Source: Clostridiaceae bacterium
GTDB taxonomy: Bacteria > Bacillota > Clostridia > Saccharofermentanales > DTU023
Reading direction: 5' to 3'
NCBI GenBank assembly: GCA_012841015.1
Contig: DUVN01000005.1
Coordinates: forward strand, 62,001-126,000
Length of the DNA: 64,000 bases
Position 1 is the first letter of the stretch, and each line of letters opens with the position of its first letter. The notes under the pieces are model-generated. The model was not told the DNA's origin. It saw only the letters and a list, made by a program, of their open reading frames with translations, and did no database searches. Made by a program: the position numbers and the translations under genes. This document shows, in pieces, positions 1 through 64,000 of the stretch.

Positions 1-478
1 ATGTTAGTAAAAGCATAATTAATATCGCAACCGTTGCGATAATGACTTGCATCCACGACACGGTCGCTGGTCCAATTTTGAATCTTCCTAGATTGAAAAC
101 ATTGATAAACTGACGTGTTTCCGATCCATAGCCGAGAATGATGGCATTATTGATGACCGTTTGAATCCCGATCGTGCATAAAAGGGCAGAAATTGCTGCC
201 CCACCCCTTTTTCTAATTACACCCAAGGCTAACTTGTCTGTTAAAGCTGAAATAGTGCCGCATACGAGGATGGCACCTATCGTCCCGAGCAAAAAACCTA
301 ACACATCTAGTCCTATTAGGTTCATGAAACTAACGCACAGATATGCTCCGAGCATATAATAGGAACTGTGGGCGAAATTAGTAAGTTCTAATACTCCGTA
401 AATCATCGTAAAACCGATTGTTACTAGCGCATACGCCGTTCCAATCGTTAAACCATTTATTAGCTGCTGAAACAACAT
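1..478 (-). CDS. Branched-chain amino acid ABC transporter permease, LivH-like (partial, cut by window edge)
   Basis: Own translation of minus strand from ATG at 478: MLFQQLINGLTIGTAYALVTIGFTMIYGVLELTNFAHSSYYMLGAYL..., typical LivH N-terminus. Open to the window edge, so missing from the ORF track. Confidence 0.85.
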   Translation of the reverse strand, partial: MLFQQLINGLTIGTAYALVTIGFTMIYGVLELTNFAHSSYYMLGAYLCVSFMNLIGLDVLGFLLGTIGAILVCGTISALTDKLALGVIRKRGGAAISALLCTIGIQTVINNAIILGYGSETRQFINVFNLGRFKIGPATVSWMQVIIATVAILIMLLLT

Positions 479-512
479 GAAATCAATCCCCTTGCTGGTA
501 TATTCTGTCGAC

Positions 513-1616
513 TTAGACAGCTTCCGATAATTTATGAATTGTCTCGAAGATGTTACCTCTGTTTGACTTTTTAGGTAAGCCCATTTTTTCTAAGGTTAAT
601 CCCTCCGACAAATAGTCTCGACTGTTGATGATGCTAAACAGTTTAATAAATGAATCCATAACGGGAGTCTCTACTCCTGCGATACATCCAAAATACTTAA
701 TTGGGACGAGCCCGTACCCGACGTCCTCGTGAATGTAACGAGTATCTAAAGATGTTGGACACAAAATACTTTGATTCGGAATCGAATCTAACATTGCCTG
801 TTTAATATCTCTTTGTTCCCAAGCCTCATCAGACGTGTACCCCCATTTATGGAATATGTCTATAAATGGATCAACCTTAAGTCCTAGACTGTCAGCGATT
901 GAACAGCGCTCTTTATCCAGCTCAGCAATTAAAGAAGCTACAGAAGATGTAGCCCCTTCATAGTAAAACGTGAACGGAGTTTCCATGCGTTCAATATAGC
1001 CAGCATTGACAAGCATTCCAGGAGGATGCAACACTGAATTGATGTTTGACAAAGAACTCACTAAGACATTGTCAACGGGTACGAACTGTGGGAATAGTCG
1101 TAAGATAGTGCGAAGCATTTGAGAATCACCGCCGATTGATCCGAGTAAAACATGCTTCGCCTCACGGTAAATTGCAACGACTTTATCTGCCTCTACTCGA
1201 CAGACATACGGAAGAGTGCTCGTTTCGTAAACATTTTGTTTGCCTTTATAGCCAAAATCTCTCAAGTACTTGCAAAATTGCAATGCACCTCCAGTATGTC
1301 CTGGAGCCAGTAGAATGATCTGATCATCATGTAGAGATTTGGCAATTAATTGCGCGTAATATCCCTGCCCAGTTACAGGAACAGCTACAACGATCAGCTT
1401 TGAACCTGCTATTGCATCCTCAGCAAGATCAGCAATCTTGTGTATGCGAACCCATCTCTCTGAACCTTCAAACCTCACTTTCAAACAACCGCTAGTCATG
1501 ACATCGTCATACTTAGTCGGAGTCCTGTTAAACATCGTACAGTGATGTCCCTTACACGTTAGGCGCGAAGCAAGCGCAAGAGCACCGTTCCCCGCACCAA
1601 AAACTGTTATTCTCAC
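513..1616 (-). CDS. NAD/NADP octopine (opine) dehydrogenase family protein
   Basis: N-terminal Rossmann motif MRITVFGAGNGALALA and overall architecture of octopine/nopaline dehydrogenases. Confidence 0.8.
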   Translation of the reverse strand: MRITVFGAGNGALALASRLTCKGHHCTMFNRTPTKYDDVMTSGCLKVRFEGSERWVRIHKIADLAEDAIAGSKLIVVAVPVTGQGYYAQLIAKSLHDDQIILLAPGHTGGALQFCKYLRDFGYKGKQNVYETSTLPYVCRVEADKVVAIYREAKHVLLGSIGGDSQMLRTILRLFPQFVPVDNVLVSSLSNINSVLHPPGMLVNAGYIERMETPFTFYYEGATSSVASLIAELDKERCSIADSLGLKVDPFIDIFHKWGYTSDEAWEQRDIKQAMLDSIPNQSILCPTSLDTRYIHEDVGYGLVPIKYFGCIAGVETPVMDSFIKLFSIINSRDYLSEGLTLEKMGLPKKSNRGNIFETIHKLSEAV

Positions 1617-2204
1617 ATTACTCCCCTTTCATTGACAAAACTTTTTGAGACTATATAACCAAATCAACTTTTCTATAAAGAAAATTCAAATGATATTGAC
1701 ACAGTCTTTAGTGCAGTACTGGGAATCCTTGATAATTCATACATTTGTACAAATCTCCTACTCTGAACGCCAAGATCAGTAATTTGATCATCATCATAAC
1801 CAAGAATCGACAATCTTTAATTAATAAGTCGACTATTTGGTTTAACCTCTTTTAGATGATAGCCCATTCAATCGGAGAATGCAAGCTAAATTTTTTAAGA
1901 TTTCAAATAATCATTAACCTGTTTATTGCTTTAATACAACAATTATGTGGAATTTCTAGGTCACAATATCGCACATTTTGTATATTTATATCTATTGCGA
2001 GTAATTTGATTTCTGGTTTAACCATAATGAAGTCTATTTGATCCTATTTTGAAAAATCAAATACAATTACAAAAATATATATTTTCTTTCGATCAGGAAA
2101 AATACTTGTATTTCAAAGCTATTTCATTTAGCAGTAATATATCCTACTAAAAATTTCAATGACAGTAAAATTACTTGTATTGTCGATCAATCAATTCTAA
2201 TAAA

Positions 2205-3008
2205 TTAAAATAGAGGGTCTTCAAACCGCTTCGCTACGAGCTCCCAAAGCGTGCGATCGATCGACTGCCCTTTCAAGAGTTCCGGTCTCTTAGTAATCGT
2301 CTCGACAAGTCGAGAGATATCGCGCTCACGTTCAATGTTCGCTTGATGTCCGGAGAGCAAGACATCAGGAACGGCGCGGTCACGCCAAACACGCGGGCGC
2401 GTATACTGTGGCCACTCTAATAATCCACCGGAGAATGACTCAAGCTGCCACGCTTCTTCATCGGGTAAGACACCTGGGAGTAAGCGCGTAATCGCGTCGA
2501 TCATCACAGCGGCGGCAAGTTCACCGCCCGTCAAGACAAAATCGCCTAAGGAGACTTCGTAGGCTCCAATCTCTTCAATCACACGAGCATCAACTCCTTC
2601 GTAATGGCCGCAAATGAAGGCGATATGCGATTTCTTCGATAGCTCGAGTGCCATTTTCTGGTCGAACGTCTTCCCTGCCGGAGAAAGGAAGATCGTATGG
2701 GCTGAACTATCTTGGATCGTTGTTTGACTCTTCTCGTCAACGTGATTAACGATTTGATCACAGTTATTGGCGTCGGATTGTGCGACGACTGAACGCCACG
2801 CATTATAAATAGGTTCGCACATCATGACCATCCCGCGACCACCACCATAAGGCGCGTCGTCGACTTGCCCATACTCGTTGATCGCAAAATCGCGGATCTG
2901 CACGAGGTTGAGCTCGATCAATCCACGATCCATCGCTCGCGCCGTCATGCTGAAACGGAGCGCATCGTATACTTGTTCAGGGAAAAGAGAAAGGATTGAA
3001 TACTTCAC
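2205..3008 (-). CDS. trmD: tRNA (guanine-N1-)-methyltransferase
   Basis: MKYSILSLFPEQV, DDAPYGGGRGMVMMCEP, GHYEGVDARVIE, SLGDFVLTGGELAAAVMIDAITRLLPGVL; adjacent to rimM. Confidence 0.97.
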   Translation of the reverse strand: MKYSILSLFPEQVYDALRFSMTARAMDRGLIELNLVQIRDFAINEYGQVDDAPYGGGRGMVMMCEPIYNAWRSVVAQSDANNCDQIVNHVDEKSQTTIQDSSAHTIFLSPAGKTFDQKMALELSKKSHIAFICGHYEGVDARVIEEIGAYEVSLGDFVLTGGELAAAVMIDAITRLLPGVLPDEEAWQLESFSGGLLEWPQYTRPRVWRDRAVPDVLLSGHQANIERERDISRLVETITKRPELLKGQSIDRTLWELVAKRFEDPLF

Positions 3009-3134
3009 GACAACCTCTGTTTCGCTTCATTTTATCTCATTCAGGTAACCTAGTGCTCAATCACCATAGGCAAAACGACATATAACGGGATGTAGCAATG
3101 AACGCTCGAGATGACCCGGCAGAAGCTTTGACAC

Positions 3135-3695
3135 TCAACGTGACGATACATCGTCGCTCGTATCTCTATAGAGCTCAAAAAGCCCTTCCGGCAACACGAC
3201 CTCAATCGTATTGGCTTCAATGTCGACGCTCTGAACGATCGATTTTAGAAAAGGAATAAGGACGTCGCGCTCGCCCGGCTTGCGGACAACGAGGACGTCC
3301 GATCCTCCTGCGTCGATCAAATCGACCAACTCACCGAGATCGCCACGAGTACGATCGCTCACACGCGATCCGAGAATGTCTCCTGTATAGAATTCGTCCT
3401 CATCACGTAGCTCAATCGCGTCCTCTCTCCTAACAGCGAGGTATGAGCCACAATATCGCCTTGCCGTCTCACGATTATCACAACCACGGAAACCGATCAA
3501 AAGACCTGAGGGCGTCACGCGGACGCGCGAGATCGTCACTTCACCGTGAGGATCAGCGTCGCTATCCTTCACGAGAAAGCACTTTAGTCCCACCGTAAAG
3601 CGCGCGTCGTCATCCGTAAGACTCTTTACGAGAATATCGCCATGGATTCCGTGCGCGCGCCGAAGGTAACCGATCAGGAGACGAACCGACTTCAT
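3135..3695 (-). CDS. rimM: Ribosome maturation factor RimM
   Basis: GYLRRAHGIHGDILVKSLTDD; synteny trmD-rimM-rpsP. Confidence 0.95.
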   Translation of the reverse strand: MKSVRLLIGYLRRAHGIHGDILVKSLTDDDARFTVGLKCFLVKDSDADPHGEVTISRVRVTPSGLLIGFRGCDNRETARRYCGSYLAVRREDAIELRDEDEFYTGDILGSRVSDRTRGDLGELVDLIDAGGSDVLVVRKPGERDVLIPFLKSIVQSVDIEANTIEVVLPEGLFELYRDTSDDVSSR

Positions 3696-3922
3696 GAAAT
3701 GATATCAACTGTCACACGTTTGCCATCCATCGCACCCTTTGCTTTTAAGACGGCACGGATCGCATGCGCACGACGTCCACCGCGTCCAATAACGCGACCG
3801 ATATCCTCAGCATGGGCGTGGACGCTCAACACGACTTCCCTACCCCTCTTTTCCTCCTCGATTAAGAGTTCTTCCGGGTGACGGATGAGAGGTTCAATCA
3901 CAGTTCTCAATAACTCTTTCAT
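3692..3922 (-). CDS. khpA: KH-domain RNA-binding protein (KhpA/YlqC)
   Basis: KH motif VIGRGGRRAHAIRAVL; location between rpsP and rimM. Confidence 0.92.
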   Translation of the reverse strand: MKELLRTVIEPLIRHPEELLIEEEKRGREVVLSVHAHAEDIGRVIGRGGRRAHAIRAVLKAKGAMDGKRVTVDIIS

Positions 3923-3925
3923 GAC

Positions 3926-4171
3926 TTACTCCAGAATGCCGTTGTACTTCAACAGCTTTTTGACTGTATCAGTCGGCTGTGCGCCCTTTGCGATCCAATC
4001 TTTCACCTTATCTGCGTCCACCTTGAAAGTAGACGGATCAGTGTGCGGGTCGTATGTTCCGATTTGCTCGATAAAACGACCGTCACGCGGTGAACGCGAA
4101 TCGGCGACGACGACGCGGTAATAAGGTTGTTTTTTCTTTCCGACTCTCTTGAGGCGAATTTTGACTGCCAT
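3926..4171 (-). CDS. rpsP: 30S ribosomal protein S16
   Basis: [42 protein letters not shown]. Confidence 0.98.
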
Positions 4172-4254
4172 TATTTTTCCTCCGATTATGTTTGTATCTA
4201 TCTATTGCCACAGCGATGGCATCGCTGTAGGAATTTTCCCAAGCGCTTTCGGGC

Positions 4255-5601
4255 TTAGAATCCGAAGCCGCCAAAAGGCGAGCGCTTACGCCTTTTCCTT
4301 TTGCCTCCACCGAGCACACCAAACTGCTTCATCAATTTAAGCATGTCATCGTATTGTCGCACAACGCGGTTGACATCCTGAACGGTCATACCACTTCCTG
4401 AGGCAATACGGCGGCGCCGCGACGCATTGAGCACTTTAGGATTTTCTCGTTCATGGACTGTCATCGACTGGATGATCGCGCGTGTGCGAATAAGTCCGCG
4501 CTCATCAACTTCGATATCCCCCATCCGACGCCCCACACCGGGAATCATGGAGATCATCTCCTTCATCGAACCCATACCTTGCAACTGCTCAAGCTGTTCA
4601 AGCATATCCTGCATGGTAAAAGTATTCGCTTTGAGCCTCTCGACTGTCTTTTGCGCCTGCTTTTCGTCAAACGCATCGGACGCCTTTTCGATCAGCGTCA
4701 ATACGTCGCCCATACCGAGAATGCGTGATGCAAGCCTGTCAGGATGAAAGACTTCGAGGTCGCGGAGCTTCTCACCCGTCCCGACCATTTTAATCGGTTT
4801 TCCCGTCATGCGGCGTATAGAGAGAGCAGCTCCACCTCGCGCATCGCCATCCAATTTTGTCATGATAAAACCGTCGAGTCCGATCTGTTGATCAAATGCC
4901 TCAGCGATTGCGACGGCCTCTTGACCGATCATCGCATCGACGATCAAGAGCCTCTCATCAGGGTTCACAACCGCGTCAACCTCCTTTAGTTCGCGCATGA
5001 GTTCTTCATCGACAGTCATACGTCCCGCTGTATCGACGATCATCGTGTCACACATCATGTATTTGGCACGTTTTAGACCCTGCCGTGCGATCACAGCGGC
5101 GCTCTTCTCTTCAGGGTTGATGTAGCATTCGACGCCTGCCTGCTCCGCCAAAACGCGCAATTGTTCTTGCGCGGCAGGGCGGTGAACGTCAACAGAGACA
5201 AGCATCGGCCGCTTACCGCGCTCTTTGAGATAAAGGCCTAGCTTCGCAGCGGCCGTCGTCTTTCCTGTTCCCTGCAATCCATACAGCATAAAAACGGTGA
5301 AACCTGACGGCGATACAGCAAGCTTCTCTTCCGTACCGAGGATATCGATCAACGATTCGTGAACAATTTTGACGACTTGCTGTCCCGGAGTCAGACTCTC
5401 TAAGACATCGGCACCTTTAGCCTTTTCACTGATCTCATCTGTCAAATCTTTGACGACACGGTAATTGACGTCAGCTTCAAGCAACGCAAGACGAATCTCG
5501 CGCATCATGCTTTTGATATCCTTCTCCGTCACGCGGCTCTTTCCGCGCATCGCATCGACTATACGCCCAAGTCTCGAACTTAAGTTTTCAAAAAGTGCCA
5601 T
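4255..5601 (-). CDS. ffh: Signal recognition particle protein Ffh
   Basis: MALFENLSSRLGRIVDAMRGKSRVTEKDI, GLQGTGKTT, DTAGR, M-domain. Likely start is MALFENL, 15 nt inside the ORF. Confidence 0.97.
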   Translation of the reverse strand: MALFENLSSRLGRIVDAMRGKSRVTEKDIKSMMREIRLALLEADVNYRVVKDLTDEISEKAKGADVLESLTPGQQVVKIVHESLIDILGTEEKLAVSPSGFTVFMLYGLQGTGKTTAAAKLGLYLKERGKRPMLVSVDVHRPAAQEQLRVLAEQAGVECYINPEEKSAAVIARQGLKRAKYMMCDTMIVDTAGRMTVDEELMRELKEVDAVVNPDERLLIVDAMIGQEAVAIAEAFDQQIGLDGFIMTKLDGDARGGAALSIRRMTGKPIKMVGTGEKLRDLEVFHPDRLASRILGMGDVLTLIEKASDAFDEKQAQKTVERLKANTFTMQDMLEQLEQLQGMGSMKEMISMIPGVGRRMGDIEVDERGLIRTRAIIQSMTVHERENPKVLNASRRRRIASGSGMTVQDVNRVVRQYDDMLKLMKQFGVLGGGKRKRRKRSPFGGFGF

Positions 5602-5602
5602 T

Positions 5603-5977
5603 TCAGCTCCTCTCACTCTCGCTTAGACCGAACATGTCCAACAGTTCATCAACTGCGCGCAACGCCTCCTCAATCTCGCCACTCGAGAGCAAACTCTTCA
5701 CGTAAAGAAGAGCCCGCGACAGAGCGCCTTCGCGCTCTGCTAGCCTGAGCTTTCGTTCGAACTCCTCAAGTCTAGACGCTCCTCTCCTCACTTGCTCATG
5801 AACCCCCTGCCGTGTCAAGCCAGTCAAATCGGCGATCTCGGCTAATGACAAATCGTCTGCATAAAAATAAGTCATTACCTGAAGCTGGCGCTCACTCAAT
5901 AAATCACCATAGAAATCGAGCCAGAGGCAAAGATCAGTATGCGTTACTCTCTCACATTGTTCACATGAATTTTTCAT
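5603..5977 (-). CDS. ylxM: YlxM/UPF0122 sigma-like helix-turn-helix protein
   Basis: LDFYGDLLSERQLQVMTYFYADDLSLAEIADLTGLTRQGVHEQVRR; directly upstream of ffh. Confidence 0.9.
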   Translation of the reverse strand: MKNSCEQCERVTHTDLCLWLDFYGDLLSERQLQVMTYFYADDLSLAEIADLTGLTRQGVHEQVRRGASRLEEFERKLRLAEREGALSRALLYVKSLLSSGEIEEALRAVDELLDMFGLSESERS

Positions 5978-5983
5978 GAAACG

Positions 5984-6012
5984 ATTATATCGATCCGACT
6001 ATTTACTGTCAA
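5984..6012 (-). promoter_or_regulatory. Full-consensus sigma-A promoter for ylxM-ffh (TTGACA-N17-TATAAT)
   Basis: Minus strand TTGACA (6012-6007), 17-bp spacer, TATAAT (5989-5984), 6 nt before ATG at 5977. Confidence 0.85.
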
Positions 6013-6028
6013 GTATTTCACTTGACAG
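6006..6028. promoter_or_regulatory. Perfect 9-bp inverted repeat overlapping the -35 of the ylxM promoter (candidate operator)
   Basis: CTGTCAAGT-ATTTC-ACTTGACAG. Confidence 0.6.
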
Positions 6029-6135
6029 ACTTGATAAACTTGCAGAGGGATAGAGATAGCAAAACATGTAAAAACGCTAGAGGCATGAGCCAGCAAGCTT
6101 AATTTGATATCAAAAGAGTTGCAATACTCAAGCCT

Positions 6136-7047
6136 TCAGGCTTCAGGCAAGATCGCTTTCAGAAACAAATCACGGTCGAAGTCCTGCAGATCATCGGCGC
6201 CTTCGCCTAAGCCTGCCAGCACAATCGGAAGCTTTGTCTCACGTGCAACGGCGATTGCCACACCGCCTTTCGCGTTACCGTCAAGCTTCGTGATGACAAT
6301 GCCTGTAAGTGGCACCGATTCATTAAAAGCGCGCGCCTGGATGATTCCATTTTGACCTGTTGTCGCATCAATGACCAAGAGCGTCTCAATCTTCGCATCG
6401 GGGGCTTCTCGATCAATAACACGTCTAATCTTAGCAAGCTCCTCCATCAGATTTTTCTTCGTGTGGAGGCGTCCGGCCGTATCGACAATGAGCAATTCTG
6501 TACCACGCGCTTTTGCCGATTGGATCGCATCAAAAACGACGGCTGCAGGATCTGAACCCATCTCGTGCGCGATTACAGCCGTCTGTGTCCGTTCGCCCCA
6601 TACTTTTAATTGGTCAATCGCAGCTGCTCTGAATGTATCAGCGGCTGCCATCATCACTCGATACTGCTCGCGTTTAGCGCGCTGAGCTAGTTTCGCCGAT
6701 GTCGTCGTTTTTCCTGTACCATTGACGCCAACCATTAAGTAGATCGTCAACGTGCCGCGCTCAAGCGTCAGCTTCCTTTCAGTGAGCATAGAGGAAAGGG
6801 TCTCGTGTAGAACACCTAAGACAGCAGGTTCAGAATCGTCGCCTGTGTTTCTTATATGCTCACGGATGGCCTCGATCGATTCAGTCGAAGCTGTGATACC
6901 ACAGTCGGCTTGAATGAGCGTCATCTCGAGCTCATCGAGCATGTCGTCGTCGAAACGGCCGAATCCAGCGGCCAGGCGATTAAATTGTGCCGCCATAAAA
7001 TCACGCGTCTTTGTCAAACCACGCTTAAATTTTTCAAAAATACTCAT
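6136..7047 (-). CDS. ftsY: Signal recognition particle receptor FtsY
   Basis: GVNGTGKTTTSAKLA, DTFRAAA, DTAGRLHTKKNLMEEL, TKLDGNAKGG. Confidence 0.97.
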   Translation of the reverse strand: MSIFEKFKRGLTKTRDFMAAQFNRLAAGFGRFDDDMLDELEMTLIQADCGITASTESIEAIREHIRNTGDDSEPAVLGVLHETLSSMLTERKLTLERGTLTIYLMVGVNGTGKTTTSAKLAQRAKREQYRVMMAAADTFRAAAIDQLKVWGERTQTAVIAHEMGSDPAAVVFDAIQSAKARGTELLIVDTAGRLHTKKNLMEELAKIRRVIDREAPDAKIETLLVIDATTGQNGIIQARAFNESVPLTGIVITKLDGNAKGGVAIAVARETKLPIVLAGLGEGADDLQDFDRDLFLKAILPEA

Positions 7048-7080
7048 CCTACTTCTCCTGTCGAGGACTTACCCAATGAC

Positions 7081-10000
7081 TCAATCTCCGTACGACAACG
7101 CCGACGATAATTTCATCGACAACACGCGTGAGATGCCGCGTTCCTGCATCGTGACACCGTACAGTCTGTCAGCGGCCTCCATCGTCCCTTTGCGGTGCGT
7201 AACGAGAATAAACTGCATCGACCACGCATAACGGCGCACGTATTCTGTGAAACGTTGGACGTTCGCATCATCGAGAGCCGACTCCACTTCATCGAAGACA
7301 CAAAAAGGGGCAGGCTTCAGTTTCAAAATCGCAAACAACAATGCAATAGCCGTCAGACAACGCTCTCCTCCCGATAAAAGCGACAGTCTCTGCAATCTCT
7401 TGCCGGGAGGCTGTGCACGTATGGCAATATCCGCGAGGAGGACATCGTCGTCGCCCTCAAGTACAATCTCAGCCTGACCACCAGAGAAAAGCTCAGAGAA
7501 TACTTGAGAGAAATTATGATTGATAACTTCAATTGTTTTGCTAAATTGCTCGCGCATCGAATGATCGAGATCACGGATGACCGATTCAAGGCCGCGTCTA
7601 GCCTTCTCAATATCTTCGCGTTGAGCTGTCATGTACTCAATTCTTTCGCTCAACGCCTCGTATTCGGCTACGGCGTTGTGGTTGATTGGACCGAGCTGAT
7701 CGATACGACGCTTGAGCTCAGCGCGCTCCGACTGCGCCTTTGTCATTGTTGTGATCTCGCACGCCTCGCGCTCTGCCTCTAAGCGTGTCCATCCGTGCAA
7801 TTCCCAGAGCCTGTTGAGCTGGTCATCGATTTGGTCGCGACCACGCGAATAGTCTGATGTCTGTCGTTCATAGACTGTACTGAGTCGTGACACCGCATCG
7901 TTAATATCTGTAATTTTCGCAAGCCATTGACGCTGAAGCTCAGACTCCCTCTCTCGCTTCTCCATCAAATCAGCGATCGCACGCCGACTCTCCTCGCGCT
8001 CAATGACTGCCTTTTCAAGCGCTAAAGTATTTTCCTCAAGATCAGTGCGGAATGTTTCAATCAAACGATTTTGCTCTTCCAGTTCGCGCCCGACAGACTT
8101 AAGCCGCAACTCCGCGCGCTCTTTCTCACTTCCCGTTCTGCTCGTAAGCGAATCGAAATCACTGATCGATTCCTCAATAGAGTCAATCAAGACTTTAAGC
8201 TGTATCACGCGATCGCGACAGTCATCGCGCTCACTGCTCAGCTCTCTATTTTCTGTCTCAAACTGCATGACGAAAAGCGCCGCCTCGTCGCGCTCAGAAG
8301 CAACTATTTCACGCTCGCTTTCAAGCTCTAGCATCTCGTCAGATAACTCGCCTACCCGCCGATCGATGACAGCCGCCTCGTTGTTCAAATCTCTATTCGA
8401 ACGCGCCAATCGCTCGTAAGCTTGCTCCTCCGAGGTAAGCTCGGCTGAAAGCCGCAAGTGCTTTCGCCTCGCATGAGCGAGCTTATCAAGAAGTGTTTCT
8501 TCCTTTGCAGCTTCCCGCTTCAGCGCCTCTGTCGCTTGTTCCAGTTGCACTTCGATCTCAGCTGTTTTCTCCTCAAGGGATACGATACGTTCTCTAATTT
8601 CACGGATCCTCGCCGGTCTACCGAGAACACCTGCCGTCTTATGCGAACTCCACCCTCCAGTCATCGAACCACCTCGATGGACGATATCACCATCTTGTGT
8701 GACGATTGTGTGTGAGCGGCGAATGATATCACTCAATGCGATTGCGTCGTCGAGCGTCTCGACGATCATGGTTCTCCCAAGGGTAAATAGGAGCGCTGGC
8801 TTAATCTCAGGATCACACATGACAAGATCGCTGGCAACGCCGATCCATCCGGCGGAGCTGCGCGCTCTCTCTAACGTCGAACGGTCAATCGGGCGCGACT
8901 CAATCGATCGAACAGGCAAAAACGTAATTCGACCGGCTCGCGCACGGCGCAACCAGTCAATTTGTTTCTTTGCCGTGTCAGATGAATCACAGACGATGTG
9001 ATGTGTAGAAGCTCCAAGCGCAACCTCAATAGCTCGTGTCAACTCTTCAGGCACAAAGAGAAGCGAACCGAGAGGACCGTAAATACCTTTACGTGCGTTC
9101 TCATCGGCAGAACGCTGTAACTGTTGCATGAGAAGCTGTACGGGCCGTTGGTAGCCCTCAAACGATGACTCAAGGCGCTCAAGCGTCTCTGATTCATACT
9201 GAAGTCTCTGTATCTCAGATATTACCTTGCTATGCGATGCATCAATCGCGTCGGCATCGAGATGGTGCTGTTGTACGCTCTCTTTTATCTCTTTCGCCTC
9301 ACGGTCCATCTTAGCGATCATCTCATCAAGCGCAGTGACTTCCTCTCGCAGTTGATCGGTCACCTCCGCCGTCTTCGTGAGATCGTCCTCCATAGCGTAT
9401 AACTCGTCCCTTACATGGTTACGGCGCGCATTAAGTGCTTGTTTTTCACCTGATCTCTCGCGATGTATCGCTAGCAGCGAGTAGACGCGCTCAGAAAGCC
9501 TGTCTCGTCTCTTTAAAGCTTCTGTCGACTGCACATGGACTTCATTGAGTTTTTGCTCGACGACAACGAGAGCTGATTCAGCACCCTCAAGTTCGCTATG
9601 TGCTTGCCTCTTACGCTCGATGAGATTTTTGCGCCTCGAAGCGCGACCTGTAAGCTCATGATCGAGCGACATGACTTGCATCGTCAGACGATTTCGCTCT
9701 TCCATGAGCGATTCTGCATTCTTTTTAGATGCTGCAAGCTTTTCTCGGTATAGTGCATTAAGCCCTGTCTTCTCTGTCTCGATGACCGATAATTCATTAA
9801 AACGCGTCTGCTCGCGGTCTATACGCCCCTCAAGATTATCGACAATCTCGACGGCAGCGGTGTACGACGTTCGCGCTTTATCCTGCTCGTTTCTTGCCTG
9901 CTCCAGGTCAAGTTTTGTTAGCTCTAAGTCATCGGCGCATTTTGCTTGATCAAGTTCAAGCTTTGCGATCTGCCGCAGTATCAAAGCCGCATCGACACGC

Positions 10001-10665
10001 TTAAATCTCGCAGCTAAATCAATCTGCGATCGCGCGTCATCGGCCTGTTTCGCGAGGGGGATAGCGCGATCATTCAACTCAACGAGGAGATCGTCGACAC
10101 GTACAAGGTTCTGCTCACTGCGTTGGAGTTTGCGCAACGCCTCTTCTTTTCTCGAACGAAATTGAACAATCCCTGACGCTTCCTCGAAAACGGCGCGTCG
10201 ATCCTCCGAACGGTTGCTAAGTATTTCGTCGATTTTTCCCTGACCGATGATTGAGTAGCCGTCAAGTCCAATCCCTGTATCCATCAACAATTCATTGATA
10301 TCGCGCAAGCGACAAGGCGTCTTATTAATCAAATACTCACTTTCACCCGAACGATAATATCGCCGCGTGATAGCAACCGTCTCGTAATCAATCGGTAGGA
10401 TACCGCTCGTATTATCGAGCGTCAACGTTACCTCAGTAAAGCTTACGGCGCGCCTTTGTGCCGTTCCGCTGAAGATCACGTCTTCCATACGCCTCCCGCG
10501 AAGCGTTTTGGCGCTCTGCTCACCGAGCACCCATCTGATAGCATCCGTGATGTTCGACTTACCTGCACCATTTGGTCCGACAATAGCCGTAATACCCTCA
10601 TGAAAGAGAAGCTCGGTCCGTTCTGGAAAAGACTTAAAACCTTGAATTTCAAGTGATTTCAACAT
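7081..10665 (-). CDS. smc: Chromosome segregation protein SMC
   Basis: MLKSLEIQGFKSFPERTELLFHEGITAIVGPNGAGKSNITDAIRWVLGEQSAKTLRG, coiled coils, hinge, LSGGERCLTAIALLFAIL. Confidence 0.98.
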   Translation of the reverse strand: MLKSLEIQGFKSFPERTELLFHEGITAIVGPNGAGKSNITDAIRWVLGEQSAKTLRGRRMEDVIFSGTAQRRAVSFTEVTLTLDNTSGILPIDYETVAITRRYYRSGESEYLINKTPCRLRDINELLMDTGIGLDGYSIIGQGKIDEILSNRSEDRRAVFEEASGIVQFRSRKEEALRKLQRSEQNLVRVDDLLVELNDRAIPLAKQADDARSQIDLAARFKRVDAALILRQIAKLELDQAKCADDLELTKLDLEQARNEQDKARTSYTAAVEIVDNLEGRIDREQTRFNELSVIETEKTGLNALYREKLAASKKNAESLMEERNRLTMQVMSLDHELTGRASRRKNLIERKRQAHSELEGAESALVVVEQKLNEVHVQSTEALKRRDRLSERVYSLLAIHRERSGEKQALNARRNHVRDELYAMEDDLTKTAEVTDQLREEVTALDEMIAKMDREAKEIKESVQQHHLDADAIDASHSKVISEIQRLQYESETLERLESSFEGYQRPVQLLMQQLQRSADENARKGIYGPLGSLLFVPEELTRAIEVALGASTHHIVCDSSDTAKKQIDWLRRARAGRITFLPVRSIESRPIDRSTLERARSSAGWIGVASDLVMCDPEIKPALLFTLGRTMIVETLDDAIALSDIIRRSHTIVTQDGDIVHRGGSMTGGWSSHKTAGVLGRPARIREIRERIVSLEEKTAEIEVQLEQATEALKREAAKEETLLDKLAHARRKHLRLSAELTSEEQAYERLARSNRDLNNEAAVIDRRVGELSDEMLELESEREIVASERDEAALFVMQFETENRELSSERDDCRDRVIQLKVLIDSIEESISDFDSLTSRTGSEKERAELRLKSVGRELEEQNRLIETFRTDLEENTLALEKAVIEREESRRAIADLMEKRERESELQRQWLAKITDINDAVSRLSTVYERQTSDYSRGRDQIDDQLNRLWELHGWTRLEAEREACEITTMTKAQSERAELKRRIDQLGPINHNAVAEYEALSERIEYMTAQREDIEKARRGLESVIRDLDHSMREQFSKTIEVINHNFSQVFSELFSGGQAEIVLEGDDDVLLADIAIRAQPPGKRLQRLSLLSGGERCLTAIALLFAILKLKPAPFCVFDEVESALDDANVQRFTEYVRRYAWSMQFILVTHRKGTMEAADRLYGVTMQERGISRVLSMKLSSALSYGD

Positions 10666-10671
10666 GGAATA

Positions 10672-11370
10672 TCAGCCATCGCCCCGCAATACATTGAAAA
10701 AGAACGCGCGTGAAGCCTCCTGTTCGGCCGCTTTCTTTGATTGACCGGTCCCTTCCGAGCAGAATTCTTCATTGATCCATAAGCCGACCTTGAATGTCTT
10801 ATCGTGCGGAGGACCACTCTCTTCCAAAACACGAAATAAAGGTATTTTATTGCCTTGTGCTTGTGCCCACTCAAAGAGCCTGCTCTTATGATCATAGACT
10901 AGGCGTCCTTCAAGTGCCATCTTGATGTATGGCTCAAAGAGGCGCAAAACGATATCACGCACGGCCTCATAACCACCATCAAAAAAAATAGCACCTAGGA
11001 CTGCTTCAACAGCATCGGCGAGATTCGACGCGTTATCGACTCCGCCTGAAAGCGCTTCACCGTGTCCAAGACGTAAAAATGCTCCCAATTCGAGCGACCG
11101 CGCCACAAGCACGAGCGTAGGCTCACAGACAATACCTGCACGCAACTTCGTCATATCGCCTTCAGCCGCGTCCGAAAGAATGCGATAGAGGTGCTCCGTC
11201 ACGACGAGCTGGAGTACAGCGTCGCCTAAAAACTCAAGCCTCTGATTGTCACGTGTTGTATCTTCCTGTTCGTACGCATACGAAGAATGTGTCAGCGCGT
11301 CAACAAACAGCTGCCTATCACGAAACGAGTAGCCGAGGCGACTTTCAAGTGCTGTCAAGTCAAAAATCAC
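10672..11370 (-). CDS. rnc: Ribonuclease III
   Basis: NQRLEFLGDAVLQLVV signature, C-terminal dsRBD; rnc-smc-ftsY synteny. Confidence 0.97.
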   Translation of the reverse strand: MIFDLTALESRLGYSFRDRQLFVDALTHSSYAYEQEDTTRDNQRLEFLGDAVLQLVVTEHLYRILSDAAEGDMTKLRAGIVCEPTLVLVARSLELGAFLRLGHGEALSGGVDNASNLADAVEAVLGAIFFDGGYEAVRDIVLRLFEPYIKMALEGRLVYDHKSRLFEWAQAQGNKIPLFRVLEESGPPHDKTFKVGLWINEEFCSEGTGQSKKAAEQEASRAFFFNVLRGDG

Positions 11371-11415
11371 AGGGTAACAGCAGTCATACGCGTCACAAAA
11401 AAGACGCCAAAAAGA

Positions 11416-11655
11416 TTAAAGACTCGCGCTAATAAATCCAACAGCGTCACCGACTGTACGGATACGCTCCGCCTCCTCGTCGGGGATTGCGAGATCAAAT
11501 TCTGCCTCCATAGACATCACAAGCTCAACGATATCGAGCGAATCGGCGTTAAGATCGTCGATAATATTCGAAGACATCGTAATAGATTCTCCGTCAATGC
11601 TAAGCTGATCAGCCAAGATCGCGCGAACTCTTTCAAAAATCTCCTGTTGCGTCAT
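11416..11655 (-). CDS. acpP: Acyl carrier protein
   Basis: [21 protein letters not shown]-type motif ([14 protein letters not shown]). Confidence 0.96.
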
Positions 11656-11699
11656 AAAAATTCTCCTTAAGCTATTATGCGCGCATAACTCTTACTCCG

Positions 11700-12329
11700 T
11701 TACACATCGACATCAACGGAATCACTGAGTAGACGCTTATTTTTTAACCAGTAATCTAATCCTGAAAGCAATGTCAACAAGACAGTCACGGCGATTAATA
11801 TATCACAAACATACGTCCACGGTGTACCATAACCGAAAAAGAGCTGATCACGATCGAGCCACTGAACAATGATAGGCTCAAACAGCAGTGCGATCAGTGT
11901 GAGAATCTGTGCGACTGTCTTAACTTTTCCAAACCAACTCGCAGCGATCACGACACCGCGCTCTGCACCAACTTGCCGAATACCTGTGACGATAAACTCG
12001 CGAGTCATCAGAATGATAACGACAAAAGTCGACACTCTGCCTATTGCTACGAAGGCAGTAAAAACAGATAGAACGAGCAGTTTGTCAGCGATGGGATCGA
12101 ACAACTTGCCAAAATTGGAAACAGCTCCCTGCTTTCTAGCATACATACCATCGAGCATATCTGTCAACGCAGCAATAATAAACAAGATGAGCGCGATAAT
12201 CCTGCCGGGTGCTGAACCAACAAAATTCGAAAACGCAGTATCTTTCCCGAACGTATCAGGAAGCATAAAAAAGAGAATGAAAGGAATCATAACGATTCGT
12301 GAGATGGTCAATTTATTAGCTAAATTCAT
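11700..12329 (-). CDS. pgsA: CDP-diacylglycerol--glycerol-3-phosphate 3-phosphatidyltransferase
   Basis: MNLANKLTISRIVMIPFIL and D-x2-DG-x2-AR-type motif (LTDMLDGMYARKQGAVSNFGKLFDPIADKLL). Confidence 0.95.
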   Translation of the reverse strand: MNLANKLTISRIVMIPFILFFMLPDTFGKDTAFSNFVGSAPGRIIALILFIIAALTDMLDGMYARKQGAVSNFGKLFDPIADKLLVLSVFTAFVAIGRVSTFVVIILMTREFIVTGIRQVGAERGVVIAASWFGKVKTVAQILTLIALLFEPIIVQWLDRDQLFFGYGTPWTYVCDILIAVTVLLTLLSGLDYWLKNKRLLSDSVDVDV

Positions 12330-12480
12330 TGGTCAGTACTCCTGTAGTTCAAGTATCAGCATTCACTATTCCGGTTTCCGGTTGATCACTTGACGTTGTG
12401 TTTCCTTTCGAAAAGTATACCACTATTGACCATATTATTTCGTGCCATGGAACTGTAAAGATAAAATGATGCCGTCACAC

Positions 12481-12936
12481 TCACGTTTTTTTGAATTTTC
12501 GGATGACTTCTCGCGCAATAGTGGTGTGATAGCCGCGCCGTGTGAGTAGTTTCATTATGTCGACGTCTTCAACGTCCTCGCGCTCTGAAAAAGTAGCCTC
12601 ACATAACTGAAGCGCCGTTTCACAATCGTCTGGCAGCCTATTAGCTTCATCGTTCGCGATATCGAAGTCAATTCCGTTTTGTATAAAAACGTAAACCATC
12701 GCGCGCCGAGAACGGAGACGACGTCCTTCGTAGCGGCGAGCTACTCTCCTAGCTGCACGATGATCATTAATATAGTCGATCGATTTAAGATATTCGATCA
12801 CTTGTTCGGCAAGCACGTCGGCGACACCTTTTTTCCTCAAGTTGTCGCGAACCTTGCCAGACGACTTTGAGTAATCTATTCCTATATAGGCGACAGCCAT
12901 TTCGCGTGCCTGATGAAAGGCAGACAAGTCAATCAC
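12481..12936 (-). CDS. recX: Regulatory protein RecX
   Basis: RecX-type small three-helix domains, overlaps the 3' end of recA. Confidence 0.85.
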
Positions 12937-14063
12937 AAGTCAAGCCCAAGTATGGCATCGACGTCTGTCTCAAGAAAATCTTCTGCGACACCCGACTGCT
13001 TACCACGATGATCTTCGACTTCAGAAGTCGGTTCTAGGTAATGGGCGCGCACCTTAGCATTAATCTCCTCGAAAAGCTCCTCATTCTCCTCTTCTTCAAG
13101 ATAAGCGCGTACATTGTCACGTCCCTGCCCTAGTCTTTTCTCGCCGTAAGAGAACCATGATCCGCTCTTATTGATAATACCGGCCTCAACGCCTAAATCG
13201 AGCACACAGCCTTCTTGAGAGATACCTTTGCCGTAGAGAATATCGAACTCAGCTTCACGAAATGGCGGGGCGACCTTATTCTTTACGACTTTGACGCGTG
13301 TTCTCGATCCGACAAGCTCATTGCCCATTTCAATTCTGCCGATGCGGCGCACATCGAGGCGTACACTAGCATAAAACTTCAGAGCACGACCGCCTGTCGT
13401 TGTCTCAGGGTTGCCGAACATAACGCCGATCTTCTCACGCAATTGATTGATGAAGATGACCATGGTGCGACTCTTATTAATGACTGCGGCCAGTTTCCGA
13501 AGTGCCTGTGACATCAGCCGCGCTTGAAGGCCGACGACAGCGTCGCCCATCTCTCCGTCAATCTCTGCACGCGGGACGAGTGCCGCGACAGAGTCAATGA
13601 CGATGATATCGACAGCACCAGAGCGTGCAAGCGCCTCAGCGATCTCGAGAGCCTGCTCACCGTAATCGGGCTGCGAAACGATTAAGTTGTCAATGTCTAC
13701 ACCGAGATTCTCAGCGTAGACGGGATCAAGCGAGTGCTCCGCATCGATAAAAGCCGCAAAACCACCAAGCTTTTGCATTTCGGCGATGCTGTGAAGCGCT
13801 ACAGTTGTCTTGCCCGATGCCTCAGGGCCGAATATTTCAATGACACGTCCGCGCGGCAATCCGCCAATGCCGAGTGCGATATCGAGAGAGAGTGCTCCCG
13901 TCGGAACAGCCTCTACCTCCATCCCAGCTGTATCTCCCAATGTCAAAACGGCACCCTTGCCAAAATCTTTTTCAATGCGATCGAGCGCCGTCTTCAGTGC
14001 CGCCTGTCTATCTTTATCGGCAATTGGCTTGACGTTTTGTTTTGATTTTCTTTTTTTTGACAT
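12933..14063 (-). CDS. recA: Recombinase RecA
   Basis: [63 protein letters not shown]. Confidence 0.99.
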
Positions 14064-14100
14064 GTATTTTCTCCTATTGATCCGCCAAGGCGGAAGATCA

Positions 14101-14114
14101 CGAACTTTTGTTCT
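14101..14114. promoter_or_regulatory. Putative LexA (SOS) box upstream of recA
   Basis: CGAACTTTTGTTCT matches the Gram-positive SOS box core GAAC-N4-GTTC; 38 nt upstream of recA ATG. Confidence 0.8.
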
Positions 14115-14125
14115 ACTATTGTATG

Positions 14126-14154
14126 ATTCTACCGAAATTCACACGCTACGTCAA
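14126..14154 (-). promoter_or_regulatory. Putative recA promoter (TTGACG-N17-TAGAAT)
   Basis: On minus strand, -35 at 14154-14149, -10 at 14131-14126, 17-bp spacer; LexA-type box lies just downstream. Confidence 0.65.
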
Positions 14155-14200
14155 TAAAATAAACTGTCACAAAGTGCTGATAAAGGCTTTTATCTGTCAA

Positions 14201-15832
14201 TTATTGGCGCTCCTGAACAGGCTTCAGTTTTAAGAATCGACGGATCATCGCCTGTAAGTCTCGTGCCTCACGGAATCGGAGGGCAAGTCCCGACCAATAA
14301 TATGTCAAGAAAATGATGATCGCCTTAAAACCGTAAATAAAGAGCTGAACGATTTTATGAGTCGTATTAAATGGAATTGCATTGATCGCCAATGCAACGA
14401 TGACAGTTGGCACGGCGCACGCGATCAGGCGCACATAGAACGGAAGCATACGGTAAGGGCGCGCCTCCTTAATATGAATACGGTACAACGATGTGAGCAA
14501 AACGACTGTCAAAAATGAATTGAGAACGTAAGCAAGAGGCAATCCGTAAATACCAAACCCTAGCAGTTGTGTAAAGACGTACGATAAGAGCGGATTAAGT
14601 CCGACAGAGACGACTGAGGTGACAAGGGACAGTCGCGTGACATGACGCGCATAAAACGCAAGATTAACGATCTCATAAATCGTCACAAGGATAATCGCCG
14701 GCACGTAGAGTCTGAGCAATGTCGCCTCAATTAAAAGACTCTCAACAGGGATCGCCCCCTTCCACTGGAAGATCGCCTCCACCGTCTCCTCCGCGAGCAC
14801 AGCGAAAAGAAGCGCAAAAGGCGTGACATAGTAAAGCGCTCTTCGGAGCGATGACGTGTAGATTCGCCGCATATCCTTGTAATTTCGCTTGGCATAAGCC
14901 GATGTCAAGTGCGGCGACATGACACTTGCGACAGCGACAGCAAAGATACCCATCGGCAATTTCCATGTAGTTTGTGCGTGGCGCAGCGATGTGACAGCGC
15001 CAGTAAATTGATGCGCGAATCCCGTTTGGGTAATCGCGTTGAGCTGGAGTACTGTCCCAGAGATGAGCGTAGGAATCGCCAAACGAAGTAAACGTCTGAA
15101 TCCTCTATCTCGCGTATCAATGATCGGTTCGTAATGAATGACTTTTCTTGCCATAAAAAGCAAGTAAAGGAAGTTGATAGCAGCTGAGATCGCAACACCA
15201 AAGGCGACCTTTGCCGGTGCTTCGGGCTCCGTCCCGCCCCAGCGCAACATGAAAAAGATACAGATGACGTTGTACAGTGCTGACGTGAAAACGGTTCTTT
15301 GCCATAATTTGTGACCCGTCAAAATCCCGGTACACATGCCAGCCAAGAAAAGGAAGATTGTCTGCGGGAATAGTGCACGCGAGACCATCACGGCACGCCT
15401 GATAACTTCAGGATCTTTGTTTGGGTTATAAAGGTGGATGATTTGACCTGCGAAAATCTCTCCGAGTACGATCAAAACCACAAACGCGATTAAGAATACA
15501 TTGATAAAAGTACTCAGACTCTTCCAAAGGCGTCTCTCACGCCCGCGAGCGAGTGCTGCAGAAACAGCCGGCGTCACGGCGGCAGCAAACGTCCCCCCGA
15601 CGAGCAGTTGGTATGCGAGATCAGGAATTTGAAAACCGATATAGTAGGCATCCGTATTGATCCCATAGCCGAACGTCGGGGCAATCATGATCTCGCGAAT
15701 GAAACCGGTAAGCCTTGACGCCGCAAGAGACAACACTAACAATGCCGTCGCTTTCGTCGACGAGAGCACGCGCATACCGCGCTGTTTTGAAGTCTTTTTC
15801 AAAGGTATTTCATCCTTGGAATGTTTTCTCAT
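14201..15832 (-). CDS. murJ: Lipid II flippase MurJ (MviN)
   Basis: Multi-TM protein with ASRLTGFIREIMIAPTFGYGINTDAYYIGFQIPDL, typical MurJ N-terminal motif. Confidence 0.94.
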   Translation of the reverse strand: MRKHSKDEIPLKKTSKQRGMRVLSSTKATALLVLSLAASRLTGFIREIMIAPTFGYGINTDAYYIGFQIPDLAYQLLVGGTFAAAVTPAVSAALARGRERRLWKSLSTFINVFLIAFVVLIVLGEIFAGQIIHLYNPNKDPEVIRRAVMVSRALFPQTIFLFLAGMCTGILTGHKLWQRTVFTSALYNVICIFFMLRWGGTEPEAPAKVAFGVAISAAINFLYLLFMARKVIHYEPIIDTRDRGFRRLLRLAIPTLISGTVLQLNAITQTGFAHQFTGAVTSLRHAQTTWKLPMGIFAVAVASVMSPHLTSAYAKRNYKDMRRIYTSSLRRALYYVTPFALLFAVLAEETVEAIFQWKGAIPVESLLIEATLLRLYVPAIILVTIYEIVNLAFYARHVTRLSLVTSVVSVGLNPLLSYVFTQLLGFGIYGLPLAYVLNSFLTVVLLTSLYRIHIKEARPYRMLPFYVRLIACAVPTVIVALAINAIPFNTTHKIVQLFIYGFKAIIIFLTYYWSGLALRFREARDLQAMIRRFLKLKPVQERQ

Positions 15833-17058
15833 CCGTCTATCATACCCTTTCGGAGTAAGTTTAGCGCGGCCGCAACCGATTGTTTAAGAATTCTTTGGCG
15901 ACCACCTCGAAAGAAAAAGCGCTTAGCGAAGACACCAGAGCACCGCGCAAGGGCAATATAGACCGTTCCAACGGGATTATCTGCAGTCCCTCCATCAGGA
16001 CCTGCAAACCCGGAAATCGCCACTGCGTAGTCGGCACCTGTCCGCAAACGGCAATTCTCAGCCATCACCCGAACACAAGCCGCACTGACAGCACCTTCTC
16101 TCATAAGAATATCGACCGGCACACCGAGAAGCGAGCGCTTCATCTCGTCGTTGTAAACGACAAAACCGCCACGCAAAACCTTTGATGCACCGGGAATGGC
16201 GGCGATCGAAGAGGAGAGTAAGCCGGCTGTGCAAGATTCCGCAAACGCACACGTCTCCTCTCGCACGTTCAGCAAATCGTAGACGACCTCAGCAAGATTG
16301 CGAGGCCCGACTTCAAATACAAATTCACCGACACGCTCTATGATCGCTTCGACAGTGGCATCTGTTTTGTCTTCATCGCCGTGTTCCAAACGCTGAGATA
16401 CGCGAAAGACGACCTCGCCAGGGCTTGCATAAGGTGCAATTGTTACCTCACCTTGACGTTCGATGAGATCGCGGATCATCTTCTCACTCCTCGATTCTCC
16501 GATCCCTGTCAGGCGGACGTATCGATGGATGAACTTGGCCATACTATGCTTTTCTAGAACAGGCCTCACGTATTGTAAAAACATAGGCTCCATCTCGCTA
16601 GGTGGACCGGGGAGCATAAGGATAGCCTTTTGTTGACCTTCGAAGGTGAAAAAAGTGAGAGAACCTGGAGCAGTTCCTGTGTCGTTATGGAAAAAAAGAC
16701 TTCCTTCAGGAATCAGTGGATAATTTGGCGGCGTCGTACGCCCACGATCATCCAACCGGCTCTTAATCTCTTGATTTGAGACGAGTGGGACACCGATAAG
16801 TCGCGCTGTAACGACATCGGTGATGTCGTCCTCAGTCGGCCCCAAACCTCCTGTTGTGATGACAAGGTCATTTTCAGAGACGGCCCGACGCATCGCCTTA
16901 TCAAGGCGTTCGAGATTATCGCCGACGACAACATGTCGGTACGTTGACAAGCCAATCTCCGCTAATTGCGCAGAAAGGAAGCGTGCATTTGTATCAACAA
17001 TTTGCCCGACCAGCAGCTCTGTTCCGACTGATATAATCTCGGCAGATCGAAAAATCAT
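15829..17058 (-). CDS. cinA: CinA family protein (competence/damage-inducible; nicotinamide-nucleotide amidase)
   Basis: RSAEIISVGTELLVGQIVDTNARFLSAQLAEIG, TTGGLGPTEDD, C-terminal AESCTAGLLSS. Start at MIFRSAEII avoids overlap with ftsK. Confidence 0.94.
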   Translation of the reverse strand: MIFRSAEIISVGTELLVGQIVDTNARFLSAQLAEIGLSTYRHVVVGDNLERLDKAMRRAVSENDLVITTGGLGPTEDDITDVVTARLIGVPLVSNQEIKSRLDDRGRTTPPNYPLIPEGSLFFHNDTGTAPGSLTFFTFEGQQKAILMLPGPPSEMEPMFLQYVRPVLEKHSMAKFIHRYVRLTGIGESRSEKMIRDLIERQGEVTIAPYASPGEVVFRVSQRLEHGDEDKTDATVEAIIERVGEFVFEVGPRNLAEVVYDLLNVREETCAFAESCTAGLLSSSIAAIPGASKVLRGGFVVYNDEMKRSLLGVPVDILMREGAVSAACVRVMAENCRLRTGADYAVAISGFAGPDGGTADNPVGTVYIALARCSGVFAKRFFFRGGRQRILKQSVAAALNLLRKGMIDG

Positions 17059-17065
17059 ACGATCA

Positions 17066-20014
17066 TCAGAAGTCATGGAATTCTTCTCCACCACCATCAG
17101 CTTCTCGCATGATGTGTTCATACTGTTCACGCGTAATCAATATTTTGCGCGGTTTACTTCCTTCATGCGGACCGACCCACCCTAACTCGCACAAGCGATC
17201 AATCAGACGTGCAGCACGCGGATATCCCACCGATAAGCGCCTCTGCAACAGTGAGACGGCAGCGTAATCTGCCTCAATAACTGTCGTTAAAGCATCCAGC
17301 AATAGCTCGTCTTCACCACTGAGACTTCCCTGCTCTTCATCAGGCACTCCAGAGGGATTTTCCAGTGCTAGGGCGACCCCCTCGTCATACTGAGGATCGT
17401 GGTAGTCCTTGATAAAAGTAAGGACAGCTTCAACCTCATTGTTCGAAACAAAAGCCCCTTGGCCGCGGATCGCCTTAATCGATCCAATCGGGAAATAGAG
17501 CATATCACCTTTGCCGAGTAGTTTCTCAGCACCGCCAGAATCGATAATCGTTCTCGAATCGACTTGCGACGCCACAGCAAAGGCAATACGAGAAGGAATA
17601 TTCGCCTTAATGACACCGGTGATGACATCGACTGACGGACGCTGTGTCGCTATGATGACGTGAATGCCGACAGCACGCGCTTTTGCCATAAGACGTGAAA
17701 TTGCTTCCTCCACTTGGTGTTGTGTGACAGCCATCAAGTCGGCAAGCTCATCGATCACAATAACGATACGCGGCAACGGCAACTCATCCTCCTCGGGATC
17801 AGTGATCTTGCGCACGGCCTCGTTGTACGAATCGATGTCGCGCACCTTGCGATCAGCAAACATTCTATAACGCTTTTCCATCTCGCGTACGGCGAAATTG
17901 AGAACGCCATACGCCTTCTCCGGATCAGTGACGACAGGGTGCATCAGATGCGGAATCCCATTGTAGACGTTCAACTCGACAATTTTCGGGTCGATCATGA
18001 GAAAGCGGACATCCTCAGGTGGTGAGCGGTAGAGCAAGCTGATCAAGATCGAGTTGATACAGACCGATTTACCGGAACCCGTTGCACCGGCAATTAAAAT
18101 ATGCGGCATTCTGGCAAGATCACATAGTATGACATCGCCACCGACATCACGACCGAGTGCCGCTACGAGCGGACCTTGAGCCTGCTTGAATTCATCAGAT
18201 TGTATGATACTTCGCAAGAGAACAGGGCGCGTGTGACGGTTCGGTATCTCAATACCGATCGCTGACTTCCCCGGGATGGGCGCTTCAATACGCACTCCCA
18301 TCGCAGCAAGGCTCAGGGCGATATCGTCTGAGAGACTAACGATACGGCTGACCTTAATGCCAGGCCCAGGGGCGAGCTCAAATCTCGTGATCGTCGGACC
18401 TGATGTATAATTGACGATGCGCGCCTCTACACCGAAACTCTCGAGCGTTTCCTCAAGCTTTCTTCCCAATTCGCGAATTTCTCGTATCTCCTGAGCCGAT
18501 TTTTTCATGCCACGATCTTCTTCAAGGAGTTTGAGCGGCGGTGTCTTGTAACCGTTTAAAATACTCATCTGCTTTCGCGAAGGTGTACGTTTAGGGCGCG
18601 GCTTGCCATCAGCACGATCTTTCCAGCGCTCGCGATCGATGATGGACTCTTCCTGAATCGACTCTTCCTTCTGCCTGATCGCAAAGTCGGACGCAGGTGG
18701 CCTCGTCAAAGCAGGCGGACGCAAACCATCATCGATCGGGCGACCACTAAGTTTTTGTGTAGAAATCGGTTGATCTTCAGAATCTTGCCCAACGAATCGA
18801 AAATCCTCAGGTTCTCTCACTCCAAGCTGCCGACCCTCGTGATCACGCATCAGCTGATCATCAGGCTCTTGTACATCAACAGGGTAATCCTCGGACTCCT
18901 GAACATCGATCGTGTGAGGACGATCGAAAAGATACGGTTTTCCTTGCAGAGGTTCGCGCTGTCTATCTCTTCCATGTTTCGATCGATAGCCGGGAGGCGG
19001 TTTCGGAAAGGCCACACCATCCGAAGAATGTGCCACACTTACTTCTTCGGTCGAGACTTGATCAAATGTTTCCCACCCAATGGGACCGCGCTGGATATCA
19101 TGATGCAAACGGTCGCGGCTACGCGGAAAATCCCCTGGAGGAGCCTCTTGTCGTAAGATATCATTATTGGTCGTTACACATGCAAAATCAGCAACCTCTC
19201 CATCACTAAAAGGTTTACCATTTTCCTCAATTGCATCGGCGTCAAATACCCCGTCACGAGAATGTTCCGCAGGCTCTCCCACATATTCACCATATTCATC
19301 CTGAGGATCAACTCCCCTTCTTTTGCCTTTTAAAGCCGCCGCGCGCTTGGCAAGCTTAGCAGGTGAAAGCCCGAACGCATAAATGAGGACAGTCAGAGCA
19401 GTAGCGAACAAAATGATGACAGCCCCCGTCGTACCTGATATGCGCTCAAGCGAGTGCGCCAAAAGCCCTCCGAGCAACCCGCCGCTCATCTTGTTGCCAT
19501 CTCGTATTAATTCTGGATGAAGACCAATCTCCCATAGAATACCGATCACACGGAAACCGACAATCCCTTTCTCCGCAAACGGTTCCAGAATGGATCTGAG
19601 TGTCTCGTAAGGCAAAGAGAACAACGAGATAAAAGCAGTTGCGATCACATATAGGACAGCAGAAGCGCCGATTTGCCTCGTTGTTACAGAGAGTTCACGT
19701 GCCCGAAAGAACATCAGAGAAAAAAGGAACATGAAGGCCGGAAGCAAGATCGAAAGCGTTCCTAATAAACCTCTTACAACTGTCATAAGAGATCGACCAA
19801 GCCACCCCGTCCAAGACGCGGGCGCGAAAAGCGCAAAAGCGAGCAGAAGTCCAAACGCGAGAAAGAGAATCCCCAGCAAATCGCGATGCTGTCGGCTTGT
19901 CAGATTATCTTCCGTTTTCTTCTCATCAGTTGACACGTTGCACTCTTTCGTTTTATCGTCTGTATTGCACTCTATATGGGCCTTTGAACAATCGGCTAGT
20001 AGCCATCTTGTCAT
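17066..20014 (-). CDS. ftsK: DNA translocase FtsK/SpoIIIE
   Basis: N-terminal TM helices, Walker A GATGSGKSVCINSILISLL, RMAKARAVGIHVIIATQRPSVDVITG, C-terminal gamma domain. Confidence 0.96.
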   Translation of the reverse strand: MTRWLLADCSKAHIECNTDDKTKECNVSTDEKKTEDNLTSRQHRDLLGILFLAFGLLLAFALFAPASWTGWLGRSLMTVVRGLLGTLSILLPAFMFLFSLMFFRARELSVTTRQIGASAVLYVIATAFISLFSLPYETLRSILEPFAEKGIVGFRVIGILWEIGLHPELIRDGNKMSGGLLGGLLAHSLERISGTTGAVIILFATALTVLIYAFGLSPAKLAKRAAALKGKRRGVDPQDEYGEYVGEPAEHSRDGVFDADAIEENGKPFSDGEVADFACVTTNNDILRQEAPPGDFPRSRDRLHHDIQRGPIGWETFDQVSTEEVSVAHSSDGVAFPKPPPGYRSKHGRDRQREPLQGKPYLFDRPHTIDVQESEDYPVDVQEPDDQLMRDHEGRQLGVREPEDFRFVGQDSEDQPISTQKLSGRPIDDGLRPPALTRPPASDFAIRQKEESIQEESIIDRERWKDRADGKPRPKRTPSRKQMSILNGYKTPPLKLLEEDRGMKKSAQEIREIRELGRKLEETLESFGVEARIVNYTSGPTITRFELAPGPGIKVSRIVSLSDDIALSLAAMGVRIEAPIPGKSAIGIEIPNRHTRPVLLRSIIQSDEFKQAQGPLVAALGRDVGGDVILCDLARMPHILIAGATGSGKSVCINSILISLLYRSPPEDVRFLMIDPKIVELNVYNGIPHLMHPVVTDPEKAYGVLNFAVREMEKRYRMFADRKVRDIDSYNEAVRKITDPEEDELPLPRIVIVIDELADLMAVTQHQVEEAISRLMAKARAVGIHVIIATQRPSVDVITGVIKANIPSRIAFAVASQVDSRTIIDSGGAEKLLGKGDMLYFPIGSIKAIRGQGAFVSNNEVEAVLTFIKDYHDPQYDEGVALALENPSGVPDEEQGSLSGEDELLLDALTTVIEADYAAVSLLQRRLSVGYPRAARLIDRLCELGWVGPHEGSKPRKILITREQYEHIMREADGGGEEFHDF

Positions 20015-20154
20015 ACGATTTCTCGGTTACTGTCAGATGCTGAAACACGTACACACAATCACCGTTCAATACGGTTGCACAAACGCTTCAATCATCACCC
20101 GATACAATCATGTGAGCGATCAGGCGCAACCCTTTGCGAGACGTCTTCTACTAA

Positions 20155-20949
20155 TCAACGAGTAAAATACCCGATATAATCGGCCGCCATAAAAATACCA
20201 AGACACGTCTTGCCGTCCGTGATCAAACCTTCGCGAATCTGACGGAGCGCATCTGACAAATGAATCCTCTCAACAGAGAGAAACTCACCATCATCCGGTC
20301 CTGTAAGCCCCTTAGAAAGACCACGTGCAAGATAAATGCTGATCACCTCATCCGTATAACCAGGTGATGGGTAATAGCGCGTGAGCAAATCCCATTGCTC
20401 TGCGATGACACTCGTCTCCTCTGCGAGTTCGCGCCGTGCACAGTCGAGAGGATCTTCCGGAACATCTAACTTACCCGCAGGGATTTCACGCATCGTGCTG
20501 CCCGTCCCTACACGATGTTGACGCACTAAATAGAGATACTGATCGCTGTCGAGCGCCACAACACACGCACCGCCAGGATGACGCACGACCTCACGTTTAG
20601 ACTGTCGCCCGTCAGGCAATCGGACATCCTGAACCTCAACAGAAAACACACGGCCGATAAAGCGTGGGTCGACAGCTAATACTTCCTCTGATAGCAGTGG
20701 ATCAACACGTCGCTGCACCAGTAAAGGCTCGGTCACCTGCTCATAATGAGCTGTCGGCTCAATACGTCGCCTCGCAACTGGTTGCTCCACAATAGGCGCA
20801 TAATCGGATGGCTGTTCAGTAGGTCGCTGCACCATCGGACGAGCAACCGGTGCCGGGTCATCTGCACGACTCGTAAAACGAATTCTCGGAGCACGATGCT
20901 TCAAACCTGGCTTTTCTCGATCTCTTTCGCGGTCTTCATCTTGATTCAT
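20155..20949 (-). CDS. NUDIX hydrolase (ADP-ribose pyrophosphatase-like) with ~90-aa disordered N-terminal extension
   Basis: Nudix box GKLDVPEDPLDCARRELAEETSV preceded by a Pro/Arg/Glu-rich extension. Confidence 0.85.
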   Translation of the reverse strand: MNQDEDRERDREKPGLKHRAPRIRFTSRADDPAPVARPMVQRPTEQPSDYAPIVEQPVARRRIEPTAHYEQVTEPLLVQRRVDPLLSEEVLAVDPRFIGRVFSVEVQDVRLPDGRQSKREVVRHPGGACVVALDSDQYLYLVRQHRVGTGSTMREIPAGKLDVPEDPLDCARRELAEETSVIAEQWDLLTRYYPSPGYTDEVISIYLARGLSKGLTGPDDGEFLSVERIHLSDALRQIREGLITDGKTCLGIFMAADYIGYFTR

Positions 20950-20976
20950 AAAAGTATCCTTCTAAAGTGATCTGTA

Positions 20977-21453
20977 TTAAGTATTTCTTTGAATTTCATT
21001 AACCGCCATTTTATCACAGCGGTTGTTGTACTCATTGTCGGCATGTCCTTTTACTTTATGCCACGTTATCTCATGACGGATGTATTCCTGCCAGAGCGCC
21101 TTCCAAAGATCCTGATTTGCGACAGGCATTTTAGCGGCGTTCTTCCAGCCGTTCTTCTGCCAATTGACAATCCAGTTCTCATTGAAAGCTGAGACTAAGT
21201 ACGCACTATCGCTGTACAGCTCCACATGACACGGTCTATTCAGCTCTTGCAAAGCCTTTAGCGCAGCTAAAAGTTCCATCCGGTTATTCGTCGTGTCTCT
21301 CTCAAAACCTGAGATCTCTTTCTCTACACCAAGGGCTATAATAATCGCTGCCCAGCCACCGGGACCTGGATTCCCGGAACACGCGCCATCAGTGTAAATC
21401 GTGACGTCTGTCAATTGTTGTTTGCTTTTTTTCCGATAGGTCATATAAAGCAT
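20977..21453 (-). CDS. rnhA: Ribonuclease HI
   Basis: YTDGACSGNPGPGGWAAII, TTNNRMELLAALKAL, HKVKGHADNEYNNRCD. The ORF-track start at 21612 overlaps tRNA-Pro; start at MLYMTYR (21453) or MTYR (21444) is more likely. Confidence 0.94.
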   Translation of the reverse strand: MLYMTYRKKSKQQLTDVTIYTDGACSGNPGPGGWAAIIIALGVEKEISGFERDTTNNRMELLAALKALQELNRPCHVELYSDSAYLVSAFNENWIVNWQKNGWKNAAKMPVANQDLWKALWQEYIRHEITWHKVKGHADNEYNNRCDKMAVNEIQRNT

Positions 21454-21563
21454 TATACACGTTCTAGAGTAGGTCACACCTAACGAAGTGACACAAGAAT
21501 AAGTAAAGGAAAATCGAAACAGCCGCCGATGTAAAAGACTGTATCGGCGGCTGTGTCTACGAA

Positions 21564-21640
21564 TGGTCGGAGTGACAAGACTTGAACTTGCGACCTCTTG
21601 CACCCCAAGCAAGCACTCTAGCCACCTGAGCTACACCCCG
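21564..21640 (-). tRNA. tRNA-Pro (anticodon GGG), CCA encoded
   Basis: Minus strand CGGGGTG...CTTGC-TTGGGGT-GCAAG...GTTCAAGTC...CACTCCG-A-CCA; cloverleaf arms pair by inspection. Confidence 0.93.
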
Positions 21641-21698
21641 ATCATCTAATCGATAATAGCCTCAACAACGAAAACTGTCAAGAAGACGAAAGAAAGCA

Positions 21699-22472
21699 CT
21701 ACTCACGTTTCTGCACTCCTATGCGACGTCTATTGCGCTCAACGTCTATTAGGATAACACCTAAAACATCGGTGCTCACGACACTCAGGGCAGACAGAGC
21801 TGATTCTAACTGAGTCATGGTCGATTGCCCTGATTTTACAATTACGGCAATACCATCTAACAGTCGTGACAGTAGACTGACGTCTTGATACCCGAGCACG
21901 GGTGGCATATCAAAAATGATCACGTCAAACTGAGTAGATAAGTGTCGAACAAGTGACTGCAGGCGTTTACTTGCCAGTAAAGCGAGCGGGTTGCCGACGG
22001 GTGTACCTGATGACATCACATACAGCCTGTTAACAGACGTCCTCGAGATGACGTCCTCGATAGAAACTCGCGTCGATAGCAAATCAGTCAGTCCAGGAGA
22101 TTTGTTCACTTGAAGGTATTGATACAATGCCGAATGGCGCAGATCACCGTCTATGATGAGTACACGGTATTCGAGAATAGATGCGAAAGCAAAACCGAGC
22201 ATCATCGCGCTCTCTGTTTTGCCTTCATTATGATCTGCGCTAGTGATCCCAATTACCGGTGCACTTTCATCTTTTTCGATGAGATGATCAAGCTGTAAGG
22301 CTACTGTCGCATAACGATCAAATGAGACGGATTTGCGAGTTGTTTGACGTTTTACTCGACTAATAGGGCGATCAAGCTGTTGGCGTGATTCTCGGTTCTT
22401 TTGCATCATATTTCTCATCCTTTTCAGTACGTTATCGTCAGCAAAACCACTAATCCTTGTAGACGACACCAA
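21699..22472 (-). CDS. CpsD/CapB-family tyrosine kinase (BY-kinase-like ATPase)
   Basis: GITSADHNEGKTESAMML (Walker A), VLIIDGDLRHSALYQYLQVNKSPGLTDLLS, DVIIFDMPPVLGYQD. Confidence 0.85.
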   Translation of the reverse strand: MVSSTRISGFADDNVLKRMRNMMQKNRESRQQLDRPISRVKRQTTRKSVSFDRYATVALQLDHLIEKDESAPVIGITSADHNEGKTESAMMLGFAFASILEYRVLIIDGDLRHSALYQYLQVNKSPGLTDLLSTRVSIEDVISRTSVNRLYVMSSGTPVGNPLALLASKRLQSLVRHLSTQFDVIIFDMPPVLGYQDVSLLSRLLDGIAVIVKSGQSTMTQLESALSALSVVSTDVLGVILIDVERNRRRIGVQKRE

Positions 22473-23127
22473 TTACACGAACATCTACGACACGCCGTAT
22501 ATCATCAACCGTGCGAATCGTCCCCTTTTTGCTCTCTTGCCACACAATCAACATGACAGCAAGCGTAAAAGCGAGAAAAGCACCAAATATTGCACTCAAT
22601 ACAATGGAACGTAACGAGATTCTATTTTTCACCACCTGCGGTTCAGAGACAAGCTTAAGATAAAAATTTTCACTGACATACCCCATAGGCAGGATCTCTA
22701 TTGGTGCGAGTTCAGCGATTGCTTGCGCAACATTAAGAGAGTTGCTGGCACTTTTCGAAGTGACAGTCACATAAAGATTTCCTGTATTCTCTATCTGTGA
22801 CACCTCAATCATACTTTGAATTGTACTGGCAGAAAGCTTCCCCATATGTGTCGCCACTTTATCGGTGAAAGAAGCAGACTTCATGTGCGTCATATAGAAC
22901 CCGGCGATTTTATGAGCATTGTTGATGGAGCTAATCTCACCTGACAGTGTCTTTTCAAAGTTCGTGATGACGACATTGAAGCGTACCCTTGATGTTTGGT
23001 CGGGCTTTTTGAAAAAAACAGAATACATAAGGCCTAGGAGAACACCTATGGCACAAACAATAGCGATAAGTTTTATTCGCTTTCGCAACCAGTAATAGAT
23101 ATCGATTAGAGTATATTCGTAAGCCAT
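22450..23127 (-). CDS. Wzz/CapA-type chain-length determinant (polysaccharide co-polymerase)
   Basis: Two TM helices flanking an extracytoplasmic domain; upstream of the BY-kinase. True start MAYEYTLIDIYYWLRKRIK; the ORF-track extension overlaps tRNA-Trp. Confidence 0.85.
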   Translation of the reverse strand: MAYEYTLIDIYYWLRKRIKLIAIVCAIGVLLGLMYSVFFKKPDQTSRVRFNVVITNFEKTLSGEISSINNAHKIAGFYMTHMKSASFTDKVATHMGKLSASTIQSMIEVSQIENTGNLYVTVTSKSASNSLNVAQAIAELAPIEILPMGYVSENFYLKLVSEPQVVKNRISLRSIVLSAIFGAFLAFTLAVMLIVWQESKKGTIRTVDDIRRVVDVRVIGVVYKD

Positions 23128-23263
23128 AACTGAATCCTCATTTTTTGCAGTCTCCGACTTTAAGCCAATTAATTTATAGCATAAGTCATCTATATAAACA
23201 ATAAACTTTGGTTCACCCTTAAAAAATGGACGAACACAACTTGTATGTCCGTCCACCTCATAT

Positions 23264-23338
23264 TGGCAGGGGAGACAGGATTCGAACCCGCAACCCACGG
23301 TTTTGGAGACCGTTGCTCTACCGTTGAGCCACTCCCCT
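23264..23338 (-). tRNA. tRNA-Trp (anticodon CCA), CCA encoded
   Basis: Minus strand AGGGGAG TG GCTCAACGGTAGAGC A ACGGT CTCCAAA ACCGT GGGTT GCGGG TTCGAAT CCTGT CTCCCCT G CCA. Confidence 0.95.
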
Positions 23339-23401
23339 ATTGAGGCAGTCAATCAAAAGCGACTACCTAACGGCGTTCATCATATCAAAAGGATGAAAGC
23401 C

Positions 23402-23509
23402 GTGTCAATTAAACAGCACATACCGTGTTCTATTAAAGCTTGATACTTATTACAGGTTTTAAATTTGTTCTTGTGTCAATTAAACAGCACATGCCGTGTT
23501 CTATTAAAG
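23402..23509. repeat. Two-copy 37-bp direct repeat separated by 34 bp, 3' of pnp
   Basis: GTGTCAATTAAACAGCACAT[A/G]CCGTGTTCTATTAAAG at 23402-23438 and 23473-23509; one mismatch. Confidence 0.95.
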
Positions 23510-23543
23510 TGCCAAGGTTTTAACCAAGACACAAGTCGATGTC

Positions 23544-25877
23544 TTAGAAATACCTCTCGCCTCTAGGTTCCCTATCATCATCGTCATCGCGTCGACGGAA
23601 ACTTGAGCGGCGACCATCGCGTCCACCGCGATCTTTGCTCTTGCCTTCGCGATCTCTACGAGGACGTTCACCGCGGTCACTGCGTCCTCCGCGCCCACCG
23701 CTGCCTCGTGAAGAAGAACGCCCGCCACTTCTGCCGCCTCTCCCGCCTTCATCATCACGCTCGACAAAGTTATCCGGCTTCTCCATCAGATCGCGCATAG
23801 AAAGATTTAAGCGTCCCTGATCGTCAATCTCTGAGACGACAACACGGACTTCATCACCGACAGCAACCACATCTTCAACACGATTGACACGGCTCCATGC
23901 CATCTTTGAGATATGGACAAGTCCTTCTTTTCCAGGGGCGATCTCGACGAAAGCGCCGAAGTTCATAAGCCTTGTGACGACACCGTCAAACACGGTGCCC
24001 GGCTCGGGATCAAATACGATCGCGCGGACAATGTCCATCGCCTTCTTGCCTGACCTTTGGTCTGTCGATGCAATATAGACGTGTCCAACAGGTCCATCTT
24101 CCTCGACATCGATCTCCGTGCCCGTCATCTCAGTAATGCGGCGAATGACTTTGCCGCCTGAACCGATGACATCACGAATTTTGTCTGCCGGAATGTCGAT
24201 CTGATCAATTTTCGGGGCATTAGGTGCAAGTTCTGTACGCGGTTCAGCAATACAAGATGTCATAACACCATTGATGATCTGCAGTCTGCCCTCACGCGTC
24301 AGTTCAAGAGCATCGCGAATGATATCGAGCGTCAACCCATCGACTTTGATGTCGACTTGAATCGCTGTGATGCCGTCACGCGTTCCGGCAACTTTAAAGT
24401 CCATATCACCGAAGAAATCTTCGAGTCCCTGAATATCCATAAAGACGAGATAATGGTCCTCATTCTCCGGATCAATAATCAAGCCAGACGATATACCAGC
24501 GACCGGCTTCGTAATCGGAACACCAGCAGCCATTAATGCGAGCGAGCTTGAGCAAACGGATGCCTGCGATGTCGAGCCATTTGACATCGTCACTTCAGAC
24601 ACACAACGGATAGCATAAGGAAAATCCTCAATAGCAGGAAGCACGGGCAACAATGCGCGCTCTGCCAAGGCGCCGTGGCCGATCTCACGCCTGCCTGGCG
24701 AACGGTTAGGACGCGCCTCTCCAACACTGTACGACGGAAAGTTGTATTGATGCATGTAGTGTTTGCTATCGCGCGGGTCGACACCGTCAAGACGTTGTGC
24801 ATCACTGACAGTTCCAAGTGTACAAATCGTCATAACTTGCGTCTGACCGCGAGTGAAGAGTGCCGATCCGTGCACAAGGGGGAACAGATCAATTGAGGCA
24901 GAAAGCGGCCTAATCTCGTTGAGTTGACGTCCGTCGACACGGCGTTTCTCGTTCAATAGATAATCTCGCACGACAAATTTTTCAAGGTCGTCAACGATAC
25001 TGGCAGTATATCCGACTTCCTCAGGATAATTCTTCTCGATGAATTGTCTTATTCTGTTCGATAGTTCAGATACGGCTTTATCGCGAACAGACTTATCAGT
25101 CGATAGAACAGCTTCGCGCATATTCGTTAGGAAAGCATCTTTAACCGCAGCAAAGACCCCTTCAGGGGCAGCAGTCGACTCATAGGCGAATTTTTCCTTA
25201 CCGATTTCTTTGCGCATGTTGTCAATCATGAGGCAGACCTCGCGGATCACTTCGTGACCTCTTTCGATCGCTTCAAGCATTTTTTCTTCAGAGATCTCAT
25301 TCGCTCCAGCCTCGATCATATTGATCTTCGTAGCAGTGCCTGCAAGGAAGAGATCGAGATCGGAATCTTCGAATTCCTCAAATGTTGGATTAATAATCAC
25401 TTCATCGTCGATAAGCGCAACCTGCACGCCGACAGCGGGACCGTTCCAAGGGATATCTGAGATCGAGATCGCAGCCGAAGTACCGATTAGAGCAGCGACT
25501 TGCAGTGAATAGTCGTGGTCGACCGATAAGATCAAATTGTTAACGACGACGTCGTTGCGCAGATCACTCGGGAAGAGAGGCCTGATCGGACGATCGATCG
25601 AACGCGCGATCAGAATAGCGTTCTCTGTCGGGCGACCTTCTCGCTTTAGAAAGCCACCGGGAATTTTCCCGACGCTGTACATCTTCTCTTCGTAATCGAC
25701 TGACAAAGGAAAGAAATCGATCCCCTCGCGTGGTTCAGTTGAAGCGGTGACAGTCGTCAAGACAGTCGTATCGCCGTAGCGGACGAGTACTGCACCATTC
25801 GCAAATTGAGCGAGTTCGCCAGTCTCAAGAATGAGCGGCGCTCCAGAAAATTCCATTTCAAAAGTTCTTTTTACCAT
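23544..25877 (-). CDS. pnp: Polyribonucleotide nucleotidyltransferase (PNPase) with RGG-rich C-terminal tail
   Basis: MVKRTFEMEFSGAPLILETGELAQFANGAVLVRYGDTTVL; KH (IRDVIGSGGKVIRRITE) and S1 domains. Confidence 0.98.
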   Translation of the reverse strand: MVKRTFEMEFSGAPLILETGELAQFANGAVLVRYGDTTVLTTVTASTEPREGIDFFPLSVDYEEKMYSVGKIPGGFLKREGRPTENAILIARSIDRPIRPLFPSDLRNDVVVNNLILSVDHDYSLQVAALIGTSAAISISDIPWNGPAVGVQVALIDDEVIINPTFEEFEDSDLDLFLAGTATKINMIEAGANEISEEKMLEAIERGHEVIREVCLMIDNMRKEIGKEKFAYESTAAPEGVFAAVKDAFLTNMREAVLSTDKSVRDKAVSELSNRIRQFIEKNYPEEVGYTASIVDDLEKFVVRDYLLNEKRRVDGRQLNEIRPLSASIDLFPLVHGSALFTRGQTQVMTICTLGTVSDAQRLDGVDPRDSKHYMHQYNFPSYSVGEARPNRSPGRREIGHGALAERALLPVLPAIEDFPYAIRCVSEVTMSNGSTSQASVCSSSLALMAAGVPITKPVAGISSGLIIDPENEDHYLVFMDIQGLEDFFGDMDFKVAGTRDGITAIQVDIKVDGLTLDIIRDALELTREGRLQIINGVMTSCIAEPRTELAPNAPKIDQIDIPADKIRDVIGSGGKVIRRITEMTGTEIDVEEDGPVGHVYIASTDQRSGKKAMDIVRAIVFDPEPGTVFDGVVTRLMNFGAFVEIAPGKEGLVHISKMAWSRVNRVEDVVAVGDEVRVVVSEIDDQGRLNLSMRDLMEKPDNFVERDDEGGRGGRSGGRSSSRGSGGRGGRSDRGERPRRDREGKSKDRGGRDGRRSSFRRRDDDDDREPRGERYF

Positions 25878-26088
25878 ATTTTTCCTCCACAATGGTGTGC
25901 GTACTCTTCAAAGACGAACCGAATAAAGCGGTACGCCGAAAAAATGAACAACGTGTTCAAAGAGTACGATACGTATATAATTCTCTCGGGAACTGATGTC
26001 AGGCAATAGAGTGTAGAGTCCGCATCTCTCATCTCATAGAGAAGCGCAATCTACGTCCCACTGCCCGTATCAATCCCTATGACCATAG

Positions 26089-26113
26089 AAAGCGGCGGGT
26101 CACCCGCCGCTTT
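26089..26113 (-). terminator. Intrinsic terminator downstream of rpsO
   Basis: AAAGCGGCGGGT/ACCCGCCGCTTT GC-rich perfect hairpin immediately 3' of rpsO. Confidence 0.85.
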
Positions 26114-26123
26114 GATTCTTTGT

Positions 26124-26387
26124 TTAACGTCTTAAACCTAATCTCGAAATCAACGTACGATAGCGCTCTATATCGAGTTTCGTCAAATAATCGAGCAGCG
26201 CACGGCGACGTCCAACAAGCTTCAGAAGCCCACGACGCGAATGAAAGTCCTTATCGTGTGTCTTCAGATGCTCCGTCAAATGATTAATTCTCCACGTTAA
26301 AAGCGCAACTTGTACCTCCGGTGAACCTGTGTCACCAGGATGTATCGCATACGCTTCAATGATGGCCAGTTTTGTGTCTTTGTCCAT
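26124..26387 (-). CDS. rpsO: 30S ribosomal protein S15
   Basis: [51 protein letters not shown]. Confidence 0.98.
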
Positions 26388-26622
26388 TGATTCATTCCTC
26401 CTATACTCCGTTGACAGCGTAAGGGGCGGACCATCCTCAAACGATGTCAGGGAATTTCCACGCGTTATTGTAGCATAAAATGAAAAGGTCTGCTACCTCA
26501 GAAGTATACAAACGATTTCGTGCCCGTCGATACGCTAGATGCCAAAACATACTGGACGGAGAAAGGCAATACTCGTGCAAATTAATCTGCTAGATCACCT
26601 GTTCTGTTACGTGAACGGGCAA

Positions 26623-27161
26623 TTATCGGTACTTGTTCCGGCGGTAGAAGAAAGATATTAATAGAAACAGCGGACCTACTGCAAGCACCAACACAACGAT
26701 CAATAAAAGATTGGCGTACCACGCTTTACCTGCAGCTTCAATTTCAACCATCTTGCCACCTTCGCCTCTCCCAGTGTGTATACCGACAACTGGTGCGCAA
26801 AAAACACATTACCTTCTGACCCGACAAGCGCCTTTTCAGAATCAGACGTCAAAATACGGGGAAGAAAATGATCAGCCGACGTCACAAGAGCCTCTTCAGA
26901 TGCTAGGGGGACTGTTGGCTCCGGCGGTGGAGGAGGAGCCGGCGGCATAGGGGGCGTACAGCCAAGGATTGATTCATGTCTGGGACGCAACCATCCGATA
27001 ACGGTTCCATAGGTGTAAACGTTATGATAGCGTTCCCTTACTACTTTCCCAACACCATTATAATTCGGTGTAACATTCTGCTCGTCTACAACAAATCCTT
27101 GTGGGGTGGCCGAGTCAACAATTCCAACATGACCATATCCTCCAAAGTCCTGCCGTGGGAC
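26623..27161 (-). pseudogene. Decayed CHAP-domain wall hydrolase-like gene (N-terminus missing, one frameshift before C-terminal TM anchor)
   Basis: Own translation: VPRQDFGGYGHVGIVDSATPQGFVVDEQNVTPNYNGVGKVVRERYHNVYTYGTVIGWLRPRHE-(Pro-rich linker)-..., then in another frame GEGGKMVEIEAAGKAWYANLLLIVVLVLAVGPLFLLISFFYRRNKYR*. In-frame stop precedes the CHAP His region. Confidence 0.6.
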
Positions 27162-27226
27162 TTACCGGACAACCTCACACATGCGGATCAAATTGGTTTT
27201 GTGCGAGAACCAAATACCTATGCGCA

Positions 27227-28066
27227 TTATACATATTCCAGTCTGCGCTCGCCGCGAACAATCTCCCACATGAGTATCGCACCTGCGGAAGCGACGTTAA
27301 GTGATTCAGCTTTCCCGCTCATGGGGATCATAACCGAAAGATCAGCCAACTGAAGCGCTTCTTTTGATAACCCCTTTCCCTCATTTCCCATCATGAGGAT
27401 CAGCTTAGGAGCCTGAGGGCGCCCCGATGCGAGGTTATCGCCTGTGATATTAGATGCCACGAGTATGAATTCCTGTCGCTTCATGTCACATGCAAACTGA
27501 CCGATATCGCACTGTAATTCGACAATCGGAAGATGAAAAATCGATCCCATTGAGGCTGCGACTGTCTTAGGATTGTAGATCGTCGCCGAAGAGTCAGTCA
27601 ATAATACACCGTGGAATCCGAGTGCATCTGCTGACCTAATCAGCGTCCCGACATTTCCAGGGTCCTGTACATCTTCTAACAGGAGAAATCGTACCGTCGA
27701 ATAATCGAACGATTCGAGCAACTCTTCAAGTGTGACGGACGGTGGTCTGACGATTGCGAAGACGCCTTGGTGCGTCTTCATGTCTGAGATACGCTCAAAG
27801 AGGTGTGGTGCTAATCGACATACCTTGTCCTGCAAGACACTTGAGAGATCGACCTCTAACTTCTCATCGAGCCGTTGCATCGCAAGCTCGCCACGCGCGT
27901 CGTTTGAGAAGACAAGGTAGTCCGGCTCAATGTCATTGGCAATAAGATCGGCAACATGGCGCAGCCCCTCAACAATGACGAGTTTCTCTTTTTTTGCTTG
28001 ATGTGGCGATTTTAAACGCTGAAACATTTTGAATAAAGAATTGTCAGCAGATTCAATGACTCTCAT
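27227..28066 (-). CDS. TrmH/SpoU-family RNA methyltransferase
   Basis: LLLEDVQDPGNVGTLIRSADALGFHGVLLT, LMMGNEGKGLSKEALQLADLSVMIPMSGKAESLNVASAGAILMWE. Confidence 0.93.
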   Translation of the reverse strand: MRVIESADNSLFKMFQRLKSPHQAKKEKLVIVEGLRHVADLIANDIEPDYLVFSNDARGELAMQRLDEKLEVDLSSVLQDKVCRLAPHLFERISDMKTHQGVFAIVRPPSVTLEELLESFDYSTVRFLLLEDVQDPGNVGTLIRSADALGFHGVLLTDSSATIYNPKTVAASMGSIFHLPIVELQCDIGQFACDMKRQEFILVASNITGDNLASGRPQAPKLILMMGNEGKGLSKEALQLADLSVMIPMSGKAESLNVASAGAILMWEIVRGERRLEYV

Positions 28067-28116
28067 GACAATGACCTCCTGTCCACTATACTCAGATAAT
28101 CTCTTCTAAGTATCAT

Positions 28117-28135
28117 ATCACGCAAAGTTGTGCAA
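28117..28135. repeat. Left copy of 19-bp direct repeat bracketing the hairpin array
   Basis: ATCACGCAAAGTTGTGCAA; right copy ATCACGCAAAGTTGAGCAA at 28561-28579 (18/19). Confidence 0.85.
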
Positions 28136-28158
28136 AGTAACATACATAGGCTACTAAG

Positions 28159-28544
28159 TTGGTCAAAAATGACGGCTTCGGCAAGAGCTCAGTGCTCAAA
28201 GCGGAAAAATTGACCACTGCCGTCCCGAAATCGCTCGAAAATGGTCAAAAATGACGCTTTAGGTAAGAACCCCCTACCCAAGGTGTAAATTTTGTCCACA
28301 TTCCGCTGCAAAACACTCGATCGTGGTCAAAAATGACGTTTTGGGCAAGAACCTCCTACTCAAGGTGTAAATTTTGTCCACACACCGCCGTTTATCACTC
28401 GAATCTGGTCAATAATGACACTTTAGGTAGGAAACAGCTACTCAAGGTGTAAAATTTGTCCACAATCGGAGTCAAACACTGGGATCTGACCAAAAATGAC
28501 ACTTTAGGTAGGAATCCGTTACTCATAACGTAAATTTTGACCGC
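28159..28544. repeat. Tandem array of five ~82-bp units, each an imperfect inverted repeat
   Basis: Unit starts (GGTCAAAAATGAC-like) at 28161, 28243, 28325, 28407, 28488 (period 82/82/82/81). Each unit pairs GGTCAAAAATGAC..TTTAGGTA with TACTCAAGGTGTAAATTTTGTCC. Confidence 0.93.
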
Positions 28545-28560
28545 GAGCTATTCGAGAAAG

Positions 28561-28579
28561 ATCACGCAAAGTTGAGCAA
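28561..28579. repeat. Right copy of 19-bp direct repeat bracketing the hairpin array
   Basis: ATCACGCAAAGTTGAGCAA. Confidence 0.85.
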
Positions 28580-28615
28580 CATCCGAACCGTCAGGAGGAA
28601 CAACGAGATTCTTAT

Positions 28616-28672
28616 TAAAAATAAGGGGACTGTCTTATTCTCACCGCTATCAAGCAGTTTTCAGACAGTCCC
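28616..28672 (-). terminator. Intrinsic terminator of infC-rpmI-rplT operon
   Basis: Minus strand GGGACTGTCT-N27-AGACAGTCCC followed by CTTATTTTT. Confidence 0.8.
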
Positions 28673-28698
28673 ACATCATGACACTTGGGTTTAGATTG

Positions 28699-29058
28699 TT
28701 ACGCACTGAGCGCTTTTTTTGAGACCTCAACGAGTTCGGCAAACCCTTCTTTATCATTGACAGCTAGATCGGCAAGAACCTTGCGATCGAGACCGACGCC
28801 GGCCACATTCAATCCGTGCATGAAACGGCTATAACTCATGCCGTTCAGTCGAGCTGCTGCGTTGATGCGCGAAATCCACAGACGGCGAAAATCGCGTTTC
28901 TTAAGGCGGCGATGTTCGTAGGCATATTGACCCGATTTCATAACGGCTTGCTTCGCAATACGGAAATTCTTGCTTTTGCGCCCGAAATAACCCTTAGCCT
29001 GCTTTAAAACTCTTTTATGGCGACGGCGTAATACCGTACCTCTCTTAACTCTTGACAT
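28699..29058 (-). CDS. rplT: 50S ribosomal protein L20
   Basis: [68 protein letters not shown]. Confidence 0.98.
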
Positions 29059-29092
29059 TTTCCCTGCTCCTTTCCTCTTTGAAGATCAGCGC

Positions 29093-29293
29093 TTATTTGT
29101 ACGGCAAAAGCTTGCGCAGCCGCTTGGCATCTTGTGGTGATACAAGCGTCGTCTTGCGAAGGTTGCGTTTTCTCTTCGGTGTTTTCTTTGTCAAAATATG
29201 GCTCGTAAAGGCTTGAGAGCGAAGATACTTACCTGTCCCCGTTCTCTTGAACCGTTTCTTCGATGAGCTATGTGATTTCTGTTTAGGCATATT
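29093..29293 (-). CDS. rpmI: 50S ribosomal protein L35
   Basis: [46 protein letters not shown]. Confidence 0.97.
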
Positions 29294-29487
29294 TAGCCCT
29301 CCCTTCATTCGTAAAATAACGTTCTGTTTCTATCTATAAGTCGACCTATTAAGTCACCCAAACACGTCTTCACCCCGTTTTCGCTGATAATCGACGGAGT
29401 CTAGGCAGAACCCAACCGCAACCCGAGGTATCCGGCGCAATACCGGGCAATTGAACACACAGTAAAGAAGTTTTATATCGTGTACGC

Positions 29488-30009
29488 TTAGTCTTTTAAC
29501 GGTGAGAGAAACATAATCATATGGCGACCCTCAGCACTTGCAGCACGATCGATCTCACCTACATCGGCGACAGCCTCAGCGAATTCGTCCATCACTTCGT
29601 ATCCTTGATCCATATGAGCCATCTCCCTACCGCGGAAACGAATGACAACTTTGACACGGTCACCTGCCTCAAGAAAGCGCCTAGCGTTTCTCACTCGGAC
29701 GTCGAAATCATGCTTCTCCGTCGTCAATTTCAACTGGACTTCCTTCACCTTGATGATCTTTTGATTTCGTCTCGCCTCGCGTTTCCTCTTATCCTGCTCA
29801 AATGAGAACTTTCCGTAGTCCATAATCTTACAGACAGGATTATCGGGCGAAGGTGAAACGAGCACCAAATCAAGATTGGCATCGTACGCCCGACGCTGCG
29901 CCTCTTCAATCGGCACGATGCCTACCATTTCTCCCTCTTCCGTCACCAACCGGACACGTGGAAAACGAATTTCCTCGTTAATCCGGTGCGATCTCTTTGC
30001 GTAACTGAT
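29488..30009 (-). CDS. infC: Translation initiation factor IF-3 (likely ATC start)
   Basis: RINEEIRFPRVRLVTEEGEMVGIVPIEEAQRRAYDANLDLVLVSPSPDNPVCKIMDYGKF. GGGAGG (30021-30016) sits 6 nt before ATC at 30009. Confidence 0.93.
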   Translation of the reverse strand: MSYAKRSHRINEEIRFPRVRLVTEEGEMVGIVPIEEAQRRAYDANLDLVLVSPSPDNPVCKIMDYGKFSFEQDKRKREARRNQKIIKVKEVQLKLTTEKHDFDVRVRNARRFLEAGDRVKVVIRFRGREMAHMDQGYEVMDEFAEAVADVGEIDRAASAEGRHMIMFLSPLKD

Positions 30010-30032
30010 ATCGAACCTCCCTTTTTGACCAT

Positions 30033-30054
30033 AAAAAAGCGGTCTTGTCCCGCT
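30033..30054 (-). terminator. Attenuator-like terminator hairpin in the infC leader
   Basis: Minus strand AGCGG-GACAAGA-CCGCT-TTTTT just before the infC ribosome-binding site. Confidence 0.7.
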
Positions 30055-30223
30055 CAACAAAACCACTCAATCATTACTTGGTTTCTAGACCTCTTCGCGC
30101 TAGCTGAAGGTGAGAAGCGGAACTTCTACTTGTTCGTGTAAGAGTATAAGCGAAAGTGCTTGAGTTCGTCAAGCATGTCATTTCAACAATATCTGACGGT
30201 TTGACGGAAGCTGAATGCCAAAG

Positions 30224-30260
30224 TAACTTAGACAGTGAGAATCGCAGACTGTCCAAGTTA
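30224..30260 (-). terminator. Hairpin immediately 3' of the P-type ATPase gene
   Basis: TAACTTAGACAGT/ACTGTCCAAGTTA inverted repeat (one mismatch), 11-nt loop; weak U-tract. Confidence 0.5.
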
Positions 30261-30265
30261 ATTCT

Positions 30266-33118
30266 TCATGCAGTAGGTCTGTTTCGCCAATCCTTATCGT
30301 TCCTCTGATGGAACACTTGCTTGAATAACTCACTGGCAATAAATGGGATGAGTATCAAGGACAGTATAATCGCCCAGTCACGCACTGTCAGCGGTATCGT
30401 CTTGAAGTAAGTATCGATGAACGGTACGTACACGACAATCAGCGCTAGGCCAACCGAGAGTAGGGCGGCTTTGTTGAGCGTCGGATTCGAGAAGAAGCCT
30501 TGCTTGAATACGGATATGGTCTCAGAACGACTCGAAAACACGCGCATAATCTCTGCGAGCGTCAGACTGACAAACGCATAAGTTCTCGCTCCCCACGACG
30601 GAGCCGTGTTCACCAATGGTATGAATGAAAAGACCGAAACAGATTGATCGAGCATAACCTCACCGTTGACAACAAGATTGTCAGGGTACAAGTACCGTCC
30701 AATATTGAACGCAGCAAATATTGTGATCAATATAGCGATCGCCTGAATGACAATCGACCAAGCCATGTTCTTATCGAGTATTTTGTCGCTTTTACGGCGA
30801 GGTGGTTGCAACATGATCCCAGCTTCCGCCTGCTCACGCCCGAGAGCGAGCGCTGGGAAACTGTCTGTTACCAGATTGAGCCAGAGAAGCTGCACAGGTA
30901 GTAAAGGCGTAAAGGAAGGACCTAAGATCATGCTTGTGATGAAGATAACGAGTATCTCGCCGACGTTGCATGAAAGAAGAAAACTGACAACTTTGCGAAT
31001 GTTTGCGTAGATGACGCGGCCTTCCTCTACAGCATTGACGATCGTGCCGAAGTTATCATCGGTCAAGATCATGTCGGCAGCACCCTTAGCTACCTCCGTG
31101 CCTGTAATACCCATAGCCACACCGATATCGGCGCGTTTCAGAGCGGGGGCATCATTGACTCCGTCGCCTGTCATCGATACGATGCGATCAGACCGTTTCA
31201 GTGCTTCGACGATGCGAACTTTGTGCTCAGGAGAAACGCGCGCATACACTGTCGCTGATTTGGCCGCTTCTGTCAGCTCGTCATCTGACATCGCCTCAAG
31301 TTCTTGACCTGAGAGGACAAGATCATCTTCTTTTCGCAGCCGAAGATCATCAGCGATCGCAGCTGCAGTCGCTTGGTGATCACCAGTAATCATAACGACG
31401 GAGATCCCGGCATTATGACACGTCTCGATAGCGTCACGCGCCTCAGGTCGTGCCGGATCGATCATCCCCATCAACCCAACAAAAACCATGCCCGACTCAG
31501 CACCCTCGAACGTCTCATCGTCATGTGTGCGATAGGCAAAACCGAGCACACGGAGCGCCTGCTTTGCAAAGCTCATATTCTGAGAGATAATGGCTTCGCG
31601 TCTTTGACCACTGAGAGGAACAATCCCATCCCCAGTCAGTTCATGATCGCAACAGTCGAGAACGCGGTCGGGAGCTCCTTTCGTGAGCGAATGAGGAACA
31701 CCATTCTCTAAATTACAACCGACACTCATCATCTTTCGGTCAGAATCAAAAGGAAGTTCCCAAATGACTGGACATGACTCCCGTAACCTATCCACAGACA
31801 CGCCGCCCTTTTCTGCGACGGTCAGCATTGCACCCTCAGTCGGGTCACCGATCAAGCCAATTTGCCCGTCTTCATTGTTTGTAAGGACGGCATCATTGCA
31901 GAGGGTACCAATTTCGAGCATACGCTTGAGAGCATAAGATGCCGCATCATGATCTGTATCCTTTGCACCCTCTTTCGTAATAGCGCCAATAGGCGCATAA
32001 CCGACACCTGAGACGTGAAAGTGTTCATCACCTACATAAAGACGTGTCACCGTCATTTCATTCTGTGTGAGTGTGCCCGTCTTATCAGAGCAGATCGTAT
32101 CCACGCTGCCGAGCGTTTCGACGGCGAGCAGACGTTTGACGATCGCGTTCTCTTTGGCCATCCTATTCATGCCTAGCGCGAGCAAAATCGTCACGACAGC
32201 AGGCAACCCCTCTGGAATGGCTGCGACAGCTAAGCTGATCGCCGTCATGAAAAGAGCAAGCGGCTTACCACCTTGCAACAATCCAACTCCAAAGATAAGC
32301 GCGCAGATAACAAGGAAGAGAAGCCCCAATATTTTACCAAGACGATTCAAGTTTTGTTGGAGAGGCGTCACCTCAGTCTCAATACTCTTCAAACGGTCAG
32401 CGATCTTTCCAATCTCTGTTTTTTCTGCCGTTGAAACGACAATGCCTTCGCCACGCCCGTACGTGATTTCCGTGCCGCTAAACACCATATTAAGCCGATC
32501 ACCAATACCTGGTACTTCATCGTAAAGAGCCGCGGCATCTTTATGAACGGGTACCGATTCACCTGTCAAGGCCGACTCATTCGCCTGCAAGTTGACAGAC
32601 AGAACGAGTCTAAGATCGGCAGGGACGACATCGCCCGCGATAAGCTCCACGAGATCGCCAGGCACAAGCTCAGCGGCAGGTACTTCACAGATTTCACCTC
32701 CACGCTTAACGCTCGCGAAAGGTGCAGACATCTTCTTCAACGCTTCGAGCGCCTTCTCCGCACGATTTTCCTGGAAGACACCGAGAAGTGCATTGATAAT
32801 TACGATCGCTAAAATGATGCTCGCATCCAAGATTTCACCGAGCACCGCAGAAATGATCACCGCGACGATCAGAATCAAAACTAAAAAGTCTTTGAACTGA
32901 TTCAATAGCTTGACGATAAAAGGCGTGGCCTTCTCGCCTTCTAATTCATTGCGCCCGAAACGTTCAAGTCTCGACGCAGCATCAGCCTCAGAAATCCCTG
33001 ACACCGTATCTGTCTTAAGCACCTTTAGAACGTGCTCAATCGATTGAACAGATGCTTCCTCTCCTGTCAGCACATGTTCAGATGTCGTCTCACTTTCGAC
33101 GACTTTACTTTTTTTCAT
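30266..33118 (-). CDS. Calcium-type cation-transporting P-type ATPase (PMCA/SERCA-like)
   Basis: CSDKTGTLTQNEMTVT, TGESVPVHK, MVTGD-type VMITGDHQATAAAIA, MTGDGVNDAPALKRADIG. Likely start MKKSKVVES. Confidence 0.95.
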   Translation of the reverse strand: MKKSKVVESETTSEHVLTGEEASVQSIEHVLKVLKTDTVSGISEADAASRLERFGRNELEGEKATPFIVKLLNQFKDFLVLILIVAVIISAVLGEILDASIILAIVIINALLGVFQENRAEKALEALKKMSAPFASVKRGGEICEVPAAELVPGDLVELIAGDVVPADLRLVLSVNLQANESALTGESVPVHKDAAALYDEVPGIGDRLNMVFSGTEITYGRGEGIVVSTAEKTEIGKIADRLKSIETEVTPLQQNLNRLGKILGLLFLVICALIFGVGLLQGGKPLALFMTAISLAVAAIPEGLPAVVTILLALGMNRMAKENAIVKRLLAVETLGSVDTICSDKTGTLTQNEMTVTRLYVGDEHFHVSGVGYAPIGAITKEGAKDTDHDAASYALKRMLEIGTLCNDAVLTNNEDGQIGLIGDPTEGAMLTVAEKGGVSVDRLRESCPVIWELPFDSDRKMMSVGCNLENGVPHSLTKGAPDRVLDCCDHELTGDGIVPLSGQRREAIISQNMSFAKQALRVLGFAYRTHDDETFEGAESGMVFVGLMGMIDPARPEARDAIETCHNAGISVVMITGDHQATAAAIADDLRLRKEDDLVLSGQELEAMSDDELTEAAKSATVYARVSPEHKVRIVEALKRSDRIVSMTGDGVNDAPALKRADIGVAMGITGTEVAKGAADMILTDDNFGTIVNAVEEGRVIYANIRKVVSFLLSCNVGEILVIFITSMILGPSFTPLLPVQLLWLNLVTDSFPALALGREQAEAGIMLQPPRRKSDKILDKNMAWSIVIQAIAILITIFAAFNIGRYLYPDNLVVNGEVMLDQSVSVFSFIPLVNTAPSWGARTYAFVSLTLAEIMRVFSSRSETISVFKQGFFSNPTLNKAALLSVGLALIVVYVPFIDTYFKTIPLTVRDWAIILSLILIPFIASELFKQVFHQRNDKDWRNRPTA

Positions 33119-33168
33119 AGTGTTGTTCCCTCTGTTAGAAAATGTTATACGCAATTAGATCATGAGGA

Positions 33169-34650
33169 CTAAACGTTTCTCTCGCGGTGTTCGGTGCCTA
33201 TGCTCAACTCCTGATATCTGAAAAGGCGGTCGCGAAAAACGCCATCCTGTTCCTCATCTTTCGTCGTTTCATCAGGCAACACCTCAAGGCGAATGCGCGA
33301 TATCCTTCGATCATCCATCTCAAGCACTGTAAATTTGAGATGTTTAAAAGTTACCTCCGGTTGCGTGCCCTGCTCCGGGATGTACCCGAGAAGCGAGAGG
33401 ACGAATCCAGCTATTGTATCGAAATCATCGTCTTCTTTCAGCTCATCAAGTTCGGGGACGTAGCGTCCAGCCTCAGCAGGCGTCAGAAGACCGCTAAAGA
33501 CGTAGGAACCATCGGAATTGACGATGACACTCGCCTCAGGCGCATCGTACTCGTCTTCAATCTCACCGACAATCTCCTCGAGCAAATCTTCCATTGTGAC
33601 GATACCTTCCGTTCCACCGTATTCATCAACAACAACGGCGAGTGTCGTGTGTTGTTGCTTCATCTCGCGAAAAAGAACATCAACCTTCTTGACTTCTGGT
33701 ATAAAAAAGGCAGGGCGCAGGATATCCTCGAGCTTGAAATCAGAACCGCGCTTATCTTGCGGGACGCGGAGCAAATCCTTGACGATCAGAACGCCTGCAA
33801 TATCGTCAATATCCTCATCGTAAACGGGGAAGCGCGAATAGTTCGCATTTGCAACGATATCGACAGCTTCATCATACGTCGAGCTCAAAGGCACGGCTGT
33901 CACTGAAACTCGCGGTGTCATAATTTCCGAAACATACTTATCATCGAATGCGAAGATATTCTTGATCAAATAAGCTTCCGTCTCCTGCAAGTCACCAGAT
34001 CCAGCACCTGCCTCAACGAGGATGCGAATCTCCTCTTCTGTAACACGCGAAGACGCCTCTTCGGGGTCGATACCGAGAAGGCGCAGCACGAGGTTGCTTG
34101 ACCATTCAAGAAGTTTCGTGAACGGTCGAAATGCAAAATCGAAAAAACTCAATACGAGCGAAACAGACATCGCGAACTGTTCAGGTCTCCGCATCGCTAG
34201 GCGTTTCGGCACGAGCTCGCCCAATACAAGCGTAAAGTACGACAATACGATCGTCATAAGGACAACAATCAGCGTCCGAAGAGACGGGTGCGCCATCTGC
34301 GGGTCAACAACAACGTACAACCTCGCGGCAAGCTTGTCAGCGGCAAAAGCACTTGATAAAAAACCTGCCAACGTTATCGAGACCTGAATCGTCGAAAGAA
34401 AGCGGCTCTTATTATCGACAAACCGGAGCAAACGCTTCGCTGAAGCGTTCCCAGCATCGGCCATCTTGCGTATTTTATTGTCATTCTGCGTAACAACAGC
34501 CATCTCTGCCGCAGCAAAAAAGCCATTAACGAAAATGAGAAAAAATATCAGGATAAAATCGAACAAAAGCGAACCGTGTGTGGTTCCCGTGCTCACCTGT
34601 TCAGTTAAGATAGCCCTCCAAAGAGGGCCGGTACAGCTACTGCCGTCCAA
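33169..34650 (-). CDS. Hemolysin/CNNM family transporter (DUF21, CBS pair, CorC_HlyC)
   Basis: FVNGFFAAAEMAVV, VSEIMTPRVSV, VVDEYGGTEGIVTMEDLLEEIVGEIEDEYD. Start uncertain; may be GTG at VSTGTTHGS. Confidence 0.92.
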   Translation of the reverse strand: MDGSSCTGPLWRAILTEQVSTGTTHGSLLFDFILIFFLIFVNGFFAAAEMAVVTQNDNKIRKMADAGNASAKRLLRFVDNKSRFLSTIQVSITLAGFLSSAFAADKLAARLYVVVDPQMAHPSLRTLIVVLMTIVLSYFTLVLGELVPKRLAMRRPEQFAMSVSLVLSFFDFAFRPFTKLLEWSSNLVLRLLGIDPEEASSRVTEEEIRILVEAGAGSGDLQETEAYLIKNIFAFDDKYVSEIMTPRVSVTAVPLSSTYDEAVDIVANANYSRFPVYDEDIDDIAGVLIVKDLLRVPQDKRGSDFKLEDILRPAFFIPEVKKVDVLFREMKQQHTTLAVVVDEYGGTEGIVTMEDLLEEIVGEIEDEYDAPEASVIVNSDGSYVFSGLLTPAEAGRYVPELDELKEDDDFDTIAGFVLSLLGYIPEQGTQPEVTFKHLKFTVLEMDDRRISRIRLEVLPDETTKDEEQDGVFRDRLFRYQELSIGTEHRERNV

Positions 34651-34850
34651 TCAGAAATACCTCCAACCATCCAATTAGTGGATACAAATTGTCTCTATGC
34701 GTTCAAAGGGTTGGATGAGTCCCTTGCGAATCGATAGACAATGTTAGCCAAAACATGACCGCAACGCAACACGGTATATATGTTAACATATTATTGATCA
34801 TTCATCCGTTATTAAATACCTCAATTCAGGAAGGGAAATATTTTTTATTT

Positions 34851-35717
34851 ATGGCATCTGCAAATCCGCCAAAAATCAGTGATGTCAGACTAGCTGTTCT
34901 GATTGATGCTGATAATGTGCCGCCGCACAACGTGCGCGGCCTGATGGAAGAAATCGCCCGCTACGGTACACCGACGATCAAGCGTATCTACGGTGATTTC
35001 ACGAAACCAAACTTGACACAGTGGAAAAACCATCTTCTCGATTACGCCATCAGCCCCATTCAACAATTTAACTACACAACAGGGAAGAATGCGACCGACT
35101 CCGCGATGATCATCGACGCGATGGATATTTTGTATGCTGATAAGATTGACGGCTTCGTCCTCGTCTCGAGTGACAGCGACTTTACAAAACTCGCGACACG
35201 CCTACGTGAGTCGGGGAAAATCGTTTACGGATTCGGTGAGATGAAGACACCGAATGCTTTTATTGCTGCATGTGACCGCTTCATCTACCTCGAGATTATT
35301 GGGCAACGTGCTGAGGAAGACAACGAAGCGGAAAAGGACGTCAGGCAGACAGGGCGTCTTACACATATTTCACGTCGCGAAATTGATAAGAGGGACACTG
35401 GACGCAAGGCAGCAGACCGTAAATCAGCTGACCGCGACGAGAAAAAGACAGAAAAGAGCATTCAGAAAGTCGATAAAAAGTTGATCCAACTCATCTCCTC
35501 TTCGATCCGAGATGTTGAAGACGAAAACGGCTGGGCATTCCTTGCGGAGGTTGGCAATCTGATCGTCAAAAAGCAACCGTCATTTGACTCACGCAACTAC
35601 GGTTACGATAAGCTGACAACGCTCATCCAATCGATTGGTCGCTATGACGTTGAGATGAGAGACACAGGCAATCCGAATGTCAAGCTTGTGTACATTAGAA
35701 TTAAGAACAATCGCTAA
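34851..35717 (+). CDS. NYN-domain (PIN-like RNase) protein with C-terminal OST-HTH/LOTUS domain
   Basis: RLAVLIDADNVPPHNV, GKNATDSAMIIDAMDILY, GFVLVSSDSDFTKLATRLRESGK; C-terminal winged-helix ENGWAFLAEVGNLIVKKQPSFDSRNYGYDKLTTLIQ. Confidence 0.9.
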   Translation: MASANPPKISDVRLAVLIDADNVPPHNVRGLMEEIARYGTPTIKRIYGDFTKPNLTQWKNHLLDYAISPIQQFNYTTGKNATDSAMIIDAMDILYADKIDGFVLVSSDSDFTKLATRLRESGKIVYGFGEMKTPNAFIAACDRFIYLEIIGQRAEEDNEAEKDVRQTGRLTHISRREIDKRDTGRKAADRKSADRDEKKTEKSIQKVDKKLIQLISSSIRDVEDENGWAFLAEVGNLIVKKQPSFDSRNYGYDKLTTLIQSIGRYDVEMRDTGNPNVKLVYIRIKNNR

Positions 35718-35759
35718 CACGAACGATGAAACTGAAAACTCTCGTGTGATCAGCGATTT

Positions 35760-36563
35760 TTATTGAGACTCGCGTGCAGCCTTACCGACAGATCGAATAA
35801 TCCAACGTTGTGGCACGATTTTGGCGAGCAGTCGGACAAGTTTCCCTAATCGTGATGTGACAACGACGACTTTTCGTTTTCGTACGGCAGAAATCGTTTT
35901 CTTAGCCACGTGAACGGGATCTTCAATCGCAAAACGCTTGTAAGATGAGAGGAGAATTTCCTTTTCTTTCGGCGAAAAGAAGTCGGTCAACATCGGGTTG
36001 GGACACGTCACCGTTACACTGATACGGCGGGGACGCAATTCTTCTGCAAGAGCACGACCGAATGAAAGGATAAACGCTTTGGACGCCGCGTACGTTGCAA
36101 AGCCTGGCTGTGGGAGAAATGCCGCCACGGACGACGTCAAGATCAAGGCGCTCCCCTCCTCCATGAATGGAAGAACGATCGACGTCAAAGAGACTTGTGC
36201 ACGCATGTTGAGGTCGCAAATTGATTCTTGATAAGAAGACGTTTGCTGCGCGAACGCTCCGGAAACACCCTTCCCTGCATTATTAATGAGAAGTTGCACC
36301 GTCGCACCCATCGAACGCAGCGCTTCATCAATGACGTTGAGAGAGCTTTTTTCTGTTAGATCAAGGGCAAAAGATCGCGTTCCGTGTTGCAAGCTATCGG
36401 CAAAGTGTAAAAGCTTCTCCTTACGCCTCGCGATCAGCCAGAAGTCGACCTCATCTGGGAGTGTCTCATCGAGCAAGCGCGCAAACGCAGCACCGAGACC
36501 TGACGAAGCACCTGTAATGATTACAATAGGGTGTTTTGATTCGTATTGCACGTCGTCATTCAT
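35760..36563 (-). CDS. SDR-family oxidoreductase
   Basis: IVIITGASSGLGAAFARLL, NNAGKGVSG, YAASKAFILSFGRALAEELR. Confidence 0.9.
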   Translation of the reverse strand: MNDDVQYESKHPIVIITGASSGLGAAFARLLDETLPDEVDFWLIARRKEKLLHFADSLQHGTRSFALDLTEKSSLNVIDEALRSMGATVQLLINNAGKGVSGAFAQQTSSYQESICDLNMRAQVSLTSIVLPFMEEGSALILTSSVAAFLPQPGFATYAASKAFILSFGRALAEELRPRRISVTVTCPNPMLTDFFSPKEKEILLSSYKRFAIEDPVHVAKKTISAVRKRKVVVVTSRLGKLVRLLAKIVPQRWIIRSVGKAARESQ

Positions 36564-36651
36564 AATTGACTTCCCCTGAGAAAGATAGCTCATGCTCGGA
36601 CAGAACGATCTACAAGAAGTATATCACGACATGCATTATCTCCATCTATGC

Positions 36652-36657
36652 TATAAT
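36652..36657 (+). promoter_or_regulatory. Putative extended -10 promoter element for the PP2C-like gene
   Basis: TGC-TATAAT, RBS GGAGGA follows at 36670 and ATG at 36682; no good -35. Confidence 0.5.
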
Positions 36658-36681
36658 TCGTATCTGTACGGAGGAAAAATC

Positions 36682-37797
36682 ATGGCTCGAACAATGGTAA
36701 TCGGTCTGACAGAATCAGGCACGAGAACAAAAGTAAATGAAGATTCTTTTAGTTGCGGCGATCGCGTCTATCCGGAAATGATCTCAGGAAGTGAAGAACA
36801 GTCGCTTAGCTCATCTGATTATACACAGTTATACGTCGTCACACAGGGGTTCGGTGGCTCTGGTGCCGGTGACCTTGCCGGCCGTATCATCCATCGCGTC
36901 AGTATTCCCTTCGTTGCTAAACTTGACGAATACAAACATCCTAAGCTCGATTTTGTCCAATTCGCGCGTGATCTTATCCGCGAGATGCACTATCTTGTGT
37001 TGAGTCAAATCACTTTGCGTAACGGCCAGCGCGCCGGCGCCTCTTTTGCATTGCTCCTGATCGATGCAAACACAGCGTATGTCCTCAATGTCGGTAACAC
37101 AAAAGTACATCTCTTCCGAGATGACGAGCTCCACTCACTCGTCGACCCTGAGAATACGTCTAATGGGCTGGCACATTCTTCATACATTGGAGACAGAAGT
37201 CTCTCATTCGATGATCCTAAACCGAATTGTGTGAAACGTTTCGATCTCATGACAGGTGATGTTATTTTGCTCACATCAGACGGTTTCCACAAAAACTTTC
37301 ACCAAAAGGATTTAGCTGCCAACATTGCAGCTCCCGACGCTTTTGCAGCGAACATTCGACTGTCACAGATATACTCAAGACAGGCAAACAACACAGAAAA
37401 TGGCACGATTCTTGCCATCAAAGTTCGCGACTTGGAACTTGCAGAACCTGATGATACAGCTGCTATAAAGAACATGGAACGATTCCAAAAATACTACGGC
37501 CCGACATCGTCAGAGCCCGATGTCACAATGCAGGCTAAGCCTGTGCCCTACAATGGGGTTAACAAACCTCCCATTTCTACTGCACAAGGTGTGATGACGC
37601 CCCCTCGTCAAGCGTATCGCAAACAAAGAGAGACAGCACCGGGAGAAACAAGGAGCAAGGGTAATGCTGCTATGAACCGGCAAGCCAAAAAAGCAAAGCG
37701 GAGAAGTAACTGGAAAACGTTTGGATTGAGCCTACTGATCGGTTTCCTCATCGGGATGGCTGCAATCTTGATCGCGTGGTTCATTATCCTTAGGTGA
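36682..37797 (+). CDS. PP2C-like (PPM) domain protein with C-terminal TM anchor; likely pseudophosphatase
   Basis: TKVNEDSF, GASFALLLIDANTAYVLNVGNTKVHLFRD, GDVILLTSDGFHKN; C-terminal hydrophobic helix. RBS GGAGGA before ATG 36682. Confidence 0.8.
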   Translation: MARTMVIGLTESGTRTKVNEDSFSCGDRVYPEMISGSEEQSLSSSDYTQLYVVTQGFGGSGAGDLAGRIIHRVSIPFVAKLDEYKHPKLDFVQFARDLIREMHYLVLSQITLRNGQRAGASFALLLIDANTAYVLNVGNTKVHLFRDDELHSLVDPENTSNGLAHSSYIGDRSLSFDDPKPNCVKRFDLMTGDVILLTSDGFHKNFHQKDLAANIAAPDAFAANIRLSQIYSRQANNTENGTILAIKVRDLELAEPDDTAAIKNMERFQKYYGPTSSEPDVTMQAKPVPYNGVNKPPISTAQGVMTPPRQAYRKQRETAPGETRSKGNAAMNRQAKKAKRRSNWKTFGLSLLIGFLIGMAAILIAWFIILR

Positions 37798-37928
37798 TCG
37801 GTTTAACATTTCTATGTTCACCGCCACGTAAGTGTCGATGAACAGCGCAGAAAGTATGTAAGATAGCTTGACGTCGCGCAATCGACCTGCTTGCCAAGTT
37901 ATTGTACATATCTTTTGTCACATAAAGA

Positions 37929-38912
37929 TTATTGGCGTAGGTGGCAGGCGCAAAAATGTCCCGGTTTAATCTCCGAAAATGACGGGTCCTCTGTTTTACA
38001 TTTTTCCATTACGTATGGACATCTCGTATGAAATCTACAACCTGTAGGAGGATTCTGCGGGCTTGGCAACTCACCTTCTAAGGGTATATGGTCGCGCTCA
38101 CGATCGGAGGGATCTGGTGCCGGTATGGCAGACAATAGTGCGATGGTATATGGATGCGATGGTGCATTAAATAGTTCATCTGTGTCGGCCAACTCCACGA
38201 TTTTTCCAAGATACATCACACCAACACGATGTGATATGTGTCGGATCACGTTCATGGCGTGCGAGATAAAGATGTATGTTAATTTCATCTCTTTCTGCAG
38301 TTGAATAAGCAAGTTCAAAATCTGTGATTGAATCGATACGTCGAGAGCAGAGACTGCTTCATCACAAATAAGAAGAGATGGCATCAAGATTAATGACCGA
38401 GCGATGCAAATACGTTGCCGCTGTCCACCAGAAAACTCGTGAGGGTACCGCCTATACACGTAGTCTGGAGAGAGACCGACGCGTTCGATCATTTTCTTCG
38501 CCATTTCTCTACGCTTAGTAGCACTTGAAACACCATGTACGAGCAAGGGCTCTTCGACAATATCGCCAATACACATCCGAGGATTTAAGGACGAATAAGG
38601 GTCTTGGAATATTATTTGCATGTCCTTACGAATAGTGCGCAACTCGCGCTTACTCATGTGCGTGATATCCGCCCCTTGGAAGACGATGTTGCCATCATGG
38701 ATTTCTTCAATTCGCATGATGCTACGTGCCAACGTACTTTTCCCACACCCAGACTCGCCGACCAAACCTAGCGTTTCCTGACTATTTAGGTCGAAGGACA
38801 CGCTATCGACAGCATGCACGTACCGCTTCTTGACACCGTGTATCGGGTAATACGTCTTTAAGTCTCGGACTTTTAAAATTGACTCTCCTCGCTTAATCGA
38901 CATGAGCACCAC
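37929..38912 (-). CDS. oppF: Oligopeptide/dipeptide ABC transporter ATP-binding protein (OppF-like)
   Basis: GLVGESGCGKSTLARSIMRIEE, FSGGQRQRICIARSLILMPSLLICDEAVSALDVS, C-terminal CxxC oligopeptide region. Confidence 0.92.
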   Translation of the reverse strand: MVLMSIKRGESILKVRDLKTYYPIHGVKKRYVHAVDSVSFDLNSQETLGLVGESGCGKSTLARSIMRIEEIHDGNIVFQGADITHMSKRELRTIRKDMQIIFQDPYSSLNPRMCIGDIVEEPLLVHGVSSATKRREMAKKMIERVGLSPDYVYRRYPHEFSGGQRQRICIARSLILMPSLLICDEAVSALDVSIQSQILNLLIQLQKEMKLTYIFISHAMNVIRHISHRVGVMYLGKIVELADTDELFNAPSHPYTIALLSAIPAPDPSDRERDHIPLEGELPSPQNPPTGCRFHTRCPYVMEKCKTEDPSFSEIKPGHFCACHLRQ

Positions 38913-39888
38913 CTCTTATTTTTCGATCGGCGGGCGTAAAGTGACAGGCATATTTCCTACCGTCTCGAAGCTCTAACGCCGGCATTTCTTTTTCGCATAA
39001 CTCAGTAGCATAGGGACAGCGATCGTGAAAACGACAACCGCTCGCGTAGGTTGAAGGGTTAGGAACGTTACCGGCAATCACGAACAACTCATCCACTTTT
39101 TGGTCGACACGCGGGATACACTTCAGTAGACCCTCCGTGTATGGGTGCATCGGTTCAAAGAAGATTGCCTCTGGTGTCCCCTCTTCTACGATCTTGCCAG
39201 CGTACATCACGATGATGTAATCGGCAATCTTTGCGACTATAGCAAGATCGTGCGTAATAAACATGATGGCGAGATCGTTTTTTTCCTGTAAGTCGGAAAG
39301 AATGTCCAAGATCTGCGCCTGAATCGTCACATCCAATGCAGTCGTAGGCTCGTCCGCGATCAATAATTTCGGTTGACAGATCATTGCGGTTGCGATCATA
39401 ACTCTTTGACGCATCCCGCCAGATAATTGGTGTGGAAAAGATTTGGCGACCCGCTCCGCATCTGGAACACCGACCATCTTCAACATTTCGATCGATTTAT
39501 CCCACGCTTTTTTCTTATCTTTTTCGATATGAAGCAAATAGGCTTCACTGATTTGTTTGCCGATTGTATGTACCGGATTGAGTGATGTCATCGGCTCTTG
39601 AAAGATCATCGAGATATCACTCCCTCGAATCTCGCGCATTTCTTTCTCTGAAAGCTCCAAGAGGTTTTGACCTTCAAACTGAATATCGCCGGAAACATAC
39701 AGGGCGTTGTCGGCTAACAGGCGCAGAATTGATAGAGCAGTCACGCTTTTTCCGCAACCAGATTCGCCAACGACACACAGCAGTTCGCCTTTTCTCACAC
39801 GAAAGCCGACACCTTCGACTGCTGTAATGACACCCTCCGGAGTCCTAAATTGAATTGTTAAATCGTTAACCTCTAATAAAGCGTCCAT
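38893..39888 (-). CDS. oppD: Oligopeptide/dipeptide ABC transporter ATP-binding protein (OppD-like)
   Basis: VVGESGCGKSVTALSILRLL, LSGGMRQRVMIATAMICQPKLLIADEPTTALDVTIQAQIL. Confidence 0.93.
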   Translation of the reverse strand: MDALLEVNDLTIQFRTPEGVITAVEGVGFRVRKGELLCVVGESGCGKSVTALSILRLLADNALYVSGDIQFEGQNLLELSEKEMREIRGSDISMIFQEPMTSLNPVHTIGKQISEAYLLHIEKDKKKAWDKSIEMLKMVGVPDAERVAKSFPHQLSGGMRQRVMIATAMICQPKLLIADEPTTALDVTIQAQILDILSDLQEKNDLAIMFITHDLAIVAKIADYIIVMYAGKIVEEGTPEAIFFEPMHPYTEGLLKCIPRVDQKVDELFVIAGNVPNPSTYASGCRFHDRCPYATELCEKEMPALELRDGRKYACHFTPADRKIRGGAHVD

Positions 39889-39914
39889 AGTCTTTCCCAC
39901 TTATACGAGTATGA

Positions 39915-39954
39915 TCCTCCGGCCTCCACCTGCTAACACGTAGAAGCCGGAGGA
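39915..39954. promoter_or_regulatory. GC-rich hairpin between oppA and oppD
   Basis: TCCTCCGGC/GCCGGAGGA 9-bp arms with 22-nt loop, no U-tract; intergenic attenuator/mRNA stabiliser candidate. Confidence 0.6.
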
Positions 39955-39967
39955 AGTCTACACGGAA

Positions 39968-41596
39968 CTATTTGACGTTAATCTCGGTCCCGAGTATGTA
40001 TTGATCGAGCCGTGGCGTCCAGTCAATGTTTTTCTCATTGATTCCATAGACATCAATTTGCTGCCAGAGGTAGATATAAGGGCATTCATCGAACAAAAAT
40101 TTCTGAATATCGACGGCAACCGCATCCCTTCCATCAACGTCCACAGCGCGCAGTTTGGCAAGCAAATCATCAAGCTCCTTATTGGTGAAGTAGCTCGTAA
40201 TACCGCCTGTCTCCAACGCACCTGCCAAGTGGCCATCGGGTGTCTGTGGTTTAGCACCCCAGTTCCACGAGAAGAGTCCCTTACCTTGGTGCATTTCTTG
40301 CCCATTGATAAAGGCTGCACGATACGCATTGTATTCCATTTTATTGAGGTTAATGGTCAAGCCTATATCTTCCAAATAGCCTGCAATCGCAAGCGTTGCC
40401 TCTTCACACTTGAGGAAGGTATTTGGACAGTAATAGAGGTTCACCGCAAAGCCATTCTCATATCCAGCTTCTTTCAAAAGTTCTTTAGCCTTATTAGGAT
40501 CGTACGGATATCCTGCATCACCACCCGACAATTCATCACTATAACCGACATAATCTTGACGCCAAATGGTCGCCAGCTTTAAAGCATGTCCGCCATAAAT
40601 GTTTTTGATAATGGTATCGCGGTCAATCGCGTAATTGAGCGCTTGACGAACTCTTTTATCGGCCAATTCTTTAGGGCTATCCTCGTTCAATACGTCAATG
40701 CCCACGTAAGCAACGCGCTTACTTAGCGCCGTTGTAGCCTTATATCCTTCATTGGAATCGACTGTTTCAATGTAGTCCGGGCTGAGGTCTGTAACAATGT
40801 CAATATTGCCTGCTAAGAGTTCCGCCAATCGTGTCGAAGCTTCCGGTATGGTGCGAAAGACGATACGATCAGTCTTCGGTGCTCCATCCCAATAATTTTC
40901 GTTTGCAAGCAGTTCAATATGGCTATTGGTGACCCATTCTCCTAACTTGTAAGGTCCACAGCCGATGGGATCGGTCCCGAATTTATCGGGTCCGACTTCT
41001 TCTGTATACTTCGGAGGAAGTATCGCTAAGTCGTACAGGCGAATTGGCATGTCATTACACGGTTTATCCGAGATGATGTCAATCTTATACTCGTCAACAA
41101 CTTTCCATTCGCTGACAACTTTCAGGTTATACGTCGTGCGACCAGTGTCAGGTTCGAACATCCGCTTCAACGTGTAGGCAACAGCGTCAGCGTTAAAGGG
41201 TTCACCATTGGTGAATTCGACGCCTTCTCGTAAAGTGAATCGCCATGTTCGTTCATCCACTTGCTCCCAAGAGGTTGCAAGGCACGGTATTAACTCACGA
41301 CCGTCGGCAGCGACACGAACTAGGTAATCGTAAAGATTGTAGCTCAAATTACCACCAACAGCTGCACCTGCGATCTGAGGATCCATTCCTTCCGGCTCGG
41401 CTGAGGCCGCGATGGTCACGACACTCGGATCAGTTTTTGGCTCGGGCTTTGATTCGGATGCTTGACTGCCATCTGCTTTTGACGGATCAGCATCGGGTGA
41501 CTTACTTGAAGAACAACCGAGTGATCCGAGAACCATGATGACTACAAGCAAAAGCGCAAGTAACCACTTCATCTTTCTCATTTTCTTCTCCTCCAT
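39968..41596 (-). CDS. oppA: Oligopeptide ABC transporter substrate-binding lipoprotein (family 5)
   Basis: Lipobox VLGSLGCSSS; SBP_bac_5 features (LATSWEQVDERTWRFTLREGVEFTNGEPFNADAVAYTLKR). Confidence 0.93.
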   Translation of the reverse strand: MEEKKMRKMKWLLALLLVVIMVLGSLGCSSSKSPDADPSKADGSQASESKPEPKTDPSVVTIAASAEPEGMDPQIAGAAVGGNLSYNLYDYLVRVAADGRELIPCLATSWEQVDERTWRFTLREGVEFTNGEPFNADAVAYTLKRMFEPDTGRTTYNLKVVSEWKVVDEYKIDIISDKPCNDMPIRLYDLAILPPKYTEEVGPDKFGTDPIGCGPYKLGEWVTNSHIELLANENYWDGAPKTDRIVFRTIPEASTRLAELLAGNIDIVTDLSPDYIETVDSNEGYKATTALSKRVAYVGIDVLNEDSPKELADKRVRQALNYAIDRDTIIKNIYGGHALKLATIWRQDYVGYSDELSGGDAGYPYDPNKAKELLKEAGYENGFAVNLYYCPNTFLKCEEATLAIAGYLEDIGLTINLNKMEYNAYRAAFINGQEMHQGKGLFSWNWGAKPQTPDGHLAGALETGGITSYFTNKELDDLLAKLRAVDVDGRDAVAVDIQKFLFDECPYIYLWQQIDVYGINEKNIDWTPRLDQYILGTEINVK

Positions 41597-41646
41597 TCTC
41601 AGTGTTAATTTAATTCAGACAAAGAAGCTTATTTACTTCTTCAACT

Positions 41647-42510
41647 CTATTGACTCCCTCTCAGACGAGGGTCACGGATATCTCTCAACCAATCACCGAT
41701 AAAATTGATCGACAGTGTAACAAGGAAAATCGCAATACCTGGAATAATCGTCAACCAGCCTGCTGTGTATGTGTAGGTACGCCCCGTCGCAATCATCTGG
41801 CCCCACGATGGAATCGAAACAGGTAAACCCATTCCGAGGAATGTTAGCGATGCTTCTGAAAGGATCGTATTGGCCATGTTCATCGTTGCAATGACAATGG
41901 CATGGTCAATAACATTAGGCAAAATATGACGGAAGATAACACGTCCGCTCGAACAACCGATCACCTCCGCAGAGATGACATACTCACGCCTGCGAATAGA
42001 GAGCACTTCTGCCCTTATGGTTCTTGTGTACGATACCCATCCAGTAATGCCGAGAACGAGGACGATGTTTCGCAGCCCTGAGCCTAGCGCGACCATAAAC
42101 ACCAACGCCATGAACATGAACGGAAAAGCGAGCATCACATCGACAATCCGCATGATAATCGAATCGACGCGACCTCCGAAATATCCCGCGATTAACCCCA
42201 ATGACGTACCTATGAGGAGCGAGATGATACCGGCAATCACCGCGACGAGAAGTGAAATCCTTGAACCGTAGACGAGACGCGAAAAGACATCTCGCCCGAC
42301 TTCATCTGTACCTAACAGATGGCCTTTCGAATCTTTCGCAAACGGGCGAATGAATATCTCCCCTGGGTTCGTCTTGCTCGGATCATGCGTCGCTAAAAGA
42401 GGCGCAGCGAGCGAAGTGAACACCCAAATAATAATCACAATAAAGCTTAACTTAACAATCAGTCGCGAGCTCTTGATTTGTTGCCAAAATGATGTTTGGG
42501 ATCTCTTCAT
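41647..42510 (-). CDS. oppC: Oligopeptide ABC transporter permease (OppC-like)
   Basis: HLLGTDEVGRDVFSRLVYGSRISLLVAV; EAA-type loop. Confidence 0.92.
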   Translation of the reverse strand: MKRSQTSFWQQIKSSRLIVKLSFIVIIIWVFTSLAAPLLATHDPSKTNPGEIFIRPFAKDSKGHLLGTDEVGRDVFSRLVYGSRISLLVAVIAGIISLLIGTSLGLIAGYFGGRVDSIIMRIVDVMLAFPFMFMALVFMVALGSGLRNIVLVLGITGWVSYTRTIRAEVLSIRRREYVISAEVIGCSSGRVIFRHILPNVIDHAIVIATMNMANTILSEASLTFLGMGLPVSIPSWGQMIATGRTYTYTAGWLTIIPGIAIFLVTLSINFIGDWLRDIRDPRLRGSQ

Positions 42511-42523
42511 CGTTTACCACCTC

Positions 42524-43441
42524 CTATCGGACACGAATGCGTGGATCGATGACTGAATAGAGTAAATCTACAATCAGATTGATCACGACAAACAACAAGG
42601 CCATCAAGACTACAGAAGCTTGAACAACGGGATAATCGTAGACCATGATTGCATTGATCAAGAGACGACCGATTCCAGGATAAGAAAACACTGTTTCGAC
42701 GACGATCGATCCTCCTAACAAATGCCCCACCTGAATCGAGATCAGTGTGATCACGGCGATAAGACTATTGCGCAAACCATGTCCTATGTAGAGCCGAAAG
42801 GGCGATACGCCTTTTGCTTTAGCTGCCTTCATATAGTCTTGATTCATGACAGATAACATCGAGTTTCGCGTCATACGCACGGTACTCGTCGCTAAGCCCA
42901 TCGCCAAGGTAACGGACGGTAGGATGAGGTGCTTCAACGAACCCCATCCAGATGGTGGCAAAATTTTTAACTTCACCGCAAACAGCATCATTAAGATGAG
43001 CCCAAGCCAAAATGACGGAATCGATCGACCGGCAATCGTCACTGTCGTCATGACGCTATCAATGAGCGAGTTTCGCTTTACTGCCGCGAGAACACCGACG
43101 ACGATGGCGAGAGGGACTGCCAGTAAGAGCGACACTCCAACTAACTGCAACGTGAATGGAAGTGCGTCTTTGATCATGTTGACGACAGGCTGTTTATAAC
43201 GATAGGAACGCCCCAAATTAAGGCTGGCCATGTCTTTCATGAAATTCACGTATTGCACATGAATAGGCTGGTCAAGTCCCAAGCTCCTTTTCAAGTCTTC
43301 GTAATCGGCTTTCGTCGCGTTAGGGTCAAGCATCAAAGTAGCAGGATCGCCCACAACCCTCAGGAGAAAAAAGACGAGAGTTGAGACAACCAGCAAGACA
43401 ATGACTGCTTGCAAGCATCGTTTACCCATGTATAAAAGCAC
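42524..43441 (-). CDS. oppB: Oligopeptide ABC transporter permease (OppB-like)
   Basis: MGKRCLQAVIVLLVVSTLVFFLLRVVGDPA; MTRNSMLSVMNQDYMKAAKAKGVSPF. Confidence 0.92.
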   Translation of the reverse strand: MLLYMGKRCLQAVIVLLVVSTLVFFLLRVVGDPATLMLDPNATKADYEDLKRSLGLDQPIHVQYVNFMKDMASLNLGRSYRYKQPVVNMIKDALPFTLQLVGVSLLLAVPLAIVVGVLAAVKRNSLIDSVMTTVTIAGRSIPSFWLGLILMMLFAVKLKILPPSGWGSLKHLILPSVTLAMGLATSTVRMTRNSMLSVMNQDYMKAAKAKGVSPFRLYIGHGLRNSLIAVITLISIQVGHLLGGSIVVETVFSYPGIGRLLINAIMVYDYPVVQASVVLMALLFVVINLIVDLLYSVIDPRIRVR

Positions 43442-43552
43442 TTGACTATCACTCCCGTTCTATCGCACGTTGTGAACGCACATTCGCCATGAATAGATCT
43501 TCACGAAGATGAGCTTTGTAAACTGCTCCTCCCTTAGATGAATCTAGCCACT

Positions 43553-45100
43553 TCAATCGACCACGTCAGGTGTGTCGACGGCGACACCAAATAGGTTGAA
43601 ATATTTGTCTTCCAGATATTCCAGATAATCTCTGCTGCTGATCTCTTTACCCGTCACTTTTCGCATCAGCTCCATCGTCGGGTATGTATAACCATGTTGA
43701 TGGATTCGATCCTTGAACCATTGATTGATATCATCGAAATAACCGTTGCTCAAATGGTTGTAGAAATCAGGTATATCGACAAGCAAACATTTTCTTAATG
43801 CACCATCGAAAATATTACCCATCGGATACGACTGGAATTTGCCGAAATCTTCAGTCCAATGCACGTCTTGCAGACATCCTTCAAAATCGTTGTCAGGACG
43901 AATCCCCAACGACTCTTCGTACTTGTCGCCCCAAATTTCAGGTAACTTAGAAAAATCGAGCACGCGATCGAACATGTCTTTCTCAATCTCAAAGCGGATC
44001 ACAGGATGGATGCTGTATGTCAACTCATCAGCCGTCGTCCGCTTTAAAGTAGGCTTAACTTTTAGCAGCGCCCGCACAAACTGTTCGACGGGAATACCCA
44101 AGACCTGCGGGAAACGCTCTTGGACAAATGGATAAAAATAATCCCAAAAATCAGGCGTACGGCAGATCATGTTTTCGTAAAACCTGCTTTGCGATTCGTG
44201 GGCGCTCCCCGTCATCCCGCCCCACAATCCTGCATCGACGACTTCCTGGGACGACCCTATGCTGTACAGCGAATGACCCATCTCATGGACGGCCGTAAAC
44301 AAGTTGTCGATTCCGAAATTGCCCCTAGAAACAGTAACACGCCCGTCATGCGGGCCTATGGAACCACTCCATGCGTGTACAACCTTCGCAAAACTAGCCT
44401 TTTCACTCGTATAACCGAACTGATGTGTCAAATAGCGATACAGAGCATCGACATCGGTCACACTTTCATAGAACACATCGAGGAAACTGTCATCAATTTC
44501 TTCACATGCCGGCAAAACTTTAAACATGATATCGGAGACGCCTTCTTTAAGCTCCTTCAGTAGACATCCGCACTCATCGACAGTCAGATCCTCATCGTAG
44601 TCGTTCATCAGAACTTCTAACGGATGCTTGTTCGGATCGATCAACTGACACACTTTGTATTTGATCTCGAAATAGTTTTCCAATGCTGGGCGCCAGATAT
44701 GATAATCATTTTTCGCCCTAGCAGCATGCCAAGCAGCATCACAGACAAAATGAGCTTCCGTCAACTCGATCTGCAGATCAGCAGGCACTTTCGTACACTG
44801 GTAAAAACAATGCAAAAATCTCCTCACCACACCGCGATCGATATCACATTCCCATCCATCAGGATCTGCCCCTGCCAAAATATCGGCGATACGGTAGCTC
44901 TCTTTTGCAGTAAATAATTCTGCCCTTTTCGCCGTCAAAAACGTTCTTGATTCGACATGCCAGTCTCGACCTGACGGCGGTAGATACGCTTTAAAATCCC
45001 ATTTCATCAGATTGAGTACACCATCATATAAACGGCTCTCGTACAGTATGTCGCGCGCGCATTGAAGTGCTTCATGTTCTCTTTTTGTTATCCTAGACAT
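43553..45100 (-). CDS. M32-family carboxypeptidase (Taq carboxypeptidase family)
   Basis: HEMGHSLYSIGSSQEV zinc-binding motif (HExxH); SIHPVIRFEIEKDMFD; overall M32 length. Confidence 0.9.
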   Translation of the reverse strand: MSRITKREHEALQCARDILYESRLYDGVLNLMKWDFKAYLPPSGRDWHVESRTFLTAKRAELFTAKESYRIADILAGADPDGWECDIDRGVVRRFLHCFYQCTKVPADLQIELTEAHFVCDAAWHAARAKNDYHIWRPALENYFEIKYKVCQLIDPNKHPLEVLMNDYDEDLTVDECGCLLKELKEGVSDIMFKVLPACEEIDDSFLDVFYESVTDVDALYRYLTHQFGYTSEKASFAKVVHAWSGSIGPHDGRVTVSRGNFGIDNLFTAVHEMGHSLYSIGSSQEVVDAGLWGGMTGSAHESQSRFYENMICRTPDFWDYFYPFVQERFPQVLGIPVEQFVRALLKVKPTLKRTTADELTYSIHPVIRFEIEKDMFDRVLDFSKLPEIWGDKYEESLGIRPDNDFEGCLQDVHWTEDFGKFQSYPMGNIFDGALRKCLLVDIPDFYNHLSNGYFDDINQWFKDRIHQHGYTYPTMELMRKVTGKEISSRDYLEYLEDKYFNLFGVAVDTPDVVD

Positions 45101-45154
45101 AAGTCAACTCCCGTCCATCGTCTCGTTAAGTCATCAAAACAACCAGTACTCAGT

Positions 45155-45922
45155 TCAATCTAATTTCAGAAGCTTCATAATGTTGCCTGCAAACAATTTC
45201 TGCTTCCTCTCCTCACTCACATCCATCGCCATCAAAGGCTCGATATTGTCAGCGAACCTGTAGAGCCGGAGAGGGTTTGCATCTGAACCGTACAGTATCT
45301 TGTCGTCGCACCGCATCCACTCGAACATCTGCGGACCCAACTGTGGGAATAACCGAACGTATTCCGAAAATGTAATCGTCGTATCCAAATACACGTTCGG
45401 ATGTTTTGCTACCATGACCGGGTCTAAGCTGAGCGGATTACCGTGAGCAATGATCAGTTTCGCCTCAGGGTAACGGATGGCGAGCTCGTCAATGTCGACC
45501 GAGTTAGCGTACGAAAGACGCGCATATTGCGTATAGATAGAACCAGTATGAATCAGAATTGGGATATCAAGTCGGATACACATCTCAATGACTGGGCCAA
45601 GACGAGGGTCTAAGAGCGAGAAATTCTGCAAAGGCGGATGCAACTTTAATCCTTTAAATCCGTATTTTTCCACCGCAAATTTCAATTCTTCTGCCGCATG
45701 TTCCTCCGTCGGCACAACACACGCGTAACCCATGAGTCGGTCAGGATATTGCTGAACGAGCTTGCCGACAAATGCGTTATCGGAATAGCCTAGACTGTCA
45801 TTCCCGGGCACAATCGGCATCACGATCGCCATATCGATGTGATGTTCATCCATCGCGCTCAAAAAGTCAGATACTTCACCACGGTTCTCGCGGATATGAA
45901 CGTGGGAGTCAATAATTTTCAC
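45155..45922 (-). CDS. Amidohydrolase family protein (TIM-barrel, amidohydro_2)
   Basis: MKIIDSHVHI, GLKLHPPLQNF, LIIAHGNP, ILYGSDANP. Confidence 0.85.
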   Translation of the reverse strand: MKIIDSHVHIRENRGEVSDFLSAMDEHHIDMAIVMPIVPGNDSLGYSDNAFVGKLVQQYPDRLMGYACVVPTEEHAAEELKFAVEKYGFKGLKLHPPLQNFSLLDPRLGPVIEMCIRLDIPILIHTGSIYTQYARLSYANSVDIDELAIRYPEAKLIIAHGNPLSLDPVMVAKHPNVYLDTTITFSEYVRLFPQLGPQMFEWMRCDDKILYGSDANPLRLYRFADNIEPLMAMDVSEERKQKLFAGNIMKLLKLD

Positions 45923-45967
45923 TGTTCTTCTCCATTTCTATTAAAAGCATCACAACGCATTAGCGCA

Positions 45968-46981
45968 TCACCCATTGCTGACGCACTTCGCATTTGCTTG
46001 ATTGCAGAGGATGTAAGCGTAGTCGCCGGGGTGAACCTTTGTCATAAAGCCGCGAAGCATCAAAAACACCGTTTCCTCGCAAGGTGCAAAAATCTCTTCA
46101 ATGACTTTAAGTGTCAACGGATTTCTAACTTGAGCGATCAATGTTCCCTTAGGTACTGATTTGTTGAGGTAGTCACCACCTACCATCGGATAAAACATTC
46201 CGCCGTGTTTCGGGCGAATTAACGGGCGTTCCGTCGCTAGGTATTGTGTCTTCGGTAACACGAGATCGCCTTCTATCATGCCCATTTTCTTCATGATGTT
46301 GAAATTGCCTTGGACACTTCCGCCGATGATGTCCATCGGTAAGACCATCCCACTCCCAACTTCCGCGATGATCGAAGGTTTGCCAAGCTCAGTCATGTAC
46401 CCTGTTAGACTGCCAGCGTATGCAGCCGTCGGGCCAGCAGGCGGTCCATCGTAGATATACTCCAATCCGTATGCAAACGCATACTCAAGAATTTCATCAT
46501 TAAGAGCCCCCGTTGTGCGCTTAACTAGCACGTAGTTGATGGCCGTTCCGTAACCTCCCCCATGCCAGTCGATGAGCATATCAGCTTCACGACACAAGGG
46601 AGATACGGCAGCCGCAAGCTGTTCCGTAAACCATCCACGCGGGTTCCCGGGATACGTGCGATTCATGTTGTATTGATCCGTCGGAGTATTTCGCGTTCCA
46701 GCCTCGAAACCGATCGGATTCTGACAAGGAACGGCAATAATCGTACCGGACAGCGTCTCTAAATCGACTTGCTCAATCGTCTGACGGATACACTCCAACC
46801 CTCCAAAGGCATCTCCATGTGAAAGTGCGGTTAACAGCAACCGTGGCCCAGGTCGTTTTCCATTTAATATGTGAACGGGGATTCCCACATCATACCCGCT
46901 TGCCATCTTAGTGACGGGCAGTGTTGCATACGTGCGCTCCCCCGCTTCAACTTCGATCCCTAATACGTTTACTTTTGCCAT
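45968..46981 (-). CDS. Succinylglutamate desuccinylase/aspartoacylase-like protein, paralogue 1
   Basis: LLLTALSHGDAFGGLECIRQ, VPCQNPIGFEAGTRNTPTDQYNMNRTYPG, DWHGGGYG. Confidence 0.85.
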   Translation of the reverse strand: MAKVNVLGIEVEAGERTYATLPVTKMASGYDVGIPVHILNGKRPGPRLLLTALSHGDAFGGLECIRQTIEQVDLETLSGTIIAVPCQNPIGFEAGTRNTPTDQYNMNRTYPGNPRGWFTEQLAAAVSPLCREADMLIDWHGGGYGTAINYVLVKRTTGALNDEILEYAFAYGLEYIYDGPPAGPTAAYAGSLTGYMTELGKPSIIAEVGSGMVLPMDIIGGSVQGNFNIMKKMGMIEGDLVLPKTQYLATERPLIRPKHGGMFYPMVGGDYLNKSVPKGTLIAQVRNPLTLKVIEEIFAPCEETVFLMLRGFMTKVHPGDYAYILCNQANAKCVSNG

Positions 46982-47035
46982 TTTTCTATCTCCACCGTTT
47001 TGTTTTTGTGATTCATTACATCCGACCGCTGACGC

Positions 47036-48097
47036 TTACGTTTCATTTTCGATCAATTCTGCGGTGGATAGGTCTCCAAGGATATAGGCGTACGAACCGG
47101 GGTGAACCCTCGTCATAAGTCCACGGATATCTAAGAACACCGTCTGTTCACAAGGTGCGTATATTTCCTCGATAACCTCCAACGTCAAAGGACATCTCAC
47201 TTGAGACATCAGCGTTCCGCGCGGGACGACCTTATTTAAACACTCAGGCCCACACACGGGGTAAAAGAGACCTCCATTTTTTGGTCGAACGAGCGGCCGA
47301 TCCTTAATCACCCACTGTTTCGCAGGCAACACAGGTTCACCAGGCAACATACCCATCTTTTTCATTACGTTGAAGACGCCACGGACACAATTACCGATTA
47401 TGTCAAAGGGAACGTCCATTCCGGCACCAATCTCTGCGACAAGACCGACCTTTCCTAAACTCTGCATATAGCTTGAAAGGTTCCCCATATAAGCCGTCGC
47501 AGGTCCCGCAGGATTGCCTCCGTAGTAATACTCCATACCGAAAGCAAGCCCTAATTCCCTATCTTTATCCGTATAGCCACCGGCACCTAGCCTGAGAAGC
47601 ATGTAATTGATGGCACAACCAAACCCACCGCCATGCCAATCGATGAGCACATCTGCAAAATCACAGAGAGGCGAAATCGTAGCAGCCATCATCTCTGTGA
47701 TCCATCCTCTCTCATTTCCCGGGTACGTCCGATTCATGTTGTACGAATCAGTCGTTGTGTTTCTTGTTCCACCGGCAAAACCGATCGGATTCTGACAGGG
47801 AACTGCAATGATTGCTCCCTTTAACACATCAATATCGACTTGCTCCAACACTTGTCGAATGCATTCAAGGCCCGTTGTTGCATCTCCGTGCGAGAGCGCC
47901 GTGAGTAAAATAACGGGGCCAGCTTCATGCCCATTGACAACGTGGACCGGGATCTCCAACGTAAGACCACTAGCCAATGTTGTTACTGGCAACGTCCCAT
48001 ACCCTCTCGTTCCAGATTGAACTTCAATTCCCATCACATTTCGCATCGTCATTCTTTCCCTCTCCATGCGCAGATGCGCCAGATTTGATTGATACAT
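47036..48097 (-). CDS. Succinylglutamate desuccinylase/aspartoacylase-like protein, paralogue 2
   Basis: LLTALSHGDATTGLECIRQ, VPCQNPIGFAGGTRNTTTDSYNMNRTYPG, DWHGGGFG; closely similar to the neighbouring gene. Confidence 0.85.
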   Translation of the reverse strand: MYQSNLAHLRMERERMTMRNVMGIEVQSGTRGYGTLPVTTLASGLTLEIPVHVVNGHEAGPVILLTALSHGDATTGLECIRQVLEQVDIDVLKGAIIAVPCQNPIGFAGGTRNTTTDSYNMNRTYPGNERGWITEMMAATISPLCDFADVLIDWHGGGFGCAINYMLLRLGAGGYTDKDRELGLAFGMEYYYGGNPAGPATAYMGNLSSYMQSLGKVGLVAEIGAGMDVPFDIIGNCVRGVFNVMKKMGMLPGEPVLPAKQWVIKDRPLVRPKNGGLFYPVCGPECLNKVVPRGTLMSQVRCPLTLEVIEEIYAPCEQTVFLDIRGLMTRVHPGSYAYILGDLSTAELIENET

Positions 48098-48585
48098 CTC
48101 AAGTTTTCATTACTAAGCCCAAAACGACAAAAGAACAGACATTCTCTTGCCGCACCTCCAAGATCACTGAGACATGACATAAAATGATGATTAACCTAAA
48201 CTTGCATCTGCGTCTAATATAATGATGATACTCTAAAAATAGTAATTATTCAATCATTTAGATAAGTCATTCATTTTTAAGATATCTTCTTGATAGTAAA
48301 TAATATTCAAAAAAATATCGAAATATTCTTAATTTCGAGTACAAAAGGTAGCTGTAACTCATAAATATTTCTATAGACAACTCAAAACAAGATACTGATT
48401 TAATACCGTCACCCCGCTTGTTCAAAAATATTTGTATATAAAATAACTATCGCTTGATAAATTTTCTCTATGATGACGCATTTTTAATGCAATGATGGAG
48501 AATAGCTAGAACTGAAGATTGCCATCTTACTCATCAGTGATCACAGTAATCTACTATGACTTAAATGCCGATGAGGTAAAGACAT

Positions 48586-49500
48586 CTATCCTTCATCAAG
48601 GAATTGGTCTGAAGATGCGATCGCATCTAAGAAATCAAGGAAATTCCTTGTACTTCTATTGTGAAGTTGTTCGTTACTATACAGTACACACACGCTTCGT
48701 GTCATCGGATAATCGACAATTCTGAGAAGATTCACCTTTTCGCGGTTTAATGACGGAAGCAGCGGCAAGATTGCTACACCAATCCCCGCCTCAACATAGG
48801 AGACCAAGGACTCCGTGTCGTCAACTGAAAAAATGATCTGAGGTGATGCATTCCTAGCCTTGAAGTACCGATCGGTAAGACGGCGCAGCCCTTTACCTGG
48901 ATTGATGGCAATGTATTTTTCATTGATGATCTCGGAGAAAAAAACGCCTTGAGAACGCCCAAGCTTATGACCTTTTGGCACGACCAAGAAAAGTTCCTGC
49001 TTACATACTGGCCTTAACACAAAAGGCGTGTCAAACGAATCATGGAAGGGACCTGCAACAAACGCAATGTCGATTTCCGAGTCGTTCAACATGCGCGCCA
49101 CTTCATCGACCCTGCATAAAACAAACTCGAACGTGACATCGTGGTGGCCGATTGCTTCGTAGTATTTCTCGATAATAGGCGGAACGACATCCATACTTAA
49201 CGAAAACAAGTAACCGATTTTTATCTTCTCAAAGCTGCCTCTTCGTTGCTTACTGATCTCCTCAACACACTCATCTAGTTGTTCAAGGATTGATACAGTA
49301 TACCGATACAGGATTTCGCCATAATCTGATGCTGAAAGTTTATTACCCTGCCTAAGAAACAACTTGACACCCAACTCGCTCTCCAATTCCGCTATCGCGT
49401 AACTGATGCTTGGTTGCGACACATGCATTTCCTTCGCTGCATTTGAAAAATGCATGTTATCAAAGACGGCTTTGAAATAAATGAGTTGCTGTAATGTCAC
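48586..49500 (-). CDS. LysR-family transcriptional regulator
   Basis: MTLQQLIYFKAVFDNMHFSNAAKEMHVSQPSISYAIAELESELGVKLFLRQGN. Confidence 0.95.
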   Translation of the reverse strand: MTLQQLIYFKAVFDNMHFSNAAKEMHVSQPSISYAIAELESELGVKLFLRQGNKLSASDYGEILYRYTVSILEQLDECVEEISKQRRGSFEKIKIGYLFSLSMDVVPPIIEKYYEAIGHHDVTFEFVLCRVDEVARMLNDSEIDIAFVAGPFHDSFDTPFVLRPVCKQELFLVVPKGHKLGRSQGVFFSEIINEKYIAINPGKGLRRLTDRYFKARNASPQIIFSVDDTESLVSYVEAGIGVAILPLLPSLNREKVNLLRIVDYPMTRSVCVLYSNEQLHNRSTRNFLDFLDAIASSDQFLDEG

Positions 49501-49658
49501 GTTGCCTCCTTGTGATCTAGGAATGGCTCCTAGTCTAGTGGTGAGCCATTTGCGCGATCATATCACACGCAAACGGACGTTCACAAGCAAATTATAAGTG
49601 AGGCTACACTAATATGTCACTATTGAATCCACAATCTGATTCAGGCAATCGATTGCGG

Positions 49659-50336
49659 TTATTCCCCTGCAAGAATCCTTCTATTTTCGCGCCAAGCCCT
49701 TAAACTCCTAAGCGCTATCTCCTCTATGCCTTGGAAATCATTATTGAGAAGCAGGTTCCTGGGAGCGAGCCAGCTGCCAGCTAAAGCGATTACATTTGGG
49801 ATAGGCGCATATTCCTCAATACTTGCCTCATTAATTCCGCCAGTAGGCATAAATTTGGGGTTCATTTTTTCAAACGGTCCCAATAATGCTTTGACAGTGT
49901 CTAATCCACCTAAGTTCTTTGCAGGAAAGAACTTGATCACGTTAATACCTAGCTCAAGAGCTCGGAAGATTTCCGTTGCGGTCGAGCATCCGGGAATAAC
50001 CGGTACTGAATGATCTAAACAGAATCGAACGACTTTTTCGTTTAAACAAGGCGTAACCATAAAAGTAGCTCCGTGTTTTAAACTTCGCTTACATTCATCT
50101 ACGGTTAGTACTGTCCCCGCTCCAATGTTCATTGGCATCTTTGAATTCGCAATCGCTTGAATAGCACTCAGTGCTGCCTCAGATCGCAAGGTTACCTCCA
50201 TCGCGCGAATACCTGCCTTGCAGTACGCATTCAAGAGAGCCTTCGCCTTTGAAGCGTCCTGAATATTCACGATCGGTAGAATCCCATCTTCTTCCAATAT
50301 TTGATATATGTCGTTCACAGTAACCTCCTCCAACAT
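49659..50336 (-). CDS. eda: KDPG/KHG aldolase-like protein
   Basis: GIRAMEVTLRSEAAL, GAGTVLTVDECKRSLKHGATFMVTPCLN, VIPGCSTATEIFRALELGINVIKFFPA. Confidence 0.9.
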   Translation of the reverse strand: MLEEVTVNDIYQILEEDGILPIVNIQDASKAKALLNAYCKAGIRAMEVTLRSEAALSAIQAIANSKMPMNIGAGTVLTVDECKRSLKHGATFMVTPCLNEKVVRFCLDHSVPVIPGCSTATEIFRALELGINVIKFFPAKNLGGLDTVKALLGPFEKMNPKFMPTGGINEASIEEYAPIPNVIALAGSWLAPRNLLLNNDFQGIEEIALRSLRAWRENRRILAGE

Positions 50337-50466
50337 TGAGTAAAATGATGCTAAACCCTATTCATCTTTGATCGTACCGATCATTTCTTGCCAGACATTA
50401 GTGTCACATGCATCAAAGCGCAAGTACATTACATGCGCCTCTAAACGACTGTAAAGAACAACATTT

Positions 50467-51654
50467 CTAAGAAATCTCTTTTACGAATGTCGAAATTCTC
50501 TCTATTCCGCAATGAAGCTTATCCATTGATGCAGCAAATATCATTCGAAAATACCCTTCCCCACAAGCACCGAATCCACTCCCCGGCACTGTAACAACCC
50601 GTTGACTCTCAAGTAATTTCATGCAAAATTCTTCGGAACTAAGCCCAAATTTGCTAATATTCACAAAAAAATAGAATGCACCTTTAGGCATCACACAAGA
50701 GATCCCATCAATCTGGTTCAGCATAGCGTGAGCAATATCTCTACGTTCTCGGTATTCGTCACGCATAGCTGAACAGCGATGTAATGAATTCTGTAACGCA
50801 TATTCTGCTGCTAATTGATACGGTTCTGACAGGCAGGAAACGCCACTTTCATGTAATAAGGTCATACCATTTATCACGCTTGCATTTGAAATTGCGTAGC
50901 CAACGCGCCATCCTGTCATTGCAAACATTTTCGAAAACGAATTCACAAAAACTAAACGGTCACGAACATCGTTAAAGGAGTACATGCTCACAAACTCAAT
51001 GTTTCCGTAAATAATGTTACGATACACTTCATCAACAATGGCGTATAAATTGTATTCAAGTATGATATCGGCGATTTGTCGCAATGTTTCCTTTGAAAGT
51101 ACGGCACCCGTCGGATTGCAAGGAGAGTTAATGATCAATAATTTCGTTCTCGTGTTAATTGCAGCTCTAATATCGCCAATATCAGGATGGAAATCATTCT
51201 CCTCATATGTTGGAATCATCCTGCAAATAGCCCCCGCCATTTGTATTTGACCAAGATAATTCGGCCATGAAGGACCGAAAATGATCACCTCATCACCAGG
51301 ATCAACGAGAGAAAATATTGCCAGTTGAAGTGCTTCTGTTCCTCCTGCTGTAATGATAATATTCTCAGCAGGATCGCAAGGAAATTCCTTCGCGTGAAAC
51401 TTGGAGATTTCTTCTCGCAAAGATAAAATACCTCGATTGGGAGTATAATGCGTTTTCCCTGCCTTGAGCTCCGTGCACGCAATGTCAATAATCTCTCTGG
51501 GGGTTATAAAATCAGGTTCACCCACTGAAAAATTGATAAGATCAGACTGACCGACTGTTGCATTGAACATCTTTCGAATCGCCGAGCCGTGGGCATTCCT
51601 TACTAACGATGACAGCATCAAAAAATCCTTCCTAGGCAAAAGATCGACATCCAT
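50467..51654 (-). CDS. PLP-dependent class I aminotransferase
   Basis: INFSVGEPDFITPREI, NSPCNPTGAVLS, VNSFSKMFAMTGWRVGYA. Confidence 0.92.
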   Translation of the reverse strand: MDVDLLPRKDFLMLSSLVRNAHGSAIRKMFNATVGQSDLINFSVGEPDFITPREIIDIACTELKAGKTHYTPNRGILSLREEISKFHAKEFPCDPAENIIITAGGTEALQLAIFSLVDPGDEVIIFGPSWPNYLGQIQMAGAICRMIPTYEENDFHPDIGDIRAAINTRTKLLIINSPCNPTGAVLSKETLRQIADIILEYNLYAIVDEVYRNIIYGNIEFVSMYSFNDVRDRLVFVNSFSKMFAMTGWRVGYAISNASVINGMTLLHESGVSCLSEPYQLAAEYALQNSLHRCSAMRDEYRERRDIAHAMLNQIDGISCVMPKGAFYFFVNISKFGLSSEEFCMKLLESQRVVTVPGSGFGACGEGYFRMIFAASMDKLHCGIERISTFVKEIS

Positions 51655-51736
51655 ATGATGGCAAATAACTTCAGAGAAATACTATTCCTACAGTAACGCC
51701 AATAGATTTTCCTATACAGATGACAACCGTTCATGA

Positions 51737-52195
51737 TTAGCTCCCGTTCAAGTCTGGTAATATTACGGGCTCATACTTGTGCTTATATAAAACAATAACT
51801 GTGTTCGTTTTGACGACTACATCTAAGTTTTTCAGTTCCATAAGCATCTGCTCAAGACAAGCTGTATCCTTGGCGCAGACGCGAAGTATATAATCAAAAT
51901 CACCTGTTATTGCATAACATTCTAAGATATCAATTTTTGATTTCACGTGTTCGATCAATTTTGGAAATTCACTGAAGCGGTTGATCGTGACAAAAATAAA
52001 CGCTATCAGCGTTTTCGATAGTTTTTCGGCATTGGGAATGATAGTAAAACATTCAATAATGCCATTTTCCTGCAGTTTTTGAATACGCTTGTTCGTTGCA
52101 GGCACTGACAGCCCAATGAGAGGCGCTAGATCTGTCGCAGAAATTCTTGAATTCTTTGAGAGTATGTGCATAATTTGCTTATCAATCTCGTCCAT
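51737..52195 (-). CDS. Lrp/AsnC-family transcriptional regulator
   Basis: MDEIDKQIMHILSKNSRISATDLAPLIGLSVPATNKRIQKLQENGII; C-terminal RAM domain. Confidence 0.94.
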   Translation of the reverse strand: MDEIDKQIMHILSKNSRISATDLAPLIGLSVPATNKRIQKLQENGIIECFTIIPNAEKLSKTLIAFIFVTINRFSEFPKLIEHVKSKIDILECYAITGDFDYILRVCAKDTACLEQMLMELKNLDVVVKTNTVIVLYKHKYEPVILPDLNGS

Positions 52196-52343
52196 TGCTG
52201 TATATCCCCTTATTCATACATTCTATTTTACGGAGAACTAAAGCATATATCATAATATGGACCGGGCAGTATTTTGCCACATACCCGGTCCGACTATTAG
52301 CTAAAATACATTATCGTGATGTTGTCATCTAGCTCCATTTTAT

Positions 52344-53438
52344 TTACTCGAGATATTCAGGCATCGCTTCAATATAGTTTTCGGGAGTAACCATTATACA
52401 ACTAACTGCATACTCGTCAGGAACTTCCTCACCCTTAATCATTTTCATTATATGCGTAGCGCTTGCTTCACCTACTTCAAATGCTGAGAAATAAGCGGCC
52501 GCCTTAAAGCATGAGTTCTTTTCAAATTCACCAGGTGCAAGGTAGCCACCCAGTCCAATTGTACATGATTCTTTGTCTAATCCTGCCTGCTCAAGAGCCC
52601 GTGTAGCGCCTACGGTGCCTTCATCAGCTGTTGAAACAACAATCCATTTTTTTATTTGCGGGTTAGCGACAATGACACCATTTGCAGCATCATACGCCTT
52701 CCCTAAATCCATCACATAATCTGTCTGAAAAATTCGCTCATTCGGAAACTCCGGCAAAACCTCTTTAAACGCGTCTAATTGACCTTCAGTGCGCGGTATA
52801 CAGCTCGTGACAGTGTTAGTCGTCATGATCATCACGCCGCACTCTTCGTCCTTATCTAGACCGTGCTCTTTCATATAATCAATCGCCCAAAGAGCACTTT
52901 CCTTACCAATCGCATAAGCATCAATACCTACCCATTTAGTAAGTTTGTCCCCGTTATCGTCTATCAAAGCATCGTCAGCAGCAATCACAGGAATTCCCGC
53001 CTCATTAAACTTATCGACGGCTGCCTGTGAAAGCGTTTGATCTGGTGGACAGCAGATAACACCAGATACTTTTCTTGCTATTACGGTATCGATCATTTCT
53101 AAAAATTGACTACCGTCTGTTCCAGCGTCAACATAAAGCCACTCATCAGCACCAAGTTCTTTCACCTTATCACCGGCAGCTTTTCCCTCATTGATAAACC
53201 AAGTAGCAGTACCGAATTTGTAAACACCTGCGATGACGATTTTTTCGTCACCATCCTTTGTTTCCGATGGTTTCACAACCTCAGAATCTTTCGCCTCCTC
53301 TGGTGTTGAAGCATCGGAATCTGTTGTCTCCTCTGGTATTGAAGCATCGGAATCTTTTGTTTCCTTTTTAGCACAGCTTACCAACACGAGTGAGCACATT
53401 AACAATACAACCCCTAGCAATGCAAATAAGCGTTTCAT
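52344..53438 (-). CDS. Sugar ABC transporter substrate-binding lipoprotein (periplasmic-binding type I)
   Basis: Lipobox LVLVSCAKKE, acidic repeat linker, VSGVICCPPDQTLSQAAVDKFNEAGIPVIAADDALI. Confidence 0.88.
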   Translation of the reverse strand: MKRLFALLGVVLLMCSLVLVSCAKKETKDSDASIPEETTDSDASTPEEAKDSEVVKPSETKDGDEKIVIAGVYKFGTATWFINEGKAAGDKVKELGADEWLYVDAGTDGSQFLEMIDTVIARKVSGVICCPPDQTLSQAAVDKFNEAGIPVIAADDALIDDNGDKLTKWVGIDAYAIGKESALWAIDYMKEHGLDKDEECGVMIMTTNTVTSCIPRTEGQLDAFKEVLPEFPNERIFQTDYVMDLGKAYDAANGVIVANPQIKKWIVVSTADEGTVGATRALEQAGLDKESCTIGLGGYLAPGEFEKNSCFKAAAYFSAFEVGEASATHIMKMIKGEEVPDEYAVSCIMVTPENYIEAMPEYLE

Positions 53439-53502
53439 AACTGACCTCCATTCCTTATTTTCACACGTTTTGAACGTGCATCGCCCTTAGAATTTGTTAT
53501 AC

Positions 53503-54510
53503 CTACGTTTCCTGTTGAGTCATCTCACTGATACTCCGCTTCAATTGTCTTTCAGATTGCTTCTTACGGCGATAATAATCAAAACCCAAGGCTAAGATAA
53601 GCAAAATACCTCTTGCAATATCTTGCCAAAATGTCTGAACGCCGTTCATGATGAGTCCCGTGTTGAAGCACTGAATAATTAAAACTCCTAAAGCTACGCC
53701 AGCAATGTTACCAATGCCTCCCGACATAGCGACACCCCCGAGAACCGCAGCTGTAATTCCCTCAAATTCAAGGCCAACTGCCGATGAAGGTTGACTTGAT
53801 TGCATACGCGAAGCCAGTAGCCCACCACCTAATGCCGCTAAGCCCGCACTAATCATAAACAAATACACCTTAATCCTCTCTGGATTCAAGCCAGCCAACC
53901 TAGCTGCGTACGGGTTCCCGCCAAGAACATATATGCTTCTACCAAATTTAGTGCGTGAAAGAACAACAGAGAATACAATCATCGCAAGAATTAGCATGAT
54001 AACAGGCAAGGTAAATGAACCCAGAATCCTTTTAGATCCTATGCTGGAAAATTCTGTGTTATTGATAAAAACTGGCTTCCCACCACATAATATGTAGCCT
54101 AAACCTCTCGCAATAGACATGGCAGAGAGTGTAACTATAAACGGTTCAAGTTTAAGCTTATTTATTCCAAGCGCATTCAAAAAACCGATCAACAGCCCGC
54201 AAATTATGACGCACGGTATGACCAACAAAGGTGGTACCCCCCATGAGATAAATAGCCCAGCCAATACGGATGAAAGTGCAGCTATACTGCCTGGCGAAAG
54301 ATCAATCAAACCACCTATAATCAGCAATGCCTCGCCGATCGCGACTAACCCTGTCATTGATGCAGCAGTCAAAATATTTTGCAAATTTTGCCAACTAAAG
54401 TAATTTTCGTTAAGCAAAGAAAACACAAGAATTATCAGAAGTAGAGCAACGATCAGCCCGACCTTTTCTACAAAACCTTGACGACCGAGTCGCAATTTAA
54501 ACCTCTTCAT
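53503..54510 (-). CDS. Ribose/galactose-type ABC transporter permease (RbsC-like)
   Basis: AIGEALLIIGGLIDLSPGSIAALSSVLAG; LAGLNPERIKVYLFMISAGLAALGG. Confidence 0.92.
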   Translation of the reverse strand: MKRFKLRLGRQGFVEKVGLIVALLLIILVFSLLNENYFSWQNLQNILTAASMTGLVAIGEALLIIGGLIDLSPGSIAALSSVLAGLFISWGVPPLLVIPCVIICGLLIGFLNALGINKLKLEPFIVTLSAMSIARGLGYILCGGKPVFINNTEFSSIGSKRILGSFTLPVIMLILAMIVFSVVLSRTKFGRSIYVLGGNPYAARLAGLNPERIKVYLFMISAGLAALGGGLLASRMQSSQPSSAVGLEFEGITAAVLGGVAMSGGIGNIAGVALGVLIIQCFNTGLIMNGVQTFWQDIARGILLILALGFDYYRRKKQSERQLKRSISEMTQQET

Positions 54511-56024
54511 ACTGTGTTACCTCCTATACCAAGCATTGCAAGTTTCAACAATGCTTCCTCGCTCGCCTCCTCGCGTTGGACAACCCCCGCGATGCGACCC
54601 TCTCTCATTACGATTATGCGATCTGCAAGACCTATCAGCTCAGGCATTTCAGAGGAGATAAGAATGACCGCCTTTCCCATACGCGCATACTCAACAATAA
54701 TGTGATAGAACTCTGCCTTTGCACCGACATCGATACCTTTCGTCGGCTCGTCTAAAATGATGATCTCAGGATCTGTTGCATGGCATCTAGCGAAGATTGT
54801 TTTCTGTTGGTTCCCACCTGATAATTCGCCGACAATTTTGTCAGCGCTAGGCGTTCTGATGTCAAACTGGTCAATAAGATCGTTAACCACTTGACTTTCT
54901 TTTTTTGGACTAAGTAGCCCAGCTTTGTTAAGCAATTTACTGAGAATGCTAACGGATAAATTAACGCTAACACTCTGGTTAGAGAATAATCCTTGTTTCT
55001 TTCGGTCTTCGGGCAACATGACGATTCCGTTTTGAATGGCATCTTTTGGAGCTCTGATCTTCACCTCTTGTCCATCAACCTTTATACGTCCATCTAGTAT
55101 TGGATCTTCCCCCATAATTAAGCGCATAACTTCCGTACGACCTGATCCAACAAGCCCAGAAAAACCAAGGATTTCACCTTTCCGTACAGTAAAACTAACG
55201 TCATAAACTGTGGGACCTGATAAAGATTCAACTTCTAATGCTATATCACCAATATTATCGTTTCGGGGCAGTTTTCCAAATATATCGCCCAAATCGCGAC
55301 CAACCATCATCCTGATCAATTCATCATGTGTTGTGTCGCATTGCTCAACGACGCCAACTAAAGCACCATCCTTCAAGACAACGATAACGTCTGCAATCAT
55401 ATCAATTTCAGCTAATCGATGGGATACATAGAATATAACCTTGCCTTCACATTTCATCCGTTCGATGATCGCGAAAAGGGTGTCAATTTCTGTATCCGTA
55501 AGGCTTGCTGTCGGTTCATCGAATGCAATGAACTTAGCGTCTCTCACGTACGCTTTCATAATTTCAACCATTTGCTGATGCGCAATAGAGAGTTCTCCTA
55601 CCTTGATTTCAGGAGAAAATGGAAGATTCAACTTGTCGATAACTTCTTGAGCCTTACGATTCATTTCATCGTAGTCAATAAAACCATGTCGACGCTTCCA
55701 CGAACCTAAAAAAACATTTTCTGCAACAGAGAGATGTTCAACAATCTGTCTTTCCTGATAGATAACACTAATACCAGCATCTATTGCTTCCTTTGGTGAT
55801 TGAAACTTGACAGGCGTGTCATTCAACAACATCTCGCCATGTGTCATTGTGTAGTCACCGTTCATAATTTTGAGCAGTGTTGATTTCCCAGCGCCATTTT
55901 CTCCCATAATTGCGTAAACGCGCCCACTCTCTGCACGAAATGAAACATCATTCAAGGCAATAACACCCGGAAAAAACTTGCTTATGTTTTTGAATTCAAC
56001 AGAATTACTATTCTTATTTTCCAT
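54507..56024 (-). CDS. Sugar ABC transporter ATP-binding protein (RbsA/MglA-like)
   Basis: Two ABC modules; VYAIMGENGAGKSTLLKIMNGDYT, LSGGNQQKTIFARCHATDPEIIILDEPTKGIDVGAK. Start MENKNSNSV. Confidence 0.93.
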   Translation of the reverse strand: MENKNSNSVEFKNISKFFPGVIALNDVSFRAESGRVYAIMGENGAGKSTLLKIMNGDYTMTHGEMLLNDTPVKFQSPKEAIDAGISVIYQERQIVEHLSVAENVFLGSWKRRHGFIDYDEMNRKAQEVIDKLNLPFSPEIKVGELSIAHQQMVEIMKAYVRDAKFIAFDEPTASLTDTEIDTLFAIIERMKCEGKVIFYVSHRLAEIDMIADVIVVLKDGALVGVVEQCDTTHDELIRMMVGRDLGDIFGKLPRNDNIGDIALEVESLSGPTVYDVSFTVRKGEILGFSGLVGSGRTEVMRLIMGEDPILDGRIKVDGQEVKIRAPKDAIQNGIVMLPEDRKKQGLFSNQSVSVNLSVSILSKLLNKAGLLSPKKESQVVNDLIDQFDIRTPSADKIVGELSGGNQQKTIFARCHATDPEIIILDEPTKGIDVGAKAEFYHIIVEYARMGKAVILISSEMPELIGLADRIIVMREGRIAGVVQREEASEEALLKLAMLGIGGNTV

Positions 56025-56062
56025 ATGCCTTCCTCCAACTAAAAGCGGTAAAAAATAAGCAA

Positions 56063-56821
56063 TTACACAAACATATTCTCCGGTACACATGCAAGCAAAG
56101 CGCCTGCATCTACGTTGAGAGTAGCTCCAGTAATGTATGCGGCTTTGTCCGAGGCAAGGAACACAATACTGTCAGCAATCTCTTCTGGTGTAGCAAAACG
56201 TTTGAAAGGTATGCGCTCCAGTGCAGCGTAAATCGGATTACCCTCTCCCCAGCCAGTCTCGGTATACCCAGGTTGAACGGTATTGACACGAATTCCAAAA
56301 GGTGCAAGCTCCATAGCGCAGTTCTTAGAGAACTTCGTCAGTGCTGCCTTCGTTGCTGCATACACAGAGCAGTCAGGCCAACAACCATCTGCATGATTTG
56401 ATGAGACATTGATGATAACTCCCCCGTGATGATTAGCAATCATTTCCTTTGCAGCACGTTGGGAACAAAAATAAGCACCTCGAAAATCAGTATTGATCGT
56501 CTCTTCAAATATTTGAGGAGTCGTCTCTAAAAAATGAGCTGTGAGCCCAACACCAGCATTATTGACTAATAGATCAATTCTCCCAAATTCATTCATAAAG
56601 ACATTGAACATAGTGTCTATCTGATCTAGGTCTGAAATATCAACCTTAAGCAACAGACTCTTTCGCCCAAGTTTTTTAATCAACTCTGACAGTTCAACAG
56701 CTCCATCTCGACGATTGCGAAAGGTAATACCAACATCATATCCTTCCTCAGCTAATTTTAATGCCGTCGCATAGCCAATCCCATGGCTTGATCCCGTAAC
56801 AAGAGCAACTTTATTTGTCAT
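56063..56821 (-). CDS. SDR-family oxidoreductase
   Basis: VALVTGSSHGIGYATALKLAEEG, NNAGVGLT, YAATKAALTKFSKNCAMELAPFGIRVNTVQPG, ITGATLNVDAG. Confidence 0.92.
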   Translation of the reverse strand: MTNKVALVTGSSHGIGYATALKLAEEGYDVGITFRNRRDGAVELSELIKKLGRKSLLLKVDISDLDQIDTMFNVFMNEFGRIDLLVNNAGVGLTAHFLETTPQIFEETINTDFRGAYFCSQRAAKEMIANHHGGVIINVSSNHADGCWPDCSVYAATKAALTKFSKNCAMELAPFGIRVNTVQPGYTETGWGEGNPIYAALERIPFKRFATPEEIADSIVFLASDKAAYITGATLNVDAGALLACVPENMFV

Positions 56822-56842
56822 ATCATTTCACCTCCTAGAATT

Positions 56843-57583
56843 TCAGCAAATGCTGGGCGGCACAGAAAAATTGCGAAACTTATGCATAGCCTTCTCGATA
56901 TCTTCATTTGCATGACTCATGACAGGCTGTAAATGCCCCGCGTATAGTCGATCTACATCTAAGGCGCTCAGCCTTTCAATACTATTTTTGTATCTCAAAA
57001 GGTCAACGTCAAATATGCTGATTAAGTTGATGTAACCATTCCAAAAAACGACATCCCCTGTAAAAAGCGTTTTGTATCCATCTATTTCGGAATACAAGCA
57101 AAGTCCACCACCGGTATGCCCGGGGGCAATAAAACAGGTAAAAGTCAGATCACCAAATACGACCTTCTCATTATTTTTTAACTCATAATTACATATAACA
57201 GGCTTCATCTCATAGCCAGGCGGATAAAAACCAGCATTAACATACTGGCACATCGTATCTCTTAGCAATTGAGCATTCCCGAGGACACTAGCCTCGTGTG
57301 GATCGGCATAAACTTTAGCACCTGTAGCAGATGAAAAAAAGTGAGTGCCTCCTACGTGGTCTGCGTGTGCATGTGTTAACACGATCCACTTAATATCTGT
57401 CAATTTGTAGCCATCTTCATCAATTTGTGAAACAATGCTTGATGGTTCGATACCGACACCAGTATCAATCATCAAAAGCCCGCTACCACAATCGACAATG
57501 TAGACATTGCAGTCAAGAGGATCAGTTAGTCGTAATCCATTATTGCCTGACCCTACGATTGAGACTCGTTTTGATAGTCGCAT
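56843..57583 (-). CDS. Metallo-beta-lactamase-fold hydrolase
   Basis: IVLTHAHADHVGGTHFF motif, PGHTGGGLCLYSE, LFTGDVVF. Confidence 0.92.
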   Translation of the reverse strand: MRLSKRVSIVGSGNNGLRLTDPLDCNVYIVDCGSGLLMIDTGVGIEPSSIVSQIDEDGYKLTDIKWIVLTHAHADHVGGTHFFSSATGAKVYADPHEASVLGNAQLLRDTMCQYVNAGFYPPGYEMKPVICNYELKNNEKVVFGDLTFTCFIAPGHTGGGLCLYSEIDGYKTLFTGDVVFWNGYINLISIFDVDLLRYKNSIERLSALDVDRLYAGHLQPVMSHANEDIEKAMHKFRNFSVPPSIC

Positions 57584-57602
57584 GATTCTTCCTCGTCAAT
57601 TT

Positions 57603-58850
57603 CTAGCTGAAGTACTCTTGTATCTTTAATTTTGCAGTATTTGAATCAAAGGGAACTGTCAAAGGAGATACATCAGGCTTCAGACTATTCAAATCCTTGT
57701 AACCAAAACCTGTCAGCACGCAGACTACACAATCTTCCTCAGCGACGATCCCTTTAGCAGCAAGTTTACCCAGCGCAGCAATGGTTGTTGAGCTTGCTAC
57801 CTCAGCCAATAGACCTTCCGTGCGGGCAAGAGTTGACTGAGCTTTCATGATCTCATGAGCGGAGACGGCAACTGCTATTCCACCTGATTCGTATATCGCC
57901 CGCAAGGCAAGAGGACCGTCCATAGGATAAGCGTCCAATATCGATAGCGCCACGCCATCTACAGTCTCTTCCTTTACAATATCCCAAGGATCCACATCAT
58001 CGTTGAAAGCCTTCACCAATGGACAACACCCCTCATCCTGCACGGCCACTATTCGAGGAAGCTTATTGACGAGGCCCAAATCAACGAGATCCTTAAAACC
58101 CTGAAATATTCCGGAGAGACATCCGCCTCCTCCAACAGGTACAACCACGTAATCAGGACTCTCATAATTCATCGATTTCGCTATTTCGTATGCAATGGTC
58201 TTTTCTGATTCTGCCTGATAGGGATTGCAGGCAGCGGCCGTCGTCACGTTAAACCAATCGAAGTCCCCCACGATACTCGCAATCAATTCAATACACTCGG
58301 TAACCCCACCATCCTCAACTTTGATTACGCGTGCACCATTCATCAAACTTTGCGCGATACGTGCATCTTGGATGGTGCCTGGAACGAATAAAAAACAGGG
58401 GATGCCAGCCCTTGCAGCGTACATAGCCGCAGATGCCCCTGCGTTCCCTGCACTTGCGAGAACAGTGGCAGGCGCACCAATTTCGACCGCTCTTGTGTAA
58501 GAAAGGCTCATACAACGATCTTTAAAAGATCCAGAAGGATTCTGCCCCTCATTTTTCACCATCAATGACTTGACACCCAGCTTCGCACCAAGACGATCCA
58601 AACGAACAAGGGGTGTATTCCCCTCGCCTAATGAGATAGCAGATGAATGCGCAACTGGAAATAGAGGATGATAGTCCCAGAACTTTTCAGCCTTAAGAAT
58701 TGTTTTAGTGTAGAAGGTATGCCCCGCACTTATATCAATCTTGAATGCGAGAATACCCCCACACTCCGGACAAGTGATCCAACAATTCTCTTTGACAGTG
58801 AATCCGCACTTTTCACATTTATACACTCCCTTAAAGTTCAAGTCACCCAT
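57603..58850 (-). CDS. Threonine synthase-like PLP-dependent lyase (fold type II) with N-terminal zinc ribbon
   Basis: CEKCGFTVKENCWITCPECGG; LGEGNTPLVRLDRLG; NEGQNPSGSFKDRCMSLSYTRAVE; VPVGGGGCLSGIFQGFKDL. Start MGDLNFKGV follows the M20 stop directly. Confidence 0.88.
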   Translation of the reverse strand: MGDLNFKGVYKCEKCGFTVKENCWITCPECGGILAFKIDISAGHTFYTKTILKAEKFWDYHPLFPVAHSSAISLGEGNTPLVRLDRLGAKLGVKSLMVKNEGQNPSGSFKDRCMSLSYTRAVEIGAPATVLASAGNAGASAAMYAARAGIPCFLFVPGTIQDARIAQSLMNGARVIKVEDGGVTECIELIASIVGDFDWFNVTTAAACNPYQAESEKTIAYEIAKSMNYESPDYVVVPVGGGGCLSGIFQGFKDLVDLGLVNKLPRIVAVQDEGCCPLVKAFNDDVDPWDIVKEETVDGVALSILDAYPMDGPLALRAIYESGGIAVAVSAHEIMKAQSTLARTEGLLAEVASSTTIAALGKLAAKGIVAEEDCVVCVLTGFGYKDLNSLKPDVSPLTVPFDSNTAKLKIQEYFS

Positions 58851-58851
58851 G

Positions 58852-60072
58852 TTATACTCCGTGTCCACAATATTCATAGAATATTCTTGCGTATAGTTCC
58901 GTGCCTCGATATAACTGCTCCAGATCGATAGACTCATTGCTTCGATGTGCCTTTGATAAGTCACCGGGGCCAAAGATAAGAGCGGGAATTTGAAGTCCGT
59001 CCATAATCATCCCCATTTCGCTACCTGCTAAAAAAGTGCCAACAGGTACTTTATCCGGAAAATCAGGATTAATAGCCTTAGATACAAGATCGACAAGCTC
59101 ATTATGACGATCAAGAAATGCCGGTGGGCAGACAGTTGTAATTTTCATCTCTGCTTTGCACTCAGGATATAACATCAAAAATTCACCCAAAAGATTTTCC
59201 ATCTCAGATATTACATCCTCAGTCTCTTCAGTACTTAAAAACCGACGATCTAGTCTCATTTCTGCCCGCTCAGGGATACTGTTTAGCTCTAACCCGGCAC
59301 GTATCATTGTTACCGTCAAAGTTGGACAACCAAGATGTGGATGGATTCGAGGCGAAAGTACATCGGATTGGTACTGCTCAACAACCTGAACAAATTTAGC
59401 ACAGTACGATAATGCGTTGATCCCCTGTTCAGGTAGCGCGGCATGTGCACGTTTTCCAAAAAAAGTAATCCAAAAACCCATAACTCCTTTATGACCAATG
59501 TGAATTTCTAGGTTACTCGGTTCACCCAGCACACATGCACCTATACTTCGAGACGATTTGTGTTCTAAAAATGCTTTCATACCTCTGTTTTGAGTTTCCT
59601 CATCTATGACAAAGGCAAAGAGAATGCTACCCTCTAAGTGAATATTGGCTCGACTTAAGGCTGTGACTGCGCATAATGCTGCGGCAATACTCCCCTTCAT
59701 ATCGACTGAGCCACGTCCGTACAAGCGACCATCGACTATCACAGGATTAAAAGGATCAGAATCCCAATGAGAAATGTGACCAGGAGGAACAACATCCATA
59801 TGACCGCAATACATGATCGTTTGAGCGCTTGGTTCCGTACCGTGAACATATATCAACAAGTTAGATCGATCATCAATCACCGGACAAATCTCATAGTCAA
59901 GCGCATGCGTCCTCGCAAATTCGACTAACTCGTCAACAACACCTTTTTCCTGATCCCCTGAAATACTACTGTCATGACGTATGAGTCGTTCGAGCAAATC
60001 AACTACTTCAGTACGATCCACTGAATCTGAGATCCTCTCAAAAGCTTTTTTCTTGCGCGATGATGAATCCAT
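58852..60072 (-). CDS. M20-family deacylase/peptidase (ArgE/DapE-like)
   Basis: MYCGHMDVVPPG, GRGSVDMKGSIAAALCAV, FVIDEETQNRGMKAFLE, VLGEPSNLEIHIGHKG. Confidence 0.92.
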   Translation of the reverse strand: MDSSSRKKKAFERISDSVDRTEVVDLLERLIRHDSSISGDQEKGVVDELVEFARTHALDYEICPVIDDRSNLLIYVHGTEPSAQTIMYCGHMDVVPPGHISHWDSDPFNPVIVDGRLYGRGSVDMKGSIAAALCAVTALSRANIHLEGSILFAFVIDEETQNRGMKAFLEHKSSRSIGACVLGEPSNLEIHIGHKGVMGFWITFFGKRAHAALPEQGINALSYCAKFVQVVEQYQSDVLSPRIHPHLGCPTLTVTMIRAGLELNSIPERAEMRLDRRFLSTEETEDVISEMENLLGEFLMLYPECKAEMKITTVCPPAFLDRHNELVDLVSKAINPDFPDKVPVGTFLAGSEMGMIMDGLQIPALIFGPGDLSKAHRSNESIDLEQLYRGTELYARIFYEYCGHGV

Positions 60073-60105
60073 TGCTATATCCGTTCTATCGTTAAACGAA
60101 CGTTG

Positions 60106-60564
60106 TCACTCGATAACTTCAGCAATCAATTCAATTTCAACACTTGCATTTCCCGGCAAACCAGCAACACCGATTGCAGCGCGGGCATGCTGCCCCTTTT
60201 CACCAAAGGCATCTTCTATTAAATCTGAGGCACCGTTTACTATTGATGGCTGATTTCCGTAGTCACCGTACGTATTAACAAATCCCGTCACTTTGATGAT
60301 TCTTAGATTATCTAAGTCAGCGTAAGCGGCAAGTGCGCTAATACAACGTAAACATGCAATTTTTGCAGATTCATACCCGTCATCATCACTTACATCACGT
60401 CCTAATTTGCCAGCATAAAGAAGTTCCCCCTCTACAACTGAAGTCTGGCCTGATGCAAATAACAAGTTACCGGAACGCTGAACAGGAACATAACGAGCTC
60501 CAGGCTTCGGACACTCAACAAGCTGAACACCCATTTCCAGCAATTTACGTTCTACTTGTGTCAT
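60106..60564 (-). CDS. RidA/YjgF-family enamine/imine deaminase-like protein
   Basis: GNLLFASGQTSVVEGELLYAGKLGRDVSDDDGYESAKIACLRCISAL; RAAIGVAGLPGNASVEIELIAE. Confidence 0.9.
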   Translation of the reverse strand: MTQVERKLLEMGVQLVECPKPGARYVPVQRSGNLLFASGQTSVVEGELLYAGKLGRDVSDDDGYESAKIACLRCISALAAYADLDNLRIIKVTGFVNTYGDYGNQPSIVNGASDLIEDAFGEKGQHARAAIGVAGLPGNASVEIELIAEVIE

Positions 60565-60584
60565 TATAAAAACCTCCCCAAAAT

Positions 60585-61604
60585 CTATCTTTGTACTCTT
60601 CCAGATTTGTCACCTTCCATAAGTCTTTCAATATCGAGTAAACCCACTCGATTAAAATCATGCTCGATGGAATGCTTCAAGCAAGAAGCAGCGACAGCAA
60701 AACACACAGCACGCTGCGGCGCATACGATGAGGCTAAAGCATAAATTAATGCACCAGCAAAAGAATCGCCTGCACCAATTCTATCAACAATGTGAATTCT
60801 ATATTTTGGAGCGAAATGCGCCTGTTCGTCAACATAGAGCATTCCGCTCCAATCATTAATGGTGGCAGAGATACTCCCACGTAATGAAAAAGCAACACCG
60901 ACAAATCCAAATCTATCTGTCAGTTCCTTTGCCATTATTTTGTATCCTTCCTTAGAAAGCTCTCCACTCGTTACATCTGAGTCGCGCAATGAAACACCGA
61001 ACACATCACTTGCATCTGCCTCATTTCCAATCAGGTAGTCGACATATTCCATTAGCTTCGACATGGTTTTTGCGGCTTCACTACGAGACCATAATTTCGC
61101 TCTATAGTTCAGATCACAACTAACAATTAGTCCTTTCGACTTAGCTGCGCGACAGGCAAATTCACATATCTCAGCCAAATTCTTACTGAGTGCAGGAGTA
61201 ATACCAGAAAAATGAAACCAATCAGCATCAGAAAAAACTTGATCCCAGTTGTAATCATCAAGACTCGATTCAGCAATCGCAGAATTCTCACGATCATAAA
61301 TAACCTTCGAAGGTCGATGTGAGTATCCGCGCTCAACAAAATAGATACCGAGTCGCTTTCCACCCTTGGCAACTTGCGAGGTATCCACACCATAACCTCT
61401 CAGCTCACGGATAACCGCATCACCCAAAGCATTGTCAGGCACCTTGGTGACAAAGGTAGCATCTGCACCGTAATTAGCAATGGAAACAGCAACGTTTGCC
61501 TCACTTCCTGCAAAAGAAGCTTCCAGCTCGCCCCGCTGAAATAGCTGAAAGAATCCACTCGGGTTCAATCGCAACATTATTTCCCCAAAAGTAACAACCT
61601 TCAC
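60585..61604 (-). CDS. PfkB-family sugar kinase, 2-keto-3-deoxygluconate kinase-like
   Basis: MKVVTFGEIMLRLNPSGFFQLFQ, FAGSEANVAVSIANYG, DRIGAGDSFAGALIYALAS. Confidence 0.9.
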   Translation of the reverse strand: MKVVTFGEIMLRLNPSGFFQLFQRGELEASFAGSEANVAVSIANYGADATFVTKVPDNALGDAVIRELRGYGVDTSQVAKGGKRLGIYFVERGYSHRPSKVIYDRENSAIAESSLDDYNWDQVFSDADWFHFSGITPALSKNLAEICEFACRAAKSKGLIVSCDLNYRAKLWSRSEAAKTMSKLMEYVDYLIGNEADASDVFGVSLRDSDVTSGELSKEGYKIMAKELTDRFGFVGVAFSLRGSISATINDWSGMLYVDEQAHFAPKYRIHIVDRIGAGDSFAGALIYALASSYAPQRAVCFAVAASCLKHSIEHDFNRVGLLDIERLMEGDKSGRVQR

Positions 61605-62152
61605 AATTTTCTTCTCAACCTTCTAAGTCTTTAGCAGACAATTTTGTTAGTGCACAAATGCCCCTCTTCAACAACGATCTTAAAATACATAATCCACTCA
61701 ACTCCTCACGCTACGACGGACGAAAAGACATTCCAATTAGTTGACGCCAATAAACCCATCAATGAGCGAAGAAAAGAGAGACTAGAGATGAGACTGAGAG
61801 AGACGTTAAAATACACAGAAGTAATAACTAAAACAGGAATCACAGCAACACAACTAGTTCCAAACCTCTAGATGCAACCGCAAATACTGTTCCATTTCTC
61901 GGTCTCCTACGTCGTTGCCTTTACTTCTCAAATGATGTAAATATTATAAGAGTCACGTTAATATTTGTCAATAGTTTATATAAAGTCAACAAAATTTGCT
62001 TAATATTTCTAGTTTGCAAAATATTTTATTGAAAAGTCCTCAATGAGTACTTCAGTTCAACAATAATCATTCTGTCAACTATGCATAGAGCTTTCCGGGG
62101 AAAAGCCCCCAATCCTGTGCAATTATTCTAATTAATTAATTTACTCCCTGAG

Positions 62153-63178
62153 CTAATCACTATCAAACCTATTAACCGTAACCATGTCCTTCTGGTCCAA
62201 AGCCTTATACACAGCCTCAACTAACTCAATAGTACGAAGACCATCAATATCATCCGCTCCAACTAGATCACTTCCTTCATTGATATGACGCAAATAATCA
62301 TCAAAAATATCTCCATGTTCCTTAACAATCAAGTTAGGGTAGTGCATTGAAAAATCTTCGTCAGAATATAACTCCAAGCGTTGATTATTGTATAGATCTA
62401 AAAAAGCAGCTCCTCTATTTCCTATAATCCGTAAAGTAACATCGCCCCACATAGGGTTCTCTGCACGTCGTGACCATGAAGCGTCAATCTGAAAAACTGC
62501 CCCCTTCGACATTGTTCCATGCAACACAGCAATGTCTTCAGTTTGAATATTACTGTGTAATGAACGTTTGGCAAAAGCGCTGACTTTTTCAAATTCTTCG
62601 CCAGTAAACCATCTTATTAAGTCTGCAACATGCACCGTATGATCTATGATGCATCCACCACCATTTTTCTCATGTGAAAGAACCCATTCAGGAACTCCTG
62701 GTTCATACATACAACCATGATTAGTTGCAGCGATTGCAAGTATTTTACCTAACGCTCCTTGGTCTATTGCTCTTTTTATACGTTGCACTGATGTATTAAA
62801 ACGACAGGGGAAAGTTGTAATAAATACAACACTATTAGATTTTACAGCCTCATGTATCCTTATTGCGTCATCGACGCTGGTAGCTATAGGTTTGTCACAA
62901 AAAATAACTTTACCAGCCTTTGCTGCTGCAATGCAATCTTCAGCATGACGATAATTTTCAGAGGTGATCAACACTGCATCAATTTCCGGATCTTCTAGCA
63001 ACTCCTCTCGACTTCCACAATATTTCGCATCAAACATAGAAATCCACGGTGCAGCGACCTTTTTATCATCATGGAAAATTGATTTAATCAAAATACGATC
63101 ACACATGTACTTTAAAGCAGGAATATGGTTACCTGTAGCATGTGGATGAGCTAAACTAAGAATACCTAAACGTAACAT
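62153..63178 (-). CDS. Gfo/Idh/MocA-family oxidoreductase
   Basis: DAVLITSENYRHAEDCIAAAKAGKVIFCDKPIATSVDDAIRI; VSAFAKR, GGGCIIDHTVHVADLIRWFTG. Confidence 0.93.
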   Translation of the reverse strand: MLRLGILSLAHPHATGNHIPALKYMCDRILIKSIFHDDKKVAAPWISMFDAKYCGSREELLEDPEIDAVLITSENYRHAEDCIAAAKAGKVIFCDKPIATSVDDAIRIHEAVKSNSVVFITTFPCRFNTSVQRIKRAIDQGALGKILAIAATNHGCMYEPGVPEWVLSHEKNGGGCIIDHTVHVADLIRWFTGEEFEKVSAFAKRSLHSNIQTEDIAVLHGTMSKGAVFQIDASWSRRAENPMWGDVTLRIIGNRGAAFLDLYNNQRLELYSDEDFSMHYPNLIVKEHGDIFDDYLRHINEGSDLVGADDIDGLRTIELVEAVYKALDQKDMVTVNRFDSD

Positions 63179-63199
63179 TGCGACCTCCGAAATAAATGA

Positions 63200-63646
63200 T
63201 TAAGACAAATAAGTTGATTTGCGAGTGCTATCTAACGCGTTCGCTATATCCTGCTTAGTATCAATAAAGCAAATGTCTTCAGATAAAAGGTGGCCTTGCG
63301 GAGAACTAAAAGGTTTCCAAATGATCAAAGACTTTTCAGTTACAATTTCAAAATTGCAACTGAAATCCTCTGAAACGTCATCAATAAAAAATCTAGATAT
63401 AGTATTATCGCCAAAAATTCCAATATAAGAGATCGCCCGTTCTGCATTAAGCGGCATAGCCTTCAGTTTCTCAATCCCTGCTAATTTTTCTACACGTTCT
63501 CTCCACATCAGCCAAGTTTCCATCAAACGACCTTCTGGGCACACACATTGGATGTTAATCTGTTCAATGGCACCAAGGTTCTTCTCAACTACAAGTGCAC
63601 AAGCCCGATCCCACGGATGCTCCTCAAAATAGAGCTGGCTTTTCAT
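63200..63646 (-). CDS. Hypothetical protein, uncharacterised
   Basis: Intact 148-aa ORF between a MocA-like oxidoreductase and a sugar ABC ATPase, same strand; no family recognised. Confidence 0.6.
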   Translation of the reverse strand: MKSQLYFEEHPWDRACALVVEKNLGAIEQINIQCVCPEGRLMETWLMWRERVEKLAGIEKLKAMPLNAERAISYIGIFGDNTISRFFIDDVSEDFSCNFEIVTEKSLIIWKPFSSPQGHLLSEDICFIDTKQDIANALDSTRKSTYLS

Positions 63647-63676
63647 ATCTCCTCCTTCATATTCAGGTAAATAGTC

Positions 63677-64000
63677 TTATTCATTTTTCACATCTAGATG
63701 AGAGGCAAAAGCTCTACTCATAATATTCTCTTCAGTAACATTCTCTGCACTAAACTCACCACTCAATCTGCCTGCTGACAGGACCAATATTCTGTCGCAA
63801 GCACCCATAATTTCAGGTAATTCAGATGAGATTAATATTACAGCCATATTGTCCCTTGCCATCTGCTCTATAAGCTGATGAATTTCCTTTTTTGCACCAA
63901 CATCTATACCACGCGTAGGTTCATCAAGAATTAGTAGTTTGGGATCGCAAGCTAACATTTTCGCAACACAACACTTTTGCTGATTCCCTCCCGACAATCT
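63677..64000 (-). CDS. Sugar ABC transporter ATP-binding protein, C-terminal module (partial, cut by window edge)
   Basis: LSGGNQQKCCVAKMLACDPKLLILDEPTRGIDVGAKKEIHQLIEQMA. Confidence 0.92.
   Translation of the reverse strand, partial: RLSGGNQQKCCVAKMLACDPKLLILDEPTRGIDVGAKKEIHQLIEQMARDNMAVILISSELPEIMGACDRILVLSAGRLSGEFSAENVTEENIMSRAFASHLDVKNE

Follow-up and report, generated by a model that had tools for sequence, protein, structure and literature searches.

A dispersed, lineage-specific family of tandem 82-bp dyad arrays between the genes of a clostridial genome

An intergenic tandem array in the 64,000-nucleotide stretch of DNA analysed here (the window) is one member of a dispersed family of about 36 arrays and about 143 units, which makes up about 0.65% of the source genome; arrays cut at contig ends affect this count, as some may be two halves of one array. 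The source genome measures 1.79 Mb in 30 contigs and is about 90% complete, and the window lies on its contig C4. The family is real and lineage-specific, and it is probably mobile. The best reading is that the arrays belong to a non-autonomous composite repeat, REPIN/MITE-like in kind, whose units are putative dyad protein-binding sites. I consider it fairly probable that this lineage-specific, non-coding repeat spread as a unit, with its dyads read by a protein, and that it survives mainly at gene ends.

The array in the window and its family

In the window, five units start at 28160, 28242, 28324, 28406 and 28487, giving a period of 82, 82, 82 and 81 bp. TRF called the array at 28242–28514 (period 82, 3.3 copies, 80% match, score 316), and a direct-repeat search recovered a 66-nt core five times, at spacings of 82, 82, 82 and 81. 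Both support the five units of ~82 bp described in a first-pass annotation, with starts one base earlier than it had claimed. The sequence TGGTCAANAATGAC, with up to two mismatches, occurs six times in the window, five of them inside the array, against 1.76 expected. All parts of the element are given here on the + strand. Unit 1 (28160–28241) is a diverged edge unit, with a 57-bp palindromic core (28160–28216) and a 25-bp spacer; units 2 (28242–28323, core 28242–28298) and 3 (28324–28405, core 28324–28380) likewise consist of core and spacer, and unit 4 (28406–28486, core 28406–28462) has a spacer of 24 bp. Unit 5, the last (28487–28542), starts with TGACCA and has a degenerate core without a stable fold.

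The genes on either side, both on the - strand and outside the element, encode a TrmH/SpoU-family methyltransferase (27227–28066; PF00588, E 6e-35) and ribosomal protein L20 (rplT, 28699–29058; PF00453, E 6e-47). At the array edge, TTGACC with TATGTT 16 bp on (28166–28139, - strand) is promoter-like toward trmH, at 9/12 positions and as a consensus match only. The window (1–64000) shows a strong strand bias, both ORFs being on the - strand in 47 of 51 neighbouring pairs. Further along it, a 33-bp tandem repeat (53284–53365, 2.5 copies, 87% match) lies inside the - strand ORF 52344–53438 and is probably an 11-residue coding repeat.

A search of the source genome with the array by blastn gave 44 matches. 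Fetching the matched places and building a profile yielded 35 array loci with 140 units, and a further diverged array of three units was found at C8:11636–11869. Each array has two to six units, 86 of 95 steps between units measure 82 bp, and all arrays are intergenic. The period had been held to speak against coding, and a coding origin was rejected in view of the period of 82 and of open frames of at most 106 aa within the arrays. At one locus (L038:2610–3020), the array abuts the start of a 136-aa open frame with no Pfam match, which resembles a gene truncated at the array. A second repeat, GTCAAGTCCTAAAGGTGGTGTAAT..., with the terminal perfect palindrome GTTTTTAGAAGAAGGCTAGCCTTCTTCTAAAAAC, occurs near several arrays (the 3′ flanks of L012 and L035, the 5′ flanks of L017 and L029); contigs C7 and C14 begin with an identical stretch of it, 127 bp long, which may have arisen in assembly.

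Across the family, the unit comprises an imperfect palindrome of 57 bp, in which the consensus arms TGGTCAAAAATGACGYTTTRGGYA and TRCYCAARGYGTAAATTTTGNCCA enclose a 9-nt loop, and then a 25-bp spacer; it contains two inverted 24-bp half-sites with the consensus TGGNCAAAAWTNAC-RYYTTNRGYA. Between arrays, identity is 0.79 in the core versus 0.58 in the spacer; core and spacer share one history, and the difference therefore suggests that the core is under constraint. Inner units are closest to the consensus, with 7.6 mismatches against 9.2 in last units and 10.8 in first units, as would be expected if recombination keeps inner units alike. Any mirror symmetry of the conservation profile (r 0.45, p 0.009) is weak, since a shift by 3 gives r 0.47. 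A few steps (71 versus 82) and cores (46 or 68 versus 57) hint at changes of 11 bp, but such cases are rare and 82 bp does not correspond to an integral number of 10.5-bp turns; I therefore make no claim of helical phasing.

The arrays lie beside housekeeping genes, among them rplT, rplQ and those for 6-phosphogluconate dehydrogenase, superoxide dismutase and iron hydrogenase. No transposase was found among the scanned flanking genes, and no cas gene among 20 scanned flanking proteins. Of the junctions that hold an array, 11 of 26 are convergent, as against 6 of 71 among the remaining junctions of these loci (p 3e-4); in the window the figure is 2 of 51. REP-BIME clusters also prefer gene ends.

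Edge dyad, tail and hairpin, and the sites in relatives

The element extends beyond the tandem units, and the arrays are polar. On one side, a dyad with the consensus CTTAGCNNGCTAAG abuts the first unit, with at most three mismatches in 25 of 33 arrays versus 0.7% of random places, and the exact core dyad TTAGCNNGCTAAG occurs at eight places genome-wide, each at an array edge. In the window it is CATAGGCTACTAAG (28145–28158), with three mismatches to the consensus. On the other side comes a tail and then, in at least 10 of the arrays, a 45-bp terminator-like hairpin, GAGGCTGTCTC...GAGACAGCCTC or GAGGCTGTCTCGTTCTCGCT...GAGCGGTTTTGAGACAGCCTC, whose distance from the last unit is 57–118 bp and whose order and orientation are constant. 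The tail in the window (28543–28623) is 78% identical over 91 bp to that of the array in L025. The feature is larger than first described (28117–28579), as the edge dyad and the hairpin at 28624–28675 also belong to it.

The same annotation had described a 19-bp direct repeat bracketing the array, and this exists, at 28117–28135 (ATCACGCAAAGTTGTGCAA) and 28561–28579, with 18 of 19 positions identical in the direct-repeat search. Its interpretation as an insertion signature does not generalise: it is peculiar to the window locus, no other array has such a repeat beyond chance, and the right copy sits in the tail, which resembles the tails of two other arrays. More broadly, no target-site duplication beyond chance was detected at the array flanks, the window locus excepted; two further top flank-repeat scores are artefactual, their arrays beginning at the end of a contig. 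Nor are the ends of the element inverted repeats of each other, the left edge being the dyad and the right the tail with an unrelated hairpin.

The hairpin in the window, GGGGACTGTCTTATTCTCACC...GTTTTCAGACAGTCCC (28624–28675; nhmmer, 43.9 bits), had been taken for the rplT terminator. Its position is right for this on the - strand, but it belongs to a family common to the 3′ hairpins of at least nine other arrays, and an apparent rplT terminator can therefore be part of a spreading element. A hairpin profile made from ten array-associated copies gave 10 strong matches in 225 kb, all of them 57–118 bp 3′ of arrays and in one orientation, and two weaker partial matches likewise 3′ of arrays. As this 225-kb set comprises the array loci and the window, genome-wide exclusivity rests on a search for perfect copies, of which the whole genome has six, four at arrays and two without one. 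Given these two places, the hairpin may represent a repeat in its own right. Here it stands between rplT and the array, whereas from rplQ it is reached only after the array. It thus keeps a fixed order with respect to the array but not to the neighbouring genes, and belongs with the element, not with any one gene.

Empty sites were found in relatives at two loci. In the congeners G009, G001 and G006, rplT and trmH are separated by a short interval that has an ordinary terminator but no array. Between rplQ and ecfA, the source genome has four units, and G002, G009, G001, G006 and others have none. At both loci the terminator of the relatives is not recognisable in the source genome, where the hairpin of the element stands instead. 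The empty sites could in principle be losses rather than the state before insertion, though several sister species agree.

The annotation had proposed a search for further copies in the source genome and its relatives, and beside the family described above this revealed about five decayed copies in congener G002, with the same edge dyad and at other sites. One of these (L071) has the edge AGCATGCTAAGTTGGTCAAAAAT and the hairpin 3′ of the units, and in another (L075) the hairpin is on the opposite side. The proteins encoded beside the G002 copies had no match among those at array loci of the source genome. From most congeners the family is absent at the level of blastn and profile. The motif occurs 55 times in the source genome and in none of 391 other genomes of the class, and plasmids and phages gave no match to it; the 24-bp half-site pattern, sought across 85,462 species represented by a single genome each (source genome not included), gave two matches, in unrelated records. 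In G054, from another family of the order, unit-like TGGNCAAA-type palindromes, GTGGACAAATTTGACGTTTATCGG...CCAGATAAACGTCATTTTTGGCCAG, lie near contig ends (L076–L079); this genome also has a truncated IS21 istA/istB pair.

Fold, half-sites and rival explanations

Each unit had been described as a hairpin-forming palindrome. For units 2, 3 and 4 this is borne out, as they fold better than shuffles on the + strand (z -3.8, -2.0 and -3.5); for units 1 and 5 it is not (z -0.7 and +0.3). Folded as single-stranded DNA, the entire region reaches z -3.1, and a terminator-like hairpin follows many arrays; the arrays might on these grounds be a structured RNA or 3′-UTR element, with transcribed tandem hairpins acting as stabilisers, processing sites or terminators. 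A fold kept by compensatory change is contradicted by the arms, which vary independently across 113 full-length cores. At pair 23–35, C-A mismatches number 37 versus 36.4 expected by chance, and at pair 4–54 the Watson-Crick cells hold 48 versus 45.3. Mutual information was not significant among the tested pairs (smallest p 0.097), and arms within a unit match each other no better (17.02/24) than arms taken from different arrays do (17.09/24). RNAalifold predicted 13 consensus pairs, to which covariation contributed just -0.81 kcal/mol. The check for covariation across copies therefore speaks against selection on the fold rather than on the sequence, as had been suggested. The TTGACC of unit 1, read at first as a compensatory change, is a one-arm change, since A and T are about equally frequent at position 54 over the 113 units, independently of position 4. 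No Rfam family scored above threshold for the array region, and the array lies beyond the hairpin as seen from rplT and before it at rplQ, which leaves no constant relation to transcription. That the array is a structured RNA is not supported on present evidence, and I regard it as improbable; as far as sequence can tell, a pair of half-sites recognised in double-stranded DNA accounts for the pattern better than a hairpin under selection does.

The arrays could also be resident chromosomal dyads for a nucleoid, topology or insulation protein, selected at convergent gene ends; BIMEs in enterobacteria bind gyrase and IHF. The conservation of core above spacer, the near-invariant 82-bp spacing of multiple sites per array and the enrichment at convergent junctions would suit such a role. 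Set against these, the absence from most congeners implies no conserved host role, and the constancy of edge dyad and hairpin suggests a moving unit. Gene-end placement, moreover, is expected equally if insertions in promoters and genes are purged, which alone would produce the enrichment, or if the sites function at convergent ends, and the data do not separate the two. I judge this account unlikely, if the least so of the rivals. The repeated TGGNCAAA half-sites offer a lead only to another origin, as I take the motif to resemble IS21 terminal repeats: the arrays might be remnants of IS21-type or other transposon ends, whose transposase sites multiplied. The palindromes of G054 are similar and accompany a real IstA/IstB pair, and IS21 ends likewise carry multiple repeated transposase-binding sites, 23 bp apart (PMC10122671). 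The arrays differ in being gene-free palindromic units in a genome without IstB, on which ground an IS21 origin was rejected; neither the source genome nor G002 yielded more than weak, partial IstB matches in DnaC/DnaA-length ORFs, and the G054 IS21 fragment, on a truncated contig, is without such a motif. Descent from IS21 ends is accordingly a long shot. Least credible by far, and virtually to be dismissed, is a CRISPR-like or leader-driven array. A regular period, a palindromic repeat and a polar edge are common to both, but here the repeats differ by about 20% between arrays, the spacers are related (58% identity) and there are about 36 loci; growth from a leader is ruled out by the edge unit being the most diverged (10.8 versus 7.6 mismatches).

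Proposed element and comparison with known systems

I therefore return to the composite repeat. The element would run from the edge dyad through two to six tandem 82-bp units to the tail, and end in the terminator-like hairpin in many copies. Its half-sites may be read as double-stranded DNA by a putative dimeric or multimeric protein, possibly the recombinase or transposase that mobilised the element and that may since have been lost. Unit number would shift through unequal recombination or slippage, inner units staying alike and edge units decaying, and insertions would persist chiefly at gene ends, most of all between convergent genes. Dispersal, architecture, polarity, empty sites, the slower change of the core and the independence of the arms are observed, and mobility as a unit, recognition by protein and this turnover of units are what I infer.

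Against this explanation stand the lack of a general target-site duplication, ends that are not inverted repeats, and the lack of a candidate enzyme, since searches of the source genome for IstB and Y1 transposases gave no candidate for a mobilising or binding protein. The sole Y1 match (PF01797) is an IS200-type TnpA of about 136 aa at the end of contig C19 (L103:1396–1875), with its own left-end hairpin CCACCCGC/GCGGGTGG upstream, unrelated to the arrays; it is absent from G006, G009 and also G002, which has array remnants. Mobilisation by a RAYT or Y1 enzyme was rejected on this basis. No RAYT was found in the source genome, which is 90% complete, so that one may have been missed. There is a smaller chance, slightly below that of resident sites, that the arrays represent an undescribed class of polar, array-based element, in which dyad edge, spaced dyads and terminator hairpin travel together and a dedicated protein both mobilises them and organises or insulates convergent gene ends.

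No REP/RAYT machinery turned up in this small-genome lineage, whose intergenic repeats now include a dispersed array family of fixed and unusual architecture. Because its empty sites are clean and decayed relatives exist, genomes that have the family can be compared with those that lack it in the search for its mover. The dispersed intergenic copies, the empty sites and the higher conservation of the core agree with what was first proposed, an array of REP/BIME-like or MITE-derived type or a group of protein-binding sites.

Like MITEs, the arrays are short, non-coding, multi-copy and missing from the same sites in sister species; they differ in their internal tandem array, in ends that are not terminal inverted repeats and in the lack of a detected target-site duplication. 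The closest described kind is the REPIN of Pseudomonas. In REPINs, short conserved sequences are paired in inverted orientation, and the pairs may form ordered tandem clusters (PMC3116915); the arrays share with them and with the REP-BIMEs of enterobacteria a dispersed, high-copy, intergenic occurrence, an inverted pair in each unit and ordered tandem clustering. I describe the family as REPIN/MITE-like and do not file it as a member, because a RAYT and the GTAG foot are missing and other features are extra: the half-site is 24 bp, the unit consensus is without a GTAG/GGAG tetranucleotide foot, the units lie nearly always in arrays at a constant 82-bp period, and a fixed edge dyad and 3′ hairpin frame them.
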